From NCBI GenBank assembly GCA_016217545.1, contig JACRHT010000012.1:186001-250000 (forward strand): a stretch of DNA of 64,000 nt. The letters are read 5' to 3'. The stretch is from Opitutia bacterium (GTDB taxonomy: Bacteria; Verrucomicrobiota; Verrucomicrobiia; Opitutales; Opitutaceae). Under the pieces are notes generated by a model that was not told the origin of the DNA, made no database searches, and saw nothing but the letters and a program-made list of their open reading frames with translations. Below, piece after piece: positions 1 through 64,000 of the stretch (within the stretch, counting starts at the first letter, position 1; the number at the start of each line of letters is the position of its first letter). The position numbers and the translations under genes were made by a program.

Positions 1-2
1 CG

Positions 3-548
3 CGCGTCAGCCCGCTCTTCGCCGACGCCTCGTATCTCGAAACGTGGGCCGGCGACCTCGAGCCCGGCCCGCGCGCACCCGCCAACGCGCCGGTCGTGCG
101 CGTCTCGTGGTTCGCCGCGCGCGCTTACGCTGCGTGGGCCGGCAAGCGCCTGCCCACCACCGCCGAGTGGGAGCTCGCCGCCAGCGCCGGCTACACGCGC
201 GCCGACGGCAAGAACGACGAGCAGCTCAACCGCGACCTCTACGCCTGGCTCGCGCGCCCCGTGCCGGCCGTGCTCCCCGACGCCGCGACCGCGCGCCCGA
301 ATTTCCACGGCGTGCGCGGTCTGCACGGCCTCGTCTGGGAATGGGTCAGCGATTTCAACACCGCGATGGTCACCGGCGAGTCGCGCGCCGACTCCGGCCT
401 CGAACGCGACCTCTTCTGCGGTGCCGGTTCGGTCGGCGCCAAGGACACGACCGACTACGCCGCGTTCATGCGGCAAGCGCTCCGCTCCTCTCTCCGCGCC
501 AACAACACCACGTCCTCCCTCGGCTTCCGCTGCGCGCAGGACCTCTGA
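3..548 (+). CDS. SUMF1/formylglycine-generating-enzyme family protein, 3' part
   Basis: The reading frame is open from the window edge to the TGA at 546-548, so only the C-terminal 181 residues are present. The visible part carries the FGE-sulfatase fold signatures: VRVSWFAARAYAAWAGKRLP followed by TTAEWELAA near the start, then GLVWEWVSDF, and a C-terminal NNTTSSLGFRCA. In this family the fold either converts a sulfatase cysteine to formylglycine or serves as a binding or modifying domain. No catalytic cysteine pair can be judged because the N-terminal part is missing. A seven-base pyrimidine tract begins five bases after the stop. The next gene is on the same strand 48 bases on, so co-transcription is possible. 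Family assignment is firm; the substrate is unknown. Confidence 0.8.
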   Translation, partial: RVSPLFADASYLETWAGDLEPGPRAPANAPVVRVSWFAARAYAAWAGKRLPTTAEWELAASAGYTRADGKNDEQLNRDLYAWLARPVPAVLPDAATARPNFHGVRGLHGLVWEWVSDFNTAMVTGESRADSGLERDLFCGAGSVGAKDTTDYAAFMRQALRSSLRANNTTSSLGFRCAQDL

Positions 549-552
549 ACGA

Positions 553-586
553 TCTTTCTCTTTCTTCTTTCTCCCAATCTTTCTCC
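553..586 (+). repeat. Pyrimidine-rich heptad-like tract, copy 1
   Basis: This is a 34-base stretch of TTTCT(C/T) units at roughly seven-base spacing. It starts right after the SUMF1-like stop codon and ends just before the ATG at 597. It matches the tract at 5495-5528 at 31 of 34 positions. It contains no Shine-Dalgarno sequence. Confidence 0.75.
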
Positions 587-596
587 GCGCCACGCC

Positions 597-1385
597 ATGA
601 ACACCACGTCCTTCCCCACCCCAACGTCTTCCCGCCCCCCCGCACCGAGTAACCCAATAGGTTACTCATCCCGCTCGCTCTCACTCTGGGGCGGTAACCT
701 ATTAGGTTACTCCGTCCGTTTGGCCGCGGTCGGGGTTGCGCTTTCCGCCGCGGTCGCGGTTAGCGCCGGCTCTTGCTGCAAGCCCGAGCCGAAACCGGAA
801 CCCAAGGACGCGTGCTGCGCCGCGGCCGAAAAGCCCGCCTCCGCGAAGAAGGCCGATTGCTGCAAGCCCGCGGAAGCCGCCGACACCACCGCTGCACCCT
901 TCACGCGCACCTCGCTCTACCAAGCCGACGGCTCCTTCACCGACGATTCGGGGAAATCCTTCCGCCTCGCCTCCCTGCGCGGTCGTCCCGTCGTGGTGAA
1001 CCTGTTCTTCGCCACCTGCGGCTACGCCTGCCCGCTCGCCGTCACCGACCTGCTCGCCGTGCAAGCGCGCCTCTCGCCCACGCAGCGCAAGGACACCGTG
1101 TTCGTCCTCGTGTCGTTCGATCTCCAGCGCGACACCGTCGAGGCGCTCGCGCAATACCGCGCCGCGCGCCAGCTCGACGACAACTGGATCCTCCTCCGCG
1201 GCGACGACGCGTCCGTCCGCGAACTCGCCGCTCTCCTCGGCGTGAAATACAAGCAGGAAGCCGACGGCTCCTTCGCCCACTCGAACCTCTTCACGATCCT
1301 CAACCGCGAAGGCGAAGTCGTCCACCAGCGCATCGGCCTGCAAAGCGGCATCGACGGCGCCGTCGCCGCGCTCACCGCCCTCTAA
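597..1385 (+). CDS. SCO1/SenC-like thiol/copper protein
   Basis: A 262-residue thioredoxin-fold protein. From about residue 100 it has the SCO pattern: a CGYAC motif (C141 and C145, CxxxC) and a distal histidine (H228 in FAHSNLF), the three copper ligands of SCO1/SenC proteins that mature cytochrome oxidase or handle periplasmic thiols. A hydrophobic stretch (about residues 41-58) followed by SAGSCC suggests a lipoprotein-like or cleaved signal; a Cys/Pro/Lys-rich linker follows. The ATG at 597 is preferred because the same pyrimidine leader plus ATG-AAC precedes nrfA. A TTG at 720 is the only other in-frame start before the signal segment, and would exclude the odd N-terminus, which is written partly by two palindromic hairpins (647-667, 694-710). 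SCO family firm; start uncertain. Confidence 0.75.
   Translation: MNTTSFPTPTSSRPPAPSNPIGYSSRSLSLWGGNLLGYSVRLAAVGVALSAAVAVSAGSCCKPEPKPEPKDACCAAAEKPASAKKADCCKPAEAADTTAAPFTRTSLYQADGSFTDDSGKSFRLASLRGRPVVVNLFFATCGYACPLAVTDLLAVQARLSPTQRKDTVFVLVSFDLQRDTVEALAQYRAARQLDDNWILLRGDDASVRELAALLGVKYKQEADGSFAHSNLFTILNREGEVVHQRIGLQSGIDGAVAALTAL
647..667. repeat. TAATA-class hairpin, copy 1 (variant loop CAATA)
   Basis: Eight-base arms GAGTAACC and GGTTACTC enclose a five-base loop CAATA. The element lies inside the N-terminal coding part of the SCO1-like gene if the ATG at 597 is used. It belongs to the same family as the hairpins at 694-710, 50514-50540 and 50579-50605. Confidence 0.7.
694..710. repeat. TAATA-class hairpin, copy 2
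   Basis: Arms GTAACC and GGTTAC enclose the loop TATTA. The core is identical to the hairpin at 50579-50605, about 50 kb away. It lies ten bases before the TTG at 720, the alternative start of the SCO1-like gene. Confidence 0.7.
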
Positions 1386-1406
1386 AACCACCTTCGCGCC
1401 GCGGCG

Positions 1407-3470
1407 CTACCACAGGCGCACACGTGCGTCCGGGGCGAGGTAGAGCCAATCGCCGGGACGGACGTCGAAGGCGTCATACCACGCATCGAGATTGCGCGCC
1501 GTCGCGGCGCGAAACGCTTCCGGCGCATGGTTGTCGGTCTGCACTTGTCGGCGCAGACCCGCTTCGTCGGTCTTCGCCCGCCACGCGCGAGCGAAGGCGA
1601 TGAAGAACTCGCGATTCTGCGCCCGCGTGTATTCCGCGTCGGCGGCGCGTGCGCCGAGTGCGTGCCGGTGCGCCACGAAGGCGAGTTCCAAGCCCGCGAG
1701 GTCGGCGAAATTTTCCACCAGCGTCCGCTGTCCGTCGAGCGGCAGATCCGCGGCCCGGCATGCGGCGAACTGCGCGATGAGGGGCTGCGTGGCGGCGGCG
1801 TAAGCGGCGCGATCCGCGTCGGTCCACCAGTTACGCAGTGCGCCTCCCGCGTCGTAGTCTGCGCCGAGCGTGTCCACGAAGTGGCACATTTCGTGGGCAA
1901 AGATCGCGCCGATCGACCCATAGAGCGCCGCGCGCGAAGCCGCCGGGTCGAACTTGGGCGGCTGCAGCAGCGCGGCCGCGAAGTTGTAGGAGTTGAGCAG
2001 GAGGTTGATCACCGCGCCGGATTGGTGCGGCGACATCGTCCACTCGCGTAGATCGACGGGCCGGTCGAGTCGGGCGAGCGCAGCGCGATGGCGCCATTCC
2101 GCCACGCGGCGGCGATTGCCGAAGGCGTCGTCGCGCGCGACCGTCAACGCGGAGTCGTCCACCCAGGTCTCCGGGTGACCCGCGCTGAAATGCGCGACCC
2201 GCAAAATCTCCTGCGCGCGCCGGCGACCCTCCGGGCTCAGCCAGCGAGCGGTGGCCACGCCGCGCTGGAAATGCGCGAGCATATCGTCGGCGACCGCCTG
2301 CACGCGCGCCTTCACCTCCGGCGGGAAAAATTTCTCCACGTAGGCCCGGCCCAGCAGCTCGGGCAGCGCCCGCTCGAGCTCGGCCAGCGCAAGCTGTGGG
2401 CGCGCACCAGCGGGTTCCGCGCGGGCGGCGGCAAACTCCGCCGGCAACACGTCCGCATGGCGTTGCACGAGGTGGAAACGGAGATAGTCCTGCCACACGG
2501 CCAAAGGCTGGGCGTCGATCTGCGCCGCGATGCCGGTCACGGCGGCCGGCTGCCAGACCGCGATCTCCAGCGTGGTCTCGAGTCCGGCGGCGCGGAAGAA
2601 CTTTTCCCAATCGAGCCCCGGCGCGCGGGCGGGGAAATCGCTGCGGAGCCACACTTGGTCGGCGTTGCGCTCGTTGGCCGATTTCTCGTCGGAGACGTGC
2701 GTGTGCGCCAATTCCGTTTCGAGCGCGAGCACGGCGCGCGCGCGCTCCTCCGCGCGGTCGCAGCCGAGGCGACGCAGCGTCGCGGCGATGCCGGAAGCGT
2801 AGCGCGCGCGGCTTTCCACGGCTTCCGCCGTCTCGGCGGTGTAGGCCTCCGCCGCTCCGAGTCCGAGCCCGCCTTGCAGGAGATAGGCGTGGTGCCGGCC
2901 GTCGCCGCGAATGCCAAATTGCACCGCAAACCCGAAGACGTGCGGCGAGGAAAAGACGCCGGTGTTCAGCGGGTCACAATCGGCCCGCAGTTCGGCGCCG
3001 AGCCAGTCGGCCAGCGCACCTTTGTCCCCGAGCGCATCGATGCGCTGCAACAGCGGCTGGAGCGGGGCGGTTCCGCGAGCCTCGATGGCCTCCGTGTCGA
3101 GGAACGCCGCGCGATAGTCGCCGATCTTTCGCGCCGTCGAACCGGGCGCGGCCTGCTCCGCGCTGGCAAGCAACTCGGCCATCTGTCGCTTTGTCTGCGC
3201 GGCGATTTCATCGCGCGCCGTCCAGCGGTTGCGCCCGGTGGGCAGAGCGGTGGCCTTGAGCCACGCACCATTGGCGTAGGCGAAAAAGTCGTCGCCCGGA
3301 TGCACGGCGATGTCCACGCCGTCATCGACGCGGGGCGGAGTCTGCCGGGGTTCCGTCGCGCCCTCGAGGACAGCGGGGAGAAACGCAAGTCCGACGCCGA
3401 GCAGAAGACGCGTGGAAATCCGGCCCGCGCGGAAGCGCGACCCGCGAGGCGAGGCTGATTCGTGGTTCAT
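1407..3470 (-). CDS. M13 family (neprilysin-like) zinc metallopeptidase
   Basis: A 687-residue protein, the usual length for M13 endopeptidases. The zinc site is HEMCH (H526, E527, H530) with the third ligand E586 in ENFAD sixty residues downstream, the M13 spacing. DYDAGGALRNWWTDAD follows the HExxH motif as in the family. An N-terminal hydrophobic segment (LLLGVGLAFLPAVLEGA) indicates secretion to the periplasm, then HPGDDFFAYANGAWL, the typical M13 N-terminus. The start at 3470 puts the signal peptide at the N-terminus; CTGGAAAA just upstream is a weak ribosome site. M13 enzymes cleave short peptides. The gene is transcribed away from the nrf cluster and converges with the SCO1-like gene. 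Family assignment is firm; the substrate is unknown. Confidence 0.92.
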   Translation of the reverse strand: MNHESASPRGSRFRAGRISTRLLLGVGLAFLPAVLEGATEPRQTPPRVDDGVDIAVHPGDDFFAYANGAWLKATALPTGRNRWTARDEIAAQTKRQMAELLASAEQAAPGSTARKIGDYRAAFLDTEAIEARGTAPLQPLLQRIDALGDKGALADWLGAELRADCDPLNTGVFSSPHVFGFAVQFGIRGDGRHHAYLLQGGLGLGAAEAYTAETAEAVESRARYASGIAATLRRLGCDRAEERARAVLALETELAHTHVSDEKSANERNADQVWLRSDFPARAPGLDWEKFFRAAGLETTLEIAVWQPAAVTGIAAQIDAQPLAVWQDYLRFHLVQRHADVLPAEFAAARAEPAGARPQLALAELERALPELLGRAYVEKFFPPEVKARVQAVADDMLAHFQRGVATARWLSPEGRRRAQEILRVAHFSAGHPETWVDDSALTVARDDAFGNRRRVAEWRHRAALARLDRPVDLREWTMSPHQSGAVINLLLNSYNFAAALLQPPKFDPAASRAALYGSIGAIFAHEMCHFVDTLGADYDAGGALRNWWTDADRAAYAAATQPLIAQFAACRAADLPLDGQRTLVENFADLAGLELAFVAHRHALGARAADAEYTRAQNREFFIAFARAWRAKTDEAGLRRQVQTDNHAPEAFRAATARNLDAWYDAFDVRPGDWLYLAPDARVRLW

Positions 3471-3661
3471 TTTTTCCAGGGGGTAGAGAACGCGATCAGA
3501 GTCGCGTCCGATGGTTCCCGCACAATCGCCGCGAGCCCACTCGCAGTCCCGCCCGACGTAACGCGCAATTGGCACGACCAAACTGCGCCGCGTGGGTCGC
3601 GCGCGTCGCATCCGCGTCGCTCCTTATCGCGCGCAGTTCGTGCCGTTATAGGCGGCGCGTC

Positions 3662-3675
3662 TTGACGCAGATCAA
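3662..3675 (+). promoter_or_regulatory. FNR/DNR-type binding site upstream of porin-nrfHA
   Basis: TTGAC-GCAG-ATCAA matches the FNR consensus TTGAT-N4-ATCAA at nine of ten positions. Its centre (3668.5) is 41.5 bases upstream of 3710. A TATCGT -10-like hexamer sits at 3698-3703, exactly where a class II activator promoter would place it. The porin ATG is at 3753. A Crp/Fnr regulator with the matching recognition-helix residues is encoded at 15783-16502. Confidence 0.65.
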
Positions 3676-3697
3676 GGTTTTCGCCGCGACGGCCGGG

Positions 3698-3703
3698 TAT
3701 CGT
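3698..3703 (+). promoter_or_regulatory. Candidate -10 element of the porin-nrfHA promoter
   Basis: TATCGT shares four positions with TATAAT and lies 22 bases after the FNR-type site, the geometry of class II FNR-dependent promoters. The predicted transcription start is near 3710, leaving a leader of about 43 bases. Confidence 0.4.
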
Positions 3704-3752
3704 TCCCGGGTCAACGGCAACCACGGGCCGCTCCGACAACCTGCCCGTATTC

Positions 3753-4955
3753 ATGAAATCCCTCGCCGTTCTCCTTCTCGCCGCCACGCTCGCGCTCGCC
3801 GCCCACGCTGCCGAACCCGCCTCGTTCGCCGACGCCGTCGCGCAAGGCAAGGTCTCACTCAACGCCCGCCTGCGCTACGAAGGCGTGCAGCAGACCAATC
3901 TGCTCGACGCCAACGCGCTCACGCTCCGCACGCGCCTCGGCCTCACGACCGCGAAGTTCCACGGCTGGCAGTTCTCCGTTGAGGGCGAGAACGTCACCGC
4001 CTACGACGGCGACGCCTACAGCCAGTCCGGCCTCAATCCCGCCGCCGCCCGCCGCGCCGTGGTCGGCGACCCCGAGACCACCGAGCTGAACCAGCTCTGG
4101 CTCGCCTACACTTTCGGCAAAACCACCGCCACGCTCGGCCGCCAGAAGCTCATTCTCGACAACGCCCGTTTCGTCGGCGACGTGGGCTGGCGGCAGAATC
4201 AGCAGACGTTCGACGCGCTCGTCGTGCAGGACAAATCGCTCAAGGACACGACGCTCACCTACGCCTACCTCGACCAAGTGAACCGCGTGTTCTCGCGCCG
4301 CCACGCGCAAGGCCGCTGGGATTCCGAGTCGCACGTGTTGAATGCCGCCTACACCGGCAACCCGCTCGGCACCGTCACCGGCTACGCCTACCTGCTCGAC
4401 TTCGACAATTCCACCGCCAACTCCTGCGCCACCTACGGCGTCAGCCTCGTCGGCGCGCAGAAGATCAGCGACGCCCTCAAGTTCACTTACCGCGCCGAGC
4501 TCGCGACGCAGTCCGACTACGGCTCCAGCCCGCTGAGCTACTCCACCGTCTATCACAGCGTGGAGGCCGGCCTCGCGGCGAAGTCCGTCAGCTTCACGCT
4601 CGGTCACGAGCTGCTCGGTTCCGACAACAACGTCGGCTTCAAGACTCCGCTCGCGACGCTGCACGCCTTCAACGGCTGGGCCGACCTCTTCCTCGCGACG
4701 CCCGCCGCCGGCCTGCGCGACGTCTACGTCAAAGGCACTGCCAATTTCCCGTCGGCTGTCACGCTCACCGCGTTCTACCACTGGTTCGAAGCCGCGAAAG
4801 GCGGCGCGGATTTCGGCACCGAGACCGACGTGATGCTCTCGCGCAAGTTCGGCAAATACGTCACCGCGACGGCGAAGGCCGCCGAGTTCCGCCGCGACAG
4901 CCTCGCCTACGCCAACGTCCGCAAGGTCTGGCTCCAACTCGACTACGCGTGGTGA
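3753..4955 (+). CDS. Outer-membrane beta-barrel porin (alginate-export-like)
   Basis: A 400-residue protein with a clear signal peptide (MKSLAVLLLAATLALAAHAA) followed by SLNARLRYEGV and alternating amphipathic strands such as GWQFSVEGENV and TATLGRQKLILD. It ends in LQLDYAW, with a terminal aromatic residue as in outer-membrane barrels. The pattern resembles alginate_export/porin families with about 16-18 strands. It is the first gene behind the FNR-type site and is followed 58 bases later by nrfH, so a role in admitting nitrite or other small anions for ammonification is a reasonable inference. The barrel call is firm; the substrate is inferred only from context. Confidence 0.75.
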   Translation: MKSLAVLLLAATLALAAHAAEPASFADAVAQGKVSLNARLRYEGVQQTNLLDANALTLRTRLGLTTAKFHGWQFSVEGENVTAYDGDAYSQSGLNPAAARRAVVGDPETTELNQLWLAYTFGKTTATLGRQKLILDNARFVGDVGWRQNQQTFDALVVQDKSLKDTTLTYAYLDQVNRVFSRRHAQGRWDSESHVLNAAYTGNPLGTVTGYAYLLDFDNSTANSCATYGVSLVGAQKISDALKFTYRAELATQSDYGSSPLSYSTVYHSVEAGLAAKSVSFTLGHELLGSDNNVGFKTPLATLHAFNGWADLFLATPAAGLRDVYVKGTANFPSAVTLTAFYHWFEAAKGGADFGTETDVMLSRKFGKYVTATAKAAEFRRDSLAYANVRKVWLQLDYAW

Positions 4956-4963
4956 ACCTCCAT

Positions 4964-4980
4964 CGGGGATTCCCCGCTAC
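4964..4980. repeat. Small hairpin between porin and nrfH
   Basis: CGGGG-ATT-CCCCG is followed by CTAC. Read on the minus strand it is GTAG plus a short hairpin, the REP-like layout seen elsewhere in this window. It could also reduce read-through between porin and nrfH. Confidence 0.4.
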
Positions 4981-5013
4981 TTCGCCTCGTCGCGCTTCTG
5001 CTAAACTCCTTCC

Positions 5014-5490
5014 ATGAAACCCCCGGCGCCCCGCCTCCGTTTCTACCTCGCGCTGACGCTCACCGGCGTGATCGGCCTGTTCCTCGGGCTCGGCAGCTAC
5101 ACGTTCACGTTCGCCCACGGCCTTTCGTATTTTTCCAACGACCCGAAGGCGTGCGTGAACTGCCACATCATGCGCGAGCAGTTCGACGGCTGGCAGAAAT
5201 CCCCGCACCACGCCGTCGCCACCTGCAACGATTGCCACACGCCGCACGACTTCGTCCGGAAATACCTCACGAAAGCGGAAAACGGCTACTGGCACTCGAA
5301 GGGTTTCACGCTGCAGGACTTTCATGAGCCGATCATGATCCGCTCGAAGAACGTGGCCGTGCTCCAGGAAAACTGCGTCGCGTGCCACCAGCAGATCGTC
5401 GACGGCATCAACACCCACCCGGGCGATCCGCAGAAGATGCTCGATTGCCTCCACTGCCACCGCGACGTCGGCCACGGCCCCGTCCGCTGA
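5014..5490 (+). CDS. nrfH: Cytochrome c nitrite reductase small subunit NrfH
   Basis: A 158-residue tetraheme cytochrome of the NapC/NirT family. One N-terminal membrane anchor (about residues 10-34) is followed by four heme motifs: C47-VNC-H51, C71-NDC-H75, C121-VAC-H125 and C145-LHC-H149. The first has methionine two residues after the motif histidine (CxxCHxM), the NrfH signature. The protein passes electrons from menaquinol to NrfA at the periplasmic face of the inner membrane. It lies between the porin and nrfA, all on one strand, and is expected to be co-transcribed. Length, heme count and gene order all fit. Confidence 0.95.
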   Translation: MKPPAPRLRFYLALTLTGVIGLFLGLGSYTFTFAHGLSYFSNDPKACVNCHIMREQFDGWQKSPHHAVATCNDCHTPHDFVRKYLTKAENGYWHSKGFTLQDFHEPIMIRSKNVAVLQENCVACHQQIVDGINTHPGDPQKMLDCLHCHRDVGHGPVR

Positions 5491-5494
5491 CCGC

Positions 5495-5528
5495 TCTTTC
5501 TCTTCCCTCTTTCTCTCAATCTTTCTCC
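5495..5528 (+). repeat. Pyrimidine-rich heptad-like tract, copy 2
   Basis: The tract begins four bases after the nrfH stop and runs toward the nrfA start. It is the same 34-base sequence as at 553-586 apart from three substitutions, all of them C/T exchanges. Confidence 0.75.
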
Positions 5529-5548
5529 TTCCCCGCCCCTCACCCGCC

Positions 5549-7015
5549 ATGAACTCCCGCCTCTCCAGCCAACGCGGCCTCAGCATCGCCGGCTACCTCG
5601 GCCTGCTCGCCCTCTTCGCCGTCGCCACCTTCGGCGTCCTGATGCTCTACCAGAACATCGTCGCCCGCAAAGCCGAGGCGACCAAGGATGTCTTCCGCGT
5701 CGTCGAAGTCAGCGACAAGACGATCGACCCCGCCGTCTGGGGCAAAAACTACCCGCGCCAATACGACAGCTACAAGCGCACCGTCGACACCGAGCGCACC
5801 AACTTCGGCGGCAGCGAGGCGTTCCAGCACCTCGACGCTGATCCCATGTGGCGCCGCATCTTCGCCGGCTACGCCTTCGGCATCGATTACCGCGAGGAGC
5901 GCGGCCACGCCTACATGCTGCAGGACCAGCGCGAGACCGAGCGCGTCACCAAACGTCCGCAACCCGGCGCCTGCCTCCAGTGCCACGCCTCCACAGTGAA
6001 CCTTTACCTCGAGCAAGGCCTCAAGGCCGGCGCGCCCGCCGGCAAGGAGCACTGGGAAGAGCAAATGCAGAAGGGCTTCGAGGTCGTCTGCAAGATGCCC
6101 TACGCCGAAGCCACCAAGCTCGTCGAGCATCCGGTCTCGTGCATCGATTGCCACGACGCCGAGACGATGGCGCTCCGCGTGAACCGCCCGGGCTTCCTCA
6201 ACGGCATCCGCGCGCTCGCCAAGTCCGACTACCCGACGCCGCACCTGCCGAGCATCGAGCGCTGGCGCAAGGAAGGCCGCAAAGGCCAATACGAACCCAA
6301 CAAGGACGCCACGCGCCAGGAAATGCGCTCGATGGTCTGTGCCCAGTGCCACGTGGAGTATTACTTCAAAGGCGAGGGCAAGCTCGTCACCTACCCGTGG
6401 GACAAGGGCCTGAAGGTCGAGCAGATCGAGACCTACTACAACGAGGTCGGTCACAAGGATTGGGTGCACAAGGAAACCGGCGCCAACGTGCTCAAGGCCC
6501 AGCACCCCGAATTTGAAATGTGGAGCCAGGGCATCCACGCCCGCGCCGGCGTCTCCTGCGCCGATTGCCACATGCCCTACGTCCGCGAAGGCGCCGTCAA
6601 GGTCAGCAACCACCACGTCCGCTCGCCGCTCCTCAACGTCGCGCAGGCCTGCCAGACCTGCCACCGCGTCCCCGAGCAGGAAATCAAGGCCCGCGCCCTC
6701 GCCGTGCAGGACCGCAACGCCGCGCTCCTCACCCGCGGCGAGAAAGCGCTCGTCGGCCTGATCGACGCCATCGTCGCCGCGCAAAAAGCCGGCGCCACGG
6801 ATGCGCAACTCAAAGCCGCGCGCGAGTTCCAGCGTCAGGCCCAGTGGCGCCTCGACTTCGTCTCCGCGGAAAACTCCATGGGCTTCCACGCTCCGCAGGA
6901 AGCCGCGCGCATCCTCGCCGAGGCGATCGACTACGCCCGCCAAGGCGAACTCGCCGTCGCCCGCGACACGAAGCCGGCCGCTCCCGCCGTCGCCACCGCC
7001 GCCGGCACACCGTAA
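5549..7015 (+). CDS. nrfA: Ammonia-forming cytochrome c nitrite reductase NrfA, CXXCH type
   Basis: A 488-residue pentaheme periplasmic enzyme that reduces nitrite to ammonium. An N-terminal hydrophobic segment (about residues 11-30) exports or anchors it. Heme motifs lie at C142-LQC-H146, C198-IDC-H202, C264-AQC-H268, C337-ADC-H341 and C368-QTC-H372. The first, catalytic, heme site has histidine where most characterised enzymes have lysine (CXXCK). KAQH (K316, Q318, H319), the calcium-ligand and active-site histidine segment, and [10 protein letters not shown] with the active-site tyrosine are present. It is the last gene of the porin-nrfH-nrfA unit, followed by a terminator at 7037-7064. 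The function is firm; the heme-1 variant is notable. Confidence 0.95.
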
Positions 7016-7036
7016 ATTTGGTTTGGTTCCGATCGA

Positions 7037-7074
7037 GAGGCGCGACTCGACCGAGTCGCGCCTCTTCGTTTTCC
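7037..7074 (+). terminator. Rho-independent terminator after nrfA
   Basis: A perfect 13-base stem (7037-7049 with 7052-7064, arm GAGGCGCGACTCG) is followed by TTCGTTTTCC. It separates the nrf unit from the MMPL-led operon. Confidence 0.85.
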
Positions 7075-7137
7075 ACGCCGCCGCGCGCCCCGGAACATTG
7101 GCTCGCGCCATCCGGTCGCATTTCGCAATCTGCCCCG

Positions 7138-9390
7138 ATGCGCCCTGCGTATGTGCGACTCGCCCACTGGCTGTTCCGGCACCGACGCGCCGTCGTCATC
7201 GCGTGGCCGCTCGCGCTGCTGCTGTGCCTGCCCGCCGCCCGCCGCGCGCCGGATTTTCTGCAAGCCGGCTCCGGGCAACTGCCCGGCGCCGACTCGGCTG
7301 AAGTGGAAACCGCCCTCGCGCGCGACTTCGACCATCCGTTCACGCACAGCCTCGCGATCACGTTCGACTCCGCCACCGCACGCATCGACGCGCCGGAGTT
7401 CCGCGCCGCACTCGCCGATTTCGCCTCCGCCCTGCGCACGAGTCCCGCCGTGGCGCGCGTCGTGGTGCCGGACGAGCAGGTCGCCGCGCAATTTCGCGCT
7501 GCCGACGGACACTCCGTCGCGGTGCTGCTCGGGTTGAAGGCCGGCCGCTTCGACGAAGCCGAGGCCGCCGTGCCCGTCGTCCGCGCCGCCGTGCGCGCGG
7601 CGTGGCCGGCCGCGCGCTTCCCGGAGTGGAGCGTTCGCGTCACCGGTCGCTCCGCGATCAACTACGACCTCGGCGTCTTCAACGCCCGCGACTCGCAGCG
7701 CGCCGAGCTGCGCGCGCTGCCGCTCTCGTTGATCGTGCTCGTCTTCGTGTTCGGCTCGCTCGGCGCCGCGGCGCTGCCGCTGGCCCTCGGCGTCGCCTCG
7801 ACCACAGCCGCGCTCGCGGCCGTGCCGGCGCTGGCCTCGTTCACGCCGCTCAACATCCTCTACCAAAACGTCGTCACGCTCCTCGGTCTCGCGCTCGGCA
7901 TCGATTACTCGCTCTTCCTCGTCAACCGCTACCAAGAACAGCGCGCCGCCGGCGACGATCGCGAGAGCGCGCTCGCGACTACGCTCGCTACCACGGGTTT
8001 CGCCATCACGTGTTCCGGGCTGACCGTGTTGATCGGACTCGCCGGCTTGCTGCTCACACCGCTCTTCGAACTGCGCTCCGTCGGCCTCGGCGGACTCGTC
8101 GTCGTGGCGCTGAGCGTCGCGCTGTCGCTGACGTTGCTGCCCGCGCTGTTGGTCACGTGCGACCGCTGGCTCGGTTCGCCGCGCTGGCTCGCGCTCCGCA
8201 TCGCTCCCGCCCAGAGCCAGACGCGTTGGGAAAAATGGACCGCGTTCGTCCTCCGGCGCCCCATCGCGGCGCTGCTGGTCGGCCTCGCGGGATTGCTCGC
8301 GCTGAGCGCGCCGCTCCTGAAACTGCACCCGGGATTCCCCGACCGGCCGTGGCTGCCGACGACAATGGAAAGCACCGAGGGATTCGCCGTCCTGCAGAAG
8401 ATGGGCGTCTCGCAGGAGGCGATGCCGTTCCTCATGATCGTCCGCGCCACCGACGGCGGCGAACTGCTCCCGCGTCACCTCGACGGTTTGATCGCGCTGT
8501 CGGACGAATTATGGGAGGACGGCCGCGCCAATCGCATCTTTGGACCGGCGGACCTCGCGCCGATGGTGCCGCGCTTCCTCGTGCGGGAATTCTATCGCGA
8601 CTTCGAACGCCATTTCGCGGAGAAGCCGGAACTCGCCGCAATGATCCTCAGCCGCGACCGGCGTTCCGCTCTCGTGCAAATCGTCCTGCACGACGACGCC
8701 ACCTACGGCGCCACGCAGGAATACTCCCGTTGGCTGCGTGAGCGACGCGTGCCCGGGCTTACGCTCGCGGTCGGCGGACACTGGCCGGGCGCGCTCGATT
8801 TCGACGCGGTGTTGCTGCGTGCCTACCCGATCGCGTTCGGCGCCGTCATCGCCGCGACGTTCGCGGTGTTGGCATTCGCGTTTCGCTCGCTGCTCGTCCC
8901 CGTGAAGGCGCTCGTGTTGAACGCGCTGTCCGTCTCCGCCGCCTTCGGCGCGATGGTCGCGGTTTTCCAATGGGGCTGGGGCGCCGCGTGGCTCGGACTC
9001 GACGGGCCGACAGGCGCCGTGCCGCTCGTGATTCCCATCATGGTTTTCTGCCTCACGTTCGGGTTGAGCATGGACTACGAGGTGATGATCCTTGCACGCG
9101 TCCGGGAGGAATTTCTTCGCTCGCCCGATGGCGACGCCTCGGTGCGCCGCGGGCTCGTCGCAACGGGCCGCATCATCAGCGGTGCCGCTGCGATCATGGT
9201 CGTGGTGTTTGGCGCCTTCGCGCTCGCGGGCGTCGTGGTCGTGAAGATGTTCGGCTTCGGCCTCGCCGTCGCCGTGGCGGTCGACGCACTCGTCGTGCGC
9301 GCGCTCATGGTGCCGGCCGCGATGAAACTCGCTGGCCGCTGGAACTGGTGGCCGGGCCTGCGTGGCGCGCCGGCGCCCAAGGCCGAATGA
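7138..9390 (+). CDS. MMPL-family RND transporter
   Basis: A 750-residue inner-membrane protein with two repeats, each a transmembrane helix, a periplasmic domain and a helix bundle. Hydrophobic clusters start at [14 protein letters not shown] and continue from about residue 195. The family motifs [16 protein letters not shown] and, in the second half, [18 protein letters not shown] carry the aspartate-tyrosine pairs used for proton coupling. MMPL/HpnN-type proteins export lipids or lipid-like metabolites. The ATG at 7138 places the first helix at the N-terminus. The stop overlaps the next start (ATGA), so it is coupled to the SDR, ketosynthase, hydrolase, ATP-grasp and acyltransferase-like genes. 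This context suggests it exports their product. Confidence 0.88.
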
Positions 9391-10349
9391 AACTCCTCGT
9401 CACCGGCGCCTCAGGCTTCGTCGGCGGCGCGGTCGTCCGCGCGGCGCGCGCCCGCGGCTGGGAAGTGCGCGGCATCGGACGCCGCGCGCTGGCGGAAGAC
9501 GGTTACGCCGCAATCGATCTCACGCGACCGTTCGACTTGGATTTCCGCCCGGACGTCGTCGTGCACGCCGCCGCGCGGTCATCGCCGTGGGGACGTGAGC
9601 GTGAGTTCACGGCGCAGAACATCGACGGCACGCGCCACGTGCTGGATTTCTGCGCGACGCACGGCTGCCCGCATCTCGTTCATATCTCCACTGCCGCCGT
9701 GCTCTATCGGCGCGAACACCAGCTCAACCTCGACGAACAAACTCCGCCGCCCGAGCAGCCGATCAACGACTATGCTCGCACCAAGCTCGCGGCCGAGCGC
9801 CTCGTGCGCGGCTACGGCGGCAGCTGGGCCATCCTGCGGCCGCGCGCAGTGTTCGGACCGGGCGATACCGTCGTATTTCCGCGGATCCTGCGCGCGCTCG
9901 AGCGCGGCCGCTTGCCGTTGATCGAGTCCGACCGACCAGTCTTCGGCGACGTCATCTTCGTCGACACACTTGCCGACTACATCCTGCGCGCCGCCGAGCG
10001 CCGCGCGACCGGCGTGTATCACGTCACGAACAACGAACCGGTGGAAATCTACGCGTTCCTCCGGCGCATTTGCGAAGGTCTCAACCTGCCGCCGCCCACG
10101 CGTCGCGTGAGCGCCACACGCGCGCTCCGGCTCGCTGCCTTCGTGGAGACGATCTACCGTTGCCTGCCCTTCCTCGGCGAACCGCCCGTCACGCGCTTCG
10201 GCGTCAGCGTGTTCGCCTGGTCCAAAACCTTCGACGCCCGCCGCACGCTGCGCGACCTCGGTCCGCCTTCCGTTAGCCTCGAGGAAGGCCTGCGCCGTTT
10301 TCTCGCCGCCGAGCGCGCCCGCCGCTCCGCGCCTCTTTCGCCCCCATGA
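9387..10349 (+). CDS. NAD(P)-dependent SDR (epimerase/3-beta-HSD type)
   Basis: A 320-residue extended short-chain dehydrogenase. The Rossmann motif GASGFVGG is at residues 7-14; HAAARSS and STAAVLYR follow, and the catalytic tyrosine-lysine pair is in YARTK. RPRAVFGPGD and VIFVDTLADYILRA complete the epimerase/3-beta-hydroxysteroid-dehydrogenase pattern; OleD of olefin synthesis belongs to the same group. It is coupled at both ends by ATGA overlaps (with the MMPL gene and the ketosynthase). In context it probably reduces or epimerises a beta-keto product of the neighbouring ketosynthase, which is an inference. Confidence 0.85.
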   Translation: MKLLVTGASGFVGGAVVRAARARGWEVRGIGRRALAEDGYAAIDLTRPFDLDFRPDVVVHAAARSSPWGREREFTAQNIDGTRHVLDFCATHGCPHLVHISTAAVLYRREHQLNLDEQTPPPEQPINDYARTKLAAERLVRGYGGSWAILRPRAVFGPGDTVVFPRILRALERGRLPLIESDRPVFGDVIFVDTLADYILRAAERRATGVYHVTNNEPVEIYAFLRRICEGLNLPPPTRRVSATRALRLAAFVETIYRCLPFLGEPPVTRFGVSVFAWSKTFDARRTLRDLGPPSVSLEEGLRRFLAAERARRSAPLSPP

Positions 10350-11326
10350 AGCAACACTTCAAGATCATCGGCTCCGCCCGCGCGCTGCCGAGCAAGTGCC
10401 TCACGGCCGACGAACTCGATCGCCGCGCCGGCTTGCCCGCCGGCTGGACCGAGCGCCACACCGGCGTGCGCTTCCGCTATGAAGCGGTTGAGCCCGAGAA
10501 CGGCACGACGCTCGGCTGCCAGGTCGTGCGCGAGGCGTTGGCTTCCGCCGGCCTCGGTCTGCGCGACATGGAGCTGCTGATCGACGCCAGCCTCTGCGTG
10601 CAGCAACCGATCCCGAGCAACTCCGCGCTGCTCCAACAGGCGCTCGGCCCCGAAGCCGCGGGCGGCGCGACGATGGACGTGCACTCCAGCTGCCTCGGCT
10701 TCGCGGTCGCGCTGCAAGTGGCGAACGGCTTGTTCGCGAGCGGCGCGCATCGTCGCGCGGTCATCGTTTGCGCCGAGACGCACCTGCGCGGCGTCAACTG
10801 GAACGACCCGGAAAGCTCACACCTCATGGGCGACGGCGCCGCGGCGGTCGTGCTCGAAGCGTGCGCGCCGACGCACGACTTCGTGTTCCGTTTCCAGACC
10901 TTCGGCGCCGGCGCGAACCTTTGCCAGGTGCAGGGCGGCGGGCATCGCCTGCCGCCCTACGACTACGCCGAGTCGAAGCGCGCGCTCTACCAATTCGAGA
11001 TGGACGGCAAGGGCGTGCACAAATTCGCCAGCACGCACCTGCCGCCGATGGTCCGCGACGCGCTCGCGGAAGCCCGCGCGAGCATCGGCGACCTGCACGT
11101 CGTCCCGCACCAAGCCTCGGGCCCCGCCATCGAGCTGCTCGCGCGCCGGCTCGGCGTGAATCCCGAGCGGTTGCACTCGTCCGTCCAAAATCACGGCAAT
11201 CTCGTCGCCGCCGGCCTGCCCTTCGTGCTGCACGCCGCGCGCGCCGAGTTGCCCGCGGGCACGCGCGTGATGCTCATCGGCACCGCTGCCGGTTACTCGC
11301 AGGCCGTGGCGATCTTCACGCTCTGA
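10346..11326 (+). CDS. 3-oxoacyl-ACP synthase III-like ketosynthase
   Basis: A 326-residue thiolase-fold condensing enzyme of the FabH/KAS III group with the full catalytic triad: C116 in VHSSCLGF, H255 in VVPHQAS and N285 in QNHGNLVAAG. MGDGAAAVVL is the usual KAS III glycine-rich segment. Such enzymes join an acyl-CoA or acyl-ACP starter to malonyl-ACP, or condense two acyl chains in OleA-like branches. Neither FabD nor an acyl-carrier protein lies nearby, so this is more likely a pathway-specific enzyme than housekeeping FabH. Its start overlaps the SDR stop by four bases, and the hydrolase gene starts four bases after its own stop. Confidence 0.88.
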   Translation: MKQHFKIIGSARALPSKCLTADELDRRAGLPAGWTERHTGVRFRYEAVEPENGTTLGCQVVREALASAGLGLRDMELLIDASLCVQQPIPSNSALLQQALGPEAAGGATMDVHSSCLGFAVALQVANGLFASGAHRRAVIVCAETHLRGVNWNDPESSHLMGDGAAAVVLEACAPTHDFVFRFQTFGAGANLCQVQGGGHRLPPYDYAESKRALYQFEMDGKGVHKFASTHLPPMVRDALAEARASIGDLHVVPHQASGPAIELLARRLGVNPERLHSSVQNHGNLVAAGLPFVLHAARAELPAGTRVMLIGTAAGYSQAVAIFTL

Positions 11327-11330
11327 GAAA

Positions 11331-12140
11331 ATGGAAACGCGTTTCTTCAACGGCGGTCACTGCGGCCAGCTGCTCGCGCTCGTCGACCGGCGCAGCTGGC
11401 GCTGGGTGCGCTTCCACGCCGTTTTTCTCGCCGTGCGCCATCCGCGCGAAGGCTGGGTGTTGATCGACACCGGTTACGGCGGGCGTTTCCCCGCCGCGAC
11501 GCGACGCTGGCCGTTCTTCCTCTATCGTCTCGCGACGCCCGCGACGATGGCGGGCTCGACCGCCGACACGCTGCGCGCCGCCGGCATCGCGCCGGAGGAA
11601 ATCCGGCACGTCGTCGTCACGCACTTCCACGCCGATCACATCGGCGGACTCGCCGATTTCCCGCACGCAACCATCCATCATCACGCCGACGCGTGGCGCA
11701 CGCTCGCCGCGCTCTCGCCGTTCAAGCAACTGCACGCCGCCTTCCTGCCCGCGCTCGTGCCCGATTGGCTGGCGCAGCGCAGTCGCCCGATCGCGGCCGA
11801 GGCCTTTTTGGCGGGGACCGAGTTGCCCTTCCCGATGCACGATTTGTTCGGCGACGGCACAATCCAGCTGCTCGACCTTCCCGGGCATGCGCCGGGACAC
11901 CTCGGCGTGCGCCTGCCCGGCGCCGAGCGCCCGCTGCTCTACGCGACCGACGCCTACTGGAACGCGGCCCAGATTGCCGGCGGCGTGGACCTGATTCCGC
12001 CCGTGTTGCGCGTCCAATGGGACGGTCGCGCCTACGTTGAAACGGTGCGCCGCCTGCGCGGCGTGCAGGCAGCGGGGACACACACCCTGCTCGCATGCCA
12101 TGCGCCCGAGACGCAGGCGTTCGTCGCAGGCAACCCATGA
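11331..12140 (+). CDS. Metallo-beta-lactamase-fold hydrolase
   Basis: A 269-residue MBL-fold protein. The metal-binding motif is HFHADH (H98, H100, D102, H103) and LLDLPGHAPGHLGV supplies the next histidine. The order and length resemble the lactonase/glyoxalase II-like branch. It lies between the ketosynthase and the ATP-grasp gene, with a four-base gap before it and a four-base overlap after it. In this setting it could hydrolyse a thioester or lactone intermediate, freeing or editing acyl chains; that is inferred. No signal peptide is visible, so it should act in the cytoplasm. Confidence 0.82.
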   Translation: METRFFNGGHCGQLLALVDRRSWRWVRFHAVFLAVRHPREGWVLIDTGYGGRFPAATRRWPFFLYRLATPATMAGSTADTLRAAGIAPEEIRHVVVTHFHADHIGGLADFPHATIHHHADAWRTLAALSPFKQLHAAFLPALVPDWLAQRSRPIAAEAFLAGTELPFPMHDLFGDGTIQLLDLPGHAPGHLGVRLPGAERPLLYATDAYWNAAQIAGGVDLIPPVLRVQWDGRAYVETVRRLRGVQAAGTHTLLACHAPETQAFVAGNP

Positions 12141-13261
12141 ACGTGCTCGTCACCGGCGCCCGCGCGCCCATCGCCGCCGACCTCGCGCGCGCGCTGTCGC
12201 TCGCGGGCCATCGCGTGTGGGTGAGCGACAGTCTCCGCTGGCCGCTCGGCGCCGCGAGTCCGTTCGTTGCCGGCTACGTGCGACTGCCGGCGCCGCGCCG
12301 GGATTTTGGCCGTTTTTGCACCGCGCTCGCCGGGGCCTGCGAACGACTCGCGCTCGACGCCATCGTGCCGACCTCGGAGGAAGTTTTCTGGCTCGCCGGC
12401 ACGCGCCATCGCCTGCCACCGGGCGTCGATTTGCGCACGAGTGCGCTGCCGGTGCTAGCGCAGCTGCACCACAAGGGCGAGTTTGCCCGGCTCGCGGCCA
12501 GCCTGGGCTACGGCGCGGCAGCGAACCACGTGCTTACTTCGCGCGACGAGATTGCCGCGCTGCGCGAGCCCGAGCGCTACGTCTTCAAGCCCGTCTACTC
12601 GCGCTTTGCCGCTCGCACACTACTGGCTCCAACTCCGCGCCAGCTCGCGCGCCTCGCGCCGACGCCCGTCGAGCCGTGGCTCGCCCAAACGCGGATCGCG
12701 GGCCACGAACTCTGCGCCTACAATGTCGCGCACGACGGCCGGCTCCTGCTGCACATCGCCTACGCGCCACTCGTGCGGCACGGCGTTGGCGCCAGCATCA
12801 GCTTCGGTCCGGTGGAACACGCCGGCCTGCGCGAACTCTGCTCCCGCATCGTCGTCGCAACCGGATTCACCGGGCAAATCAGCTTCGATGTCATGGAAAC
12901 CGACGACGGCCGGCTCGTCGCGCTCGAATGCAATCCGCGCGGCACGAGCGGCGCGCATCTCGCCGCGCAACATCCGGCCGTGCTCGCCACCGCGCTGCTC
13001 GGCCAGACGACCGCGCCTGCCGACAGGCTGCCGACCGAGCCACGCCTGCTGCGCGTGCCGTTGCTGTTGAGCCAGCCCTCCGCTTGGCTCCGCTGGCGCG
13101 AATGCCGCGAACGCGACGCCCTCCGCGCCGCCGGTTTGCCGCTGCACGCACAACTGCTCGCTCTGACGGAGATGACGTGGCTCGCGCTGCGCCACCGCAC
13201 GAGCCTCGCGCGCGCGTCGACGGCTGATTTCGAATGGAACGGGGAGGCGATGCGTGAGTGA
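12137..13261 (+). CDS. ATP-grasp ligase
   Basis: A 374-residue protein that starts MNVLVTGARAPIAADLARAL, a pre-ATP-grasp Rossmann-like domain. The ATP-grasp core follows (YVFKPVYSRFA, then FTGQISFDVMETDDGRLVALECNPRGTSG), where E264 and N266 match the magnesium-binding E-x-N of the family. These enzymes form amide or thioester bonds through an acyl-phosphate. The start at 12137 overlaps the previous stop (ATGA), and its own stop overlaps the GTG of the next gene by eight bases. It probably ligates an amino acid or amine to the acyl product of this operon, or makes a peptide-like head group; the substrate is not visible. Confidence 0.8.
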   Translation: MNVLVTGARAPIAADLARALSLAGHRVWVSDSLRWPLGAASPFVAGYVRLPAPRRDFGRFCTALAGACERLALDAIVPTSEEVFWLAGTRHRLPPGVDLRTSALPVLAQLHHKGEFARLAASLGYGAAANHVLTSRDEIAALREPERYVFKPVYSRFAARTLLAPTPRQLARLAPTPVEPWLAQTRIAGHELCAYNVAHDGRLLLHIAYAPLVRHGVGASISFGPVEHAGLRELCSRIVVATGFTGQISFDVMETDDGRLVALECNPRGTSGAHLAAQHPAVLATALLGQTTAPADRLPTEPRLLRVPLLLSQPSAWLRWRECRERDALRAAGLPLHAQLLALTEMTWLALRHRTSLARASTADFEWNGEAMRE

Positions 13262-14357
13262 CGCGGCGTGGCGCACGTTCCTCGGAGCAGGCTTGCGCGG
13301 CGACGCCCCGCTGGTCGCCAACGCGGATGTCACTGTCCACGAGGTTGCACTCGCCGGCGAGCGCGCACCTGTCGTCATCAATCGCGGTCGCGCCGCGGAA
13401 ACAAGCTGGGTGGCGAGCTTGCGCAACGCCTACGGGCCTTATGCGCGCGCCGAAGCCGCCGCCGCGAATCTCAGCGCCTTCGCGCGCCGGCTCGGCGTCG
13501 CCGCGTCGCACGTCGGCGAGACGTTGCTCGCAGCCGGCGGACTCTCGGGCGGTTGCTACCTCGACAGCTGGCTGATCGCGACGGAGCTGCACGCACCGCA
13601 ATTGACCAGCGCAGCCGTGCTCCACGCGCTGGACGAGGTGATGCGACTCGCGCCGCGCGAGCCGATCGTGCTCCGCTCGCTCACGCCCGCTCTGCACCGC
13701 GAGTTGCTCCTGGGTGTCGCGGAGGCCGGTTTCCTGTTGTTGCCGACGCGGCAGGTGTGGCTCGTGCCCGATCTCGCGAGCGGCGCATGGCGGCGGCGGC
13801 GCGACCCGGCGAACGACCTGCGCCTCGCCGCCGAGTCGGCGGAAGCCTGGCAGTGGATTGATGGCGCGGCATTTTCCGCGGACGACTTTGCCACGGCGCA
13901 CGCGCTCTATCAGCAGCTGTATCGGCGGCGCTACCCGACGTTCAACCCCGACTACACCGTGGAGTTTTTCCGCCGCGGCGTGGCGAGCGGTTTTATCGAG
14001 GTGGCGGGAATGCGTCCGGCGCGCGGCGGGCCGTTGCAGGCCGTGGTGGGCATGGTGCATCGCGGCGGCGTGTCCGCGACGCCGTTGCTCGGCTACGACC
14101 TCACGGCACCGCAGGAGCTCGGCCTCTATCGCCTCGCCTCACTCCACATTTGGCAGAACGCGGAGCGTCGCGGCACGCTGCTCCACTGCAGCGCGGGCGC
14201 GGGCGCGTTCAAGGAGAGCCGCGGTGCGACGCACGCCGTGGAGTTCGCCGCGGTATGGACGGGCCATTTGCCGCGCGCCCGCCGGGCCTGCCTTGCGACA
14301 CTCGCGGGGACGCTGCGTCGTTGGGCGGTGCCCTACATGGAGCGTCACCGGCTTTGA
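13254..14357 (+). CDS. GNAT/FemAB-like acyltransferase-like protein
   Basis: A 367-residue protein of no family I can name with certainty. The C-terminal half (from about residue 215) has the look of a FemAB/BioF2-like GNAT fold: LYQQLYRRRYPTFNPDYTVE, then strand-rich GFIEVAGMR and AVVGMVHRGG, a GYDL segment and LGLYRLASLHIWQNAERRG. The N-terminal half is helical with no motif that I recognise. The GTG start overlaps the ATP-grasp stop by eight bases, so it is the last gene of the coupled operon. A role as an acyl or aminoacyl transferase finishing the operon product is an inference. Confidence 0.6.
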   Translation: MSDAAWRTFLGAGLRGDAPLVANADVTVHEVALAGERAPVVINRGRAAETSWVASLRNAYGPYARAEAAAANLSAFARRLGVAASHVGETLLAAGGLSGGCYLDSWLIATELHAPQLTSAAVLHALDEVMRLAPREPIVLRSLTPALHRELLLGVAEAGFLLLPTRQVWLVPDLASGAWRRRRDPANDLRLAAESAEAWQWIDGAAFSADDFATAHALYQQLYRRRYPTFNPDYTVEFFRRGVASGFIEVAGMRPARGGPLQAVVGMVHRGGVSATPLLGYDLTAPQELGLYRLASLHIWQNAERRGTLLHCSAGAGAFKESRGATHAVEFAAVWTGHLPRARRACLATLAGTLRRWAVPYMERHRL

Positions 14358-14400
14358 CGCCGGCGCGTTTCGGGGGAAACTTCCGCCTCGCGGCCCGAGC

Positions 14401-14414
14401 ATGACCTGCGTCAA
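14401..14414 (+). promoter_or_regulatory. FNR/DNR-like site upstream of the DUF2249-cupin pair
   Basis: ATGAC-CTGC-GTCAA has two half-sites related to TTGAC/GTCAA at FNR spacing. It lies 50 bases before the ATG at 14465. The second half-site is the exact inverse of the TTGAC half at 3662-3666. Confidence 0.5.
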
Positions 14415-14464
14415 GGCGCCGGACCGCTTTCCCCGCTATTTTTCCCTCCACGCCCCGGCGCCGC

Positions 14465-14704
14465 ATGAAACCCAAATCCTTCAAAATCTTCGACGTCCGG
14501 CCGCTGCTGGCTCAAGGCGCGGAACCCTTCCCGTTGATCCGCGAACGCGTCGATGCGCTCGATGCCACGCACGGTCTGACCATCGTCGCGCCGTTTCTTC
14601 CCGCGCCGCTGATCGAGTTGCTCAAGAGCGAAGGCTTCGAATCCACGATGGAACGCCGCGCCGACGGCGCGTGGGCCGTCAATTTCTGGAGGCAAAACCC
14701 ATGA
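14465..14704 (+). CDS. DUF2249 (TusA-like) small protein
   Basis: A 79-residue protein spanning one DUF2249 domain: FKIFDVRPLLAQGAEPFPLIRERVDAL at the start, GLTIVAPFLPAPLIELLKSEGF in the middle, and a C-terminal GAWAVNFWR. The fold is TusA-like, but the TusA cysteine is absent. DUF2249 genes commonly sit near denitrification, nitric-oxide and hemerythrin genes under Fnr-family control, which agrees with the FNR-like site just upstream. The stop overlaps the cupin start (ATGA), giving a two-gene unit. The molecular function of the domain is not known. Confidence 0.75.
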   Translation: MKPKSFKIFDVRPLLAQGAEPFPLIRERVDALDATHGLTIVAPFLPAPLIELLKSEGFESTMERRADGAWAVNFWRQNP

Positions 14705-15048
14705 AAGCCATTCTCGCCACCGACGCCGCCGGCGTCGCCCCGCTCACCCTGCCCGACCGCGCGCCCGATCATGGCATCGTCTCACAGGCGCTCCTCACTG
14801 CGCCCGGCCTGCGCGCGACGCTCTTCCGTTTCGCCGCCGGACAGGAACTCTCCGAGCACACCAGCCCCGCGCGCGTGCTGGTGCAGGTCGTGGCCGGCGA
14901 ATGCGAATTCTCGGTCGCCGGCGAGCCGCGGCTGATCAAGCCGGGTGAGTTGCTGCACTTGCCGCCGTCCGCACCGCACGCCGTGAAAGCGGTCAGCGAT
15001 CTCACGCTGCTCGTGATCCAAGCGACGCCGCCCGCAGCGCGCGCGTGA
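14701..15048 (+). CDS. Small cupin-domain protein
   Basis: A 115-residue single-domain cupin: FRFAAGQELSEHTSPARVLVQVVAGECEF forms motif 1, with only part of the usual histidine set, and PGELLHLPPSAPHAV forms motif 2. Such small cupins bind a metal or a small ligand, or act as sensors. It is coupled to the DUF2249 gene by an ATGA overlap and probably shares its promoter with the FNR-like site. It converges with the histidine phosphatase gene only ten bases away. Fold firm, role unknown. Confidence 0.75.
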   Translation: MKAILATDAAGVAPLTLPDRAPDHGIVSQALLTAPGLRATLFRFAAGQELSEHTSPARVLVQVVAGECEFSVAGEPRLIKPGELLHLPPSAPHAVKAVSDLTLLVIQATPPAARA

Positions 15049-15058
15049 GTCGCCGCGC

Positions 15059-15721
15059 TCAGGCGAGTTCGCGGTGCCGCTCGCGGTAGATCGCGCGCAA
15101 GCCGCTCTCGCGCCAGCCGAACGCGACGCCGTCGAGAAAGTTCAACCAGCCCACGTCCTCATGCCGCAACCCGACGAACTGCTCGCGCACGGCCATGATG
15201 TTGATGTCGTGCGACACGTGCAGATCGAGCGCGCGGGGCGTCGACGCCACTTCGGCGAGCCGCTCGCGGATGTGAGCCAGAATCTCGCTCGCGCAACGAT
15301 CCGCCGGATCGATGACGTTCGCAGGCAGTTCGCCGCCACACCAGAGGCGCACGAAATGTGGGCCGTGCAACTCGAAGAGCCGGCCAAACTCGTCGCGGTC
15401 GCGCGTGTAGCCGATTCCGAGCGCCTCGTGCGCGCCGTGGATCTCGGCCGTGGCGCCGAGCCGGCGCACGCCGCGCGCGATGCCCTCGGCCGTTTGCTGG
15501 CAGCGCTGCACCGGACTGAAAAACAGCCGCACGCGCGCGAAATCCCCGAGCGACGCGCCGAACGCCTCCGCAGCCGCGTGGCCCTCCGCGGTGAGAAGAG
15601 GCAACTCCGGCCGCGTCGGATCAACGATTTCCTCGCGCGCCGCATGCCGCAGCACCGCTGCCACCGGATGACCGGATCGGGCCTCGTTTCGCAAGGTTGC
15701 CAGAAGAGCTTCGCCACGCAT
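15059..15721 (-). CDS. Histidine phosphatase superfamily protein
   Basis: A 220-residue branch of the phosphoglycerate-mutase-like fold. The N-terminal catalytic motif is RHA (R25, H26) with a further arginine at R29. FFSPVQRCQQTAEGI supplies the second arginine, and the distal histidine is in LHVSHDINIM. The third residue of the usual RHG is alanine here, which occurs in the acid-phosphatase/phytase side of the family. The start at 15721 is the in-frame ATG just before the catalytic domain. The gene diverges from the Crp/Fnr gene across 61 bases, so the two promoters lie back to back. Substrate unknown. Confidence 0.75.
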   Translation of the reverse strand: MRGEALLATLRNEARSGHPVAAVLRHAAREEIVDPTRPELPLLTAEGHAAAEAFGASLGDFARVRLFFSPVQRCQQTAEGIARGVRRLGATAEIHGAHEALGIGYTRDRDEFGRLFELHGPHFVRLWCGGELPANVIDPADRCASEILAHIRERLAEVASTPRALDLHVSHDINIMAVREQFVGLRHEDVGWLNFLDGVAFGWRESGLRAIYRERHRELA

Positions 15722-15782
15722 CGTGAAAATTGATGCGCGGCCCACGCCCGACAGGTCAAGCCCGCGCCGCTCCCCGCCGTCC

Positions 15783-16502
15783 ATGCCCACGCCTCCCCGC
15801 TCCGCCGAATTCAAACTCACCGGCCTCATCGGCACGCTGCGCTGCGCGCAGCTGTTCAGCGGACTCTCCGGCGAGGACCTGACGATGATCGCCGGATTCA
15901 CGCAGACCGTGGCGCTCGCGAAGGACGACTATCTTTTCCACGAGGGCGAAAGTTCGCGCGGCTGCTACCTCGTGCAGAGCGGCGCGATCAACGTCCACAA
16001 GGTCAACGCCGCCGGGAAGGAGCAGGTGATCCACGTTTTCCGCGCGGGCGAGTCGCTCGCCGAGGCCTCGCTCGCGTCGCCGACCGGCTATCCGGCCAAC
16101 GCCCGCGCGGTCGAGCCGAGCACCGTCCTGCTGATCCCGAAGGCGCCGCTGCTGGAGCTGATCGGCCGTCGCCCCGACCTCGCGCTGCGCATGCTCGGCT
16201 CGATGAGCACGCACCTGCGCGTGCTCGTCGGCATGCTCGACGACCTGACACTCAAGGACGTCGAGACGCGCCTGCTCCACTGGCTGGTGAAACACGCGCG
16301 CGACGCGAAGGACGGTGTCGTCCCGCTGCGCGGCACCAAGCGCGTGCTCGCGGCCGAACTCGGCACGAGCAGCGAAACACTCTCCCGCACGCTCGCGCGC
16401 CTGCGCGACGAGAAGCTGATCACCGTCGCGGCGAAGAGCATCGCCGTGCACGACGCCGCGAAGTTGGCCGCGATGCTGCGGCACAACCTGGGCGAGGCGT
16501 AG
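15783..16502 (+). CDS. Crp/Fnr-family transcription regulator (DNR-like)
   Basis: A 239-residue regulator with an N-terminal cyclic-nucleotide-binding-like beta-barrel (about 25-120), a dimer helix and a C-terminal winged helix. The recognition helix SSETLSRTLARL has E198, S201 and R202 at the spacing used by FNR (E..SR) to read TTGA half-sites. FNR-type N-terminal iron-sulfur cysteines are absent: only C21 and C61 exist. It is therefore closer to DNR/NnrR-type or other heme or redox sensors. The ATG at 15783 is taken; an in-frame ATG at 15723 would add 20 residues without domain character. It is the obvious candidate regulator for the sites at 3662 and 14401. Confidence 0.85.
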   Translation: MPTPPRSAEFKLTGLIGTLRCAQLFSGLSGEDLTMIAGFTQTVALAKDDYLFHEGESSRGCYLVQSGAINVHKVNAAGKEQVIHVFRAGESLAEASLASPTGYPANARAVEPSTVLLIPKAPLLELIGRRPDLALRMLGSMSTHLRVLVGMLDDLTLKDVETRLLHWLVKHARDAKDGVVPLRGTKRVLAAELGTSSETLSRTLARLRDEKLITVAAKSIAVHDAAKLAAMLRHNLGEA

Positions 16503-16518
16503 AGGAGCGGGAGCTTGG

Positions 16519-16544
16519 GTGGGGGCCGTTGCCCTCAACGGCCC
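16519..16544 (+). repeat. REP-like hairpin A
   Basis: A GTGGG head is followed by a 9-base stem (GGGCCGTTG with CAACGGCCC) around the loop CCCT. It pairs with the inverted copy at 16572-16597, between the convergent Crp/Fnr and nrdJ genes, where the two hairpins may also stop transcription. Confidence 0.7.
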
Positions 16545-16571
16545 TTCGCATACGCCCCGCGATCGCGGAGA

Positions 16572-16597
16572 GGGCGCTTGAGGGCAAGCGCCCCTAC
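16572..16597 (-). repeat. REP-like hairpin B (inverted partner of A)
   Basis: Read on the minus strand it is GTAGGGGC followed by a hairpin with arms GGGCGCTTG and CAAGCGCCC and a four-base loop. It has the same layout and size as copy A. The two copies face each other across 27 bases, like a BIME. Confidence 0.7.
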
Positions 16598-16629
16598 CGC
16601 ATGGCGATCGACACCCGACTGCGACGCGC

Positions 16630-19116
16630 TTACGTCAGCTCGCACGCGCCGCCGGCGCAGGCGACGACTTCCTTGAGCTTCGTCTCGTCGGTCTGCTCGA
16701 CAAGTTCGGTGTAGTTCACCGGGTTGTATTTCAACCGGTTCCACTTCGCGAAATCGTCCTCGGTGGTCACGGCCTCGCGCGGCGCCTGCGGGTAGCGCTT
16801 GTCGCCATCGTGTCCGAGCAGCGACACGCCGGTGAAGTGTTCGCGGTGCTTCCAGATGAATTCCGAGACGGCGTTCCATTCCTCGTTCTTCACCGTGCAG
16901 GTGTTGGAGACGTTGTGATGCAGGCCGGGCGAGCGCGAGTTGGGCGCCTCGCCGTTGAGCACCCAGTGCTGCTGCACGAGCTGGACGAAGTGCAGGAAAT
17001 CCACCGCGCCGATCTCGTCGCGCAGGATGGCGTGCGCCGGCGCCTCGACGGCGAACGTGATGACGTCATCCGTCTCGGGACGGTAGACCGACGACTCGGT
17101 CATGTGCGGGTTGCTGGCATGGAAATGCCGGTAGATCGGGTCCTTGCGGTTCGCCTGCACGCGACGGAAGTAGTGCCGCGCGTGGTGCGGATGGATGCCG
17201 GACGCCGCGCCGAGCAGGAGCGACGCGGTGCCCTCGGGTTTCACGCAGGTGACGCGCGCCGCCGGACGGATACCGATGACGGAGGCGACGATCTGGTTCG
17301 CCGCGCGACAGAGGCGCGCGCCGCGCTCGAGCACCTCGGGGTTGAAGAGGATTTCCGGATTGTCCATGAACCCGCAGATCGAGACGCCGAGCAGCGCGTC
17401 GCGCTCATTGAGGTAGCGCGTCACCGGCCCGAGATACGGGATGTGCGTGTAGGACGCCTGCAACGTGCCGATCACGGCGGCCTGGATGCAGGCGACGAGG
17501 AAATCGTCGACGGTCTGCAGCGCCGCGCCGTTGATCGTGCTGAGATTGCACATCTGCCAGCCGGAGAGCCGCGTGCCGGGTTCGACGGAGCCGGTGTAGC
17601 CGAGCGCGCGGAGCTTCGCGACCTCCGCTTCGTCGTCGAGCGCGCCGCCCACGACGGGGTGCAGGCCGATTTCGCAGCACGGATTGCAGCCGTAGTCGGG
17701 ATGATCGGCGAAATAGAAGCCGGGCTCGCCGAACTCCTTCTGCGCGGCGAAGAGGCGGCGGAAGAGCGTGTCGTCCTGCGCGCCACGTTGCAGCACGGCC
17801 GAGTTGTTCGAGGCGGAGCGCTGCGGGTTTTTCTCGAACCAGTTGCCGGTCTTCGCGGACATCATCTCCTCGTCGTCGGGCGAGAAGAGGCAGATCGTGG
17901 CCGAGCGGCGGATGCCGCCGCTGAGCACGGCGCGCGCGGTGAACATGCAGATGTCGTAGACCTCGATCGGGCGGAGCTTGCGACCCGAAGCGGCCGTGAG
18001 GATCGCCTCGACGTCGATCAGCGCCTGCTTGAGCGGCAGATGGCCGGGCGCCTTGCCGCCGGCGGTCACAAGCGCCGCGCCGCGCGGGCGGATGGCGGAG
18101 AAGTTGAACTCGGCCTTGAAGTGCTCGAAGTGGCTCCGCACGAGGAAGTGCAGCGCATCCGACCAGCCCTCGATGGTGTCCTCGATCGCGTAGTGTTCGA
18201 CGCGCAGCTCCATTTCCTCACCGCGCACCGGCAGCGTGGGCAGAAGCTCGACGTGGTGGCGTTGCACCGAGAAGCCGCAACCCGTGCCCGCGAGGAGCAG
18301 GAAGAAGTATTCGCGGAAAAACTCGAGCCGGTCGACCGGGCTGAACGAGCAATTGAAGAGCCGCGCGTGGTTCTTGAGGATCGCGTCGCCGCCGAACTGC
18401 AGTGAGCGCATCGACGGCAGCACGCGCTTCATCGCCACCGCGCCGAACGCGCGATGGATCGCGTCCTGCAGCGTGCCGCCCGCGAGCCATTCCGCGAGGA
18501 AGCGACGGTCGCCCGGCTGCACCGGCGAACGGTCGTCCGGCGGCGGGAGTTTCTGCGTGAGGCGGTCCTTGAAATGCTCGAGGTGCATGCCCATCACGCG
18601 GCGCGAGGCCTCGGGGAACGACTCGCGGCGGCCGAGATCGCGGCGATAGCGCGCGTATTTCGCCGTGGCGATGTAGTCGCTGAGGCCGTTCTCCGCGTAG
18701 TGATTCAGGCGGTTGGCGTCCTTCTTCGCGCGGTAGATGATGTAGCTGCGCGCGACCTCCCACTCGCCGTCGGCAGCGATGGCCTTCTCGACGGTGTCCT
18801 GCACCTCCTCGATCGTCGGATGCCGGCCCTGGCGGTAGACGAGTTCGATCATGCGGCCGACGCGAGCGGCGATCGCCTGGCAGCGCGCGAAGGTGTCGGC
18901 ATCGAGGCCGTAGCGCGCGTCGGCGTTGGCGCGCGCGGGGTTGTCGGCGGCGCCGTTTTTCACCTCGAAAAACGCCAGCGCGACGGCGCGGGTGACCTTG
19001 GCGTTGTCCCAGGGCATCGTGGTGCCGTCGCGTTTGACGACGCGGCGATCAGCAGCGGCGATGGCCGTGGTGGCGTGGCGGGAAGAGAAGCGAGCGAGTA
19101 AAGTTGCAGCAGTCAT
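16630..19116 (-). CDS. nrdJ: Class II (adenosylcobalamin-dependent) ribonucleotide reductase
   Basis: An 828-residue single-subunit reductase. An N-terminal ATP-cone-like region (RRVVKRDGTTMPWDNAKVTRAV, about residues 23-100) is followed by the ten-stranded barrel. The radical-site segment NPCCE has the N-x-C-x-E pattern (N478, C480, E482). FNCSFSPVDRLEFFREYFFLLLAGTGCGFS is the family's substrate-site stretch, with one partner cysteine of the active-site pair. The C-terminus VVACAGGACELT carries the thiol-exchange cysteine pair. Layout and length fit RTPR/NrdJ enzymes that make dNTPs with B12 instead of oxygen-dependent iron. No nrdB-like subunit or cobalamin riboswitch is visible nearby. A 16-base palindrome lies about 100 bases upstream. 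Confidence 0.88.
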   Translation of the reverse strand: MTAATLLARFSSRHATTAIAAADRRVVKRDGTTMPWDNAKVTRAVALAFFEVKNGAADNPARANADARYGLDADTFARCQAIAARVGRMIELVYRQGRHPTIEEVQDTVEKAIAADGEWEVARSYIIYRAKKDANRLNHYAENGLSDYIATAKYARYRRDLGRRESFPEASRRVMGMHLEHFKDRLTQKLPPPDDRSPVQPGDRRFLAEWLAGGTLQDAIHRAFGAVAMKRVLPSMRSLQFGGDAILKNHARLFNCSFSPVDRLEFFREYFFLLLAGTGCGFSVQRHHVELLPTLPVRGEEMELRVEHYAIEDTIEGWSDALHFLVRSHFEHFKAEFNFSAIRPRGAALVTAGGKAPGHLPLKQALIDVEAILTAASGRKLRPIEVYDICMFTARAVLSGGIRRSATICLFSPDDEEMMSAKTGNWFEKNPQRSASNNSAVLQRGAQDDTLFRRLFAAQKEFGEPGFYFADHPDYGCNPCCEIGLHPVVGGALDDEAEVAKLRALGYTGSVEPGTRLSGWQMCNLSTINGAALQTVDDFLVACIQAAVIGTLQASYTHIPYLGPVTRYLNERDALLGVSICGFMDNPEILFNPEVLERGARLCRAANQIVASVIGIRPAARVTCVKPEGTASLLLGAASGIHPHHARHYFRRVQANRKDPIYRHFHASNPHMTESSVYRPETDDVITFAVEAPAHAILRDEIGAVDFLHFVQLVQQHWVLNGEAPNSRSPGLHHNVSNTCTVKNEEWNAVSEFIWKHREHFTGVSLLGHDGDKRYPQAPREAVTTEDDFAKWNRLKYNPVNYTELVEQTDETKLKEVVACAGGACELT

Positions 19117-19282
19117 GTTCGTGCGGGGAAACGCGCATCATACGAACGCGACCGCTGCGCCGCTAACCATCGGTTGGCTTATCGCGCAGGTGACGCGCAA
19201 ATTTCTGCGCAGCTTTTTCCGCGGAAAAACGGAAAAAGTTCTGGCCAATTTTTTCGGAGTTTGTTCGCGCACGACTTGCGCG
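19117..19282. other. Leader region of nrdJ with a perfect palindrome
   Basis: The 5' region of nrdJ is AT-richer than its surroundings. At 19214-19229 it holds the 16-base palindrome TTTTTCCGCGGAAAAA, followed by a direct repeat of GGAAAAA. It does not match an NrdR box that I recognise, and I see no conserved B12-riboswitch core. It may be an operator or a mismatched-stem terminator. Confidence 0.35.
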
Positions 19283-19352
19283 CTCTCAGCTCTCAGCTCT
19301 CAGCTCTCAGCTCTCAGCTCTCAGCTCTCAGCTCTCAGCTCTCAGCTCTCAG
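19283..19352. repeat. Perfect (CTCTCAG)10 heptanucleotide tandem repeat
   Basis: Ten exact copies of the heptamer CTCTCAG. The array touches the stop codon (19353-19355) of the minus-strand gene that follows. Such an array is prone to copy-number change by slippage. Confidence 0.97.
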
Positions 19353-19655
19353 CTACAGCCAACGCCATGTCACCGCCTGCGTCGTGAGCGCCAGCGTCAC
19401 GGCATAGCCCGCCACGAAGCTGAACGACACCGCATCCCAGCGTCCGAACCAGTCGCGCACGCGCGCCGCGCGCAACGCGCCATACCAACCCGCCCAGAAA
19501 ACCCCCGCGGCCGGCGGCACCGCGAAAGCGATGTCGGATTCGAACGCGCGCCCAAGCAGCACGAACGCCGCCGCGAACGCCGCGACATGCAACGCCCCTT
19601 CGGCCGTCCCGACGCGCCGAAGTGGCGCGGATGCTACGGTGACTTCATCGTCCAT
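19353..19655 (-). CDS. Small predicted membrane protein
   Basis: A 100-residue hypothetical protein. The ATG at 19655 begins MDDEVTVASAPLRRVGTAEG, then three likely membrane segments: ALHVAAFAAAFVLLG, AVPPAAGVFWAGWYGALRA and FSFVAGYAVTLALTTQ. An upstream in-frame extension to 19874 is arginine-rich and reads like non-coding sequence, so it is excluded. The TAG stop directly abuts the (CTCTCAG)10 array. I recognise no family. It is read away from thrA toward nrdJ with no close partner. Confidence 0.5.
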   Translation of the reverse strand: MDDEVTVASAPLRRVGTAEGALHVAAFAAAFVLLGRAFESDIAFAVPPAAGVFWAGWYGALRAARVRDWFGRWDAVSFSFVAGYAVTLALTTQAVTWRWL

Positions 19656-19776
19656 GCCCCGCAGTCTAGCGCGCCACCGCCGCGGGAGCCATACGCAGCG
19701 CTGCGTAGGAGGTCCGAAACCCCGCCGACGCCAAGGCACCTCGATCCGAGCGAGATTCGTCACCCGAACACGCAAG

Positions 19777-19803
19777 GTGGGCGTCGGCGTCCCTGCCGAC
19801 GCC
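19777..19803 (+). repeat. REP-like hairpin C
   Basis: A GTGGG head leads into a 9-base stem (GGCGTCGGC with GCCGACGCC) around GTCCCT. It has the same layout as copies A, B and D. Confidence 0.6.
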
Positions 19804-19908
19804 GGCGAAGGCGGCACATGGCGCGCTCGCGGCTTTCGTCGCCGCCGGGGATGGCGGCGACCACCTTCACGCACCGCGCGCCGTGCCGTATCCGCCGATT
19901 TCGTCGAC

Positions 19909-19995
19909 TACGGATAGCACGGATTGAGTCGGATTCAACGGATGCCTCCCACGAAGCGCATCCGTGCCATCCGTTTTCATCCGTGCAATCCGTGG
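19909..19995. repeat. Inverted array of CGGAT / ATCCG units
   Basis: Four CGGAT units (ACGGAT, ACGGATT, TCGGATT, ACGGATG) are followed by four ATCCG units (19958-19995) at nine- to ten-base spacing. The two halves could fold on each other. The gene-free setting suggests a mobile or slippage-made repeat. Confidence 0.6.
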
Positions 19996-20048
19996 CCAAG
20001 AAAACGTGCCGACGCAGCACGCGCCGCTCTCGCCGCCTGCGTGCCAAG

Positions 20049-20075
20049 GTAGGGGCGCGGACTCCGTTCCGCGCC
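20049..20075 (+). repeat. REP-like hairpin D
   Basis: GTAGG is followed by a hairpin with arms GGCGCGGA and TCCGCGCC. It faces the inverted copy E at 20087-20111. Confidence 0.65.
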
Positions 20076-20086
20076 GAGGAATTCGC

Positions 20087-20111
20087 GGCGGGCCCAGCGG
20101 TCCCGCCCTAC
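20087..20111 (-). repeat. REP-like hairpin E (inverted partner of D)
   Basis: Read on the minus strand it is GTAG followed by GGCGGG, a central segment and CCCGCC. Copies D and E repeat the facing-pair arrangement of A and B. Confidence 0.55.
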
Positions 20112-20114
20112 CCG

Positions 20115-20170
20115 TCCTCTGTTCTCCGTGCGCTGTCCTCGGTCGCCCGTCCTCCGTCTTCCGTGCTCAG
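20115..20170. repeat. Degenerate heptad array (8 units) at the thrA stop
   Basis: Eight consecutive seven-base units fit T-N-C-N-C-N-G (for example TCCTCTG, TTCTCCG, TGCGCTG); two depart at the third position. The last unit, TGCTCAG, contains the thrA stop codon (20167-20169). Confidence 0.7.
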
Positions 20171-22647
20171 TTCGCCCGGCCGGTGCGGAGGTTCTGGGCG
20201 AGACGCAGAATGTCGGATAGGACGCCCGACGCCGTCACATCTCCGCCGGCACCCGCGCCGCGCACGACGAGCGGATACTGGCTGTAGCGTTCGGTGTGGA
20301 ACGCCACGAACGCCTCCGCGCCGCGCAAGCCCGACGCTGGATGCGCCGCGTCGACGCCGACGGGCGCGACCGTGACCGACGAGCCATTCGCACCGGGCTC
20401 GATGCGCGCGAGATAGCGCAGCAGCTTGCCCTCGGACTTCAATTTCGCGACGCGCTCGACGAACGCCGCGTCGGCGGCTGCGAGCTTATCGATGAACTTT
20501 TCCGGATCGTCCTCGCGCAAGTGTTCTGCGGGCACGAACGGCTCGAGCTTCACGTCGGCGAGGTCGAGCTGCAGGCCGAGCTCGCGCGCGAGGATCAGCG
20601 CCTTGCGGGCGACGTCGAGGCCCGAGAGGTCGTCGCGCGGATGCGGTTCGGTGTAGCCGAGGTCCTTCGCCTTCCGCACGGCCGCGGAGAGCGGGACGCC
20701 CTGCGTGAGCTGTTCGCAGAGGAAGCCGAGCGTGCCGGAGAACGCGCCTTCGATGCGCACGACGACGTCGCCGGTGCGGACGAGGTTTTTCAGCGTCTCG
20801 ATGACCGGCAGCGCCGCGCCGACAGTCGTCTCGTAGTGATAAGCGCGGTAATGGCGGCGCGCGGCCGCGAACATCGCTTCGCGCTCGGCGCGCGGGAGCG
20901 CGAGCGGCTGCTTGTTGGCCGAGACGACATTGATGCCGAGATTGAAGGCCGCGACGTAGAGCTGCTCCATGCCGGGAGAGGCCGAGCAATCGACGAGCAC
21001 GGGATTCGGCAGGCGCGCGAGTTCGGGCAACAGCTCCGCGACCGCGCGGCGCGACTTCGCCTCGGCGAGCGTCTTCGCCGCCGTGCCGGCCGCGTAGCCG
21101 GGCGCGTGGAAAATGCCGCCCTGGCTGCCGGCGAGGCCGACGAGGCGCACGTTCACGTCATGCTGCGAGCGCAGCGCGTCGCCGTGCGCGGCGAGTTGTT
21201 TCAACAGGCTGCCGCCGACGATGCCTTTGCCGAGGAGCAGCACGTTCAGCTCCGCGTGTGCGAGATTGAAGGCGGCGTGCACCGTGCGCACCGCGAGCGC
21301 GGTGTCGCTGGCGTCGACGACGACCGAAATGCTCCGCGCCGACGCGCCCTGCGCCATCGTGCGCACGGACACGCCGACGGTGCCGATGGCGTGCAGCATG
21401 CGGCCGGCGACGTTCGGCCGGCGGCCCATCGACTCGGCCACGAGCGTGACGAGCGATACGGGCGAGAGCACGGGGCCGAGCGTGAGGTCGCCGCGCATCA
21501 AGTCGGCCGCGAGCGCCTGCTGGAGGATCTCCTTCGCGCGCACCTCGTCGGCGACGGGCACGACGACGGTGAAGGTCTGGCCGAGCGTCGACTCGGTGCT
21601 CAGCCACACTCGCACGCCCTCGGCGTCGAGGGCCGCGACGGCGCGGCTGACGACGGGCCGGCCGATGCCGGTGCGGCGCGACTGCACGCCGATGAGCGAG
21701 AGGTTTTCGAGGCTCGTGACGCACGTGGGGCGCGCCGGATCGGGATTGCCTGTGGCATCGATGCGCGTGCCGGGCGCATCGGGGTGCGTCGTGCTGCGGA
21801 TGACGAGCGCCGCGCCGCATTCGCGCAGCGGGATGATCGTCCGCGAGTGGAACATGCGCGTGCCGAAATACGCCAGCTCGAGCGCCTCGTCGTAGGACAG
21901 CCGGTCGACCGGAGAGGCTTCGCGCACGAGGTTCGGGTCAGCGGTCATCACGCCGAGCACGTCGGTCCAGACGGTGACGGCCTCGGCCTTGAACAGCGAG
22001 GCGAGGAGCGTAGCCGTGTAGTCGGAGCCGTTGCGGCCGAGCGTCGTGGTGTGGCCGTCGCGCGTGCGGCCGATGAAGCCGGTCACGATCGGCGCGACTC
22101 CCGAGAACGTCGGCAGGAGCGCGTTGAACTTTTCCGCCGTGGCGGCCTTGTCGACGGCGGCGTTGCCGAAGGTCGCGTCGGTCGCGACGAAATCGCGAGC
22201 GTCGACGGCCTTGGCCGGGCAATTCCGCTCGCTCAGCGCACGGGCGACGAGGGCGACCGAGATGCGCTCGCCGGCGCTGATCACGGCGTCGAGCGAACGC
22301 GGCGAGCATTCGCGGGTGAGTTCGATGCCGGAGAGCGTGCGTTCGACGGGCATGAGCACTTCGTCGAGGTCGGCCTTGAACGCGCGCAAGCCGTGCGCGG
22401 TGAGCACCGGGCGCGCGATGGTCGTGGCGAGTTCGCGCACGCGGCCGAGTTCGCTGCGGGCCTGCGTGATCTCGCCGTCGGCGGCGGAGCGCGCGGCGAG
22501 GATGAGCCAGTCCGTCGTGTCGCCGGGCGCGGAGACGACGACCGCCACCGGTTTCGGCGCGGCGGCGATGAGATCCAACACGCGCGGCAGGCGGCCGAGT
22601 GTGCCGACGGACGAGCCGCCGAATTTGTAGATCTGCCAGGAGCTCAT
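20167..22647 (-). CDS. thrA: Bifunctional aspartokinase / homoserine dehydrogenase
   Basis: An 826-residue fusion. The N-terminal kinase opens with the nucleotide motif KFGGSS (K8) and contains GRNGSDYTATLLA. Two ACT-type regulatory segments follow at about 310-460 (LSLIGVQSRRTGIG, then TLVAESMGRRPNVAGR). The C-terminal dehydrogenase has a Rossmann start (LLLGKGIVGGSL), VSANKQP and GYTEPHPRDDLSGLDVARKALILARE. Length and order match ThrA/MetL. It catalyses the first and third steps from aspartate toward threonine and methionine. It starts four bases after the metX stop on the same strand, so metX-thrA form an operon committing homoserine to methionine. Feedback by threonine through the ACT region is expected from the family. 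Confidence 0.95.
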   Translation of the reverse strand: MSSWQIYKFGGSSVGTLGRLPRVLDLIAAAPKPVAVVVSAPGDTTDWLILAARSAADGEITQARSELGRVRELATTIARPVLTAHGLRAFKADLDEVLMPVERTLSGIELTRECSPRSLDAVISAGERISVALVARALSERNCPAKAVDARDFVATDATFGNAAVDKAATAEKFNALLPTFSGVAPIVTGFIGRTRDGHTTTLGRNGSDYTATLLASLFKAEAVTVWTDVLGVMTADPNLVREASPVDRLSYDEALELAYFGTRMFHSRTIIPLRECGAALVIRSTTHPDAPGTRIDATGNPDPARPTCVTSLENLSLIGVQSRRTGIGRPVVSRAVAALDAEGVRVWLSTESTLGQTFTVVVPVADEVRAKEILQQALAADLMRGDLTLGPVLSPVSLVTLVAESMGRRPNVAGRMLHAIGTVGVSVRTMAQGASARSISVVVDASDTALAVRTVHAAFNLAHAELNVLLLGKGIVGGSLLKQLAAHGDALRSQHDVNVRLVGLAGSQGGIFHAPGYAAGTAAKTLAEAKSRRAVAELLPELARLPNPVLVDCSASPGMEQLYVAAFNLGINVVSANKQPLALPRAEREAMFAAARRHYRAYHYETTVGAALPVIETLKNLVRTGDVVVRIEGAFSGTLGFLCEQLTQGVPLSAAVRKAKDLGYTEPHPRDDLSGLDVARKALILARELGLQLDLADVKLEPFVPAEHLREDDPEKFIDKLAAADAAFVERVAKLKSEGKLLRYLARIEPGANGSSVTVAPVGVDAAHPASGLRGAEAFVAFHTERYSQYPLVVRGAGAGGDVTASGVLSDILRLAQNLRTGRAN

Positions 22648-22651
22648 GGGT

Positions 22652-23683
22652 TCAAAGGGTCAGCGCGCGGCGCACGAGTTTTTCCAACTGCGTCCACTCG
22701 AGGAGAAACGCGTCGTGGCCGTGCGGGCTGCGCAACGTGGCGCGAGCGACTTTCGTGCCGTTCGCGCGCAGCTGCTGCGCGAGCAGCTCGGATTGCGCGG
22801 GCGTGAAGAGCTGGTCGGTGTCGACGTCGACGACGAGCGCGGGCGCCTTGATGCGCGCGAGCGCCGGGCCGCGCGTGCCGGGCAGCGGCGCGGTGAGGTC
22901 GTGGCAATCCATCGCGTCGAGCTGCGACTCGTAACATTGCGCGGTGAAGCGGCCGTGGAGCTTCTTGCCGTGGTGCTCGAGGTAGCTGCCGATGGTGCGG
23001 GCCGTCTGTTTTTGCGCGAGGCCGGGCTCGGCGCGGTAAGTGAGCATCGCAATCTGGCGTGCGACCTCGAGGCCGCGCGCGGCGTGATGCGGATAACCGG
23101 GATCGACGCGCAACGCGGCACGCGCGACGTGATTCCAGCCGACCGTCCACGGCGTCGCCGTTGCGCTGGTGGCGATCGGCATGAGCCGGGCAAAGCGCTG
23201 CGGATCGCGTGCGCCGAGCGCGAGCACGACCATGCCGCCGAGCGAGCCGCCGGCGACGAGTTCGACGCGTTTCAGGCCGAGCGCGTCGAGTCCCTGCAGA
23301 ATGGCGCCGGCGAGATCGACGCTCGTGAGCTGCGTCTTGCGGGACTTCGGCCAGCCCGGCATGCCCGGCGCGCTGCTGCCGTAGAACGACCCGAGGTTGT
23401 TGAAACAGAGGATGCGATGCTTCGTGGGATCGAGCACGCGGCCCTCGCCGATCAAGGGCTCCCACCAGCCGTCTTCGCCGCCGACTTGGGCGCTGCCGGT
23501 GAGAGCGTGCACGAGCAGCACGGTCGGCACGTCGGCCAGCGGCTCGGCCGGCGTGTCGCCCTCACGGCTCCACCACCACGCCGCGATGCGATGCCGGCGC
23601 ACGACTCCGCCGCGCGCCAGCCGGAGATCCGGCAGCGCGAGGATGAAGTGCTGCGGCGCTGCGGCAGGACATCGAGTGGCCAT
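22652..23683 (-). CDS. metX: Homoserine O-acyltransferase (MetX type)
   Basis: A 343-residue alpha/beta hydrolase-fold acyltransferase. Family features are LLVHALTGSAQVGG, FNNLGSFYGSSAPG, the nucleophile elbow AGGSLGGM with the catalytic serine, and the distal VVDVDTDQLFTP and SPHGHDAFLLE segments that supply aspartate and histidine. It activates homoserine for sulfur or cysteine incorporation; acetyl- versus succinyl-CoA use cannot be told by eye. The ATG at 23683 is preferred over an upstream TTG. It is the first gene of the metX-thrA unit and diverges from the cystathionine-synthase-like gene over 154 bases. Confidence 0.92.
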   Translation of the reverse strand: MATRCPAAAPQHFILALPDLRLARGGVVRRHRIAAWWWSREGDTPAEPLADVPTVLLVHALTGSAQVGGEDGWWEPLIGEGRVLDPTKHRILCFNNLGSFYGSSAPGMPGWPKSRKTQLTSVDLAGAILQGLDALGLKRVELVAGGSLGGMVVLALGARDPQRFARLMPIATSATATPWTVGWNHVARAALRVDPGYPHHAARGLEVARQIAMLTYRAEPGLAQKQTARTIGSYLEHHGKKLHGRFTAQCYESQLDAMDCHDLTAPLPGTRGPALARIKAPALVVDVDTDQLFTPAQSELLAQQLRANGTKVARATLRSPHGHDAFLLEWTQLEKLVRRALTL

Positions 23684-23837
23684 GGCGGAGGAGCGCACCA
23701 AACGCGAGGCCCCGTCTCAACGCCCCACCAAGTCATAGCCCTACGTCTTTCGGCTCATTCGCGATATGACATGGAATCAAGCCCCGGTGACCGGTCCGCG
23801 TGTTGCGGCGTCGCGCGGGCTGCGCGCCAATCGCCGC

Positions 23838-25337
23838 ATGTCCGTTTTTCGCCCTCTGCCGCTCGGCACGCCCATTCCCGGCTCATTGCACTCTGTCTCG
23901 TGCAGCCTGCCGACGATGGCGGACGTGATCGGCTACGAGGAGCGCGACGCGCGCGTGATCGAGGCGATGCGCGCGGGCTATCCGCGCTTCGCAGTGCATC
24001 CGCTGGTGCAGGAGCTCACGCGCCTGCTCGCGACGGACTTGGCGAAACCCGGCGAACAAGTCTGGCCCGTCCTCAACGCCCGCGCTGCCGCCGCGCTCGT
24101 CGCGCAACTCGGCGCGGACCGCGCGCGCGCCACGGCGCATGGCGGCGTCGCGGTGGTATTACACGCCGCCGAGCCCGACCTCGCGGCGCGCGCCAAGCTC
24201 TGGCTCCAGCACACAGGCGGGCTGCTCAGCTCGCGCGGCGCCGAGGACGCGCTTGCGCGGCTCGGTCGACGCGCGGTGGTGGCCGAGCCGGTGTTCGCCG
24301 GCAATGCCCGCACGGCGATCGAGGGCGTGTTGCTGCCGCTCTTTGGCGGCGCGGCGGCGAGCGACCTGTTTCTCGCTGGCAGCGGCATGGGGGCGATGCA
24401 CGCGGCGTTCCGCGCCATCTCGCGTGTGCAGGGCGCGCGCGGCCGCACGGCCTGGGTGCAACTCGGCTGGCTGTATCTCGACACCATCGCGCTGCTGAAG
24501 AAATTCACCCCCGAGCCGGCGCGCGACCACCTCGTGCAGCACGACGTCACCGATCTCGCCGCGCTGGAAAAACTCTTCGCGCAGCACGGCCCGCGCATCG
24601 CCGGCATCGTCACCGAGGCGCCGACGAATCCCTTGGTCCAGACCGCGGACCTCGCGGCGATCAAGGCGCTGGCGCATCGCCACGGCGCCCGGGTTATTGC
24701 CGACCCGGCGATCGCCTCGCCCTTCAACGTCGACGTCCTGCCGCACGCGGACATCGCCGCGTTCAGCCTCACAAAATACTCCTCGCACGAAGGCGACGTG
24801 ATGGCGGGTGCGGCGGTCATCAATCCCGCCGGTCCCGACGCCGACGCGCTGCGCGCGGTGCTCGGCGACGAACTCGATCCGCCTTACGCCCGCGACCTGG
24901 CGCGGCTCGCGGCGGAAATCCAAACCGCGCCCGACGTCGTGCGCCGCATCAATGCCACGACGCCGCTCGTCGCCTCGTTCCTCGAGCGGCATCCGCGCGT
25001 CGAACGCGTCTGGTGGTCGCAGCAACGAGCCACGCGGGACAACTACGCGCGCATTGCCCGCACGCCGCAGTCGGTCGGCGCAGTCGTGTCGTTCACCCTC
25101 CGCGGGTCGCTCGCGAATTTCTACGACCGCCTCACGCTGCCCAAGGGGCCGAGCTTCGGCATGGCGACGACGTTGATCTGTCCTTACGTCTACCTCGCGC
25201 ACTACGACCTGCTGCCGCAGCGCGGCGGCGGCACGACGCTGCGCGATGCCGGCCTGCCGCCGGAGCTGTTGCGTCTGTCGGTCGGCACCGAGCCCGCAGG
25301 CGACATCGTCGCGGCACTTGGCGCCGCGCTCGAGTGA
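23838..25337 (+). CDS. PLP-dependent cystathionine gamma-synthase-like enzyme (STR2 type)
   Basis: A 499-residue fold-type I PLP enzyme of the Cys/Met metabolism family. The N-terminus reads GSLHSVSCSLPTMADVIGYEE, the layout of fungal STR2-type cystathionine gamma-synthases rather than the shorter bacterial MetB. GSGMGAMHAAFRA contacts the cofactor, TEAPTNPLVQTAD follows, and the Schiff-base lysine is K313 in SLTKYSSHEGD. It would use the O-acylhomoserine made by MetX, which lies divergently beside it. At 499 residues it is about 100 longer than MetB. The ATG at 23838 is chosen over 23766, because the extra 24 residues lack conservation-like features. Cystathionine versus homocysteine synthase activity is not settled. 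Confidence 0.82.
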   Translation: MSVFRPLPLGTPIPGSLHSVSCSLPTMADVIGYEERDARVIEAMRAGYPRFAVHPLVQELTRLLATDLAKPGEQVWPVLNARAAAALVAQLGADRARATAHGGVAVVLHAAEPDLAARAKLWLQHTGGLLSSRGAEDALARLGRRAVVAEPVFAGNARTAIEGVLLPLFGGAAASDLFLAGSGMGAMHAAFRAISRVQGARGRTAWVQLGWLYLDTIALLKKFTPEPARDHLVQHDVTDLAALEKLFAQHGPRIAGIVTEAPTNPLVQTADLAAIKALAHRHGARVIADPAIASPFNVDVLPHADIAAFSLTKYSSHEGDVMAGAAVINPAGPDADALRAVLGDELDPPYARDLARLAAEIQTAPDVVRRINATTPLVASFLERHPRVERVWWSQQRATRDNYARIARTPQSVGAVVSFTLRGSLANFYDRLTLPKGPSFGMATTLICPYVYLAHYDLLPQRGGGTTLRDAGLPPELLRLSVGTEPAGDIVAALGAALE

Positions 25338-25355
25338 GGCGCGCTCGCGCCGCGC

Positions 25356-26414
25356 TCAATCTCCGCGCAACAGTCGCCCGACTTCGGCATCGAGCCGCTC
25401 GGGCGGGACGTTGGCGACGGCGAGACGGCCGGTGCGATCGAAGAGGAACACCGCGGGGATGGACGTGATCGCGAAACGCTCGGCGAGTTCGTTCCGGCCC
25501 TCGCCGTTGAGGAGAAAATGCTGCGGCCACGTCAGGCCGTGCTGGCGGATGAAGGTTTCCAGTTTTCCGCGGGTGCCGGGCCGGTCGAGCGAAACGCCGA
25601 CGATCTCGAGGCCGGCGGCGCCGTGCTCGTCGCGCAGCTGTTTGAGCCGCGGCAGCTCGACGACGCACGGCTGGCACCACGTCGCCCAGAAATCGAGCAA
25701 CACCACTTTCCCGCGCAGCTGCTGGAAGTCGACCTCGCGGCCGTCGAGCGCGATGAAGCGCAGTTCGAACGGCGCGCGGCCAATCAGGCGGAGGAATTGC
25801 CGCCGCGTCGCCACCTCGCGCAGCAACGCGTGCGGGCTCGCGGCGAGCCGCTCCACGATCTCACCGGCGGCGGCAGGGTCCAAGCCCTCGAGGCGCTCGA
25901 GCGTGCGCAGTTGGATCAAACGAAGTTCCGGATTCGCCCCGAACCGGGCGACGTGATCGTCGAGTCGCCGCTGGATCGCCAGCAGCTGGGCGGCGGTGGG
26001 ACTCTCCCCGCAGCGGGCCGCTTCCTCGTCGATGAGGAGCACGGAGGCCGTTCCGCGAATTTCGGTCGGAACGTCGCTTCGGTCGACCGCTTCGGCAGCG
26101 AGCTGGCGCACGCGCGCGTTGAAGGCCGGCGGAACGGTGTCCGGAACCGGCCACGGGCGAACCTCGCGGAGGTGCACGGCCACGGCCCAACGCCGGGGAT
26201 CCTGCGGATAGGTGTCGAGGAACGCAGCGCCGAGGCGCTCGAGGTCGGCGACTTTGCGGTCCCACCACGCGTTCTTTTCCGCCTTGGTGGCGTTGGCGGG
26301 CATGGAAGCGTCCCGAATTTTCTCGAACTCCGCCCACGCACGATCGGCGGCCGGCTCGGCCGCGAGGCAGCTGACAGCGGCGGCCAGCAAGACGAACAGC
26401 AGCGAGAGGCGCAT
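25356..26414 (-). CDS. TlpA-like thioredoxin-domain protein, module 1
   Basis: A 352-residue exported protein. A signal peptide (MRLSLLFVLLAAAVSCLA) leads into a helical region of about 180 residues with no motif I recognise. A C-terminal TlpA/ResA-like thioredoxin domain carries the CXXC site WATWCQPC, followed by ITSIPAVFLFDRTGRL with the cis-proline. It starts two bases after the TonB-receptor stop and is the last gene of the first sigma-FecR-TonB-thioredoxin module. The role is probably periplasmic thiol reduction linked to the receptor or its ligand; the substrate is not evident. Confidence 0.85.
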   Translation of the reverse strand: MRLSLLFVLLAAAVSCLAAEPAADRAWAEFEKIRDASMPANATKAEKNAWWDRKVADLERLGAAFLDTYPQDPRRWAVAVHLREVRPWPVPDTVPPAFNARVRQLAAEAVDRSDVPTEIRGTASVLLIDEEAARCGESPTAAQLLAIQRRLDDHVARFGANPELRLIQLRTLERLEGLDPAAAGEIVERLAASPHALLREVATRRQFLRLIGRAPFELRFIALDGREVDFQQLRGKVVLLDFWATWCQPCVVELPRLKQLRDEHGAAGLEIVGVSLDRPGTRGKLETFIRQHGLTWPQHFLLNGEGRNELAERFAITSIPAVFLFDRTGRLAVANVPPERLDAEVGRLLRGD

Positions 26415-26416
26415 GT

Positions 26417-29400
26417 TCAGAAGGATTTGGTGGCTTCGAAATACACGAACCGCTGGCGCGGGTCGTTGAGCAGGCTGTGCCACAGGTTGATGCGCGCAGT
26501 GCGGAGCGGCGGCGTGCGATCGAAGACGTTCAAGGCGCCGAGGGTGAACTTCGTGCCCGCGAGCCAGTCGCGCCAGCTGGTGCGCTCGCCGACGCGCGCG
26601 GGGAACGAGTAGCTGAACTGGACGTCGTGCTCGGTGGAGCTGGGGATCTTGTCGCCGTCGACGCCGGTGCGGGTCGGGCGCGAGGGTTTCAAGGTGTTGG
26701 TGTCACCTTCGTAGGAATGGATGTAGCGGGCCGTCCAACTCGCGGTGAAGCGACCGGTGTTGAACCAGACGCGGCCGCGGCCGCGGAGCTTCACCGGGCC
26801 GTCGCCGAGCAGGTCGACATCGCCCGCGCGATCCTCGAACGGCTGTTCGTCGACCGAGCGTTGCTTGAAGTCCAACACGTAGGTGCCTTCGACCGATCCG
26901 CCGAAGCTGCGCGTCGAGGAGAGTTCGCGGCGGTAGTCGGCCTTGACGTCCCAGCCGGAGGTGATGAGGCGCGAGAGGTTCACCGGGCGCGCGTCCATCT
27001 CGATGATCGGGCCGGGCATGCCGGCGGGATCGCCGGGCAGGCGCGGGCCGCGCACGATGCGGTCGGGCACGTAGGTGACGAGGTCCTGCTCGTTCGGGTA
27101 AGTGATGACGTCGCTCTTGTCGTAGCGGTAGTAAGCGACGTTGAGGGTCAGGCCGGGGATTTGGCGCGGCGTGAACACCACGCCGAGGTCCCAGGTCTTG
27201 CTGGTTTCCGGCCGCAGGCGGGGATTGCCGCCGACGAGGTAGACTTCGGGCTCGACCGGTTCGTCGCCGCGGAGCGGATCGGTGGCGATGCCGAACGTGA
27301 TCGGGCCGATGTCCTGCACGGGAGCGTAGAGATCGGACTGGCGGGGCGGCTGGAAGCCCTCGCTGAAACTGGCGCGCAGCGCCACGTCCGGCAGCGGCGC
27401 GTATTTGAACGCCACCATCGGCGGCGCGGCGGCGCCGAAATCGTCGTAGCGCTCGAGGCGGATCGCGGCGGAGAAATCGAGCGACCACAGGCCGGGGCGA
27501 CGGTTGCGCTCGCCGACGAGCGGGACCTGGACTTCGCCGTAGGCGGCGATGGCGCGGCGGGAGGAGTTGCCGTTGATGTCCTCATCCGCGTAGGCCGAGC
27601 CGGGCAGGAGCGCGTAGTCGCCGTAGCGGAGCTGGGTATCGGAAGTCAGGTGCTCGAAACGCACTTCGAAACCGAGGGAGAAATTCGTCAGCGCGCCGGC
27701 GATTTCCATCAGCTCGCCGTTCACGCGCCAGTTGGTGGCGGCGATTTCGGTGACCTCGTTGCGCGTATCGAGGCCGCGCAACTTGGCCAGCTCGGACTCC
27801 GAGGCGAGCGGTGCGCTGCGCAGATCGCGGAAGGGGTTGTAGTATCCGGCCGCGACGGCCGGCGCGAGGAGCAGGTGGTAGGTGGTGGCGTCCGAGTGGG
27901 CGTCGTTGCGGTCGCCCGAGAAATCCACCGCCCAGTTGAGCGGACGCGCGAAGAGCTCGAACTTGCCCTTGAGACCGGTGACGGCGCGCAGGGTGAGCTT
28001 GTCACTGTCGGAGTAGCTGTCGGGCAGGTCGATGGGATCGACGAGCACGGAGATGGATTTGCCGACGAAGCCCGGGGTGACGTTCGTGCGGAAGGGATTC
28101 ACGGGGGAGTTGGCCCCGAGGTTGATGACCGTGAGCGTGCGATACGCGCCGACGCTGGTGTCGGCCCAGCGCCAGCTGAGTTCGCTGTAGGAAGAGAGTC
28201 CGTTCTTGAACGTGTGCTCGAGCGAGGCGAAGGCGGCGTAGGACTCGCTCGGCGCCACGAGCTTGGCGCGGCCGATCGAGGGCAGGTCGCGGATCGGCTG
28301 GCCGGCGTTGGCGGCGAAGGAGGCGGGCGTGAGCCCGACGCCGTTCGAGCCGGTCGGCACGTAGGCCCACGCGGCGGTGGGCGCGCCGGGGATGCCGAGC
28401 GGCGGCAGGGCGGGACTGGAAACGGTGACGAGCGGCAGCGGCGATTGGGCGTTGCGGAGGACGTCGCGCAGGTAGGTCGGCGCGCCGGGCGGCACGCGCT
28501 CGAGCGCGACTTCCCAATAGCGGCGGTCGCTGAGATGGAGGTCGTTCTTGCGGTTGTATTCGAAGGAGAGATTGAGCGCGGTGCGGCCGTCGTTGAACTG
28601 GCGGCCGTGGAAGACGCTGCCGCGGACCTCCTCCGCGCCACCGCGCGCGGCGCCGAGATACAGGCTGGCCTCGGAGCCGGAGAAGCCTTTGCGGAGAATG
28701 ATGTTGATCACACCGCCGACGGCGTTGGCGCCGTAGATCGCGGAGCCGGAGGTGGCGAGGATCTCGATGCGATCGACGGCGCTGAGCGGAATGCGACTGA
28801 CGTCGGCGCCGCCGAACTCGCCGCCGAAGAGGCGCCGGCCGTTGATCATCACCAGCGTCTGGTTCTCGCCGAAGCCGCGGAGATTGATGCCGTCGGAGGA
28901 AAACGGAAAGCCGCCCGTCTGGCCGAGCTGCACGGCGGCGAGGTTCTGCGAGCCGGTGCCGAAGCTGGTGTTGCTCGGCAGGCTGCGGAAGAACTCCGGC
29001 AGGTTCGTCACGCCGGAGCGGTCGATCTCGGCGCGGTCGATCACGGTGTAGCGCACGCCCTCGTTCTCGCGGCGGGGCACGACGCCCTGGTTGACGATGC
29101 CGGTCTCCCGCACACCGGTGACCTCGTAGCGGTCGAGCACCACGGCGCCGTCCTTGACCTGCGCCGCCCGGCTGTCAGCCGGACGGCTTGCGTCGTTTTT
29201 TTCGTCGGGGGCGGAGCGGTTGACGGTGAGGGCGCCGGTCTGCTCGTCCTGCACGAGCGCGAGGTCGGTGCCGACGATCATCCGCTCGAGCGCTTCGCGC
29301 GCGGTGAACTCGCCGCGCACGGGCTTGGTCGCGACGCCGCGCACTTTGTTGACGAGGAAAACGACCTGTTCGCCGGATTGCTCGGCGAATTGCCGGAGCG

Positions 29401-29533
29401 TGGCCGCGGCGTCGCCGGCGGGCACGTCGAAGTTCTTCCGAACCGGCTCGGCGGCGGACAGGCCGACGGCGAACAAAAGCACGAGGAAAAAGCCGGCGAG
29501 CCGGCGCAACGCGAAGAGATGACGAGGTGACAT
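26417..29533 (-). CDS. STN-domain TonB-dependent receptor, module 1
   Basis: A 1038-residue outer-membrane transducer. The signal peptide is followed by an STN domain (about 30-105, KNFDVPAGDAAATLRQFAEQSGEQVVF), a TonB-box-like LDRYEVTG, a plug domain (VINIILRKGFSG, and GINLRGFGENQTLVMINGRR) and a 22-strand barrel ending in FEATKSF. The STN domain signals occupancy to a FecR-like protein that releases the ECF sigma factor. Upstream lies a two-part motif (29563-29592) shared with the sigma gene. It is followed two bases later by the thioredoxin gene. The ligand, whether siderophore, metal chelate or polymer, cannot be told from sequence. Confidence 0.92.
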   Translation of the reverse strand: MSPRHLFALRRLAGFFLVLLFAVGLSAAEPVRKNFDVPAGDAAATLRQFAEQSGEQVVFLVNKVRGVATKPVRGEFTAREALERMIVGTDLALVQDEQTGALTVNRSAPDEKNDASRPADSRAAQVKDGAVVLDRYEVTGVRETGIVNQGVVPRRENEGVRYTVIDRAEIDRSGVTNLPEFFRSLPSNTSFGTGSQNLAAVQLGQTGGFPFSSDGINLRGFGENQTLVMINGRRLFGGEFGGADVSRIPLSAVDRIEILATSGSAIYGANAVGGVINIILRKGFSGSEASLYLGAARGGAEEVRGSVFHGRQFNDGRTALNLSFEYNRKNDLHLSDRRYWEVALERVPPGAPTYLRDVLRNAQSPLPLVTVSSPALPPLGIPGAPTAAWAYVPTGSNGVGLTPASFAANAGQPIRDLPSIGRAKLVAPSESYAAFASLEHTFKNGLSSYSELSWRWADTSVGAYRTLTVINLGANSPVNPFRTNVTPGFVGKSISVLVDPIDLPDSYSDSDKLTLRAVTGLKGKFELFARPLNWAVDFSGDRNDAHSDATTYHLLLAPAVAAGYYNPFRDLRSAPLASESELAKLRGLDTRNEVTEIAATNWRVNGELMEIAGALTNFSLGFEVRFEHLTSDTQLRYGDYALLPGSAYADEDINGNSSRRAIAAYGEVQVPLVGERNRRPGLWSLDFSAAIRLERYDDFGAAAPPMVAFKYAPLPDVALRASFSEGFQPPRQSDLYAPVQDIGPITFGIATDPLRGDEPVEPEVYLVGGNPRLRPETSKTWDLGVVFTPRQIPGLTLNVAYYRYDKSDVITYPNEQDLVTYVPDRIVRGPRLPGDPAGMPGPIIEMDARPVNLSRLITSGWDVKADYRRELSSTRSFGGSVEGTYVLDFKQRSVDEQPFEDRAGDVDLLGDGPVKLRGRGRVWFNTGRFTASWTARYIHSYEGDTNTLKPSRPTRTGVDGDKIPSSTEHDVQFSYSFPARVGERTSWRDWLAGTKFTLGALNVFDRTPPLRTARINLWHSLLNDPRQRFVYFEATKSF

Positions 29534-29562
29534 GGTGAGCCGGAAGGGCCGGCCACTTGTTG

Positions 29563-29592
29563 TGACGAACCGAAAACGAAAGCGGGCTACGT
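29563..29592 (-). promoter_or_regulatory. Candidate ECF promoter of TonB receptor 1
   Basis: On the minus strand ACGTAGCCCG is followed after 13 bases by TTCGTCA, 30 bases before the receptor ATG. The same two blocks with the same spacing stand upstream of the ECF sigma gene (31314-31343). The CGTC inside the second block is typical of ECF -10 elements. Confidence 0.6.
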
Positions 29593-29612
29593 GGCCGCGG
29601 AAATTTTCCGTG

Positions 29613-30659
29613 TCAGCGGGCACGCCGAATCACGATCCGATCGGGGCCGGCGCGCACGGCAATCATCTCGCCGCTGCTGGTGAGCAAGCGCACGAACGCC
29701 TCGACGTCCTCCGCGCGGAACGTCGCCTCGACCGGCAGCGGCGCGAGGTCGGCGTCGCCGAGCTCGATCTGGACGCGATTGCGGGCGTTGAACTGGCGCA
29801 CCACCTCGGCGAGCGGCGTCTCGAGGAAGCGCAGACGCGGCTCGCGCCACGACAGCTCCGCGCGGATGACCGCCGGAGTGACGTCCTCCACGGCGGGCGC
29901 GACCGCAGCGGTCGCCACGGTGGGCACGCTCACGCGTTGCCCGATGCCGATTTCCGGAATCGGCTCGCGCGCGACCGGCAGCGTCGCAGGCGGATCCACG
30001 CGCACGCGGCCCTCGGTGACGAGCACCTGCACGCAATCGGTTTTCAGGCGGACGTTGAAGGCGGTGCCGACGGCGCGCACCGCCACGCCATCGGCCTGGA
30101 CGATGAAGGGGCGGACCGGGTTCTTCGTGACTTGGAAAGCGGCCTCGCCGCGCACGAGCGCGACGCGCCGCTCGCCGGCGGTGAATTGCTCGCGAATCTC
30201 GGTGTCGGCGTTGAGGTCGACGATGGAGCCGTCGGGCAGCGTCATGCGCTGGTAACCGCCAACGGTCGTGGCGTAGTGGGCGTGCGGCTCGCCGGCGGAG
30301 GGCGCGGCCGGCCGGAGCCAGAACCACGCACCGGCGAGCGTCAGGCAGGCCGCCAGCGCCGCGGTCGCCGCGAGCGAGCGGAAAGGCAGGACGTTGGCGC
30401 CCGCCGGTCGGGCGAGCAGGTCGCGATCCGGATGCACGCGCGCCTCGGGCCGGAATTCGCGTAGCGCCTGCAACGAGCTCCAGGCGTGCTCGAGGCGACG
30501 CACGGCTTGTTCGTGTCGCGGATCGGCCGCGCGCCACGCGGCGAACGCCGCGGCGTCCTCGGTGGACAGACCCTCGTCGCGCTCGGCCAGCCAGGCGGCG
30601 GCGGTGGCCTCGATGGCCTCGTCGCGCGGGAAACCGGTGGAATCGAAGGGAGCGCTCAC
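29613..30659 (-). CDS. FecR-like anti-sigma/sigma-regulator protein, module 1
   Basis: A 348-residue inner-membrane protein. An N-terminal cytoplasmic DUF4880-type helical region (ATAAAWLAERDEGLSTEDAA, then AWSSLQAL) is followed by a single membrane helix (SLAATAALAACLTLAGAWFW). The periplasmic FecR domain follows: TTVGGYQRMTLPDGSIVDLNADTE, then GEAAFQVTKNPVRPFIV and VRAVGTAFNVR. The C-terminal part resembles an STN/secretin-like segment. The GTG start (30659-30657) overlaps the sigma stop. It should hold the ECF factor until the TonB receptor signals. Confidence 0.9.
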   Translation of the reverse strand: MSAPFDSTGFPRDEAIEATAAAWLAERDEGLSTEDAAAFAAWRAADPRHEQAVRRLEHAWSSLQALREFRPEARVHPDRDLLARPAGANVLPFRSLAATAALAACLTLAGAWFWLRPAAPSAGEPHAHYATTVGGYQRMTLPDGSIVDLNADTEIREQFTAGERRVALVRGEAAFQVTKNPVRPFIVQADGVAVRAVGTAFNVRLKTDCVQVLVTEGRVRVDPPATLPVAREPIPEIGIGQRVSVPTVATAAVAPAVEDVTPAVIRAELSWREPRLRFLETPLAEVVRQFNARNRVQIELGDADLAPLPVEATFRAEDVEAFVRLLTSSGEMIAVRAGPDRIVIRRAR

Positions 30660-31240
30660 GGTTTGTTTTCCTCCGGCGCGATGCGAGCGGTCGCGATGCC
30701 CCGCGCGGCGAAATAGTCGGCGCACCGGCGCATGCCTTTGGCGAGTTGCGCCTTCACGGTGTGCTCGGAGATGCGGAGCTCCGCGGCGATTTCCTTGTGC
30801 GAGAGGCCGTAGAGGAGGCGCAGCGTCATCGCTTGCCGGCAGCGATCCGGCAGCGCCTGCACGGCGGCGGCGAGCAACTCGAGTTCCTGCTGGCGACCGA
30901 GGGCGTCGGCGATGCCGGGAGATTCCTCCAGCACGGGCAGCGCCGCGACGTCGGCGACGGACTCGATCGCGACGACCTCGCGGCGGCGAAAGAGATCGAG
31001 CGCGAAGTTGCGCGCGGTGGTGAACAGATACGCCTTGGCGTAGCCGACCTTGCCCGCCTGGCGGGCGCGGATCAGCCGCAGGTAGGATTCCTGCACGACA
31101 TCGTCCACATCGGGCAGAAAGGGAAATTTCCCGCGCAGCCACGCGCGCAGCGACGGCTCATGCGGTTGCACGTCGCGCGCGAACCAGCCCGCGTCGACGG
31201 ACGCGGGCGAGGACGGCGGCTTGAGGGAATCGGCGGACAT
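30656..31240 (-). CDS. ECF-family RNA polymerase sigma factor, module 1
   Basis: A 194-residue FecI-type sigma factor with region 2 (LPDVDDVVQESYLRLIRA, then YLFTTARNFALDLFRRRE) and region 4 (ALPDRCRQAMTLRLLYGLSHKEIAAELRISEHTVKAQLAKGMRRC). No regions 1 or 3 are present, as usual. Its stop overlaps the FecR-like GTG. The motif at 31314-31343, 74 bases upstream, matches the one before the TonB receptor, so it probably controls its own gene and the receptor. Confidence 0.93.
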   Translation of the reverse strand: MSADSLKPPSSPASVDAGWFARDVQPHEPSLRAWLRGKFPFLPDVDDVVQESYLRLIRARQAGKVGYAKAYLFTTARNFALDLFRRREVVAIESVADVAALPVLEESPGIADALGRQQELELLAAAVQALPDRCRQAMTLRLLYGLSHKEIAAELRISEHTVKAQLAKGMRRCADYFAARGIATARIAPEENKP

Positions 31241-31313
31241 GCGGACGAAGGCGAGGAATCTGTGCGGGGCACAGGGACGGAGACAAACATCGATGTTGTC
31301 CCGTCACCTTGTT

Positions 31314-31343
31314 TGACGAACGTCCGGCCGAAACGGGCTACGT
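31314..31343 (-). promoter_or_regulatory. Candidate ECF promoter of the module 1 sigma gene
   Basis: On the minus strand ACGTAGCCCG, a 13-base spacer and TTCGTCA, identical in both blocks and in spacing to the motif at 29563-29592. Only the spacer differs. Confidence 0.6.
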
Positions 31344-31350
31344 CGTCGCC

Positions 31351-31389
31351 GAAAAATCAGAAACCCGCCGCTGCTAAGCAGACGGCGGG
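31351..31389 (-). terminator. Rho-independent terminator downstream of the five-domain TlpA gene
   Basis: Arms CCCGCCG and CGGCGGG (31364-31370, 31383-31389) with an inner CTGC/GCAG stem. Read on the minus strand, TTTCTGATTTTTC follows. Confidence 0.75.
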
Positions 31390-31422
31390 CTTCACACACA
31401 CATACAACGACGACAAGATAGC

Positions 31423-31478
31423 AGGGCCGCGCGACACGCTCCATGGGCCTTTCGGTCCATAACGTGTCATGCGGCCCT
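31423..31478 (-). terminator. Long imperfect hairpin after the five-domain TlpA gene
   Basis: Three stacked stems (AGGGCCGC with GCGGCCCT, GACACG with CGTGTC, ATGGGCC with GGTCCAT) close over a four-base loop. It lies 15 bases past the stop, before the terminator at 31364. It is not followed by a clean T-run, so it may stabilise the 3' end rather than terminate. Confidence 0.55.
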
Positions 31479-31492
31479 AGCCGTTCGTCGGA

Positions 31493-34400
31493 TCAGCCGC
31501 GGCGCTTGAGGTCGGCGGCGCCTTTGGCGACGAGCGCGGGGTCGACGTTGACGCCGGCCTTCGAGAGCGCGGCCTCGAGGATCGCCTCGCCCGGAAGGTA
31601 ACCGATCACGATGTCCACGATCTTGCCTTCGCGATCGATGATGAACTGGCACGGGATGCCGCCGACGCCGTAGCGGGCGCGCGACACGCGCTCGGGCTTT
31701 TTCTCGGCGGCGTCGTGCGTCCAGACCATGTCGGGATATTTCGCCTGGTTGGCTTTGACCCATTGCTCGAACTTGGCGCGGGCATCGCTCGTGCAGTTGG
31801 CGAGGACGACGACGCCCTGGTCCTTGTAGTGGGCGGCGACTTCCTGGGTGTGCGGCATCGAGGCCATGCACGGCCCGCACCACGTCGCCCAGAAATCGAG
31901 GATGACGACCTTGCCGCGGAAGTCGGAGAGCTTCACGTCCTTGCCGTCGACGGTCTGCGAAACGAAGTCCGGCGCGACGGCGCCGATCTTGAGCATCTCG
32001 ACGCGCGGCTCGGGCTTGGGCGTGGCCGCAGCGATGTCGGCGGCGGTCCAGACTTTCGCGGGCATGTCGGCCGGCGCGAGCTTCACGCCCGAGCGGAGGA
32101 GCAGGTTGCCCATGGTCTCCCCGTAGCGCGGACCGAAGCCGGCGCTCCAGCCGGCGAGTTTGCCGGCGGCGTCGAAGACGAGGGTCGTCGGGATGGGCGA
32201 CATCACGCCGCCGAGCTTGAAGGTGAAGATCGATCTCATGTGCTCACCGGACGCCTTGCGGAAGGCGGCGCGCTCCTCGTCGTTGAGTTCGGCCATGTCC
32301 TTGTCCGGGCGCGGCGATGGGCCGGCGGGGTCTGCCACCAAGGTGCCCACGACCTTGGCGCTGTTCTCCGCCTGCCACTTTTGCACGACATCGAGCGCGG
32401 CGTAGCCGGCGACACCGACGAACTTCACGTCCGGGTATTTCTCGCTCCACGATTTCCACGCAGCGAGGAACGGCTCGCCCGGGCCGTGAGCGCCGCTCCA
32501 GACGCCGACGACGGTGACGTGGCCCTCCAGCAATGCGGAGAGCTTCGCGCGCGAACCGTCGAGTTGCAGCAGTTCGACATCAGGCGCGGAGGCGCCAGCT
32601 TTCAACTCGGCGAAATTCTCGCGGAAAGGCGGCGGCGGATTCTTCTCGGCGTCGGCCGCGGCGGCGGCGCGGGCTTTCTCCTCTTCGGCGGATTTGGCGA
32701 GCTGTTCCTTGCCCTTGGCGACGATGGCGGCGTCGACCTTCACGCCGAGCGTGGCGAGCGTGGCTTCGGCGCGGGCGTCATCTTCGCCGCCGTTGCCGAG
32801 GATGGTGGCGGCGATCTTGCCGTCGCGTCCGATGATGAACTGCGTGGGGATGCCGACGACGTGGTAGAACTTGTTCGAGGCGCGCTCCTCGAAGGTGGCG
32901 CTGCCCTGCTCGTTCGGGTCGAAGAAAAACTGCAGGTCGGGATACTTCGGCTGGTTCTTGGGAATCCACGCCTTGAAGCTCGCGATCTTGTCACTGGTGC
33001 CGGAGGCGACGACCACGACGTCCTGATCCTTGTATTTGGCGGCGAGCTTTTGCGTGTGCGGGAACGAGGCGATGCACGGTCCGCACCACGTCGCCCAGAA
33101 GTCGAGGATGACGACCTTGTCCTTGAAGTCGGACAATTTCACGGTGCGGCCGTCGACGGTCTGCATCGGAAAATCCGGTGCGACCGCGCCAGCGCCGAGG
33201 GTGGCGGGGCGCTTGACCGCGGTGGCGGGCTCGGAGGGCTTCGCCTGAATCGTCGCCGCGGCCACCGTGGCGGGTGCGGCGGCTTTGGCGGCGGGCAGCA
33301 TGCCGCCGCCCATCGGAGCGGACGCGGGCGGATTGGCGCGCGCGGCAGCGAGGGCTTGCTCGATGAGTCCCTTGTCGGCGTCGTTGAGTTTCACCTCGGC
33401 GCGCTGGAGGATCTCGCGCAACAGGCCGCTGACCCGCGGTCCCATGCCGATGACGCCGCCGACGAGTTTGCCGTCGGGGCCGACCACGCAATACGCGGGA
33501 TACATGCCGGCGCCGAAGATCATGTAGGAGATCGCTTCCATCATCGCCTTGCCGGCGGGATCCCAGGACACGGTGTAGCCGGGGGCCGCGGTTTCCTTGG
33601 CCCATTTCTCAAAGTCGGCGCGCTCGGTCGTGGTGTTGATCGCCCAGACGGCGAGGCCTTGCGCCTGATACGCCGAGGCGATCTTGGCGACGTCGTCCGG
33701 CGGGTTGCGCGCGCCGGTCCAGAAATTGATGAACACGGTCTTTCCGCGAAAATCGGAGAGCTTCACGGTCTTGCCGTTCACGTCGGTGGTGGAGAAGTCC
33801 GGCACGGTCTCGCCGGCGGCCATGTTGGCGAAGCGCAGCGTGGGATTCGCGGCGGTCGGCATCGCGGCGGTCTTCGCGATCATCGGGATCGATTTCGGGC
33901 GGTTGGTCTCCTCCGGCGGCAGGCCGCTGAGGTCGACGGGCAGGCCGCCCTTGGCAAGCAGGCGCAGCACGTGCGGATTCACGGTCGGGCCGCCGCCGCC
34001 GGTGGTGCCGATGAGTTTGCCGTCCTTGCCGATGAGGAAGAGCGTCGGGAAACCGGAAACGCCATACTGCGTGTTGAAGACGGACGTCGCCCAGTTGTCC
34101 TTGCCCGCCGGGTCGTGCGCGGTGCGGAACTTGTATTTGTCGCCGTTGCGTTTGACCCAGCCGTCGTAGTTGGCGCGCGAGTCATCGGCGCAGACGGCGA
34201 GGACGACGAGATCGTTGGCGGCGTATTTTTCCGCGAACTCGCTGTTGTGCGGCATGGAGGCGACGCACGGGCCGCACCACGTGGCCCAGATGTCGACGAG
34301 CACGAGTTTGCCGCGGAAGTCGGAGAGCTTGATCTCCCGATTGTCCGGGCCGACGACGGTGAAGTCGGGCGCGAGCTCGCCCGGTTTCGGGCCGATGTGG

Positions 34401-34510
34401 GTCGAGGGAGCGGACGGAGTGACGGTGGCGGGCGCAGTCACCGGATCCTCGGCGAGGAGGAAAAGCGGGGCGGCGGCGAGACCGAGGAACAGCAGAACGA
34501 GTTTCTTCAT
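31493..34510 (-). CDS. Five-domain tandem TlpA-like thioredoxin protein, module 2
   Basis: A 1005-residue exported protein (signal MKKLVLLFLGLAAAPLFLLA) made of five TlpA/AhpC-TSA-like domains in a row, each opening with G-x-x-x-P-D-F/V and LSDF or similar. Domains 1, 3 and 5 carry WATWCGPC (C79/C82, C476/C479, C878/C881). Domain 2 has FWTGARNPP and domain 4 has VWSGAHGPG at the same place, so both lack the redox cysteines. Alanine/proline-rich linkers join the domains, spaced about 190-210 residues. It follows the second TonB receptor, as the single-domain protein follows the first. A periplasmic multivalent thiol reductase or scaffold is likely; the alternating inactive domains may bind partners. 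Confidence 0.9.
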   Translation of the reverse strand: MKKLVLLFLGLAAAPLFLLAEDPVTAPATVTPSAPSTHIGPKPGELAPDFTVVGPDNREIKLSDFRGKLVLVDIWATWCGPCVASMPHNSEFAEKYAANDLVVLAVCADDSRANYDGWVKRNGDKYKFRTAHDPAGKDNWATSVFNTQYGVSGFPTLFLIGKDGKLIGTTGGGGPTVNPHVLRLLAKGGLPVDLSGLPPEETNRPKSIPMIAKTAAMPTAANPTLRFANMAAGETVPDFSTTDVNGKTVKLSDFRGKTVFINFWTGARNPPDDVAKIASAYQAQGLAVWAINTTTERADFEKWAKETAAPGYTVSWDPAGKAMMEAISYMIFGAGMYPAYCVVGPDGKLVGGVIGMGPRVSGLLREILQRAEVKLNDADKGLIEQALAAARANPPASAPMGGGMLPAAKAAAPATVAAATIQAKPSEPATAVKRPATLGAGAVAPDFPMQTVDGRTVKLSDFKDKVVILDFWATWCGPCIASFPHTQKLAAKYKDQDVVVVASGTSDKIASFKAWIPKNQPKYPDLQFFFDPNEQGSATFEERASNKFYHVVGIPTQFIIGRDGKIAATILGNGGEDDARAEATLATLGVKVDAAIVAKGKEQLAKSAEEEKARAAAAADAEKNPPPPFRENFAELKAGASAPDVELLQLDGSRAKLSALLEGHVTVVGVWSGAHGPGEPFLAAWKSWSEKYPDVKFVGVAGYAALDVVQKWQAENSAKVVGTLVADPAGPSPRPDKDMAELNDEERAAFRKASGEHMRSIFTFKLGGVMSPIPTTLVFDAAGKLAGWSAGFGPRYGETMGNLLLRSGVKLAPADMPAKVWTAADIAAATPKPEPRVEMLKIGAVAPDFVSQTVDGKDVKLSDFRGKVVILDFWATWCGPCMASMPHTQEVAAHYKDQGVVVLANCTSDARAKFEQWVKANQAKYPDMVWTHDAAEKKPERVSRARYGVGGIPCQFIIDREGKIVDIVIGYLPGEAILEAALSKAGVNVDPALVAKGAADLKRRG

Positions 34511-34521
34511 GGGAAAAGGAG

Positions 34522-34546
34522 GCCCGCGGCGCATGGCGCCGCGGGC
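34522..34546 (-). terminator. Hairpin between TonB receptor 2 and the five-domain TlpA gene
   Basis: A perfect 11-base stem (GCCCGCGGCGC with GCGCCGCGGGC) has a three-base loop. On the minus strand CCTCCTTTTCCC follows and the ATG comes within 24 bases. It may terminate part of the receptor transcripts or act as an attenuator. No Shine-Dalgarno sequence is seen between hairpin and start. Confidence 0.55.
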
Positions 34547-34567
34547 GGGAATGGGAACGGTGAGGAG

Positions 34568-37500
34568 TTAGAACGGCAGCAGGAACGAAAGTTCGTAGGC
34601 GCGACCGAGGATCAACTGGTAATGGAGCGCGGCGTTGAAGCCCCAGATCGTGTCCGAGAACGGCGGCTCCTTGTCGAAGATGTTGTTCACGCCAAAACCG
34701 ACGCGCAGGCGCTTGCCGTAGCCGCGCCAGACGCCGTTCTTGAATTCATAGGCGATGCGCGCGTCGACCTTCGTGACGGAGGGCGTCGGGTAATAGACCA
34801 CGGAGGCGCTGTTGGCCACGAGGTTGTTGCCGGCGCTGTTCGAACCGAAGCCGTCGAGGTGCCAGATGAATGCGGCGACGCTCCAGCGGTCATTGTTCCA
34901 GTTGAGGCCGACGTTGTATTTCCACTTCGGCGGAGCGGCGGTGTCTTCCTCGAGCACCACGGCCGGCTGGCCGGGCGCGACTTGGCGTGTCGCCTCGAGC
35001 GTGTGGCTGGCGAAGACCGTCGCGCGGAACCGGCCGAGCTGCTGCCACGGCAGCGTGTAGTCGGCGGAGAGATCGAGCGAGCGGTTCACGATGTGGCCGA
35101 AGTTTACGAAGGTCTGGTCGACGTTCGTGATCACGCCGGGCTGATTGAGCGAGACGTCGGTCGGGCTGGGCGTGGCGCGGGTGACGCGGCCGGGGAAGAG
35201 CGCCTCGTTGTTCACGATGTTCTGCGCGCTGATGATCTGGAGCGCGTCGGACTGCTTCGTCTCGTAGATGTCGAGCTGGAGCTTGAGCCCCTTTAAGAAG
35301 GGCGGCTCGTAGACGATGCCGTAGAACATGTTTTCGGAGGCCTCCGCCTGGGGATCCAGGTTGGAGCCGCGCGAGACGATGACGCCGGTCGTGCTCGCGG
35401 GCGTGCGGCGCGGGTCGGTGATCGTCGCGGTGGTGTTCGGCGAAACGACGAGATACTCGGTGACTCCGGGCGCGCGGAAGCCCTGGCTCCAGCTGGCGCG
35501 GAACAGGAGCGAATCGAACGGCACGAACGAGAAGCCGATCTTCGGCGTGGTCTTGGTGAAGCCGCCGGCCTTTTCGTGGCGGCCGGCGAGCTGGAGGTCG
35601 AAGCGCTTAAGGAACGTCCGGGCGTTCGGCTTGCCGAAGACCGGCACGGCGAGCTCGGCGTAGACGGCGCTGCGGTCCTGCTCGCCCGACACTTCGGTGC
35701 GGGTGGCGACCGGAGTCGGGCTGTTCGTGCTGAAGGTCGTCGTGACGCTGTTGACCTTGGAAACGCTGTGGCTGCCGCCGACGGCCATCTTGATGGGGCC
35801 GCCCCAGAAGTTCATCAAATCGCCGTCGAGATCGAGGTCGATGCCGCTGGCGGTCGACTCCGAGAAAACGGACGGATAAACGGCGAGGCGCTCAAGCAAC
35901 GCGGCCTGCGAAGGCGCGCCCGCCGCGCGGGCGTCGATGAAGGGATTGAAACGCTGCGCCGGATCGGCGGCCGTCATCAAGGCGACGAAACCGCCGCCGT
36001 TGTAGTTGCGGCTGATCTGGCGGTCCTTCTGGTTTTGCCAGGTGCCCACGAGTTCCCATTGCCAGGTTTGCGCGAACTTGCCGCGCAAGCCGCCGCTGAC
36101 GGCGTCGTCGAGCGTGCGCACCACCTGCGACTCAGGTCCGAATTCGACGAGCATCATGCCGATGCTGACGTTCTGGTTGAAGGGATTGAAGGCCGCTGGC
36201 AGGACCGCCGCCGAACCGAAGCCGCCGGTGATCGAGCTGGCGGAGATTTGCGCGTTGGTCGTGGTCGTGTTTTTCGTCGTGCGGAAACTGCCGAAGCCCT
36301 CGACGCGGTCGTTGAACTTGTAGGTGAAGTTCGCGTTGAGGCCGATGGTTTCCTTCTCGGGGATGAGGTCGAGGAACTCGGCGGTGTTGAGGCGGCGCTG
36401 ACCGGAGCCGTTCACCACGCTGGCCGGCGAGACGATGTTCGTGGTCGGGATGAATTGCGCGATCGTCGGCGTGCCGGTGCTGCCTTCGGGCGTGAGCACG
36501 ACGCGGATGCCGGGGATGGCGTCAAACGTGCCGGACACGACGCCGCCGGAAGCCTGCACGACGGCGGGGTAACCCCAGAGCAGGCGGAAATCGCGGCCGT
36601 TGTTGGTCGCGCCCGTGGTGAGCAGCGTGCCGGTCGGAATGCCGGTGTGATTCTGGTTCTTGGAGAAATTGCGGTGGTTGGCCTTGAGGTTCTGCCGGTC
36701 GAAATAGTCGACCGCGACCGTGCCGCTGAGTTTGCCGAGGTTGAAGCCCTGCATCAGCGTGCCGGCTCGTTCGCGGCCGCCGCCGTGCTCGGAAATACGG
36801 GTCGCGCCCGTGGCTTCGCCGCCCACAAAATCCTTTTTCAACACCACATTGATCACGCCGGCGACCGCATCGGCGCCGTAGATCGCGGACGATCCGTCAG
36901 TGATCACCTCCACGCGATCGATCATGCCGAGCGGGATGGTGTTCAAATTCACGAAACCCTGGCGCGTGTCGGTCGAGCGGTTGCCGGAGCCGGACTGCGC
37001 GACACGGCGGCCGTCGACGAGCACGAGCGTGGAACCGGAGCCGAGGCCGCGAAGGCTGACGCCGGAAACGCCGGTCTGCGCCGGCGGAGCCGCGGAAGAG
37101 CCGAGGATGAGATTGAATGGCGGCGTGCTCGTCTCCGTGCGCTGGCCGAACTCGGGATTGAGTTCGTTCGGCGCAGAGCCGCGACCGGACGAGATGCCCG
37201 AGTAGGTCTGCGGGATGGAATTGAGGAAATCCGCGAGCGTGAACGCGCCGGTCGAGCGGATGTATTCCGCATCGTAAGCGTTCACAGGCGACGGTCCGGC
37301 GACGTCCGTTTGGCGAATACGGCTGCCGAGCACGCGGTAATCGTCGAGCTTCACGGCCTTTTGCAGGTCGGTCGCGGGCTTCATCGCCGGCTGGTCGCTC
37401 GCCCGACGGAGGCCGAGCGCTCCGGTGCTGGCATCCTGCACGACGACGAGGTCGGTGCCGGCCACGAGCTGCTCGAGCGCAGCGCGGGCGGAGAGCTCGC

Positions 37501-37729
37501 CCTTCACGGCGTTGGTCCGCACGCCGCGAACGATCTCGACGGGATACACGATCTGCTCGCCCGATTGCTCGGTGAAGGCGGCCAGCGTCGCCGAAGCGGC
37601 GCCGGCGGAGATGGAATAGGTTTTCTTGGTCGGCTCGGCGAAAGCGCCCAGCGTCAGCATCGTCAACGCGACGAAAACAGCCGCACCGCGGAATCGGCGC
37701 AGCCAGAGGAACGGGCTCGGTGTGTTCAT
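34568..37729 (-). CDS. STN-domain TonB-dependent receptor, module 2
   Basis: A 1053-residue outer-membrane receptor. The signal peptide around FVALTMLTLGAFAEP is followed by an STN domain (KTYSISAGAASATLAAFTEQSGEQIVY), a TonB-box-like KLDDYRVLGSR, a plug (GVSLRGLGSGSTLVLVDGRR, VINVVLKKDFVGGEA) and a barrel ending in YELSFLLPF. It is a paralogue of the receptor at 26417-29533 with the same domain order. The start at 37729 is the ATG before the signal peptide. It lies between the second FecR-like gene and the five-domain thioredoxin gene. Ligand unknown. Confidence 0.92.
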   Translation of the reverse strand: MNTPSPFLWLRRFRGAAVFVALTMLTLGAFAEPTKKTYSISAGAASATLAAFTEQSGEQIVYPVEIVRGVRTNAVKGELSARAALEQLVAGTDLVVVQDASTGALGLRRASDQPAMKPATDLQKAVKLDDYRVLGSRIRQTDVAGPSPVNAYDAEYIRSTGAFTLADFLNSIPQTYSGISSGRGSAPNELNPEFGQRTETSTPPFNLILGSSAAPPAQTGVSGVSLRGLGSGSTLVLVDGRRVAQSGSGNRSTDTRQGFVNLNTIPLGMIDRVEVITDGSSAIYGADAVAGVINVVLKKDFVGGEATGATRISEHGGGRERAGTLMQGFNLGKLSGTVAVDYFDRQNLKANHRNFSKNQNHTGIPTGTLLTTGATNNGRDFRLLWGYPAVVQASGGVVSGTFDAIPGIRVVLTPEGSTGTPTIAQFIPTTNIVSPASVVNGSGQRRLNTAEFLDLIPEKETIGLNANFTYKFNDRVEGFGSFRTTKNTTTTNAQISASSITGGFGSAAVLPAAFNPFNQNVSIGMMLVEFGPESQVVRTLDDAVSGGLRGKFAQTWQWELVGTWQNQKDRQISRNYNGGGFVALMTAADPAQRFNPFIDARAAGAPSQAALLERLAVYPSVFSESTASGIDLDLDGDLMNFWGGPIKMAVGGSHSVSKVNSVTTTFSTNSPTPVATRTEVSGEQDRSAVYAELAVPVFGKPNARTFLKRFDLQLAGRHEKAGGFTKTTPKIGFSFVPFDSLLFRASWSQGFRAPGVTEYLVVSPNTTATITDPRRTPASTTGVIVSRGSNLDPQAEASENMFYGIVYEPPFLKGLKLQLDIYETKQSDALQIISAQNIVNNEALFPGRVTRATPSPTDVSLNQPGVITNVDQTFVNFGHIVNRSLDLSADYTLPWQQLGRFRATVFASHTLEATRQVAPGQPAVVLEEDTAAPPKWKYNVGLNWNNDRWSVAAFIWHLDGFGSNSAGNNLVANSASVVYYPTPSVTKVDARIAYEFKNGVWRGYGKRLRVGFGVNNIFDKEPPFSDTIWGFNAALHYQLILGRAYELSFLLPF

Positions 37730-37850
37730 GGTGTGTGAGAGGTGGCCGGGGAGGTGGAGAGAGGGGCACCCGGCAAAAGGGACGACGACCCGCGACGTCG
37801 TTTCCATTATCGCCGCGCGCAGATTCCGCGCGGCGCGACACCCTTATGAC

Positions 37851-38885
37851 TCAGCGCGGCGGCGCGGAGCGGAGCACGTAGCGGCCATCCTCGTATTCGG
37901 CGTGCACGCCCGAGGTGAGTTCGAGCAGGCGCACGAAGGCGTCGGCGTTGTCCGCGCGAAATTTGCCGCCGAGCGGGAGCTTCGCGATGCGGCGGTCGGC
38001 GACCACGATGCGCGTCTCCTGATTGTAGCGGTTGAACTCTTTCACGGCCTCGTCGAGCGGCGTGTCCTTGAAATTGAGGCGCATGCCCTGCCACGACAGC
38101 GCCGACTCGATCTCGTCGCTCGTAGCCTCGATCACCACGGGCGCGAGCGGCGTGGGCACGGCGGCGTTGACGCTCGTGCGTTCGCGCGCGCCGACCATGG
38201 CGGCGTTGAGCGCGCCTTGAAGCTCGGGTTCCTCGGGCTTGGGCGGATCGATGCGGACCTTGCCCTCGGTCACGAGCACGTCGACGGCGCTGCCGTCGAG
38301 GCGGACGTTGAAAACCGTGCCGACCGCGCGCACGCGCACACCGCCGGCGGTGACGATGAACGGCCGGTCGGGATTCTTTGCCACGGTGAAATAGGCCTCG
38401 CCGCGCACGAGTTTGATGCGGCGCTCGGTCGCGGTGTAGTCGACGGCGATCTCGGCATCCTTGTTCAGTTCGACGACCGAGCCGTCGGCGAGCGTGCGCA
38501 ATTCCGACGAACGGAGGACGCTCACGGTCTTCGACGCCGTGTCGAACGGCCGCACGAGCACCAAGGCGAACGTCACGACGGCAGCGACCGCGAGCGCGGC
38601 ACCAGCCCAGCGCCAGAATCGACGGCGCGGCACGGCGAGCAGGTCGGGATTCGGCTTCTGGCTGTGTTCGGGTTTCCACTCCGCCAACGCATCGAGCGCG
38701 CTCCAGGCTTTTTCGAGCCGGGCGACGGCGGCGCCGTGCCGCTCGTCCTCGCGGAGCCATTGCAAGTAGGCGTCCTGTTCCTCGGGGGTGAAGCCGCGGT
38801 CGCGCTGCGCGAGCCACGTCGAGGCGGCGGCCACGATGGCTTCCGGCAGGGGTGAAGGGGTGGGATTTTCAGCAGGCGAACGCAT
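37851..38885 (-). CDS. FecR-like anti-sigma/sigma-regulator protein, module 2
   Basis: A 344-residue protein with the same plan as the module 1 copy: an N-terminal DUF4880-type region (AAASTWLAQRDRGFTPEEQDA), one membrane helix (WAGAALAVAAVVTFALVLV), a FecR domain (LADGSVVELNKDAEIAVDY, then GEAYFTVAKNPDRPFIV and VRAVGTVFNVR) and a C-terminal segment with FKDTPLDEAVKEFNRYN. It begins four bases after the sigma gene stop. It should transmit the signal of the TonB receptor encoded 121 bases further downstream. Confidence 0.9.
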   Translation of the reverse strand: MRSPAENPTPSPLPEAIVAAASTWLAQRDRGFTPEEQDAYLQWLREDERHGAAVARLEKAWSALDALAEWKPEHSQKPNPDLLAVPRRRFWRWAGAALAVAAVVTFALVLVRPFDTASKTVSVLRSSELRTLADGSVVELNKDAEIAVDYTATERRIKLVRGEAYFTVAKNPDRPFIVTAGGVRVRAVGTVFNVRLDGSAVDVLVTEGKVRIDPPKPEEPELQGALNAAMVGARERTSVNAAVPTPLAPVVIEATSDEIESALSWQGMRLNFKDTPLDEAVKEFNRYNQETRIVVADRRIAKLPLGGKFRADNADAFVRLLELTSGVHAEYEDGRYVLRSAPPR

Positions 38886-38889
38886 GGGC

Positions 38890-39504
38890 TCAGGGCAGAC
38901 CGTGGCGGGCGAGAAACTCGGTGCAGCGACGCATGCCGTTGGCCACCTGCACCTCGACCGTGTGCTCGGAGATCCCCAGCTGCGCCGCGATGTCCTTTTG
39001 GGACAAGCCGTAGATCTTCCGCAAGGTCAGCACCTGGCGGCAGCGGTCGGGCAGCGATTGGATGGCATGCGTCAAAATTTCGAGTTCCTGGCGGTGGGCG
39101 GCGCTTTCGGCGACACCGGGTCCATCGTCGTAGACGGGCGAGGCGCCCAGTTCCGTTATCGGCTCGAACGAAACGATCTGGCGACGGCGCGCCCAATCGA
39201 TCGCGAGGTGCCGCGCCGTGGTGAAGAGCAGCGCGCGGGGCGTCCGCACCTCGCCGCGCGACCGGGCGCGGAGGACGCGAGCGAAGGACTCCTGCACGAG
39301 GTCGTCGACGTCCGGCAGCGCGGGGAACTGGCTGCGCAACCAAGCCCGCAGCGCAGCCTCGTGCGGCTGCACCTCGGCGGCGAACCAACGCGAAAGCTCC
39401 TGTGGATCGTGGCTCAACGGACGAACGAAGTGACGGCCGGGACCCCACTCCGCTGGTGCGGGCGAGTCGAGCCTTGAAACGTGGCCGGAAACTTTTCCGC
39501 GCAC
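38890..39504 (-). CDS. ECF-family RNA polymerase sigma factor, module 2
   Basis: A FecI-type sigma factor, up to 204 residues, with region 2 (LPDVDDLVQESFARVLRA, then LLFTTARHLAIDWARRRQ) and region 4 (SLPDRCRQVLTLRKIYGLSQKDIAAQLGISEHTVEVQVANGMRRC). The start is uncertain: GTG at 39504 gives about 30 extra N-terminal residues without sigma character, while a TTG at 39417 would start near WFAAEVQPHEAALRAW, the alignment point with the other sigma factor. The shared motif found in module 1 is not seen upstream, so the two sigma factors may read different promoters. Confidence 0.88.
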   Translation of the reverse strand: MRGKVSGHVSRLDSPAPAEWGPGRHFVRPLSHDPQELSRWFAAEVQPHEAALRAWLRSQFPALPDVDDLVQESFARVLRARSRGEVRTPRALLFTTARHLAIDWARRRQIVSFEPITELGASPVYDDGPGVAESAAHRQELEILTHAIQSLPDRCRQVLTLRKIYGLSQKDIAAQLGISEHTVEVQVANGMRRCTEFLARHGLP

Positions 39505-39648
39505 CCGCTAATGGAAATTGGCCGCCCGTTCGTCGTTGCGCGGAGAGGGAGACGACGCGTCGCCGCCGGGCGGACGCACGCGATTGACCGAAAGGCGCAC
39601 GCTTTCGCGCTCGCGGCGCGGCGCGGCGGGCGATTCGCTGCGAGATTC

Positions 39649-40350
39649 ATGTCCGCTTCCGCGCCACACACTTCGCCGGAGCCGCCGTGGCGCATCGGTC
39701 TCGAGAGCGCACGCCGGCTCGTCCTGCCCGGCTTGGTGCTGGTCTCCGCCGCGGCGGCGCTGGTCACGAGCTACTACCACGTGGAATCGGTCCGGGCCGC
39801 ACTCGAGCGCGTGGCGGCCTTCCGCATGGACTGCGGCTGGTGGTTTTCGGCGGCGGCGCAGGCCACTTTCGGCGGGCTGATCCCGTTTCTCTACCTGCAT
39901 TTCCATCCGGCGACGCGCGCGGCGCATCCGGCGCGGCACGTCGTGTTCTTCGTGTCGTTCTGGGCCTACAAGGGGATCGAGGTCGACGCGCTCTACCGGT
40001 TGCAGGCGGCGGTGTTCGGCGATAGCCCGGCGCTCAGCTGCGTGCTGCCGAAGATGCTGGTCGATCAACTGATCTACAACGGCCTCTGGGCGGCGCCGCT
40101 CGCCGTGCTCATCTACGCGTGGAAAGACGCCGGGTTTCGCTGGACGGAGCCGCTGGCGGATTTCAGGCAACCGCGCTGGTATTACCGCCGCGTGCTGCCG
40201 GTGATGATCGCGGTGTGGGCGGTGTGGGTGCCGGGCGTGTGCTGCATCTACGCATTGCCGCTGGCGCTGCAGATTCCAGTCAACTCGCTGTTGAACTGCT
40301 TCTGGGTTATCCTGTTCTCCCTGATGACCGTGCGCGACCGCGCCCCTTGA
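39649..40350 (+). CDS. Integral membrane protein, Mpv17/PMP22-like C-terminus
   Basis: A 233-residue protein with four to five membrane segments (VLPGLVLVSAAAALVTSYY, FGGLIPFLYLHF, VVFFVSFWAYKGIEV, APLAVLIYAW, VMIAVWAVWVPGVCCIY). The C-terminal LPLALQIPVNSLLNCFWVILFSLM resembles the closing signature of Mpv17/PMP22 proteins. The ATG at 39649 is used because the upstream in-frame stretch is arginine-rich. It diverges from the sigma gene and is followed 67 bases on by cysK. Function unknown; the family link is tentative. Confidence 0.6.
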   Translation: MSASAPHTSPEPPWRIGLESARRLVLPGLVLVSAAAALVTSYYHVESVRAALERVAAFRMDCGWWFSAAAQATFGGLIPFLYLHFHPATRAAHPARHVVFFVSFWAYKGIEVDALYRLQAAVFGDSPALSCVLPKMLVDQLIYNGLWAAPLAVLIYAWKDAGFRWTEPLADFRQPRWYYRRVLPVMIAVWAVWVPGVCCIYALPLALQIPVNSLLNCFWVILFSLMTVRDRAP

Positions 40351-40417
40351 CTCGACGCTTGGCCCCAACGGCCTATGGTCCGGCGCCGGCCAATGTGTTA
40401 GCTTGGCGCCTCGCGCG

Positions 40418-41377
40418 ATGAACTCCCCTGCCCTTTCCGCTCCGAACGCGACTCTGCCACCGCTGTTCGCCCTCATTGGCCGCACGCCGCTCGTGCCCCT
40501 GCATTTTCCGGAAGCGGGTGTCACGCTTCACGCCAAGGCGGAGTTCCTGAACCCCAGCGGCTCGATCAAGGACCGCCTCGCCGCCCACATCATCCTCGAC
40601 GCCCGCGCGCGCGGCCTGCTCCGCCCCGACTCGGTCATCCTCGAATGCACCAGCGGCAACACCGGCATCGCGCTCGCGATGGTCGGCACCGCGCTCGGCT
40701 ATCGCGTGAAAATCCTCATGAGCGAAACCGCGTCCGTCGAACGCCGCCACTTGATGCGGCATTTCGGCGCGGAGCTGCAGCTCTTCAAGGCCGACCGCGG
40801 CTACATCACCGGCATCGAGATCTCCGAGGAAATGGCGAAAAACGATCCGCGCATCTTCCTGCCGCGCCAGTTCGCCAACCCGCTCAACGCCCAGGACCAC
40901 GTCGACCACACCGGCCGCGAAATCCTCGCGCAATTGCCCGGCCGCATCGACGCCTTCGTCAGCGGCTACGGCACCGGCGGCACGCTCAACGGCTGCAGCC
41001 GCGCCCTCCGTGCCGCGCACCCGCAACTCAAGGTCGTCGCGATGGAACCGGCCGAGGCCGCCATGCTCAGCGGCGAGTCGCCCTGCTGCCACAGCATCGA
41101 AGGCGTCGCCGGCGGCTACCTCCCGCCGCTCCTGAAGGATGTCCAGGTCGACTGGCCGGAAAAAGTCTCGAGCCCCGATGCACTGGCGATGACCCGCCGG
41201 CTGGCCCGCGATTTCGGCTTCCTCGTCGGCACCTCGTCCGGCGCCAACGTCGTCGCCGCGCTCCGCACCGCCCAAAAGCTCGGCCCCGGCGCCCAAGTGG
41301 TCACGATCCTCTGCGACCGCGCCGAGCGCTACTACTCCACGAAACTCTTCGCGGAAACCGCCGCGCCGTCCGTCTAA
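40418..41377 (+). CDS. cysK: Cysteine synthase family PLP enzyme
   Basis: A 319-residue fold-type II PLP enzyme. The cofactor lysine is in NPSGSIKDRLA (about residue 50), the phosphate loop and substrate loop are TSGNTGIALA, and SGYGTGGTLNGCSRAL and GTSSGANVVAAL complete the O-acetylserine sulfhydrylase pattern. Length fits CysK/CysM. It makes cysteine from O-acetylserine and sulfide. The start at 40418 is preferred over an upstream in-frame codon at 40403. The dsbD-like gene follows 53 bases later on the same strand, so the two may be co-transcribed, linking cysteine supply with thiol export. Confidence 0.9.
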   Translation: MNSPALSAPNATLPPLFALIGRTPLVPLHFPEAGVTLHAKAEFLNPSGSIKDRLAAHIILDARARGLLRPDSVILECTSGNTGIALAMVGTALGYRVKILMSETASVERRHLMRHFGAELQLFKADRGYITGIEISEEMAKNDPRIFLPRQFANPLNAQDHVDHTGREILAQLPGRIDAFVSGYGTGGTLNGCSRALRAAHPQLKVVAMEPAEAAMLSGESPCCHSIEGVAGGYLPPLLKDVQVDWPEKVSSPDALAMTRRLARDFGFLVGTSSGANVVAALRTAQKLGPGAQVVTILCDRAERYYSTKLFAETAAPSV

Positions 41378-41430
41378 GGGAACGACGCCTCCCGCCGTTT
41401 GAAATATTCTCCGCCCCGCCTACTCTCACC

Positions 41431-43647
41431 ATGATGACCCTCCGCCGTTTTCTGTCCGCCGCGCTCGGCGCCTGCCTCGCCTTCGCCGTCCTCGCCCCCG
41501 TGGAGGCCAAGCCCGTCCGCAACGGCGCCGTGGTCGCCGAACTCGTGTCGCCCGACGCCTCGATCCAGCCCGGCCAGCCGTTCTGGGTGGCGCTGAAGCT
41601 CACGCACGACGAGCACTGGCACAGCTACTGGATCAACGCCGGCACCGGCTACCCGACCTCGATCACCTGGACGCTGCCCGCCGGATTCACCGCCGGCCCG
41701 ATCGTCTGGCCGACGCCGCACACCGTGAAGGACACCGCCGGCAAGATCACCGGCAATGGCTACGAGGGCACGATCTTCCTGTTCACGCAGATCACTCCGC
41801 CCGCCAATCTCGCGCCGGACACCACCGTCTCGCTCAAGGCCGCCGCCGAGTGGCTCATGTGCAAGGACTCCTGCATGCCCGGCGATGCCCAGGTCGAACT
41901 CGCGCGCCCGGTGAAGGCCGCGAAGCCCGAACCCGACATGACGATCGCGCGCGCCTTCAACAACGCGCTCGCCACCGTCCCCGCTAAGGCAAGCGAGTGG
42001 GCGTTTACCGCCCAGCGCGACGGCGCGAAGATCACCTTGCGCATCACTCCGCGCGCCGACGGCAACACACACGCGTTTTCCGAACTTCACTACTTCGACG
42101 AGGCCGGCGTGGTCGACTACGCCGTCCCGCAGACCGTGAAGAAGGAAGGCCGCACCTTCGTCCTCGAGATGGCCGCGTCGTCCGACGCCGCCGCTGACGC
42201 GCCCGGCCTGAAAGGCGTGCTCACCGCCACCAACGGCTTCGGCGGCACCTACGCCTCGCATGGCGCGCTCATCGACGAGCCGTTCGTCGTTAAGGAACCG
42301 ATCAAAGCCACCGCCAAGACCGACACCGCCGCCGCGACCGGTCCGAAATCGGGTGGCAGCCCCACGCCGCCCGCCGGCTCCGCAGGCGCCGCTTCCGCGC
42401 CCGCCTCGCTCCTCGGCACGCTCTTCCTCGCCTTCGTCGGCGGCCTGATCCTCAACCTCATGCCCTGCGTGTTCCCCGTGCTCGGCATCAAGATCATGGG
42501 CTTCGTCAACCAGTCCGGCAGCGACAAGCGCAAGGTCGTGCAACACGGCGTCGTCTTCGCGCTCGGCGTGCTCGTCTCCTTCTGGACGCTCGCCGGCGTG
42601 CTGCTCGCGCTCCGCTCCGGCGGCGCGCAACTCGGCTGGGGCTTCCAGCTCCAATCGCCCGCGTTCGTCTTCGGCATGGCGGCGTTCCTCCTGATTTTCG
42701 CCCTCAACATGAGCGGGCTGTTCGAGGTCGGCCTCTCCGCCACCGGCGCCGGCGCGAATCTCCAATCGAAGGACGGCCTCGCCGGCTCGTTCTTCACCGG
42801 CGCGCTCGCCACGCTCGTCGCCACGCCCTGCAGCGCCCCGTTCCTCGCGCCCGCCCTCGGCGCCGCGCTCACGCTCTCCGCCATCGAGTCGCTCGCCGTG
42901 TTCACCGCCATCGCCGTCGGTCTCGCGCTGCCGTATCTGCTGCTCTCGATTTTCCCGCAGGCCATCAAGGTCCTGCCGAAGCCCGGCGCGTGGATGGAAA
43001 CCTTCAAGCAGTTCATGGCCTTCCCGCTCTACGCGACGGTCGGTTGGCTGCTCTGGGTGCTCGCGGGCCAGACCGCCGGCGACGACTACGCGCTGCTGAA
43101 CATCGCGTTCGGCTTCGTGCTCGTCGCGATGGCCGCGTGGGCCTACGGTCGCTTTGGCCAGACCTACGGCAAGCCGACGCGCCAATTCCTCGGCAAGCTC
43201 GCCGCCGTCGCGCTGTTTGTCGGCGGCATGTGGCTCGGCTGGCCGAAGGACGCGAGTGCCGCGCCCGCCGCGGGTGCCGACGGCAAGCCGGCTTATGCCG
43301 TCACTTGGGAAAAATGGAGCCCCGAGGCGATCGCCGCCGCGCAGAAGGCGGGCAAGTTCGTCTACGTCGACTTCACCGCCCGTTGGTGCGCCACGTGCCA
43401 GACGAACAAGGCCACGGTTTTCCACAACGACGAGGTGCTCGCCGAATTCGGCAAGAAGAACGTCGTGCTGCTCCGCGGCGACTGGACGAACAAGGACCCG
43501 CTCATCACCGCCGAACTCGCTCGCTGGAGCCGCTCCGCCGTGCCGTTCAACCTGATCTACGCGCCGGGCAAGTCTGAGCCGGTCGTGCTGCCGGAGTTGC
43601 TCACGCCCTCGATCGTCCTCGGCAAACTCGCCGAAGCCGCGCGCTGA
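41431..43647 (+). CDS. DsbD/ScsB-type thiol:disulfide interchange protein
   Basis: A 738-residue inner-membrane electron carrier. A signal peptide (LSAALGACLAFAVLAPVEA) leads into an N-terminal periplasmic domain of the DsbD-alpha kind (about 25-310, WLMCKDSCMPG has a cysteine pair). An eight-helix CcdA-like core follows with the paired cysteines C346 (NLMPCVFPVLG) and C467 (ATPCSAPFLAPALG). The C-terminal thioredoxin domain has WCATC (C653, C656). This three-domain layout moves electrons from cytoplasmic thioredoxin to periplasmic thiol proteins, and here could feed the TlpA-like and SCO1-like proteins and cytochrome c maturation. The exact client set is an inference. Confidence 0.9.
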   Translation: MMTLRRFLSAALGACLAFAVLAPVEAKPVRNGAVVAELVSPDASIQPGQPFWVALKLTHDEHWHSYWINAGTGYPTSITWTLPAGFTAGPIVWPTPHTVKDTAGKITGNGYEGTIFLFTQITPPANLAPDTTVSLKAAAEWLMCKDSCMPGDAQVELARPVKAAKPEPDMTIARAFNNALATVPAKASEWAFTAQRDGAKITLRITPRADGNTHAFSELHYFDEAGVVDYAVPQTVKKEGRTFVLEMAASSDAAADAPGLKGVLTATNGFGGTYASHGALIDEPFVVKEPIKATAKTDTAAATGPKSGGSPTPPAGSAGAASAPASLLGTLFLAFVGGLILNLMPCVFPVLGIKIMGFVNQSGSDKRKVVQHGVVFALGVLVSFWTLAGVLLALRSGGAQLGWGFQLQSPAFVFGMAAFLLIFALNMSGLFEVGLSATGAGANLQSKDGLAGSFFTGALATLVATPCSAPFLAPALGAALTLSAIESLAVFTAIAVGLALPYLLLSIFPQAIKVLPKPGAWMETFKQFMAFPLYATVGWLLWVLAGQTAGDDYALLNIAFGFVLVAMAAWAYGRFGQTYGKPTRQFLGKLAAVALFVGGMWLGWPKDASAAPAAGADGKPAYAVTWEKWSPEAIAAAQKAGKFVYVDFTARWCATCQTNKATVFHNDEVLAEFGKKNVVLLRGDWTNKDPLITAELARWSRSAVPFNLIYAPGKSEPVVLPELLTPSIVLGKLAEAAR

Positions 43648-43667
43648 AGCGCGCTTTCAAAATGCCT

Positions 43668-43753
43668 TGTCATCGCGAGGCCCGCAGAGCGGGCCGTGGC
43701 GATCCAGCTGGATTGTTTCGTCGTCCCGCAGGGCGGGACTCCTCGCAATGACA
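43668..43753. repeat. 86-base interspersed element with TGTCATCGCGAGG ends
   Basis: Terminal inverted repeats TGTCATCGCGAGG and CCTCGCAATGACA (one mismatch) enclose short internal inverted repeats such as CCCGC/GCGGG. The type TGTCATtGCGAGG...CCTCGCAATGACA is a widespread non-coding bacterial repeat. It lies in the gap between the convergent dsbD-like and ABC genes. Confidence 0.75.
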
Positions 43754-43792
43754 GGTTGAAGACGCGCCCCAGTCAGTCGGAAATGGGCCCCC

Positions 43793-43862
43793 GAACGAAC
43801 ACGAATCTTCGCGGGTCAGGGTCTTGGCCCATTCGTGTTCATTCGTGTCCATTCGTGGTTCC
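43793..43862. repeat. Inverted array of CGAA(T) / ATTCGTG units
   Basis: CGAACGAACACGAAT at the left is followed by three ten-base ATTCGTG units (ending at 43862). The two halves are complementary. It has the same build as the array at 19909-19995 with a different unit. Confidence 0.65.
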
Positions 43863-43879
43863 GTCAGCTCGAATGGGAT

Positions 43880-45829
43880 TCACCCCGCGTCGTCTGTCTG
43901 CACGAACTGCGCGTGCAGCTTCGCGTAGACGCCGCCGCGCTGGAGCAACTCCGCGTGCGTGCCGCGCTCCACGATGCGCCCGCGGTCTAGCACGAGGATG
44001 AGATCGGCCTGCCGGATCGTGCTGAGCCGATGCGCCACGATGAAACTCGTCCGCCCGCGCAACAGCGTGACGAGCGCCTTTTGCAGCCGCGCCTCGGTGA
44101 GCGTATCGATCGCGCTCGTCGCTTCGTCGAAGATCAGCATGCGCGGGTCGGCCAGCAGCGCGCGGGCGAAGCACACCAGTTGGCGCTGTCCAAGTGAGAG
44201 CGCGGAGCCTTTTTCGCCGACCTGCGCGTGGATGCCACCGGGCAAAGCTTCGATGAGATCGAGGCAATCGAGCCGGCGCAGCGCTTCGGTCACTTCGGCA
44301 TCGCCGGCGTCGGGTTTGCCGAGGCGGATGTTCTCGGCGACGGTGCCGCTGAAGAGAAAATTCTGCTGCTGCACAAGGCCCATTTGCTGGTGCAGCGAGT
44401 GGCTGGTGAGCGTGCGAACCTCGCGGCCGTCGAGGAGCACCTCGCCCGCGGTCGGGAGGTAGAATTTCGCCGCGAGGTTGATGATCGTGCTCTTGCCGCT
44501 GCCCGTGTGGCCGACCAGCGCCACGGCCTGTCCGGGTTCGGCGATGAAATTCAAACCCTGCACGACAGGCCGCGCCGGGTCGTAACCGAAGACCACGTCG
44601 CGAAACTCCACGCGCAAACCGGCGCTGGGCGCCGGCAAGGGAGAAGGGCCAAGGGACAAGTGACAGGAATCCGAACCACCGTCCGCCGTGGCGGGGCCTT
44701 CCCCTTGATACTTGTCACTTGCTACTTTGAACTTTCTCGCCCGCGGGTCGGGCAGCGCCGTCGCCTCCGGCGCGTCCTCCCAATCCGGCTTCGCGTCGAT
44801 CAGCCGGAAGACGCGCTCCGCGCCGGCCATCGACACGAGCGCCTGGTTGTATTGGTTGCCGATGATCTGGATCGGCGCGAAGAACGTGTTCGCGAGCAGG
44901 AAGAACTTGATGAGCGTGTCCATCGCGAGGTCGCCGTGCAGCGCCCGCCAGCCGCCAAGCAGGAGCAGCGCCGAGATGAAGAACTGCGAGTTCAGCTCGA
45001 GCAGCGGCGTGAGGATCGCCGAGGTGCGGGCGAGCGCGATGTTGTAGCGCGCATGGTCGGCGAGCAGGCCGCGAAAGAGGCCGGCGTTCGTCTCCTGTCG
45101 CGCGAAGCCCTGCGTGACGCGGATGCCGTTGACCGACTCGGCCAGCGTCGCGGTCACGCGGCTGAAACTCTCCGACGCCGCGCGGCTGAGCAGCGAAAGC
45201 TTCGTGCGGAAATGCCGGTTGATGATCCAAATCACCGGCGCGAGCGCGAGGACGACGAGGAACATCTTCCAGTCGGTCCAAATCATCAGCGCCGCCGCGA
45301 CGAGCATCTGGCCGGCCTGCACGGCGGAGACGAACAACACGTCCTGAATGCCGACGCGCACCGCTTCGACGTCCGACGTCACGCGACCGATGATGCGGCC
45401 GGCCTTCACGCGCGTGAAGAAGCTCAGCGGCATCGACATCACGCGTTGGAAAATCTCCGCGCGCAGCTGATTCACGACCGCCTCGCCGAGTTCGAGCGCG
45501 AAGCGTTGCCGGTAGTGGAACATCAGGTCGGTCACCAGCGCGAGCAGCACGTAGCCCGCGACCGCCCACAGCAGCGTGCCGCTCTCGTGCCGGGCGATCG
45601 GTCCGCCGATGATCACGGCCATCGTCCAAGTCAGCAGCGAGAGCTGCGCGGAGCGAGCGAGCGTGAGGGCGACGAGCCAGTTGCGCTTGGCCCGCTGGAC
45701 GCGCGTGTAGGTCCAGAGGCGGCGAATGAGTCCCCACTCGAGCGGCTTGAATTGCTCGTCGTTCTCGTCGTCATCCTGGCGCCGGAGCACGAGGAAGTCG
45801 GCGGCGGGCGCGGGCTTCGGCGGTTTCAT
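43880..45829 (-). CDS. ABC exporter half-transporter, subunit 2
   Basis: A 649-residue fused membrane-ATPase protein with six membrane helices (about 40-330) and a C-terminal nucleotide-binding domain: Walker A GHTGSGKSTI, signature LSLGQRQ, Walker B LLADPRMLIFDEATSA and the H-loop VAHRLSTI. Its start overlaps the stop of the partner gene (ATGA), so the pair probably forms a heterodimer. The signature has L-S-L-G-Q instead of L-S-G-G-Q, which suggests one of the two ATP sites may be degenerate. Between membrane and ATPase domains is a linker about 40 residues longer than usual, encoded by an inverted seven-base repeat array (44641-44740). Confidence 0.9.
   Translation of the reverse strand: MKPPKPAPAADFLVLRRQDDDENDEQFKPLEWGLIRRLWTYTRVQRAKRNWLVALTLARSAQLSLLTWTMAVIIGGPIARHESGTLLWAVAGYVLLALVTDLMFHYRQRFALELGEAVVNQLRAEIFQRVMSMPLSFFTRVKAGRIIGRVTSDVEAVRVGIQDVLFVSAVQAGQMLVAAALMIWTDWKMFLVVLALAPVIWIINRHFRTKLSLLSRAASESFSRVTATLAESVNGIRVTQGFARQETNAGLFRGLLADHARYNIALARTSAILTPLLELNSQFFISALLLLGGWRALHGDLAMDTLIKFFLLANTFFAPIQIIGNQYNQALVSMAGAERVFRLIDAKPDWEDAPEATALPDPRARKFKVASDKYQGEGPATADGGSDSCHLSLGPSPLPAPSAGLRVEFRDVVFGYDPARPVVQGLNFIAEPGQAVALVGHTGSGKSTIINLAAKFYLPTAGEVLLDGREVRTLTSHSLHQQMGLVQQQNFLFSGTVAENIRLGKPDAGDAEVTEALRRLDCLDLIEALPGGIHAQVGEKGSALSLGQRQLVCFARALLADPRMLIFDEATSAIDTLTEARLQKALVTLLRGRTSFIVAHRLSTIRQADLILVLDRGRIVERGTHAELLQRGGVYAKLHAQFVQTDDAG
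44641..44740. repeat. Inverted heptad array inside the ABC linker
   Basis: On the minus strand units of AAGTNNC (AAGTTCA, AAGTAGC, AAGTGAC, AAGTATC) are followed by a GC-rich centre, then CTTNNCC units (CTTGTCC, CTTGGCC, CTTCTCC). The two halves are complementary and keep the frame open. It encodes the linker around YQGEGPATADGGSDSCHLSL. Confidence 0.7.
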
Positions 45830-47703
45830 TTTCCGCCTCCCTTCGCCTCGCCGTCGTGCAACGCGCGCGAGTCGACCAGTTGCAGGTCGGCCACGCGCAC
45901 ATACGGGCCAGGCTGGCGCATCAACTCCTCGTGCGTGCCTCGCTGCACGATGCGGCCATTCTCGAGCACGATGATGAAGTCCGCGCGCCGCAGCGTGCTG
46001 AGCCGGTGCGCCACGATGAACGTCGTGCGCCCCGCGATGGCGCGGTCGAGCGCGGCGAAGATCTCGTGCTCCGTCTCCGGGTCGATCGCGGCTGTCGGGT
46101 CGTCGAGCAACAGGATCGCCGGCTCAAGCAGGATCGCGCGCGCGAGCGCGAGCCGCTGGCGCTGGCCGCCGGAGAGCGTGTTGCCGCTCTCGCCGAGCAC
46201 GGTGTCGTAGCCTTGGGGCAAGGCGCTGATGAAGTCGTGCGCCGACGCGATGCGCGCCGCACGCTCGATCTGCTCGCGCGTCGCCTGCGGCTGGCCGAAG
46301 GCGATGTTGGCGGCCACGGTGTGGCTGAAGAGAAAGCTCTCCTGGAAAACGAGGCCGATGTTGCGCCGCAGTTCCTGCACGTCGAAGCGGCGCACGTCGG
46401 TGCCGTCGATCGTGACGCGTCCGGCGGTCGGATCGTAGAAGCGCGGGAGCAGGCTCATCAGCACGCTCTTGCCTGCGCCGGTGGCACCGAGGATCGCGAC
46501 GCATTGGCCCGGCTGCACGTCGAGTTCGATGCCGTGCAGCACGAGGCGGCCGGGCTCGTAGCCGAAATAGACGTCCTCGAAACGCACGTGGCCGCGCACG
46601 CGCGTGGGTTTCACGGCGTCGGCGGGCGACTTGATTTCCACCGGCGCGTCGAGGATCTCGAACACGCGGCGCGCGCCGATGAGCGAGTTCTGCATCGAGT
46701 TCACGATGCCCGCGACGTTGTTCACCTGACCGGAAAACTGTTCGAGCAAGCCGGCGAACACGACGAGGCCGGTGCCGAACGCGAGATCGCCGCGGATGAC
46801 GAGCCAGCCGCCGTAGCCGAGCAGGACGGCGATGTTCACGCGCGTCAGGAAACCGACCGCCGGCGAGAAGAGGCTCACGCGCCAGAAGATCGCGCGCTGC
46901 TGGTCGAGCACGGCGGTGTTGCGTCGCAGGAAGTCCGCACGGTTTTCCGCTTCGCGGCCGAAGGCTTTCACCACCGGCGCGCCCTGCACGCTTTCGGCGA
47001 GCGCGCGCACCATGTCGTCGGCGAGGTCGCGGTTCTTCGCGTAGAGCGGCAGCATGCGGCGCGTGAACACGGCCGAGAGCGTCCAGAGCAGCGGCGTGGT
47101 CGCGAGGCACGCGAGCGTGAGACCCGGCGCGAGATTCGCCATGTAGACGATGTAGACGCCGAGCGACACGAGCATGATCACGCTTTGCACCAACACCTGA
47201 TCGAGGAACATGCGCACCGCCTGCACGTCGCCCGTGACGCGATTGATGATCGAGCCGGTGGAATTCTCGTCGAAGAAACGGAAGCTGAGCTGCTGGAGCT
47301 TGTCGTAGACGCGGCCGCGCAGCCACGGGACGATCTCCTGCTGCGTGAGATGGTTCACGCGCAGGGCGTAGGTGTAGTTGAGCAGCGAGCGAAGTCCGGC
47401 GAGCACGAGGATCGCGCCGGCGATGAGCGCGAGCACCGCCATCGGTTCCCACGGCGGCAGCGGCAGCCCAAACGGCAGGCTCGGCACCGGCGTGCCTTGC
47501 AGCACGTGGCGGATGTAGTCGATGCCGACGCCAGTCAGACTGAGGCCCGACACGCCGAGCGTCAGCAACACCAGCTGGATAGCCACGACGCCGAGCCACG
47601 GCGTGCGATAGTGCCACGCGAGGCCGAACAGGCGTCGCACAACGCGCCCGCTGCTCAGCGAGGGGCCGAGCGTCGGCGGCGATGATTCGGCAGTCGGAGG
47701 CAT
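45826..47703 (-). CDS. ABC exporter half-transporter, subunit 1
   Basis: A 625-residue fused membrane-ATPase protein, partner of the gene that follows it on the minus strand. Six membrane helices lie in about residues 30-320. The nucleotide-binding domain has Walker A GATGAGKSVLM, a complete LSGGQRQRLALARA signature, Walker B AILLLDDPTAAID and VAHRLSTL. The Walker B has DDP where a catalytic glutamate is expected (D-E usual), so this site may be the non-canonical one while the signature is intact. The start at 47703 is the in-frame ATG before the family-like N-terminus. Substrate unknown. Confidence 0.9.
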   Translation of the reverse strand: MPPTAESSPPTLGPSLSSGRVVRRLFGLAWHYRTPWLGVVAIQLVLLTLGVSGLSLTGVGIDYIRHVLQGTPVPSLPFGLPLPPWEPMAVLALIAGAILVLAGLRSLLNYTYALRVNHLTQQEIVPWLRGRVYDKLQQLSFRFFDENSTGSIINRVTGDVQAVRMFLDQVLVQSVIMLVSLGVYIVYMANLAPGLTLACLATTPLLWTLSAVFTRRMLPLYAKNRDLADDMVRALAESVQGAPVVKAFGREAENRADFLRRNTAVLDQQRAIFWRVSLFSPAVGFLTRVNIAVLLGYGGWLVIRGDLAFGTGLVVFAGLLEQFSGQVNNVAGIVNSMQNSLIGARRVFEILDAPVEIKSPADAVKPTRVRGHVRFEDVYFGYEPGRLVLHGIELDVQPGQCVAILGATGAGKSVLMSLLPRFYDPTAGRVTIDGTDVRRFDVQELRRNIGLVFQESFLFSHTVAANIAFGQPQATREQIERAARIASAHDFISALPQGYDTVLGESGNTLSGGQRQRLALARAILLEPAILLLDDPTAAIDPETEHEIFAALDRAIAGRTTFIVAHRLSTLRRADFIIVLENGRIVQRGTHEELMRQPGPYVRVADLQLVDSRALHDGEAKGGGK

Positions 47704-47758
47704 GGCGTGGACCTGCCAGCGTTGCCACGACGCGGCCGGGCGCAAACGCGGAGTGTGT

Positions 47759-48853
47759 TCAGTCCGCGCGCCAATTTTCCGGCCACAGGCGGGCGATGAA
47801 GTTGCCGATCACGCGGTCGAGTCGCGTGGCGAACACGAGCCAGACGACCGCGACGCCCACGATGCACCAAAAACCGAGCGAGGTGTAGACGTGCGTGATC
47901 TGCGTCTCGCGCCAGCCGTGTTCGCGCAGGATGTTCATGTCGCCGCCCGCGTCCTCCTCGCCGTTGACCATCGAGCCGTAGGGAATCGTCTCCTCGAAGC
48001 GCGCGATCTTCCGCCAGAGCAGCCAGACGTTCAGAAACGTGCTCGCGCCGAGAAACGCGCAGACATAGCGGCACACGCCCCAGCGGAACTTTTCGGGCAA
48101 CTGCACGAAGAACAACCCCAGCATCGCCGCGCTGAGATAGAATTCCCCGCCGACGCCACCGAACGCCAGCCACAGCTCCCGACGATGCTCGGGCAACCGC
48201 CACGTCAGCCACGCCTGCAACGACACGAGCGCGACCGCGAGGAGCACCGGCCAGATCTTCCGCTCGCGCCAGCCCGCCCACGCGAGAACGCCGAGCAGGA
48301 ACAACACGCCGAAGTAGACGAACGCCGAGCGCTCCTCGCCGTAATTCGTCCAACCTATCGGCAGCGGCAGCGCGCGATGACCGCTCAGCCACGCGACCGT
48401 CGCATGCCCGAATTCATGCACCCACACGTGGAACCCGCGCAGGAAAAAGCCGAGCGGGCTCGCGTTGACCGTCCAAGCCAGCGCGACGATCAGCGGCAGC
48501 GCGCCGACGTTGACGACCCACGAGTCGAACGAGAGGGGGTTGAACAGCGCGGCGCGTTCGTCGGGCGGCGGAGGAACATAAACCGGTCCCACAGGCGCGC
48601 GAGTCGCGGGAGGCTCCGCGTTCGGGGCCGGAGAGGCGGCAGCGGCGCGCCGGCGCAACTCGGTCGCGACCGCCTCATAGGCCGCGCGCAACTCCGCTTT
48701 CTGTTCCGGCGTGCCGGATTTGATCAGCGCGAACGAGCGCTGCAGGTGCGCTTTCTCCAGCGCGGAGAGCGTCGCGTCGGCGCCCACGCCCAGCAGGGCG
48801 CAACAGCGTTGGAATTCGCGCTCGTCCACGGCGCGCGACACCAACAGCGGCAC
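47759..48853 (-). CDS. Membrane zinc-metalloprotease-like protein with J-like N-terminus
   Basis: A 364-residue protein. Residues about 12-65 form a helical region that looks like a J-domain (LGVGADATLSALEKAH, AELRAAYEAVATELRR) but lack HPD. A proline-rich linker (PVGPVYVPPPPDE) follows, then six to seven membrane helices. The HExxH site is in VWVHEFGHATVAWLSG, resembling M50-type intramembrane or membrane-bound proteases. The second half has further helices with no motif that I recognise; the usual M50 LDG motif is not evident. The GTG at 48853 is assumed. It lies upstream of and in line with the ABC pair, with a 55-base gap. Function not settled. Confidence 0.65.
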   Translation of the reverse strand: MPLLVSRAVDEREFQRCCALLGVGADATLSALEKAHLQRSFALIKSGTPEQKAELRAAYEAVATELRRRAAAASPAPNAEPPATRAPVGPVYVPPPPDERAALFNPLSFDSWVVNVGALPLIVALAWTVNASPLGFFLRGFHVWVHEFGHATVAWLSGHRALPLPIGWTNYGEERSAFVYFGVLFLLGVLAWAGWRERKIWPVLLAVALVSLQAWLTWRLPEHRRELWLAFGGVGGEFYLSAAMLGLFFVQLPEKFRWGVCRYVCAFLGASTFLNVWLLWRKIARFEETIPYGSMVNGEEDAGGDMNILREHGWRETQITHVYTSLGFWCIVGVAVVWLVFATRLDRVIGNFIARLWPENWRAD

Positions 48854-48926
48854 GCGCGCGCGGCGAGAATTTTTCCGCGGGTTCGCAGTTCACAACGCCG
48901 CCGGAATCCTTCATCGCTGATGGTCC

Positions 48927-49787
48927 GTGAGAGACCCTGCGCACACCCGATCCGTCATGTTGCTGCTGCTCGCCGCGCTCTGCTGGAGCCTCGGCGGCGT
49001 GCTGCTGAAGTCCGTCAACTGGCCGCCGCTCGCGGTCGGCGGCGGGCGCGGGCTCGTCGCGGCGGTCTTCCTGCTCCTCGTGGTTGGCCACCGGAAACCG
49101 TTTCGTTGGGGCTGGCTGCCGCTCGTCACCGCCGTCGCCTATACCGCCTGCACCCTGCTGTTCGCCGCCGCGACCAAGCTCACCACCGCCGCGAACGCTA
49201 TCCTGATCCAATATACCGCGCCGGCCTACGTCGCGTTGCTCGGTGCATGGCTGCTCAAGGAACGGCCGACGCGCTACGATTGGCTGACGATCGCCGTCGT
49301 GTTCGTCGGGCTGGCGATCTTCCTCTACGATGGCCTGCGCCTGAACGACGTGGCCGGCATCCTGCTCGCGATCGGGAGCGGCGTGGCCTTCTCGGTGATG
49401 ATCGTGCTGCTGCGGCTGCAAAAGGACGGCTCGCCGATCGGCTCGATCATCCTCGGCAACTTCTTCGCCTTCCTCTGCGGCTTGCCCAGCATTCTCGGGG
49501 CGCCGTTGCCCGACACGCAGAGCTGGATCGCGCTGCTGCTCCTCGGCGTCGTGCAACTCGGCGTCGCCTACCTCATCTACACGAAGGCCATCAAGCACGT
49601 CACCGCGCTCGAAGCCGTCCTCATTCCCGTGATCGAACCGATCCTCAATCCCATCTGGGTCATGCTCGTGCTCGGCGAAAAACCCAGCGCTCTCGCCCTG
49701 TTCGGCGGCGCGATCGTGATCGGCGCCGTGACGTGGCGCGCGGTGTATTCGATCCGGCAGCCGCCGCCGGCGGTGCTGCCGGGTTGA
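48927..49787 (+). CDS. EamA/DMT-family transporter 1
   Basis: A 286-residue inner-membrane protein with ten helices in two EamA repeats (LLLLAALCWSLGGVLLKSV at the start; ILLAIGSGVAFSVMIVLL opens repeat 2). AANAILIQYTAPAYVALLGAWLLKERP is the conserved repeat 1 end and EAVLIPVIEPILNPIWVMLVLGEKPS that of repeat 2. Such carriers export amino acids or metabolites. The GTG at 48927 is used; an ATG at 48957 would begin directly at the first helix. The hydrolase gene begins immediately after its stop, so both may share a transcript. Confidence 0.88.
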   Translation: MRDPAHTRSVMLLLLAALCWSLGGVLLKSVNWPPLAVGGGRGLVAAVFLLLVVGHRKPFRWGWLPLVTAVAYTACTLLFAAATKLTTAANAILIQYTAPAYVALLGAWLLKERPTRYDWLTIAVVFVGLAIFLYDGLRLNDVAGILLAIGSGVAFSVMIVLLRLQKDGSPIGSIILGNFFAFLCGLPSILGAPLPDTQSWIALLLLGVVQLGVAYLIYTKAIKHVTALEAVLIPVIEPILNPIWVMLVLGEKPSALALFGGAIVIGAVTWRAVYSIRQPPPAVLPG

Positions 49788-50534
49788 GTGAACATGCCGC
49801 GCGGCATCCTCATTCTGTTGCTGCTCGCCATGGCCACCTCGTCGTCCGGCATGGAAAAGGAACGCGAGTGCGTCGTGTTGCTTCACGGCGTCGGCCTGTC
49901 GGGCTGGGTGATGCGTCCGCTCGAGCGCGCGCTCACGAAAGCCGGTTATCGCGTCATCAACCTCAGCTATCCCTCGCGAAGCATGCCGCTCGAGCAGATC
50001 GCGGGCGGGTTCCTGCCGGCGGAGTTGGAACGACACGGCGCGCTCGCCGCGCCACGACTGCACTTCGTCACGCACTCGATGGGCAGCATCGTCACGCGGC
50101 TCTATTTGCGCGATCGACGCCCGGGCAATCTCGGGCGCGTCGTCATGCTCGGCCCGCCGAACCACGGCAGCCCCGCGGCGGACCGCGCGGGCGGTAGTCG
50201 CTCGGCGCGCGCGGTCATGGGCGTGAACATGCCGCGCCTCGGCACGGGGCCCGACGGCGTCGTGCGCACGCTCGGTCCGGCCGACTACGAAGTCGGCATC
50301 ATCGCCGGCACGCGGCTGATCAACCCACTTTTCCGCGGCGTGATGCCGCGTCCGCACGACGGCGTGGTCACGGTCGAATCGGCCAAGCTCGAAGGCATGC
50401 GGGACTTTCGCGCCGTGCCGTATTCGCACACCGGCATGCTCTGGCGGCGCGCCGTCATCGACGACGTCGTGGCCTTCCTCCAAGCCGGCCGGTTCCAGTC
50501 GCCGCCGACGGACAAACTGTCACCTAATAGGTGA
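49788..50534 (+). CDS. Exported alpha/beta hydrolase (lipase-like)
   Basis: A 248-residue protein with a hydrophobic N-terminus (GILILLLLAMATSSSG) and an alpha/beta-hydrolase core: VVLLHGVGLSGWVMRPL (oxyanion region), nucleophile elbow THSMGS with the catalytic serine, and a distal PHDGVVTVESAKL and PYSHTGML giving aspartate and histidine. It resembles the group of bacterial lipase/esterases acting in the periplasm. The GTG at 49788 lies right after the transporter stop. The coding region ends inside a TAATA-loop hairpin (50514-50540), so the last six codons form part of the stem. Substrate unknown. Confidence 0.78.
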   Translation: MNMPRGILILLLLAMATSSSGMEKERECVVLLHGVGLSGWVMRPLERALTKAGYRVINLSYPSRSMPLEQIAGGFLPAELERHGALAAPRLHFVTHSMGSIVTRLYLRDRRPGNLGRVVMLGPPNHGSPAADRAGGSRSARAVMGVNMPRLGTGPDGVVRTLGPADYEVGIIAGTRLINPLFRGVMPRPHDGVVTVESAKLEGMRDFRAVPYSHTGMLWRRAVIDDVVAFLQAGRFQSPPTDKLSPNR

Positions 50535-50540
50535 CAGTTT
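50514..50540. terminator. TAATA-loop hairpin, copy 3
   Basis: An 11-base stem AAACTGTCACC / GGTGACAGTTT encloses the loop TAATA. It spans the end of the lipase-like gene (stop 50532-50534). With the copy at 50579 it separates two convergent genes, so both probably end transcripts. Confidence 0.65.
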
Positions 50541-50578
50541 CCTCGGTCTCCAAAGCGTGGAACGCGCGCAGCCTGAGA

Positions 50579-50605
50579 GAAGTGTAACCTATTAGGTTAC
50601 ACTTC
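50579..50605. terminator. TATTA-loop hairpin, copy 4
   Basis: An 11-base stem GAAGTGTAACC / GGTTACACTTC encloses TATTA, followed on the plus strand by CGTTTTCG. The stop codon of the EamA gene on the minus strand (50597-50599) lies in the right arm. It carries the same core as the copies at 647 and 694. Confidence 0.65.
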
Positions 50606-51565
50606 CGTTTTCGCCGGCGGGCGGAATTGGAGGAGCAGGTTCGCCGCCGTGATCAGGCCGCCACCGAGCAGCAGGCGCCACGTGAGCGTCTCGTTCGGAT
50701 AGTCGAAGCCGCCCCACCGCGCGAACAGCGCGGGGAGAAACAGGGCCAGAACCGACGTGAAGATCGGTTCCGTGCAGTAGATCAGCCCGGCCTCCGTCGC
50801 CGTGATCGCGGGCTGGAAGCGGTTCATCAGGAGGAACGCCGCAATCGTGCACAGCGCCGTGAGAATCACGGTGAACGTCAGCCACGCGCCCGAGGTCCAC
50901 GGCACGAGCAGCGCCCCGGCGGACGGCGCGGTGGCCGCCGTGAAAATGCCGAGGGCGACGGCTTGGGTCGCGAACATCAGCGTCGTGACCGGCCGCACGC
51001 GGTTGCCCGCGTAGCGCTTGTCCTCGAGCAGCAGGATCTGCCACATGAAGAACACCGACGAGAGCAGCGTCTCCGCCTCGCCACGCCCGAGGTGGAATTC
51101 GCGCAGGTTGAACTGCGCCAGCACCGCCACGCCCGCGAGCACGAGCGCGCACGCCGCCCACACGCTCGCGCCCGGCGAGCGCCGCGAACGGACGGCGAGC
51201 AGCACCGGAATCATGATCGCGTAGAATTGCGTGAGGAACGCCGACGTGGACGCACTGATGAATTGCAGGCCGTCGATCTGGAAGAACATCCCGAGCGACG
51301 CGGCGACCCCGAGTCGCAGGCCCTGCGCGCGCTCGCGCGCGGTCAGCGTGCGCAGCTGGCTCCACGAGATCAGCACCATGAACACCGCCCCGAGCAGGAA
51401 GCGCGGGGCGAGCGACATGCCGGTGATGAACCAGTTGCCGCTGCCGGGCAGGAGTTGCTCGTGTTGGAACGCGATCGCCTTGAGCAGCGGAAAGCTGAAG
51501 CCCCACAGAAAATTCGTGAGGAGCAGCATCAACAGCGCGGTCGTATGCGTGGCACGGGCGTTCAT
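50597..51565 (-). CDS. EamA/DMT-family transporter 2
   Basis: A 322-residue ten-helix carrier: LLMLLLTNFLWGFSFPLLKAI at the start, then LRLGVAASLGMFFQIDGLQFISASTSAFLTQFYAIMIPVLLAV (the repeat 1 end) and ITATEAGLIYCTEPIFTSVLALFLPALF (repeat 2 end). The DMT family exports small metabolites. It is the second carrier of this type in 3 kb, but on the opposite strand and with little resemblance to the first. Its stop codon lies in a hairpin. It converges with the lipase-like gene. Confidence 0.87.
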   Translation of the reverse strand: MNARATHTTALLMLLLTNFLWGFSFPLLKAIAFQHEQLLPGSGNWFITGMSLAPRFLLGAVFMVLISWSQLRTLTARERAQGLRLGVAASLGMFFQIDGLQFISASTSAFLTQFYAIMIPVLLAVRSRRSPGASVWAACALVLAGVAVLAQFNLREFHLGRGEAETLLSSVFFMWQILLLEDKRYAGNRVRPVTTLMFATQAVALGIFTAATAPSAGALLVPWTSGAWLTFTVILTALCTIAAFLLMNRFQPAITATEAGLIYCTEPIFTSVLALFLPALFARWGGFDYPNETLTWRLLLGGGLITAANLLLQFRPPAKTEV

Positions 51566-51622
51566 CGAGCGGAGCCGCGGAGCGTAGGCGCGGTCACCGG
51601 CACTCCAAGCGCAAAGCCGCGC

Positions 51623-53779
51623 TCAGGCTTTCAACACGCTCTGGAGCACCGCGTGGAAGAGCGGATCGCGCAGCGGCTTCTTCAACAGTGCGCGGAAACT
51701 CGTCCGCAACCCGTCGCGCACGGCGGCCGGCACGCTCACGGAGATGAGCCCGATGATCGGCGCATCGGCCAGGCCCGGGTGCGCCTCGAGCAGCGCGGGC
51801 CAGAGCGAGGCGTCGCGCGCGAGCACGTCGATCAACAACACGTCGTGCGCACGTTCGGCGGGGAGTTTCGTGAGATTCTCGAATGAGGTGACCTTGAGCC
51901 CCCAACCCTCCAGCAACGCCGCGTAATGCGCGCGGGCGCGGGAGTTCGCCGAGATCACCGTGATGCGTCGCGAGGGCAACTTGGGCAGCCCCTCGGTCTT
52001 TTCGAGCACGCGCACCTCGATGTGGAAGCGAAACTCCGACCCGGCGCCGGCGGCGCTCGAGACCTCGATGTCGCCGTCCATCAGACGCACCAAACTGCGG
52101 CTGATGGCGAGGCCGAGGCCCGCGCCGCCGTGTTTCCGCGTGGTGGACGCGTCCACTTGACTGAACGGCTGGAAGAGGCGGTCCTGCTTCTCCACCGCGA
52201 TGCCGATGCCGGTGTCGCGCACCGCAAAATCGAGGCGCACGCGCTGGTCGCCGCCCGCCGCGACCGGCAGCGGCACGGCGCCGACCTCCACTTCCACTTC
52301 GCCGGCCGGCGTGAACTTGATGGCGTTGCCAATGAGGTTGACGAGGACCTGACGCAGCCGACCGGGATCGGCGAGCACGTGCGCCGGCACTTGCGGCGAC
52401 ACGGCGACGAGGAGTTCGAGGTGCTTGTCTGCCGCGCGCGTCGAAAGCAATTCGACCGCCTCCTCGACGATTTGCCGCGGCGCGCAGGCTTGCGGGTCGA
52501 GCTGCATGCGGCCGGCGTCAATGCGGGAGTAGTCGAGGAGCTCGTTGGTGAGGGCGAGGAGCGCCTCGCCGCTCTTGCGCACGGTCTCGACGTAGTCGCT
52601 TTGCTCGGTGGTGAGCGAGGTGTCCTGGAGGAGCGTGGCGAAACCGATGATGCCGTTCAGCGGCGTGCGCAACTCGTGGCTCATCATGGCGAGGAACTCG
52701 CCCTTGGCGCGATCCGCCGCCTCGGCTTGATCGCGAGCGACGCGCAACTCGTCCTCCACGCGCTTGCGATCGCTGATGTCGTCGAAGACCGCCACGAGGT
52801 TCGTCACGCCTCGCTCGCCGTCGCGGACCGGAGAGACCACCAGGCGCACGGTGAAGACCTCGCCATTGCGCCGGCGCATCAGCATTTCGCCCTGCCAGCG
52901 TTCGCCGGCGTGGAGGCGTCGCAGCAGTTCGTCGCGCTGGTGCTCGTCGGCGTCATTCGGCAACAGCAGCCGCGAGGGCTGACCGATCAGTTCCTCGCGC
53001 TGGTAACCGGTGATGGCGAGCAGGCCGTCGTTGGCGTATTCGATGATTCGGTCCGGGGTCGTGATGATCACCGCGGAGCTGCTCTGCTGAATCGCCGTCG
53101 AGAAGCGGCGGATCTCGCGGTTGAAATTCCGCTCGCGCACGCGGAACAGCCAGCCGCCGAGAGGCACGCCGAGCACGAGCACCACCAAGCCGAACGCGGA
53201 GAGCCGCGCCGTCCACAATTCGCGCTGCCAGCTCGACGCATCGACATCGATGCCGAGGATCGTCCGCGGTGCGCCGGGCGGCGGACGATCGCCGACGGGC
53301 GCGTAGGCCGTGACCCATTCGCCGAACGAATCGCGCAACGGCCCCTCGGTGGCTGGCTCGTAGTTGCGCAGGATTGCCTGCAGGCCCGGCGAATTCGGCG
53401 CCTCGGGATAGTCGTCGCCGGGTTTGGACATTTCCGGCGAGGTCTCCGGCTCGGAATCGGCGAGGAACACGACGCGGCCGGGACGATCCGTCGAACGGAA
53501 GAGATAGACGAAGCGGATGCCGGGACTGACTCCGCGCAACCGCATCAGCCGGTCCTTCACGGCGCGATACTCCGGGTGGTTCAAGTCCGCCGGCGTGCCG
53601 GAGAGCGCCGCCGTGTCCTCCGCAACGAACGCCACGGCGCAGTGCTGCGCGCGATCGACCATTTGCTGAAGCAGCGCGGAGCGGCGGCGTTCCGCGCCCC
53701 ACCAAGCCACGCAAAGACCGAGCACCACGATCAGCAGCCATGCGGCGAGGACGCGGAAATTGGGCGGGGTGACGCGCAC
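51623..53779 (-). CDS. Hybrid sensor histidine kinase with a degenerate receiver
   Basis: A 718-residue inner-membrane kinase. A first helix ([18 protein letters not shown]) and a second ([15 protein letters not shown]) enclose a periplasmic sensor of about 160 residues. A PAS domain follows ([22 protein letters not shown], about 230-350), then HisKA (H368 in [11 protein letters not shown]) and HATPase_c ([39 protein letters not shown]). The C-terminal receiver has LLIDV and a lysine in LLKKPL, but the N-terminal acidic pair is replaced (ISAN instead of a DD motif), so it probably cannot bind magnesium normally. No response regulator lies beside it. Signal unknown. Confidence 0.88.
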
Positions 53780-53821
53780 GGGAGGTCGGCGCGGAGCAAA
53801 CTTCGCCGTCGCCGAGCTCGC

Positions 53822-53854
53822 AAAACAAAACCGCCGCGGATTGCTCCGCGGCGG
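53822..53854 (-). terminator. Rho-independent terminator of the SWIB gene
   Basis: A 10-base stem CCGCCGCGGA / TCCGCGGCGG with a four-base loop, followed on the minus strand by TTTTGTTTTG. It stands 25 bases past the SWIB stop. Confidence 0.9.
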
Positions 53855-53879
53855 TCGTGAAAGCGAGTTTCGCTCGAGG

Positions 53880-54152
53880 TTAGGACGAGACGTGCTTCGA
53901 CACGAGCTTGGTCATGTCGAACATCGAGACCTGCGCCTTGCCACCGAAGACCGCCTTGAGGGCGTCGTCAGCGTTGATCATGCGCTTGTTCTTCTTGTCC
54001 TGGAGGCCGTTCTTCTTGATGTAGGCCCAGAGCTTCTTGGTCATTTCGGTGCGGGGAAGCGGCTTCGAGCCGACGACCGCGGCGAGGGTGGCGTCCGGAG
54101 TGACCGGGGCCATGAACTTAGCGTTGGGTTTGCGAGCAGATTTCTTTGCCAT
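53880..54152 (-). CDS. SWIB/MDM2-domain protein
   Basis: A 90-residue basic protein that is little more than a SWIB domain: VVGSKPLPRTEMTKKLWAYIKKNGLQDKKNKRMINADDALKAVFGGKAQVSMFDMTKLVSKH. The N-terminus is lysine-rich. SWIB domains are best known from eukaryotic chromatin complexes and also occur in Chlamydiae and related bacteria, where they are linked to chromatin-like DNA binding. The AGAGG before the ATG is a plausible ribosome site. It has its own terminator (53822-53854) and a plausible promoter just upstream, so it looks like a stand-alone transcript. Confidence 0.92.
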   Translation of the reverse strand: MAKKSARKPNAKFMAPVTPDATLAAVVGSKPLPRTEMTKKLWAYIKKNGLQDKKNKRMINADDALKAVFGGKAQVSMFDMTKLVSKHVSS

Positions 54153-54162
54153 AGTGCCTCTC

Positions 54163-54190
54163 GTATTAGAACGCGTGCGGGGCGATGCAA
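54163..54190 (-). promoter_or_regulatory. Candidate sigma-70 promoter of the SWIB gene
   Basis: On the minus strand TTGCAT (54185-54190) and TAATAC (54163-54168) are 16 bases apart. The -10 box ends only ten bases before the ATG, so the mRNA would have a very short leader. Confidence 0.4.
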
Positions 54191-54285
54191 TGATTTTCTA
54201 GAGGGGAAATTGAGTTTTTTCAGAGGAGAACCCGCTTGAAATTCGACTGGCGGCCCGGCAAAGCGCCCGGCAATTTCGCGCGCCG

Positions 54286-54870
54286 ATGCACTTCCCCGCC
54301 GAGCTTCCGTTCATCGAGACGCCGCGTCTCGCGCTGCGCCCGTTCGACCTGACCGACGCACCGCACGTGCAGCGTCTCGCCGGCGCGAAGGAGGTCGCGA
54401 ACGCCACCGCGCTCATTCCTCATCCCTATCCGGACGGCGTGGCGGAGCAGTGGATCGCGACCCACACCGCCGAATGGGCGGCGCATCGCGGACTCTCGCT
54501 CGCTCTCACGCTGAAGCCGACTGGCGAACTCATCGGCGCGATCGGCCTCACCTTCGTGGAGACGCACGCGCGCGCCGAACTCGGCTACTGGATCGGCCTG
54601 CCGTTCTGGCATCACGGTTTCGCCACCGAGGCGGCGAGCGCGTTGGCGGATTTCGGCTTCCGCGTGATCGGCCTCAATCGGGTGCAGGCGCACCACTACG
54701 CGAGCAATCCCGCGTCCGGCCGCGTGCTGCTCAAGATCGGCATGCGGCGCGAGGGCACGAGCCCGAAGATGATGCTGAAGAACGGCCGCTACGAGGACGT
54801 GGTCTTCTACGGCGTGCTCCGGCGCGATTGGCCGGGCCTCGGCAGCGCCGCACCGTTCGGGACGGGTTGA
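54286..54870 (+). CDS. GNAT acetyltransferase (RimJ/RimL-like)
   Basis: A 194-residue single-domain acetyltransferase: LPFIETPRLALRPFDLTDAPHVQRLAG at the start, then ELGYWIGLPFWHHGFATEAASALADFGFRVIGLNRVQAHHYASNPASGRVLLKIGMRREG, the standard RimJ/RimL signature with the acetyl-CoA loop. Such enzymes modify ribosomal protein termini or small amines. No close operon partner. Substrate not deducible. Confidence 0.88.
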   Translation: MHFPAELPFIETPRLALRPFDLTDAPHVQRLAGAKEVANATALIPHPYPDGVAEQWIATHTAEWAAHRGLSLALTLKPTGELIGAIGLTFVETHARAELGYWIGLPFWHHGFATEAASALADFGFRVIGLNRVQAHHYASNPASGRVLLKIGMRREGTSPKMMLKNGRYEDVVFYGVLRRDWPGLGSAAPFGTG

Positions 54871-55069
54871 GCCGGCGCCCGCCGACGTCCAGTTCCGCTC
54901 TTGCGGCGCTGCGGCGAAGGCGGCACTTTCGCCGCCGTTGGGTCAGTTGTTTGTGAGACTCCCCCGCCACGCAGAATCGTCACGCGCGCGCCCGCAGCGG
55001 GCTCCGGTGACGGTTTGAATCCCGGTCGTCGGGAACGAGCGGCAGCCAGCAGCACAGCCCGCAGCACAC

Positions 55070-55477
55070 ATGGAAAACACCAAACTCTACGTGGGGAACA
55101 TCCCGTTCGCCACCACGGCGCAGGATCTCGAAGGCCTCCTCGGCCAAGCCGGCGCGGTCAGCGTGGTCGAGATCGTCTTCGATAAGTTCACTGGCCGCTC
55201 GCGCGGCTTCGCGTTCGTCACCATGGGCAGCGCGGAGGAAGCCCAGAAGGCGGTCGACCAGTTCAACAACTACGATCTCGGCGGTCGCAAACTCGCCGTG
55301 AACATCGCCCGCCCGCGCGAGGAACGCGCCCCGCGTGAAGGCGGCTTCGGCGGTGGTGGCGGTGGACGCGGTGGCTTCGGCGGCGGACGCGGCGGCCCGC
55401 GCCGCTTCGGTGGTGGTGGCGGCGGCTTTCGCGGTGGACGCGGGGGCGACCGCGGCGGTTTCCGCGAGCGCGAGTAA
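55070..55477 (+). CDS. RRM RNA-binding protein with glycine-rich tail
   Basis: A 135-residue protein. One RRM covers about residues 4-82, with RNP2 LYVGNI and RNP1 RGFAFVTM. The tail (about 90-135) is RGG-like: repeats of GGG, GRGG, FGGG and FRGGRGG ending in RFRERE-type residues. This layout is that of cyanobacterial and verrucomicrobial Rbp proteins, which bind RNA and often respond to cold. A 199-base upstream leader (54871-55069) contains no gene. The gene ends with a clean terminator. Confidence 0.92.
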   Translation: MENTKLYVGNIPFATTAQDLEGLLGQAGAVSVVEIVFDKFTGRSRGFAFVTMGSAEEAQKAVDQFNNYDLGGRKLAVNIARPREERAPREGGFGGGGGGRGGFGGGRGGPRRFGGGGGGFRGGRGGDRGGFRERE

Positions 55478-55502
55478 GCTCCGACCTGCCTCCACGATTT
55501 CG

Positions 55503-55532
55503 AGCCGAACCTCACTGGGGTTCGGCTTTTTT
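55503..55532 (+). terminator. Rho-independent terminator of the RRM gene
   Basis: AGCCGAACC pairs with GGTTCGGCT around a seven-base loop, and a run of six T follows. Confidence 0.92.
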
Positions 55533-55617
55533 GCGCATCGGTCCGGGCCCGCGCCCCGACTGGCGGCGGCGGCACGGGCCGGTCGGCCAATCCGAAAAAC
55601 TAAAACCAAGCTTGCGT

Positions 55618-55645
55618 GGAAACTCCCGATACGTTTCGAGTTTCC
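55618..55645. promoter_or_regulatory. Candidate TetR operator
   Basis: Inverted repeat GGAAACTC (55618-55625) and GAGTTTCC (55638-55645) with a 12-base spacer, immediately upstream of the TetR-type gene at 55656. It is likely the autoregulatory operator of the efflux operon. Confidence 0.5.
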
Positions 55646-55655
55646 GCAGATTCCA

Positions 55656-56309
55656 ATGCCTCCCCGTCTCCCCGAGCCTCCCGCCGCCCCCGTCGCCAAC
55701 GCCTCCGAAGCGCGCGCCCGCATCGTGCGCACGGCCCGCGCGCACCTCTTCGCCCACGGCTACAGCACCTGGACGATGGACGACCTCGCCGCCGAACTCG
55801 GCATGAGCAAGAAGACGCTCTACCAGCATTTCCCCGCCAAGGAGGACCTCGGGCGCGCCGCGCTCGAGCAGTTCGCCGCCGAGGTCCGCGCCGAGGCCGA
55901 CGCCATCATCGCCGACCGCAACCTTACCTTCGCGGAAAAGCTCCGCGGCTTCACCGGCGGCATGCACCAGCGGCTTTCGCAGCTCACGCCGCACATCATG
56001 CGCGACCTGCAACGCTCCGCGCCGGCGCTGCACGAGTTCACCTTCGAGATGCGCCGCAAAAACGTGCCCTACATCTTCGGCCGCCTCCTCGAGCAAGGGC
56101 AGCTCACCGGCAAGGTGCGCCCCGAACTCGACGCGCCCTTCGCCGCCGAATTTCTCCTCCACGCGATGCAGGGCATCATGCACCCCGCCACGCTCGAGCA
56201 TCTTCACCTCGCACCCCACCAGGCGTTCGAGAAAGCCATGAGCCTCTACTTCGGCGGCCTCCTCACGCCCGCCGGCCGCAAAGACTATGAAAAATCGTTT
56301 TCCCGCTAA
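55656..56309 (+). CDS. TetR/AcrR-family regulator
   Basis: A 217-residue regulator. The N-terminal helix-turn-helix (ARIVRTARAHLFAHGYSTWTMDDLAAELGMSKKTLYQHFPAKEDL) is a standard TetR DNA-binding domain; the C-terminal half is the helical ligand-binding domain. The ATG at 55656 is used because the upstream in-frame sequence overlaps the previous terminator. Its 3' end overlaps the HlyD-type gene by 23 bases, so it heads the efflux operon and presumably represses it, with an inverted repeat just upstream as operator. Effector unknown. Confidence 0.9.
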   Translation: MPPRLPEPPAAPVANASEARARIVRTARAHLFAHGYSTWTMDDLAAELGMSKKTLYQHFPAKEDLGRAALEQFAAEVRAEADAIIADRNLTFAEKLRGFTGGMHQRLSQLTPHIMRDLQRSAPALHEFTFEMRRKNVPYIFGRLLEQGQLTGKVRPELDAPFAAEFLLHAMQGIMHPATLEHLHLAPHQAFEKAMSLYFGGLLTPAGRKDYEKSFSR

Positions 56310-57273
56310 ACTCGCCGTCCTCGCCCTCGGCGCGCTCCTGCTCGGCGCCTGCTCCCGCTCGGGTTCCGGCCGCTCCGGCGAACTCGTGTTGTCCGGCAAC
56401 TTCGAGGTCGACGACGCCCAGCTCGGCTTCAAGACGCCGGGCCGCGTCATCGAGCGCTCCGTGCGCGAAGGCGACCGCGTCACCGCCGGTCAGCCGATCG
56501 CACGCCTCGACGACGCCGAGCAGCAATCCCAGCTCGCCCTCCGCCGCGCCGAACTCGCCGCCGCCGAAGCGCAGCTGGCCGAACTCGAAGCCGGCTCGCG
56601 TCCGCAGGAAATCGCCGCCGCCGCCGCCACCGTGCGCAGCGCCGAAGCTGACCGCGACCGCGTGCGCCTCGACTTCGCGCGCCAGGATGAACTGCGCAAG
56701 AAGCAGGTGATCTCCGATCGCGATTTCGAAGCCGCACAGGCGCAGCTGAAAGTCGCCGAGGCCAAGGCCGCCGAAGCCGCCGAACGCCTCAAGCTCATCC
56801 AGGAAGGCCCCCGCGCCGAGACGATCCGCCAGGCGCGCGCCCGCGCCGATCAGGCCCGCGCCGCCGTCGCGCTCGCCACGACGCAACTCGAGAACACGCG
56901 CCTCGTCTCGCCGCTCGCCGGCGTGGTGCTCTCGCACAACATCGAGCCGGGCGAGTTCGTTTCCGCCGGCACGCCGGTCGTCACCGTCGCCGAGACCGCG
57001 CACCTCTGGGTTCGCGCCTACGTGAATCAGCCCGACCTCGGCCGCGTCCGCCACGGTCAAAAAGTCGTCGTGCGCACCGACAGTTTTCCGGGCCGCGACT
57101 TCGAAGGCGTTGTCGGTTTCATCGCCTCCGAAGCCGAATTCACTCCGAAGACCGTGCAGACGCCGAAGGAGCGCGTGAAGCTCGTGTTCCGCCTCAAGGT
57201 CGACGTCGCGAATCCCAAGGACGAACTCAAGCCCGGCATGCCCGCGGACGTCATCCTGCCGCCCGCCAGCTGA
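56287..57273 (+). CDS. HlyD/YbhG-type membrane-fusion lipoprotein
   Basis: A 328-residue periplasmic adaptor. A lipoprotein signal ends LGALLLGAC with the lipidated cysteine C22. GRVIERSVREGDRVTAGQPIARLDD is the first lipoyl half. A long alanine/glutamate-rich coiled coil (about 75-190) follows, then LVSPLAGVVLSHNIEPGEFVSAGTPVVTV, the second lipoyl half, and a beta-barrel domain. It links the two-ATPase ABC-2 permeases downstream to an outer-membrane exit, as YbhG does in YbhGFSR-type systems. It starts within the TetR gene end. Confidence 0.9.
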   Translation: MKNRFPAKLAVLALGALLLGACSRSGSGRSGELVLSGNFEVDDAQLGFKTPGRVIERSVREGDRVTAGQPIARLDDAEQQSQLALRRAELAAAEAQLAELEAGSRPQEIAAAAATVRSAEADRDRVRLDFARQDELRKKQVISDRDFEAAQAQLKVAEAKAAEAAERLKLIQEGPRAETIRQARARADQARAAVALATTQLENTRLVSPLAGVVLSHNIEPGEFVSAGTPVVTVAETAHLWVRAYVNQPDLGRVRHGQKVVVRTDSFPGRDFEGVVGFIASEAEFTPKTVQTPKERVKLVFRLKVDVANPKDELKPGMPADVILPPAS

Positions 57274-57292
57274 TCCGCTGTCTCGTCGCCGC

Positions 57293-58234
57293 ATGTCCAC
57301 CGCCGCCATCCACGCCCAAGGCCTGCGCCGCACGTTCGGCGAGCTCGTGGCCGTCGACGCCCTCGATCTCGAGGTCGCCGAAGGCGAGATCTTCGGCCTC
57401 GTCGGCCCCGACGGCGCAGGCAAGACCACGACGATGCGCATGCTCACCGGCATCCTCGCGCCCAGCGCGGGCGGAGCGACGGTCGCCGGCTGCGACGTCG
57501 TGCGCGAACGCGAACCGCTCAAGGAGCACATCGGTTACATGAGCCAGCGCTTCGGGCTCTACCCGGACCTGACGGTGGCCGAGAACATCGATTTCTACGC
57601 CGACATTTACACCGTGCCACAGGCCGCGCGCGCCGAGCGCACGGAGCGGCTGCTGGCCTTCAGCAATCTCACGCCGTTCAAGCACCGCCTCGCCGGCAAT
57701 CTCTCCGGCGGCATGAAGCAAAAACTCGGGCTCGCCTGCGCGCTCATCCACACGCCGCGCGTGCTGTTCCTCGACGAGCCGACCAACGGCGTCGATCCGG
57801 TCTCGCGCCGCGATTTCTGGCGCATCCTTTACCAGCTCGTGCGCGACGGCGTGACGATCTTCGTCTCCACCGCCTACCTCGACGAGGCGGAGCGGTGCAA
57901 CCGGCTCGCGCTCCTCCACGAGGGTCGCCTGCTCGGGCTCGGCACGCCGGACGAGATCAAGGCGATGATGCCCGGCGCGCTGCTGGAAATCCGCACCGCC
58001 GTCCCGCGCCGCGCCGCCGCGGTGCTGCGCGAGCAATTGCGCGAGGCCTCCGTCGGCCTCTTCGGCGACCGCGTGCATGTGGCCGCCCGCGATGCCACCG
58101 CGACCGAGGCGCACAGCCGGGAGTTGCTCGCCGCCGCCGGCCTCGCGGTGGAATCGATCCGCCCGATCGAGCCGTCGCTCGAAGACGTGTTCGTCGCCGT
58201 TCTGGCCCAGCGCACCGCCGCCGCGAAGCCATGA
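57293..58234 (+). CDS. ABC transporter ATPase 1 (YbhF N-half type)
   Basis: A 313-residue ATPase with Walker A GPDGAGKTTTMRML (aspartate at the third position of the loop, as in the N-terminal half of YbhF), signature NLSGGMKQKLGLACAL and Walker B VLFLDEPTNGVD. YbhF-like systems have two ATPase domains fused; here they are separate genes. Its stop overlaps a 22-codon peptide gene (ATGA at 58231). Confidence 0.92.
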   Translation: MSTAAIHAQGLRRTFGELVAVDALDLEVAEGEIFGLVGPDGAGKTTTMRMLTGILAPSAGGATVAGCDVVREREPLKEHIGYMSQRFGLYPDLTVAENIDFYADIYTVPQAARAERTERLLAFSNLTPFKHRLAGNLSGGMKQKLGLACALIHTPRVLFLDEPTNGVDPVSRRDFWRILYQLVRDGVTIFVSTAYLDEAERCNRLALLHEGRLLGLGTPDEIKAMMPGALLEIRTAVPRRAAAVLREQLREASVGLFGDRVHVAARDATATEAHSRELLAAAGLAVESIRPIEPSLEDVFVAVLAQRTAAAKP

Positions 58235-58299
58235 CCGCCGCTCTCATCATCATTCTCCTGCTCACCCTGCTCGTCGCGACCGAGTCCGACGCCGATTGA
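58231..58299 (+). CDS. Small membrane peptide, 22 residues, candidate
   Basis: ATG at 58231 overlaps the stop of ATPase 1 (ATGA) and the frame closes at 58297-58299, five bases before the ATG of ATPase 2. The 22 residues are a hydrophobic stretch (AALIIILLLTLLVA) ending TESDAD, the shape of a single-pass membrane peptide. The coupling on both sides argues for translation. There is no known family I can compare with; it could equally be a by-product of the overlap. Confidence 0.45.
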   Translation: MTAALIIILLLTLLVATESDAD

Positions 58300-58304
58300 T
58301 CCGC

Positions 58305-59288
58305 ATGCGCACCGCTCCCTCCAACGTTTCCGAGCCGATCGTCGAGGTCCAGAATCTCGAGAAGCACTTCGGCGCGTTCAAGGCGGTCGCGGGCGTGAGC
58401 TTCTCGGTCCGTCGCGGCGAGATCTTCGGCTTCCTCGGGCCCAACGGTGCGGGCAAATCCACCACCATCCGCCTGCTCTGCGGCCTGCTCACGCCGACGA
58501 AGGGCACGGGCACGGTCGCAGGCTTCGACATCGTGCGCGACACGGAGAAAATCCGCACGCGCATCGGCTACATGAGTCAGAAGTTTTCCCTCTACGACGA
58601 ACTCACCGTCGAGGAGAACATCGACTTCTACAGCGGCATCTATCGTCTGCCGCGCGAGAAGAAGGCCGCGCGCAAGGACTGGGTGCTCGCGATGGCCGGC
58701 CTGCGCGAGCACCGCCACGCGCGCACCGCCGAGTTGTCCGGCGGCTGGAAACAACGCCTCGCGCTCGGCTGCGCCGTGTTGCACGAGCCGCCGATCCTGT
58801 TCCTCGACGAACCGACCTCCGGCGTCGATCCGAACAGCCGCCGCGCGTTCTGGGACCTGATCTACGCGCTCTCGGAGCAAGGCGTCACCGTGTTCGTGAC
58901 GACGCATTACATGGAGGAATCGGAGTATTGCGACCGGCTCGGCGTCATCTACCGCGGCGAACTCATCGCGCTCGGCACGCCGCGCGAACTGAAGACGCGA
59001 CACATGCCCGAAGCCGTGCTCGAGCTCGATTGCGACCGGCCAAACGACGCCATGCTCGTGCTCGAGCGTCTGCCGGCGGTGAAGGAAGTCGCGCTCTTCG
59101 GCAAAGGCCTGCACGCCGTCGCGCCCGACCCGCTCGCCGCCGAAGCCGCCATCCGCGAGGCGCTCGCGACGCACGGCTTCCGTCTCGGCCGACTGGAGCG
59201 CATCGTGCCGACGCTGGAGGACGTGTTCGTCTCGCTCATCGAGGCGCGCGACGCCGAGGCGGGCCGTCAACAGGAGGTCGCCCGATGA
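58305..59288 (+). CDS. ABC transporter ATPase 2 (YbhF C-half type)
   Basis: A 327-residue ATPase with Walker A GPNGAGKSTTIRLL, signature AELSGGWKQRLALGCAV and Walker B ILFLDEPTSGVD. Both ATPases of the operon have complete motifs. The ATG at 58305 follows the small-peptide stop by five bases. The stop overlaps the permease start (ATGA) and AGGAGGT (59272-59278) before that start is a strong ribosome site. Confidence 0.92.
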   Translation: MRTAPSNVSEPIVEVQNLEKHFGAFKAVAGVSFSVRRGEIFGFLGPNGAGKSTTIRLLCGLLTPTKGTGTVAGFDIVRDTEKIRTRIGYMSQKFSLYDELTVEENIDFYSGIYRLPREKKAARKDWVLAMAGLREHRHARTAELSGGWKQRLALGCAVLHEPPILFLDEPTSGVDPNSRRAFWDLIYALSEQGVTVFVTTHYMEESEYCDRLGVIYRGELIALGTPRELKTRHMPEAVLELDCDRPNDAMLVLERLPAVKEVALFGKGLHAVAPDPLAAEAAIREALATHGFRLGRLERIVPTLEDVFVSLIEARDAEAGRQQEVAR

Positions 59289-60418
59289 ACCTGCGTCGTC
59301 TCTGGGCCGTCGCGCGGAAGGAAACGCTGCACATCCGCCGCGATCCGCGCAGCCTCATCCTCGCCGTCGGCATCCCGATGCTGATGCTGCTCATGTTCGG
59401 CTACGCGCTGACCCTCGACGTAGACCGCGTGCCGTTCGTCGTTTGGGACCAAGGACGCAGCGTGGAGAGCCGGGAGTTCACCGTGCGTTTCACCGCGACG
59501 CGCTACTTCGATTTCCGCGGCACGGTGAGCAGCTACGCGGAAGTCGAACGCGCGATCGACACCCGCGAAGCGATGCTCGCGCTCGTGCTGCCGCCGGATT
59601 TCGGCCAGAAAATTGCCGCCGGCCGCGCCGCGGGCGTGCAGGCCATCGTCGACGGCTCCGATTCGAACACGGCGGGCATCGTGCTCGGCTACACCTCCGC
59701 GATCACGACGACCTACAACCAGCAGGTCGCACTCGACCAGATCCGGCGCAGCACCGGCCTCGCGCCGACCGCCGCGCTCGATCTGCGCCCGCGCGTCTGG
59801 TTCAACGCCGACCTCGAGAGCCGCAATTTCATCGTGCCCGGCATCATGGCCGTGATCATGGGCTTGATCGCCGCGCTGCTCACGTCCCTGACCATCGCGC
59901 GCGAGTGGGAGCGCGGCACGATGGAGCAACTCATCTCCACGCCGGTGAAGCCCGCGGAGCTGATCCTCGGCAAACTCCTGCCCTACTCCGCCATCGGCCT
60001 GGCCAATCTCGCCATCTCGGTCGTGATGGCGGTGTTCCTCTTCCACGTGCCGCTGCGCGGCAGCGTCGTGCTGTTGTTCAGCGTCGGCATGGTGTTCGTC
60101 GTCGGCACGCTCGCGCAGGGCGTGCTCATCAGCACGATCGCGCGTCAGCAGCTGCTCGCCAGCCAGATGGCGATGATCTCGACGTTCCTGCCGGCGTTCC
60201 TGCTCTCGGGTTTCGCCTTCGCCATCGCGAACATGCCGCTGCCGGTGCAGGGCATCACTTACATCGTGCCCGCCCGGTATTTCGTGGCGCTCGTGAAAGG
60301 CATTTTCCTCCGCGGCGTCGGGCTGGAAATCCTCTGGGCCGACGCGGTTTTCCTGATCGTGTTCGCGGCGGTCGTCATCGGCGTCTCGATCCGCAAGACG
60401 CGCAAGGTCCTCGGCTGA
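59285..60418 (+). CDS. ABC-2 type permease 1 (YbhS/YbhR type)
   Basis: A 377-residue permease. One N-terminal helix (SLILAVGIPMLMLLMFGYALTL) is followed by a large periplasmic domain (about 45-175, VDGSDSNTAGIVLGY) and five C-terminal helices (IVPGIMAVIMGLIAALLTSLTIAREWERGTMEQL holds the ABC-2 motif). It has the YbhS/YbhR layout. The ATG overlaps the ATPase 2 stop and has an AGGAGGT ribosome site six bases upstream. It pairs with permease 2, probably as a heterodimer exporting small toxic compounds or dyes. Confidence 0.92.
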   Translation: MNLRRLWAVARKETLHIRRDPRSLILAVGIPMLMLLMFGYALTLDVDRVPFVVWDQGRSVESREFTVRFTATRYFDFRGTVSSYAEVERAIDTREAMLALVLPPDFGQKIAAGRAAGVQAIVDGSDSNTAGIVLGYTSAITTTYNQQVALDQIRRSTGLAPTAALDLRPRVWFNADLESRNFIVPGIMAVIMGLIAALLTSLTIAREWERGTMEQLISTPVKPAELILGKLLPYSAIGLANLAISVVMAVFLFHVPLRGSVVLLFSVGMVFVVGTLAQGVLISTIARQQLLASQMAMISTFLPAFLLSGFAFAIANMPLPVQGITYIVPARYFVALVKGIFLRGVGLEILWADAVFLIVFAAVVIGVSIRKTRKVLG

Positions 60419-60419
60419 T

Positions 60420-61550
60420 ATGTGGGAACGCATCCTCACCATCCTTCGCAAGGAGTTCCGCTCCGTGCTCCGCGATCCCAGGATGCGGCTCGTCATCATC
60501 GGCGTGCCGTTGATTCAGACACTGATCTTCGGCTACGCCGTGTCGCTCGACGTCCGGCACGTGAAACTCGTGGTCATCGACCGTGATGCGACGCCGGCGA
60601 GCCGCGAACTCGTGGCGCGCTTCACCGGCTCAGCCTACTTCGATGCGATCCGGCACACGCTCGACGAGAACGAAGGCCGCGCCTTGATCGACGCCGCCGA
60701 CGCGTCCGCGATCCTGCAAATCAACGCCGGCTACCAGGAAAATCTCCGCGGTGGCCGGCTCGCGCCCGTGCAGTTGATCGTCGACGGCTCGGATTCCAAC
60801 ACCGCGCGCTTCGTCGTGAACTACGCGACGCAGATCGCCGCGGCCGCGAACACCGAGGTCGTCCTCGACCAAGCCCGCCGCCTCACCGGCCGCACGCTGA
60901 CGACCGGCAAGGTCGACCTGCAGCCGCGCGCGTGGTTCAACGCCGACCTCGAGAGCCGCAACTTCTACGTCCCGGGCATCATCGCCATGCTCGTCATGCT
61001 CGTGGGCCTGATGCTCACCAGCATGGCCATCGTGCGCGAGAAGGAGGTCGGCACGATCGAGCAGGTCATGGTCACGCCGATCCGCCCGGTGGAGTTCATC
61101 CTCGGCAAGTGCGCGCCATTCGCCGTCGTCGGCTTCGTGAACACCGCGATGGTCACCGCCATCGCGCTGCTGTGGTTCGGGATTCCGTTCCGCGGGAGCT
61201 TCCTGCTGCTCTTGCTCGGCGTCGCGCTGTTCCTGCTCAGCACGCTCGGCATCGGGCTGTTCATCTCGACGGTCAGCCACACGCAGCAACAGGCGATGAT
61301 GACGACGTTCTTCTTCTTTTTCCCGGCGATGCTGTTCTCGGGTTTCATCTTCCCGATCGCGAACATGCCCGCGTTCTTCCAGTGGCTCAGCCTGCTCGAC
61401 CCGCTGCGCTACATGCTCGTGATCATCCGCGGCGTGTTCCTCAAGGGCGTGGGCTTCGACGTGCTTTGGCCGCAGCTCGCCGCGCTGCTCGCGCTCGGCG
61501 TGGCCGTGATGACCTTCGCCGTGCGGCGCTTTCACAAGAACCTCGCCTAG
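60420..61550 (+). CDS. ABC-2 type permease 2 (YbhR/YbhS type)
   Basis: A 376-residue paralogue of the previous gene: N-terminal RLVIIGVPLIQTLIFGYAVSL, periplasmic VDGSDSNTARFVVNYATQ and RAWFNADLESRNFYVPGIIAMLVMLVGLMLTSMAIVREKEVGTIEQ. The start is one base after the permease 1 stop (TGATATG). It is the last gene of the TetR-led efflux operon and ends four bases inside the convergent DCC-family gene. Confidence 0.92.
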   Translation: MWERILTILRKEFRSVLRDPRMRLVIIGVPLIQTLIFGYAVSLDVRHVKLVVIDRDATPASRELVARFTGSAYFDAIRHTLDENEGRALIDAADASAILQINAGYQENLRGGRLAPVQLIVDGSDSNTARFVVNYATQIAAAANTEVVLDQARRLTGRTLTTGKVDLQPRAWFNADLESRNFYVPGIIAMLVMLVGLMLTSMAIVREKEVGTIEQVMVTPIRPVEFILGKCAPFAVVGFVNTAMVTAIALLWFGIPFRGSFLLLLLGVALFLLSTLGIGLFISTVSHTQQQAMMTTFFFFFPAMLFSGFIFPIANMPAFFQWLSLLDPLRYMLVIIRGVFLKGVGFDVLWPQLAALLALGVAVMTFAVRRFHKNLA

Positions 61551-61981
61551 AGGAAACGCTCCCGCCATTCGGCGCGGGCGAGCGGCCGCGGCCGATACTC
61601 GCCGAACAACCGGTAACGCCAGCGCGCGACCAGGCGGTAAACGCCATCCCGCAGACCGCGCGGCACGACGCGCAATTCCGCGAGCGCGCCCATCCCGCCG
61701 CCGACCGTCGCGCACGCGGCGAGCACCGCATCCGTGCGGACCAGAAACCGCCCCGGCTGCTGGCGTCGCCAATCGGGCACGAAGATCAACGTGTCGAAAT
61801 CCGCCGTCGGCAGGCCTTGCGCCCGCAGGAACGCCTGCGCGACCGCGCCCTGCAACGGCGCATAGCGCAACGCCGCGGCGCGATCCGCGTGTAGCAACGC
61901 GCGCACGCAGGCCTGACACAGGCCGCATTCGCCATCGAACAACAGCACGGGCATCGGTGCGCTCTCGTCGTTCGCGTCCAT
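61547..61981 (-). CDS. DCC-family thiol-disulfide oxidoreductase-like protein (DUF393)
   Basis: A 144-residue protein. The N-terminus has the D-x-x-C-x-x-C motif DGECGLCQACV of DUF393/DCC proteins, followed by LIFVPDWRRQQPGRFLVRTDAVLAA. The domain is a thioredoxin-like fold of unknown function, probably a cytoplasmic thiol protein. It converges with the permease gene, with a four-base overlap of ends. MgtE, upstream on the same strand, ends eight bases before its start, so they may be co-transcribed. Confidence 0.85.
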   Translation of the reverse strand: MDANDESAPMPVLLFDGECGLCQACVRALLHADRAAALRYAPLQGAVAQAFLRAQGLPTADFDTLIFVPDWRRQQPGRFLVRTDAVLAACATVGGGMGALAELRVVPRGLRDGVYRLVARWRYRLFGEYRPRPLARAEWRERFL

Positions 61982-61988
61982 GCAGATT

Positions 61989-63374
<1,386 letters not shown>

Positions 63375-63446
63375 GGCGGCAACCTACGTGCCATGCCCCG
63401 ACTGGCAATGCGCAACGCGCGTCGGGGCGCGAACGTTGCGCAGGCG

Positions 63447-64000
63447 TCAGGCTTTGACCGACGGGATGGGCAGCGAGGCGACGTGCACGGTCTGCGTCGG
63501 GAACGCAAAGGAGAGACCGCGCGCCTCGACGACGCGCATGATGCCGAAGTTGATTCGCTGGCGCACCTGCATGTGTTTCGCGAAGTCAGCGTCCTTGATC
63601 ACGTAGACGATCCAGACGTCGAGCGATGACGCGCCGTAGTCGCGGAAGTAGACGTGCGTATCGGGTGCGTTGACCGCCGGGTCACTCTCGATGAGGCGGC
63701 GGATGTCGGCGACGACGCCCTCGAGCTGCTCCGGGTGCGCTTCGTAGGCGACGCCGATGATCTGCTCGACGCGGCGGGCGGTGAAGCGCGAGAGGTTGAC
63801 GATGGATTCGTTCGCGACGGTGCGGTTCGGGACGGTGACGAGCGAGCGGTCGACCTTGCGGATCTTCGTCGAACGCAGGCCGATGTCCTCGACCGTGCCG
63901 GTGTGCGCGCCGACGGTGACCGTTTCGCCAATGCGGAACGGTTGATCGGTCGCGACGACGACGGAGCCGAAGATGTTGGCGATGGTGTCCTGCGCGGCGA
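63447..64000 (-). CDS. MscS-family mechanosensitive channel, C-terminal part
   Basis: The minus-strand frame is open from the window edge to the TGA at 63447-63449, so the N-terminal region lies outside. The 184 visible residues start AAQDTIANIFGSVVVATDQPFRIGETVTVGAHTGTVEDIGLRSTKIRKVD, the end of TM3 and the beta domain of MscS. VTVPNRTVANESIVNLSR follows, then the alpha-beta domain to the end at SLPIPSVKA. It is read in the same direction as mgtE, which it precedes by 72 bases on the minus strand. The channel relieves osmotic downshock. Family firm. Confidence 0.88.
   Translation of the reverse strand, partial: AAQDTIANIFGSVVVATDQPFRIGETVTVGAHTGTVEDIGLRSTKIRKVDRSLVTVPNRTVANESIVNLSRFTARRVEQIIGVAYEAHPEQLEGVVADIRRLIESDPAVNAPDTHVYFRDYGASSLDVWIVYVIKDADFAKHMQVRQRINFGIMRVVEARGLSFAFPTQTVHVASLPIPSVKA

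Follow-up and report, generated by a model that had tools for sequence, protein, structure and literature searches.

A predicted five-enzyme core recurs in about ten phyla and adjoins an MMPL exporter gene in an Opitutaceae genome

The window, a 64,000-nucleotide stretch of an Opitutaceae genome (G000), carries six tandem genes on the forward strand. The first encodes an MMPL-family exporter (7138..9390; hmmscan MMPL, 262 bits). It is followed by an extended SDR that keeps its TGxxGxxG and YxxxK motifs (9387..10349; Epimerase, 106 bits), a KAS III-type ketosynthase (10346..11326; ACP_syn_III, 65 bits, and its C-terminal domain, 58 bits), an MBL-fold hydrolase with a complete HxHxDH motif (11331..12140; Lactamase_B, 73 bits), and a PRK06849-like ATP-grasp ligase (12137..13261; NCBIfam PRK06849, 277 bits, below the cut-off of 406). 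The last gene, which starts with GTG, encodes a tandem-GNAT protein with an L-PGS/FemX-like predicted fold, to which hmmscan assigned no family (13254..14357). None of the six ORFs contained an internal stop when translated at these coordinates. Neighboring genes overlap by 4 bases at 9387, 10346, and 12137 and by 8 bases at 13254, and 4 bases (11327-11330) separate the ketosynthase gene from the hydrolase gene. Translation confirmed the coordinates, ORFs, and overlaps given in a preliminary description of this DNA, hmmscan confirmed the families of the first five proteins, and the gene content looks like that of the biosynthetic operon it had proposed. A terminator-like hairpin with a T-rich tail on the forward strand (about 7031..7072; fold, -30.5 kcal/mol, z, -4.55) lies between nrfA and the operon and sets nrfHA apart from the six genes. 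A consensus scan of 6800-15100 returned no sigma-70 promoter-like site and 7 terminator-like matches versus 5.9 expected; the hairpin is not one of the 7.

As judged by profile matches, the SDR, KAS III, MBL, ATP-grasp, and tandem-GNAT genes form the core of a gene cassette found largely complete in about ten phyla, several of them represented by MAGs alone. Because the core recurs in other phyla, the five-gene arrangement is not due to chance. We collected loci by their ATP-grasp gene, which is therefore present in all of them by construction, and retained 80 independent loci (L062 to L141) that are the best 80 of at least 546 confirmed relatives and not a random sample. Sixty of these were wide (at least 7 kb on both sides), and the other 20 were dropped as too short. 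All five core genes occurred together in 49/60 wide loci and four or more of them in 56/60; by gene, KAS was found in 57, SDR in 56, MBL in 55, and GNAT in 52. At the same threshold (130 bits), none of 20 decoy loci carried the full core, and the decoys, three of which (L192, L195, and L201) have less than 7 kb on one side, gave one KAS match and no other. The core profiles (A1 to A5) were built from rows of the window, of G018 (another genome of the phylum), and of plasmids, so the window's own scores against them are circular. Pairwise identities between the window and the other alignment rows ranged from 28 to 60% (28 to 44% for plasmid cassettes and 54 to 60% for G018), with the catalytic motifs of the core enzymes kept. 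A four-gene tree placed the window, G018, and an Opitutaceae MAG in one group (support, 100; LG+G4, quick search, with 35 near-duplicate loci and loci missing any of the four genes excluded). Within the phylum, only G000 and G018 had PRK06849 matches of at least 90 bits among 288 genomes.

Annotated plasmid neighborhoods carry the same families as the window core, in Paraburkholderia, Shinella, Rhizobium, Roseateles, and Paenibacillus hosts, and many chromosomes carry them too; the cassette is present in named Pseudomonas, Mesorhizobium, and Paenibacillus isolates. In these plasmid and chromosomal sets, the genes of the five families are adjacent or overlapping and are annotated one by one under no named function. 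An F390-related enzyme belongs to them, in many cases along with a Rieske oxygenase, whereas the window lacks both and has the MMPL gene upstream. The cassette is compact (5 to 7 genes), and literature searches of open-licence PubMed Central papers turned up neither a product nor a description of it; the F390 passages, in the excerpts of those papers that were available, were table rows or a discussion of ladderanes and did not concern the cassette. The preliminary description recognized no described cluster with this gene order, and these searches found none, but other genomes share the gene set. The cassette is real and apparently undescribed, and the window copy appears to be a reduced form of it to which an exporter has been added.

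Next to the core, an adenylate-forming enzyme related to F390 synthetase (TIGR02304) was found in 51/60 wide independent loci, and a Rieske oxygenase was found in 40/60 with a profile made from 8 members, of which 7 belong to the 80 loci. We preferred the profile count to that from BLAST clusters (34/60), which also hold antisense shadow ORFs. TIGR02304 had no match in G000, and the window contains no F390, OleC-like, or Rieske homologue. The full core occurred without the F390 enzyme in 8/71 wide loci, the window and G018 included, so the enzyme is not universal. Its absence is common to the window, G018, and the Opitutaceae MAG and extends to other lineages. The tree has 12 such rows. In four of them (L079, L094, L095, and L134), the sequence runs short on at least one side, and an F390 gene may lie beyond its end. 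OleC-like ligases were found near two F390-less cassettes only (488 and 536 bits to the olefin beta-lactone synthetase model; cut-off, 900). Genes for OleC-like and OleD-like proteins lie at C12:797-800 kb in G000 itself, and C16 carries an OleA-like one. The conserved unit comprises the five operon genes plus the F390 synthetase-related enzyme, the latter missing in the window, and not the six genes first described. With neither a local adenylating enzyme nor a Rieske match, the window copy may make something other than the full cassette's product, or it may be decaying.

We modeled the two last proteins of the operon. The ATP-grasp model (pLDDT, 93.5) retrieved PurK, PurT, PylC, and L-amino acid ligases in Foldseek searches. 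The model of the sixth protein (pLDDT, 94.1) matched MprF/L-PGS, FemX, and an aminoacyl-tRNA-dependent peptide synthase, with E values of 6e-10 to an L-PGS-type domain and 3e-8 to FemX and TM-scores of only about 0.45 to 0.5. The predicted structure is thus of the tandem-GNAT fold seen in FemABX and L-PGS transferases, in agreement with the earlier guess that this protein is FemAB-like. For the SDR, the best named NCBIfam model was OleD (NF042422), at 160 bits far under the cut-off of 580; the genome's other OleD-like SDR, at 343 bits, also falls below it. The MBL-fold hydrolase is lactonase-like in sequence. Its scores against the AHL lactonase equivalogs AttM and AiiA, 67 and 33 bits, fall short of the cut-offs (390 and 375). 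At two planctomycete loci (L094 and L134), the SDR and the MBL enzyme are fused in one ORF, which links their steps.

The exporter behaved differently from the five core genes. A phmmer search of limited sensitivity, which failed to recover further MMPL/RND genes from the same genome among the searched loci, placed relatives of the window MMPL protein in no other cassette locus, and MMPL was absent from the 25 listed of the 47 Pfam families (46 polytopic ORFs) near cassettes. Both results speak against MMPL as a conserved cassette member; its place at the cassette appears restricted to the window lineage, with a single case elsewhere possible. The expectation that all six families co-occur in related genomes was thus borne out for five and not for MMPL. 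In G007, a genome of the same genus, a 96.5% identical MMPL gene is followed by about 21 to 24 SDR codons, the first 21 of which align with the start of the window SDR gene, and the remaining enzyme genes are gone from the site. The MMPL gene therefore already stood beside the SDR gene when the two genomes diverged. Because a single lineage shows the linkage and G007 has kept the exporter without the enzymes, the exporter may serve another role.

From these genes, we infer a small fatty molecule as the probable product of the cassette. Its synthesis probably follows an Ole-like course of condensation, reduction, activation, and finally ligation to an amine, because an OleC-like ligase accompanies two of the F390-less cassettes. 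The KAS III-type enzyme would take one acyl chain on Cys116 and condense it with a second activated chain to a beta-keto product, which the OleD-like SDR would reduce, yielding a beta-hydroxy acid or thioester. Hydrolysis of a thioester or lactone would fall to the MBL-fold enzyme, in close coupling with the SDR, and the free acid would be activated by the adenylate-forming enzyme, F390-related in most cassettes and OleC-like in two. Because that enzyme is missing locally, activation in the window copy would be skipped or supplied in trans by another ligase, for instance the OleC-like protein encoded elsewhere in the genome. The ATP-grasp enzyme would then couple a carboxylate with an amine by way of an acyl phosphate, an acyl or aminoacyl group would be added by the tandem-GNAT enzyme, and the MMPL protein would export the lipid-like amide or peptide. 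As a whole explanation, an Ole-like route with amide or aminoacyl ligation and MMPL export has, in our view, an even chance of being right. A broader proposal, to which we give somewhat less than an even chance, is a widespread, undescribed pathway of about ten phyla in which a fixed five-enzyme core with a swappable adenylating module (F390 type, OleC type, or in trans) makes amide- or aminoacyl-linked lipids of a new class from two fused acyl chains, using free-standing enzymes and not a PKS/NRPS assembly line. The exchange between F390-type and OleC-type ligases points to the chemistry to expect, and the product, if new, could give a function to the PRK06849, TIGR02304, and PRK07204-like ketosynthase families, whose present names are generic or hypothetical.

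The preliminary description had noted that Ole hydrocarbon synthesis shares only the first two enzyme types. The likeness lies in the pairing of a condensing KAS III-type enzyme with an OleD-like SDR that acts after it, with an OleC-like ligase in two cassettes, and OleD is indeed the best named NCBIfam model for the SDR, although far below its cut-off. The ketosynthase part of the comparison did not hold, and the OleA-, OleC-, and OleD-like genes lie elsewhere in the genome. In OleA and PpyS, the partner subunit supplies a catalytic Glu (E117 and E105, respectively), according to the part of the source available (PMC4578411). The corresponding position in the window KAS is Ile (residue 89), and it was L, I, M, or V in 71/72 independent rows, with one gap and never Glu (matches of <250 bits, such as L079 and L095, were not counted), whereas the genome's OleA-like protein (L145) has the Glu. 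Against PRK09258, which we take to be the OleA family, the window KAS scored 64 bits (cut-off, 285) and the OleA-like protein scored 426. The missing Glu, together with a score of 123 bits between the KAS family profile and OleA, rules out a canonical OleA. A hydrophobic residue there excludes OleA only, because FabH has one too.

A second Ole-type route could nevertheless be drawn, in which KAS and SDR give a 2-alkyl-3-hydroxy acid, an adenylating enzyme (in trans here) closes it to a beta-lactone, and the lactonase-like MBL enzyme opens or edits the ring. The OleD match, the OleC-like ligases of the two F390-less cassettes, the SDR-MBL fusions, and the Ole-like genes on C12 and C16 fit this route, as do the beta-lactones formed by OleA, OleC, and OleD, as far as the accessible text of that study goes (PMC7064751). 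We consider it unlikely, given the KAS without the OleA Glu, an SDR far under the OleD cut-off, and no OleB-like alpha/beta hydrolase gene among the six; furthermore, the ATP-grasp and GNAT enzymes, which together with the MBL protein distinguish the cassette from the Ole pathway, are left unexplained.

The window copy could also be a relic, descended from a full cassette through loss of the adenylating and oxygenase genes and by now unable to make the product, as the unmatched TIGR02304 in G000, the stub in G007, and the rarity of the cassette in the phylum would suggest. However, its five ORFs are intact with catalytic residues and overlaps kept, and the F390-less state of G018, the Opitutaceae MAG, and other lineages looks stable, which makes decay distinctly improbable.

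The ketosynthase has the full Cys-His-Asn triad (Cys116, His255, and Asn285) described earlier. Among solved structures, its family profile scored highest against MxnB (317 bits) and CorB (304), ahead of FabH chains (at most 261) and OleA. An alignment showed a Gln87 and Ser258 pattern common to the window KAS and to MxnB and CorB, the interconnecting ketosynthases of myxopyronin and corallopyronin that link two acyl chains, which resemble it in the Gln near the acyl site, in HQxS, and in the hydrophobic residue at the PpyS/OleA Glu position (PMC4578411, in the part available). The KAS could accordingly join a pair of beta-ketoacyl chains into a ring, an alpha-pyrone or the like, for the other enzymes to tailor. 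This is very doubtful: no PKS or carrier-protein family occurs among the six genes, and the window KAS as a single query was about equally near a FabH chain (4ryb, 148 bits; MxnB, 145; CorB, 129). Moreover, to our knowledge, a pyrone can be made without any SDR, ATP-grasp, or adenylating enzyme; the conserved partners here are of just these kinds, along with the MBL and GNAT proteins. That the operon serves ordinary fatty acid synthesis with a housekeeping FabH, which the preliminary description had named as fatal to its own proposal, fits the KAS III fold and triad and the top match to 4ryb but has almost no probability, because the window KAS scored 150 bits against TIGR00747 (cut-off, 292) and a separate FabH in G000 (C2:70430) scored 421, the residue aligned with Arg249 of Escherichia coli FabH is not conserved, and HQAN is replaced by HQAS. 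By these scores and residues, the ketosynthase is neither housekeeping FabH nor OleA.

For the Ole-like route ending in amide ligation, one further known system offers a comparison. The quinolone operon pqsABCDE brings together an AMP ligase, a KAS III enzyme, and an MBL-fold thioesterase, a grouping also seen in the cassette. None of the 60 listed of 69 MBL matches was a chain named PqsE. The KAS family profile, in turn, scored 173 bits against the PQS-enzyme chain 3h76, presumably PqsD, versus 317 against MxnB.

In the window, which spans positions 186001 to 250000 of contig C12, the preliminary description had placed six ORFs at window positions 7138 to 14357 and proposed that they form a single biosynthesis-and-export operon. 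The positions proved exact, all six ORFs translated cleanly, and the junctions agreed, with 4-base overlaps at 9387, 10346, and 12137, an 8-base overlap at 13254, and a sole gap at 11327 to 11330. Upstream lie an nrfHA-like cytochrome pair and then a strong terminator-like hairpin; downstream are genes for a DUF2249 protein, a cupin protein, and a Crp-type regulator. In Pfam and NCBIfam, the first operon protein was assigned to the MMPL exporters, and the next four scored below the cut-offs of their nearest models: an extended-type SDR (OleD, 160 bits versus 580), a KAS III (PRK07204, 247 versus 402), an MBL-fold hydrolase (AHL lactonases, 67 versus 390), and an ATP-grasp protein (PRK06849, a "hypothetical protein" model, 277 versus 406). 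The sixth protein matched no family in either database. Structure models of the last two proteins were confident (pLDDT, 93.5 for ATP-grasp and 94.1 for the sixth protein). Foldseek grouped the ATP-grasp model with PurK, PurT, PylC, and L-amino acid ligases (E values, 5e-15 to 2e-13). The predicted structure of the sixth protein resembled transferases of the tandem-GNAT type, namely MprF/L-PGS, FemX, and an aminoacyl-tRNA-dependent peptide synthase (E values, 6e-10 to 3e-8), at TM scores of only ~0.45 to 0.5.

We used the ATP-grasp protein as a tblastn query against plasmids, obtained 14 records, and inspected 9 of the 14 neighborhoods. The complete set of KAS III, SDR, MBL, F390 synthetase-related/CoF synthetase (here F390), ATP-grasp, and GNAT genes was present in five of the nine, on plasmids of Roseateles, Shinella, Rhizobium, Paenibacillus, and Paraburkholderia; the F390 and GNAT genes of the Roseateles plasmid were annotated as hypothetical and were identified by profile. 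An AMP-binding protein (L051:5160-7721) that weakly matches a carrier domain and has about nine predicted membrane segments lies near the Roseateles cassette. The Pontibacillus plasmid held the full set minus GNAT, the Deinococcus plasmid just ATP-grasp and GNAT, and two Pseudomonas megaplasmids cassette fragments only. On the latter, pBASL58 and pMPPla107 (loci L057 and L058), F390-related and ATP-grasp genes are near each other without being adjacent, with MBL as well in L057, and no KAS or SDR match was found within the stretch covered; they may represent either a partial cassette or the same enzymes used differently.

All loci were then searched with profiles built from the window, the same-family genome G018, and the plasmid rows. 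At least 546 relatives were confirmed in a scan of genome contigs; the 80 best served as independent loci, and the following counts refer to the 60 with at least 7 kb on each side of the ATP-grasp gene. KAS was found in 57/60, SDR in 56/60, MBL in 55/60, GNAT in 52/60, and F390 in 51/60; all five core genes occurred together in 49 loci, and 56 loci carried four or more of them. A Rieske oxygenase gene was present in 40/60 by profile and in 34/60 by BLAST clusters. The control set consisted of 20 loci surrounding PRK06849 matches of lower score, drawn from other genomes of the phylum; at the same 130-bit threshold, one had a KAS match and none had any other core match or a Rieske match. SDR and MBL domains are naturally fused in single ORFs of 662 to 696 codons in two planctomycete loci (L094:855-2840 and L134:2118-4205), which suggests that the two enzymes act together. 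A tree of 42 rows, each with KAS, SDR, MBL, and ATP-grasp matches of at least 130 bits, covered ten phyla, several through MAGs alone. Two Verrucomicrobiota records (L079 and L095) carry a second, divergent type of cassette in which KAS, SDR, and MBL score low and a Rieske gene is present, with no F390 match in the stretch covered; on the tree this type clusters with the Pseudomonas type, apart from the window.

We regard the cassette as a small KAS III-based biosynthetic cluster, and we know of no other system that brings these partners of a KAS III together. Our literature search found no description of it, which is weak evidence of absence because most subscription journals lay outside the literature covered.

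The family profile of the KAS scored highest against MxnB (317; chain 4v2p, which we take to be MxnB) and CorB (304), followed by FabH chains (at most 261) and OleA (123; chains such as 3row and 5vxd, presumably OleA). Counting against an MxnB-like reading, the window KAS alone as the query matched FabH chain 4ryb slightly better than MxnB (148 versus 145 bits). The catalytic triad was conserved in the independent rows (C116, 72/72; H255, 72/72; N285, 71/72, with one gap). Position 89, which aligns with the OleA glutamate and with what we take to be Phe87 of Escherichia coli FabH, was L, I, M, or V in 71/72 rows, with one gap, and never E; the OleA-like protein of the genome under study has E there. 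A published account gives the equivalent Glu as essential in PpyS, with Val instead in MxnB and CorB (PMC4578411). Gln87 (69/72) and Ser258 (72/72) stand where the compared FabH rows have His or Tyr and Asn, respectively. The position matching E. coli FabH Arg249, presumably an ACP-docking residue, was not conserved. By these residue marks, the window KAS is neither FabH nor OleA; its partner substrate may be either an acidic beta-ketoacyl chain or malonyl.

The six-gene unit originally proposed held for its five core genes, which recur; the MMPL exporter was not found in the searches of other cassette loci and falls outside the conserved unit. With the window MMPL as the phmmer query, no match was found at any other cassette locus, and as this search is not very sensitive, we also scanned 46 polytopic ORFs near cassettes with Pfam, where the 25 most frequent of 47 families did not include MMPL. 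Genome G007, from the same genus, has nrfA and the cupin protein at 99% and 95% identity to those of the window and an intact MMPL at 96.5% identity across 750 residues. Behind it, the first 21 SDR codons align before the sequence jumps to window position ~14393, leaving as a scar an SDR stub of ~40 codons (L187, G007:C1:2374000-2380500, positions 4577 to 4697), with the five enzyme genes missing. The best PRK06849 match anywhere in G007 was 35 bits, so that genome does not carry the ATP-grasp gene at another site. On the simplest reading of these sequences, an ancestor would have had the MMPL gene and the beginning of the SDR gene, if not more of it, the remainder having been lost in G007. 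At the corresponding site, the same-genus genomes G006 and G004 lack both MMPL and the five genes. MMPL export in the window lineage is plausible. The stretch between nrfHA and DUF2249-cupin (window 3753-7015 and 14465-16502; L188 and L189) differs within the genus: it carries the MMPL operon in the genome under study and only MMPL in G007, whereas the ORFs scanned are COX1-like and SCO1-like in G006 and one for a cytochrome b/ferredoxin protein in G004.

The closest relatives of the window cassette are those of G018 and an Opitutaceae MAG (L113), which form a clade with it (support, 100). As the MAG is its nearest named relative on the tree, the window genome probably belongs to the Opitutaceae, Verrucomicrobiota. 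G018 has the five genes in a divergent layout, with no MMPL recognized at the locus, and the MAG retains a Rieske gene. No F390, OleC-like, or Rieske match was found within the 64-kb window, and TIGR02304, the F390 model, had no match anywhere in the genome. All five core genes without F390 were found in 8/71 wide loci (window, G018, and plasmids included). The F390 label required five changes on the tree, four forced by starred branches, a count weakened by the presence of 4 short loci among the 12 F390-less rows. An AMP-binding enzyme adjoins the cassette at two of the eight F390-less loci, one from an Anaerolineales MAG (L105) and the other from a Trueperaceae MAG (L117); these enzymes scored 488 and 536 bits against the olefin beta-lactone synthetase model, short of its cut-off of 900, and 553 and 579 bits against PRK09274, above its cut-off of 478. 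The loci searched contained no further strong match of this type, the next best reaching 43 bits. Because OleC-like ligases adjoin two F390-less cassettes, the adenylating step seems replaceable.

The analysis establishes which genes the cassette contains, how they are conserved, their catalytic residues, the SDR-MBL fusion, and the folds predicted for the products. In the chain of steps that we infer, KAS would catalyze a condensation, SDR a reduction, and MBL the hydrolysis of a thioester or lactone. An F390- or OleC-type enzyme would provide activation, in trans or not at all for the window copy; ATP-grasp would form an amide, the tandem-GNAT protein would transfer an acyl or aminoacyl group, and, in the window lineage alone, MMPL would export the product. 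The Ole-like genes of the genome under study (L155:9431-11370 and L157:9324-12235) could help the cassette in trans. They comprise an OleA-like gene on contig C16 and adjacent OleC-like and OleD-like genes on C12 (797 to 800 kb), and given this division between contigs, a split Ole pathway for hydrocarbons may operate in the genome. A further KAS III in this genome (C16:568566-569549; L143) scored 233 bits to FabH, under the cut-off, and is neither the window KAS nor housekeeping FabH.
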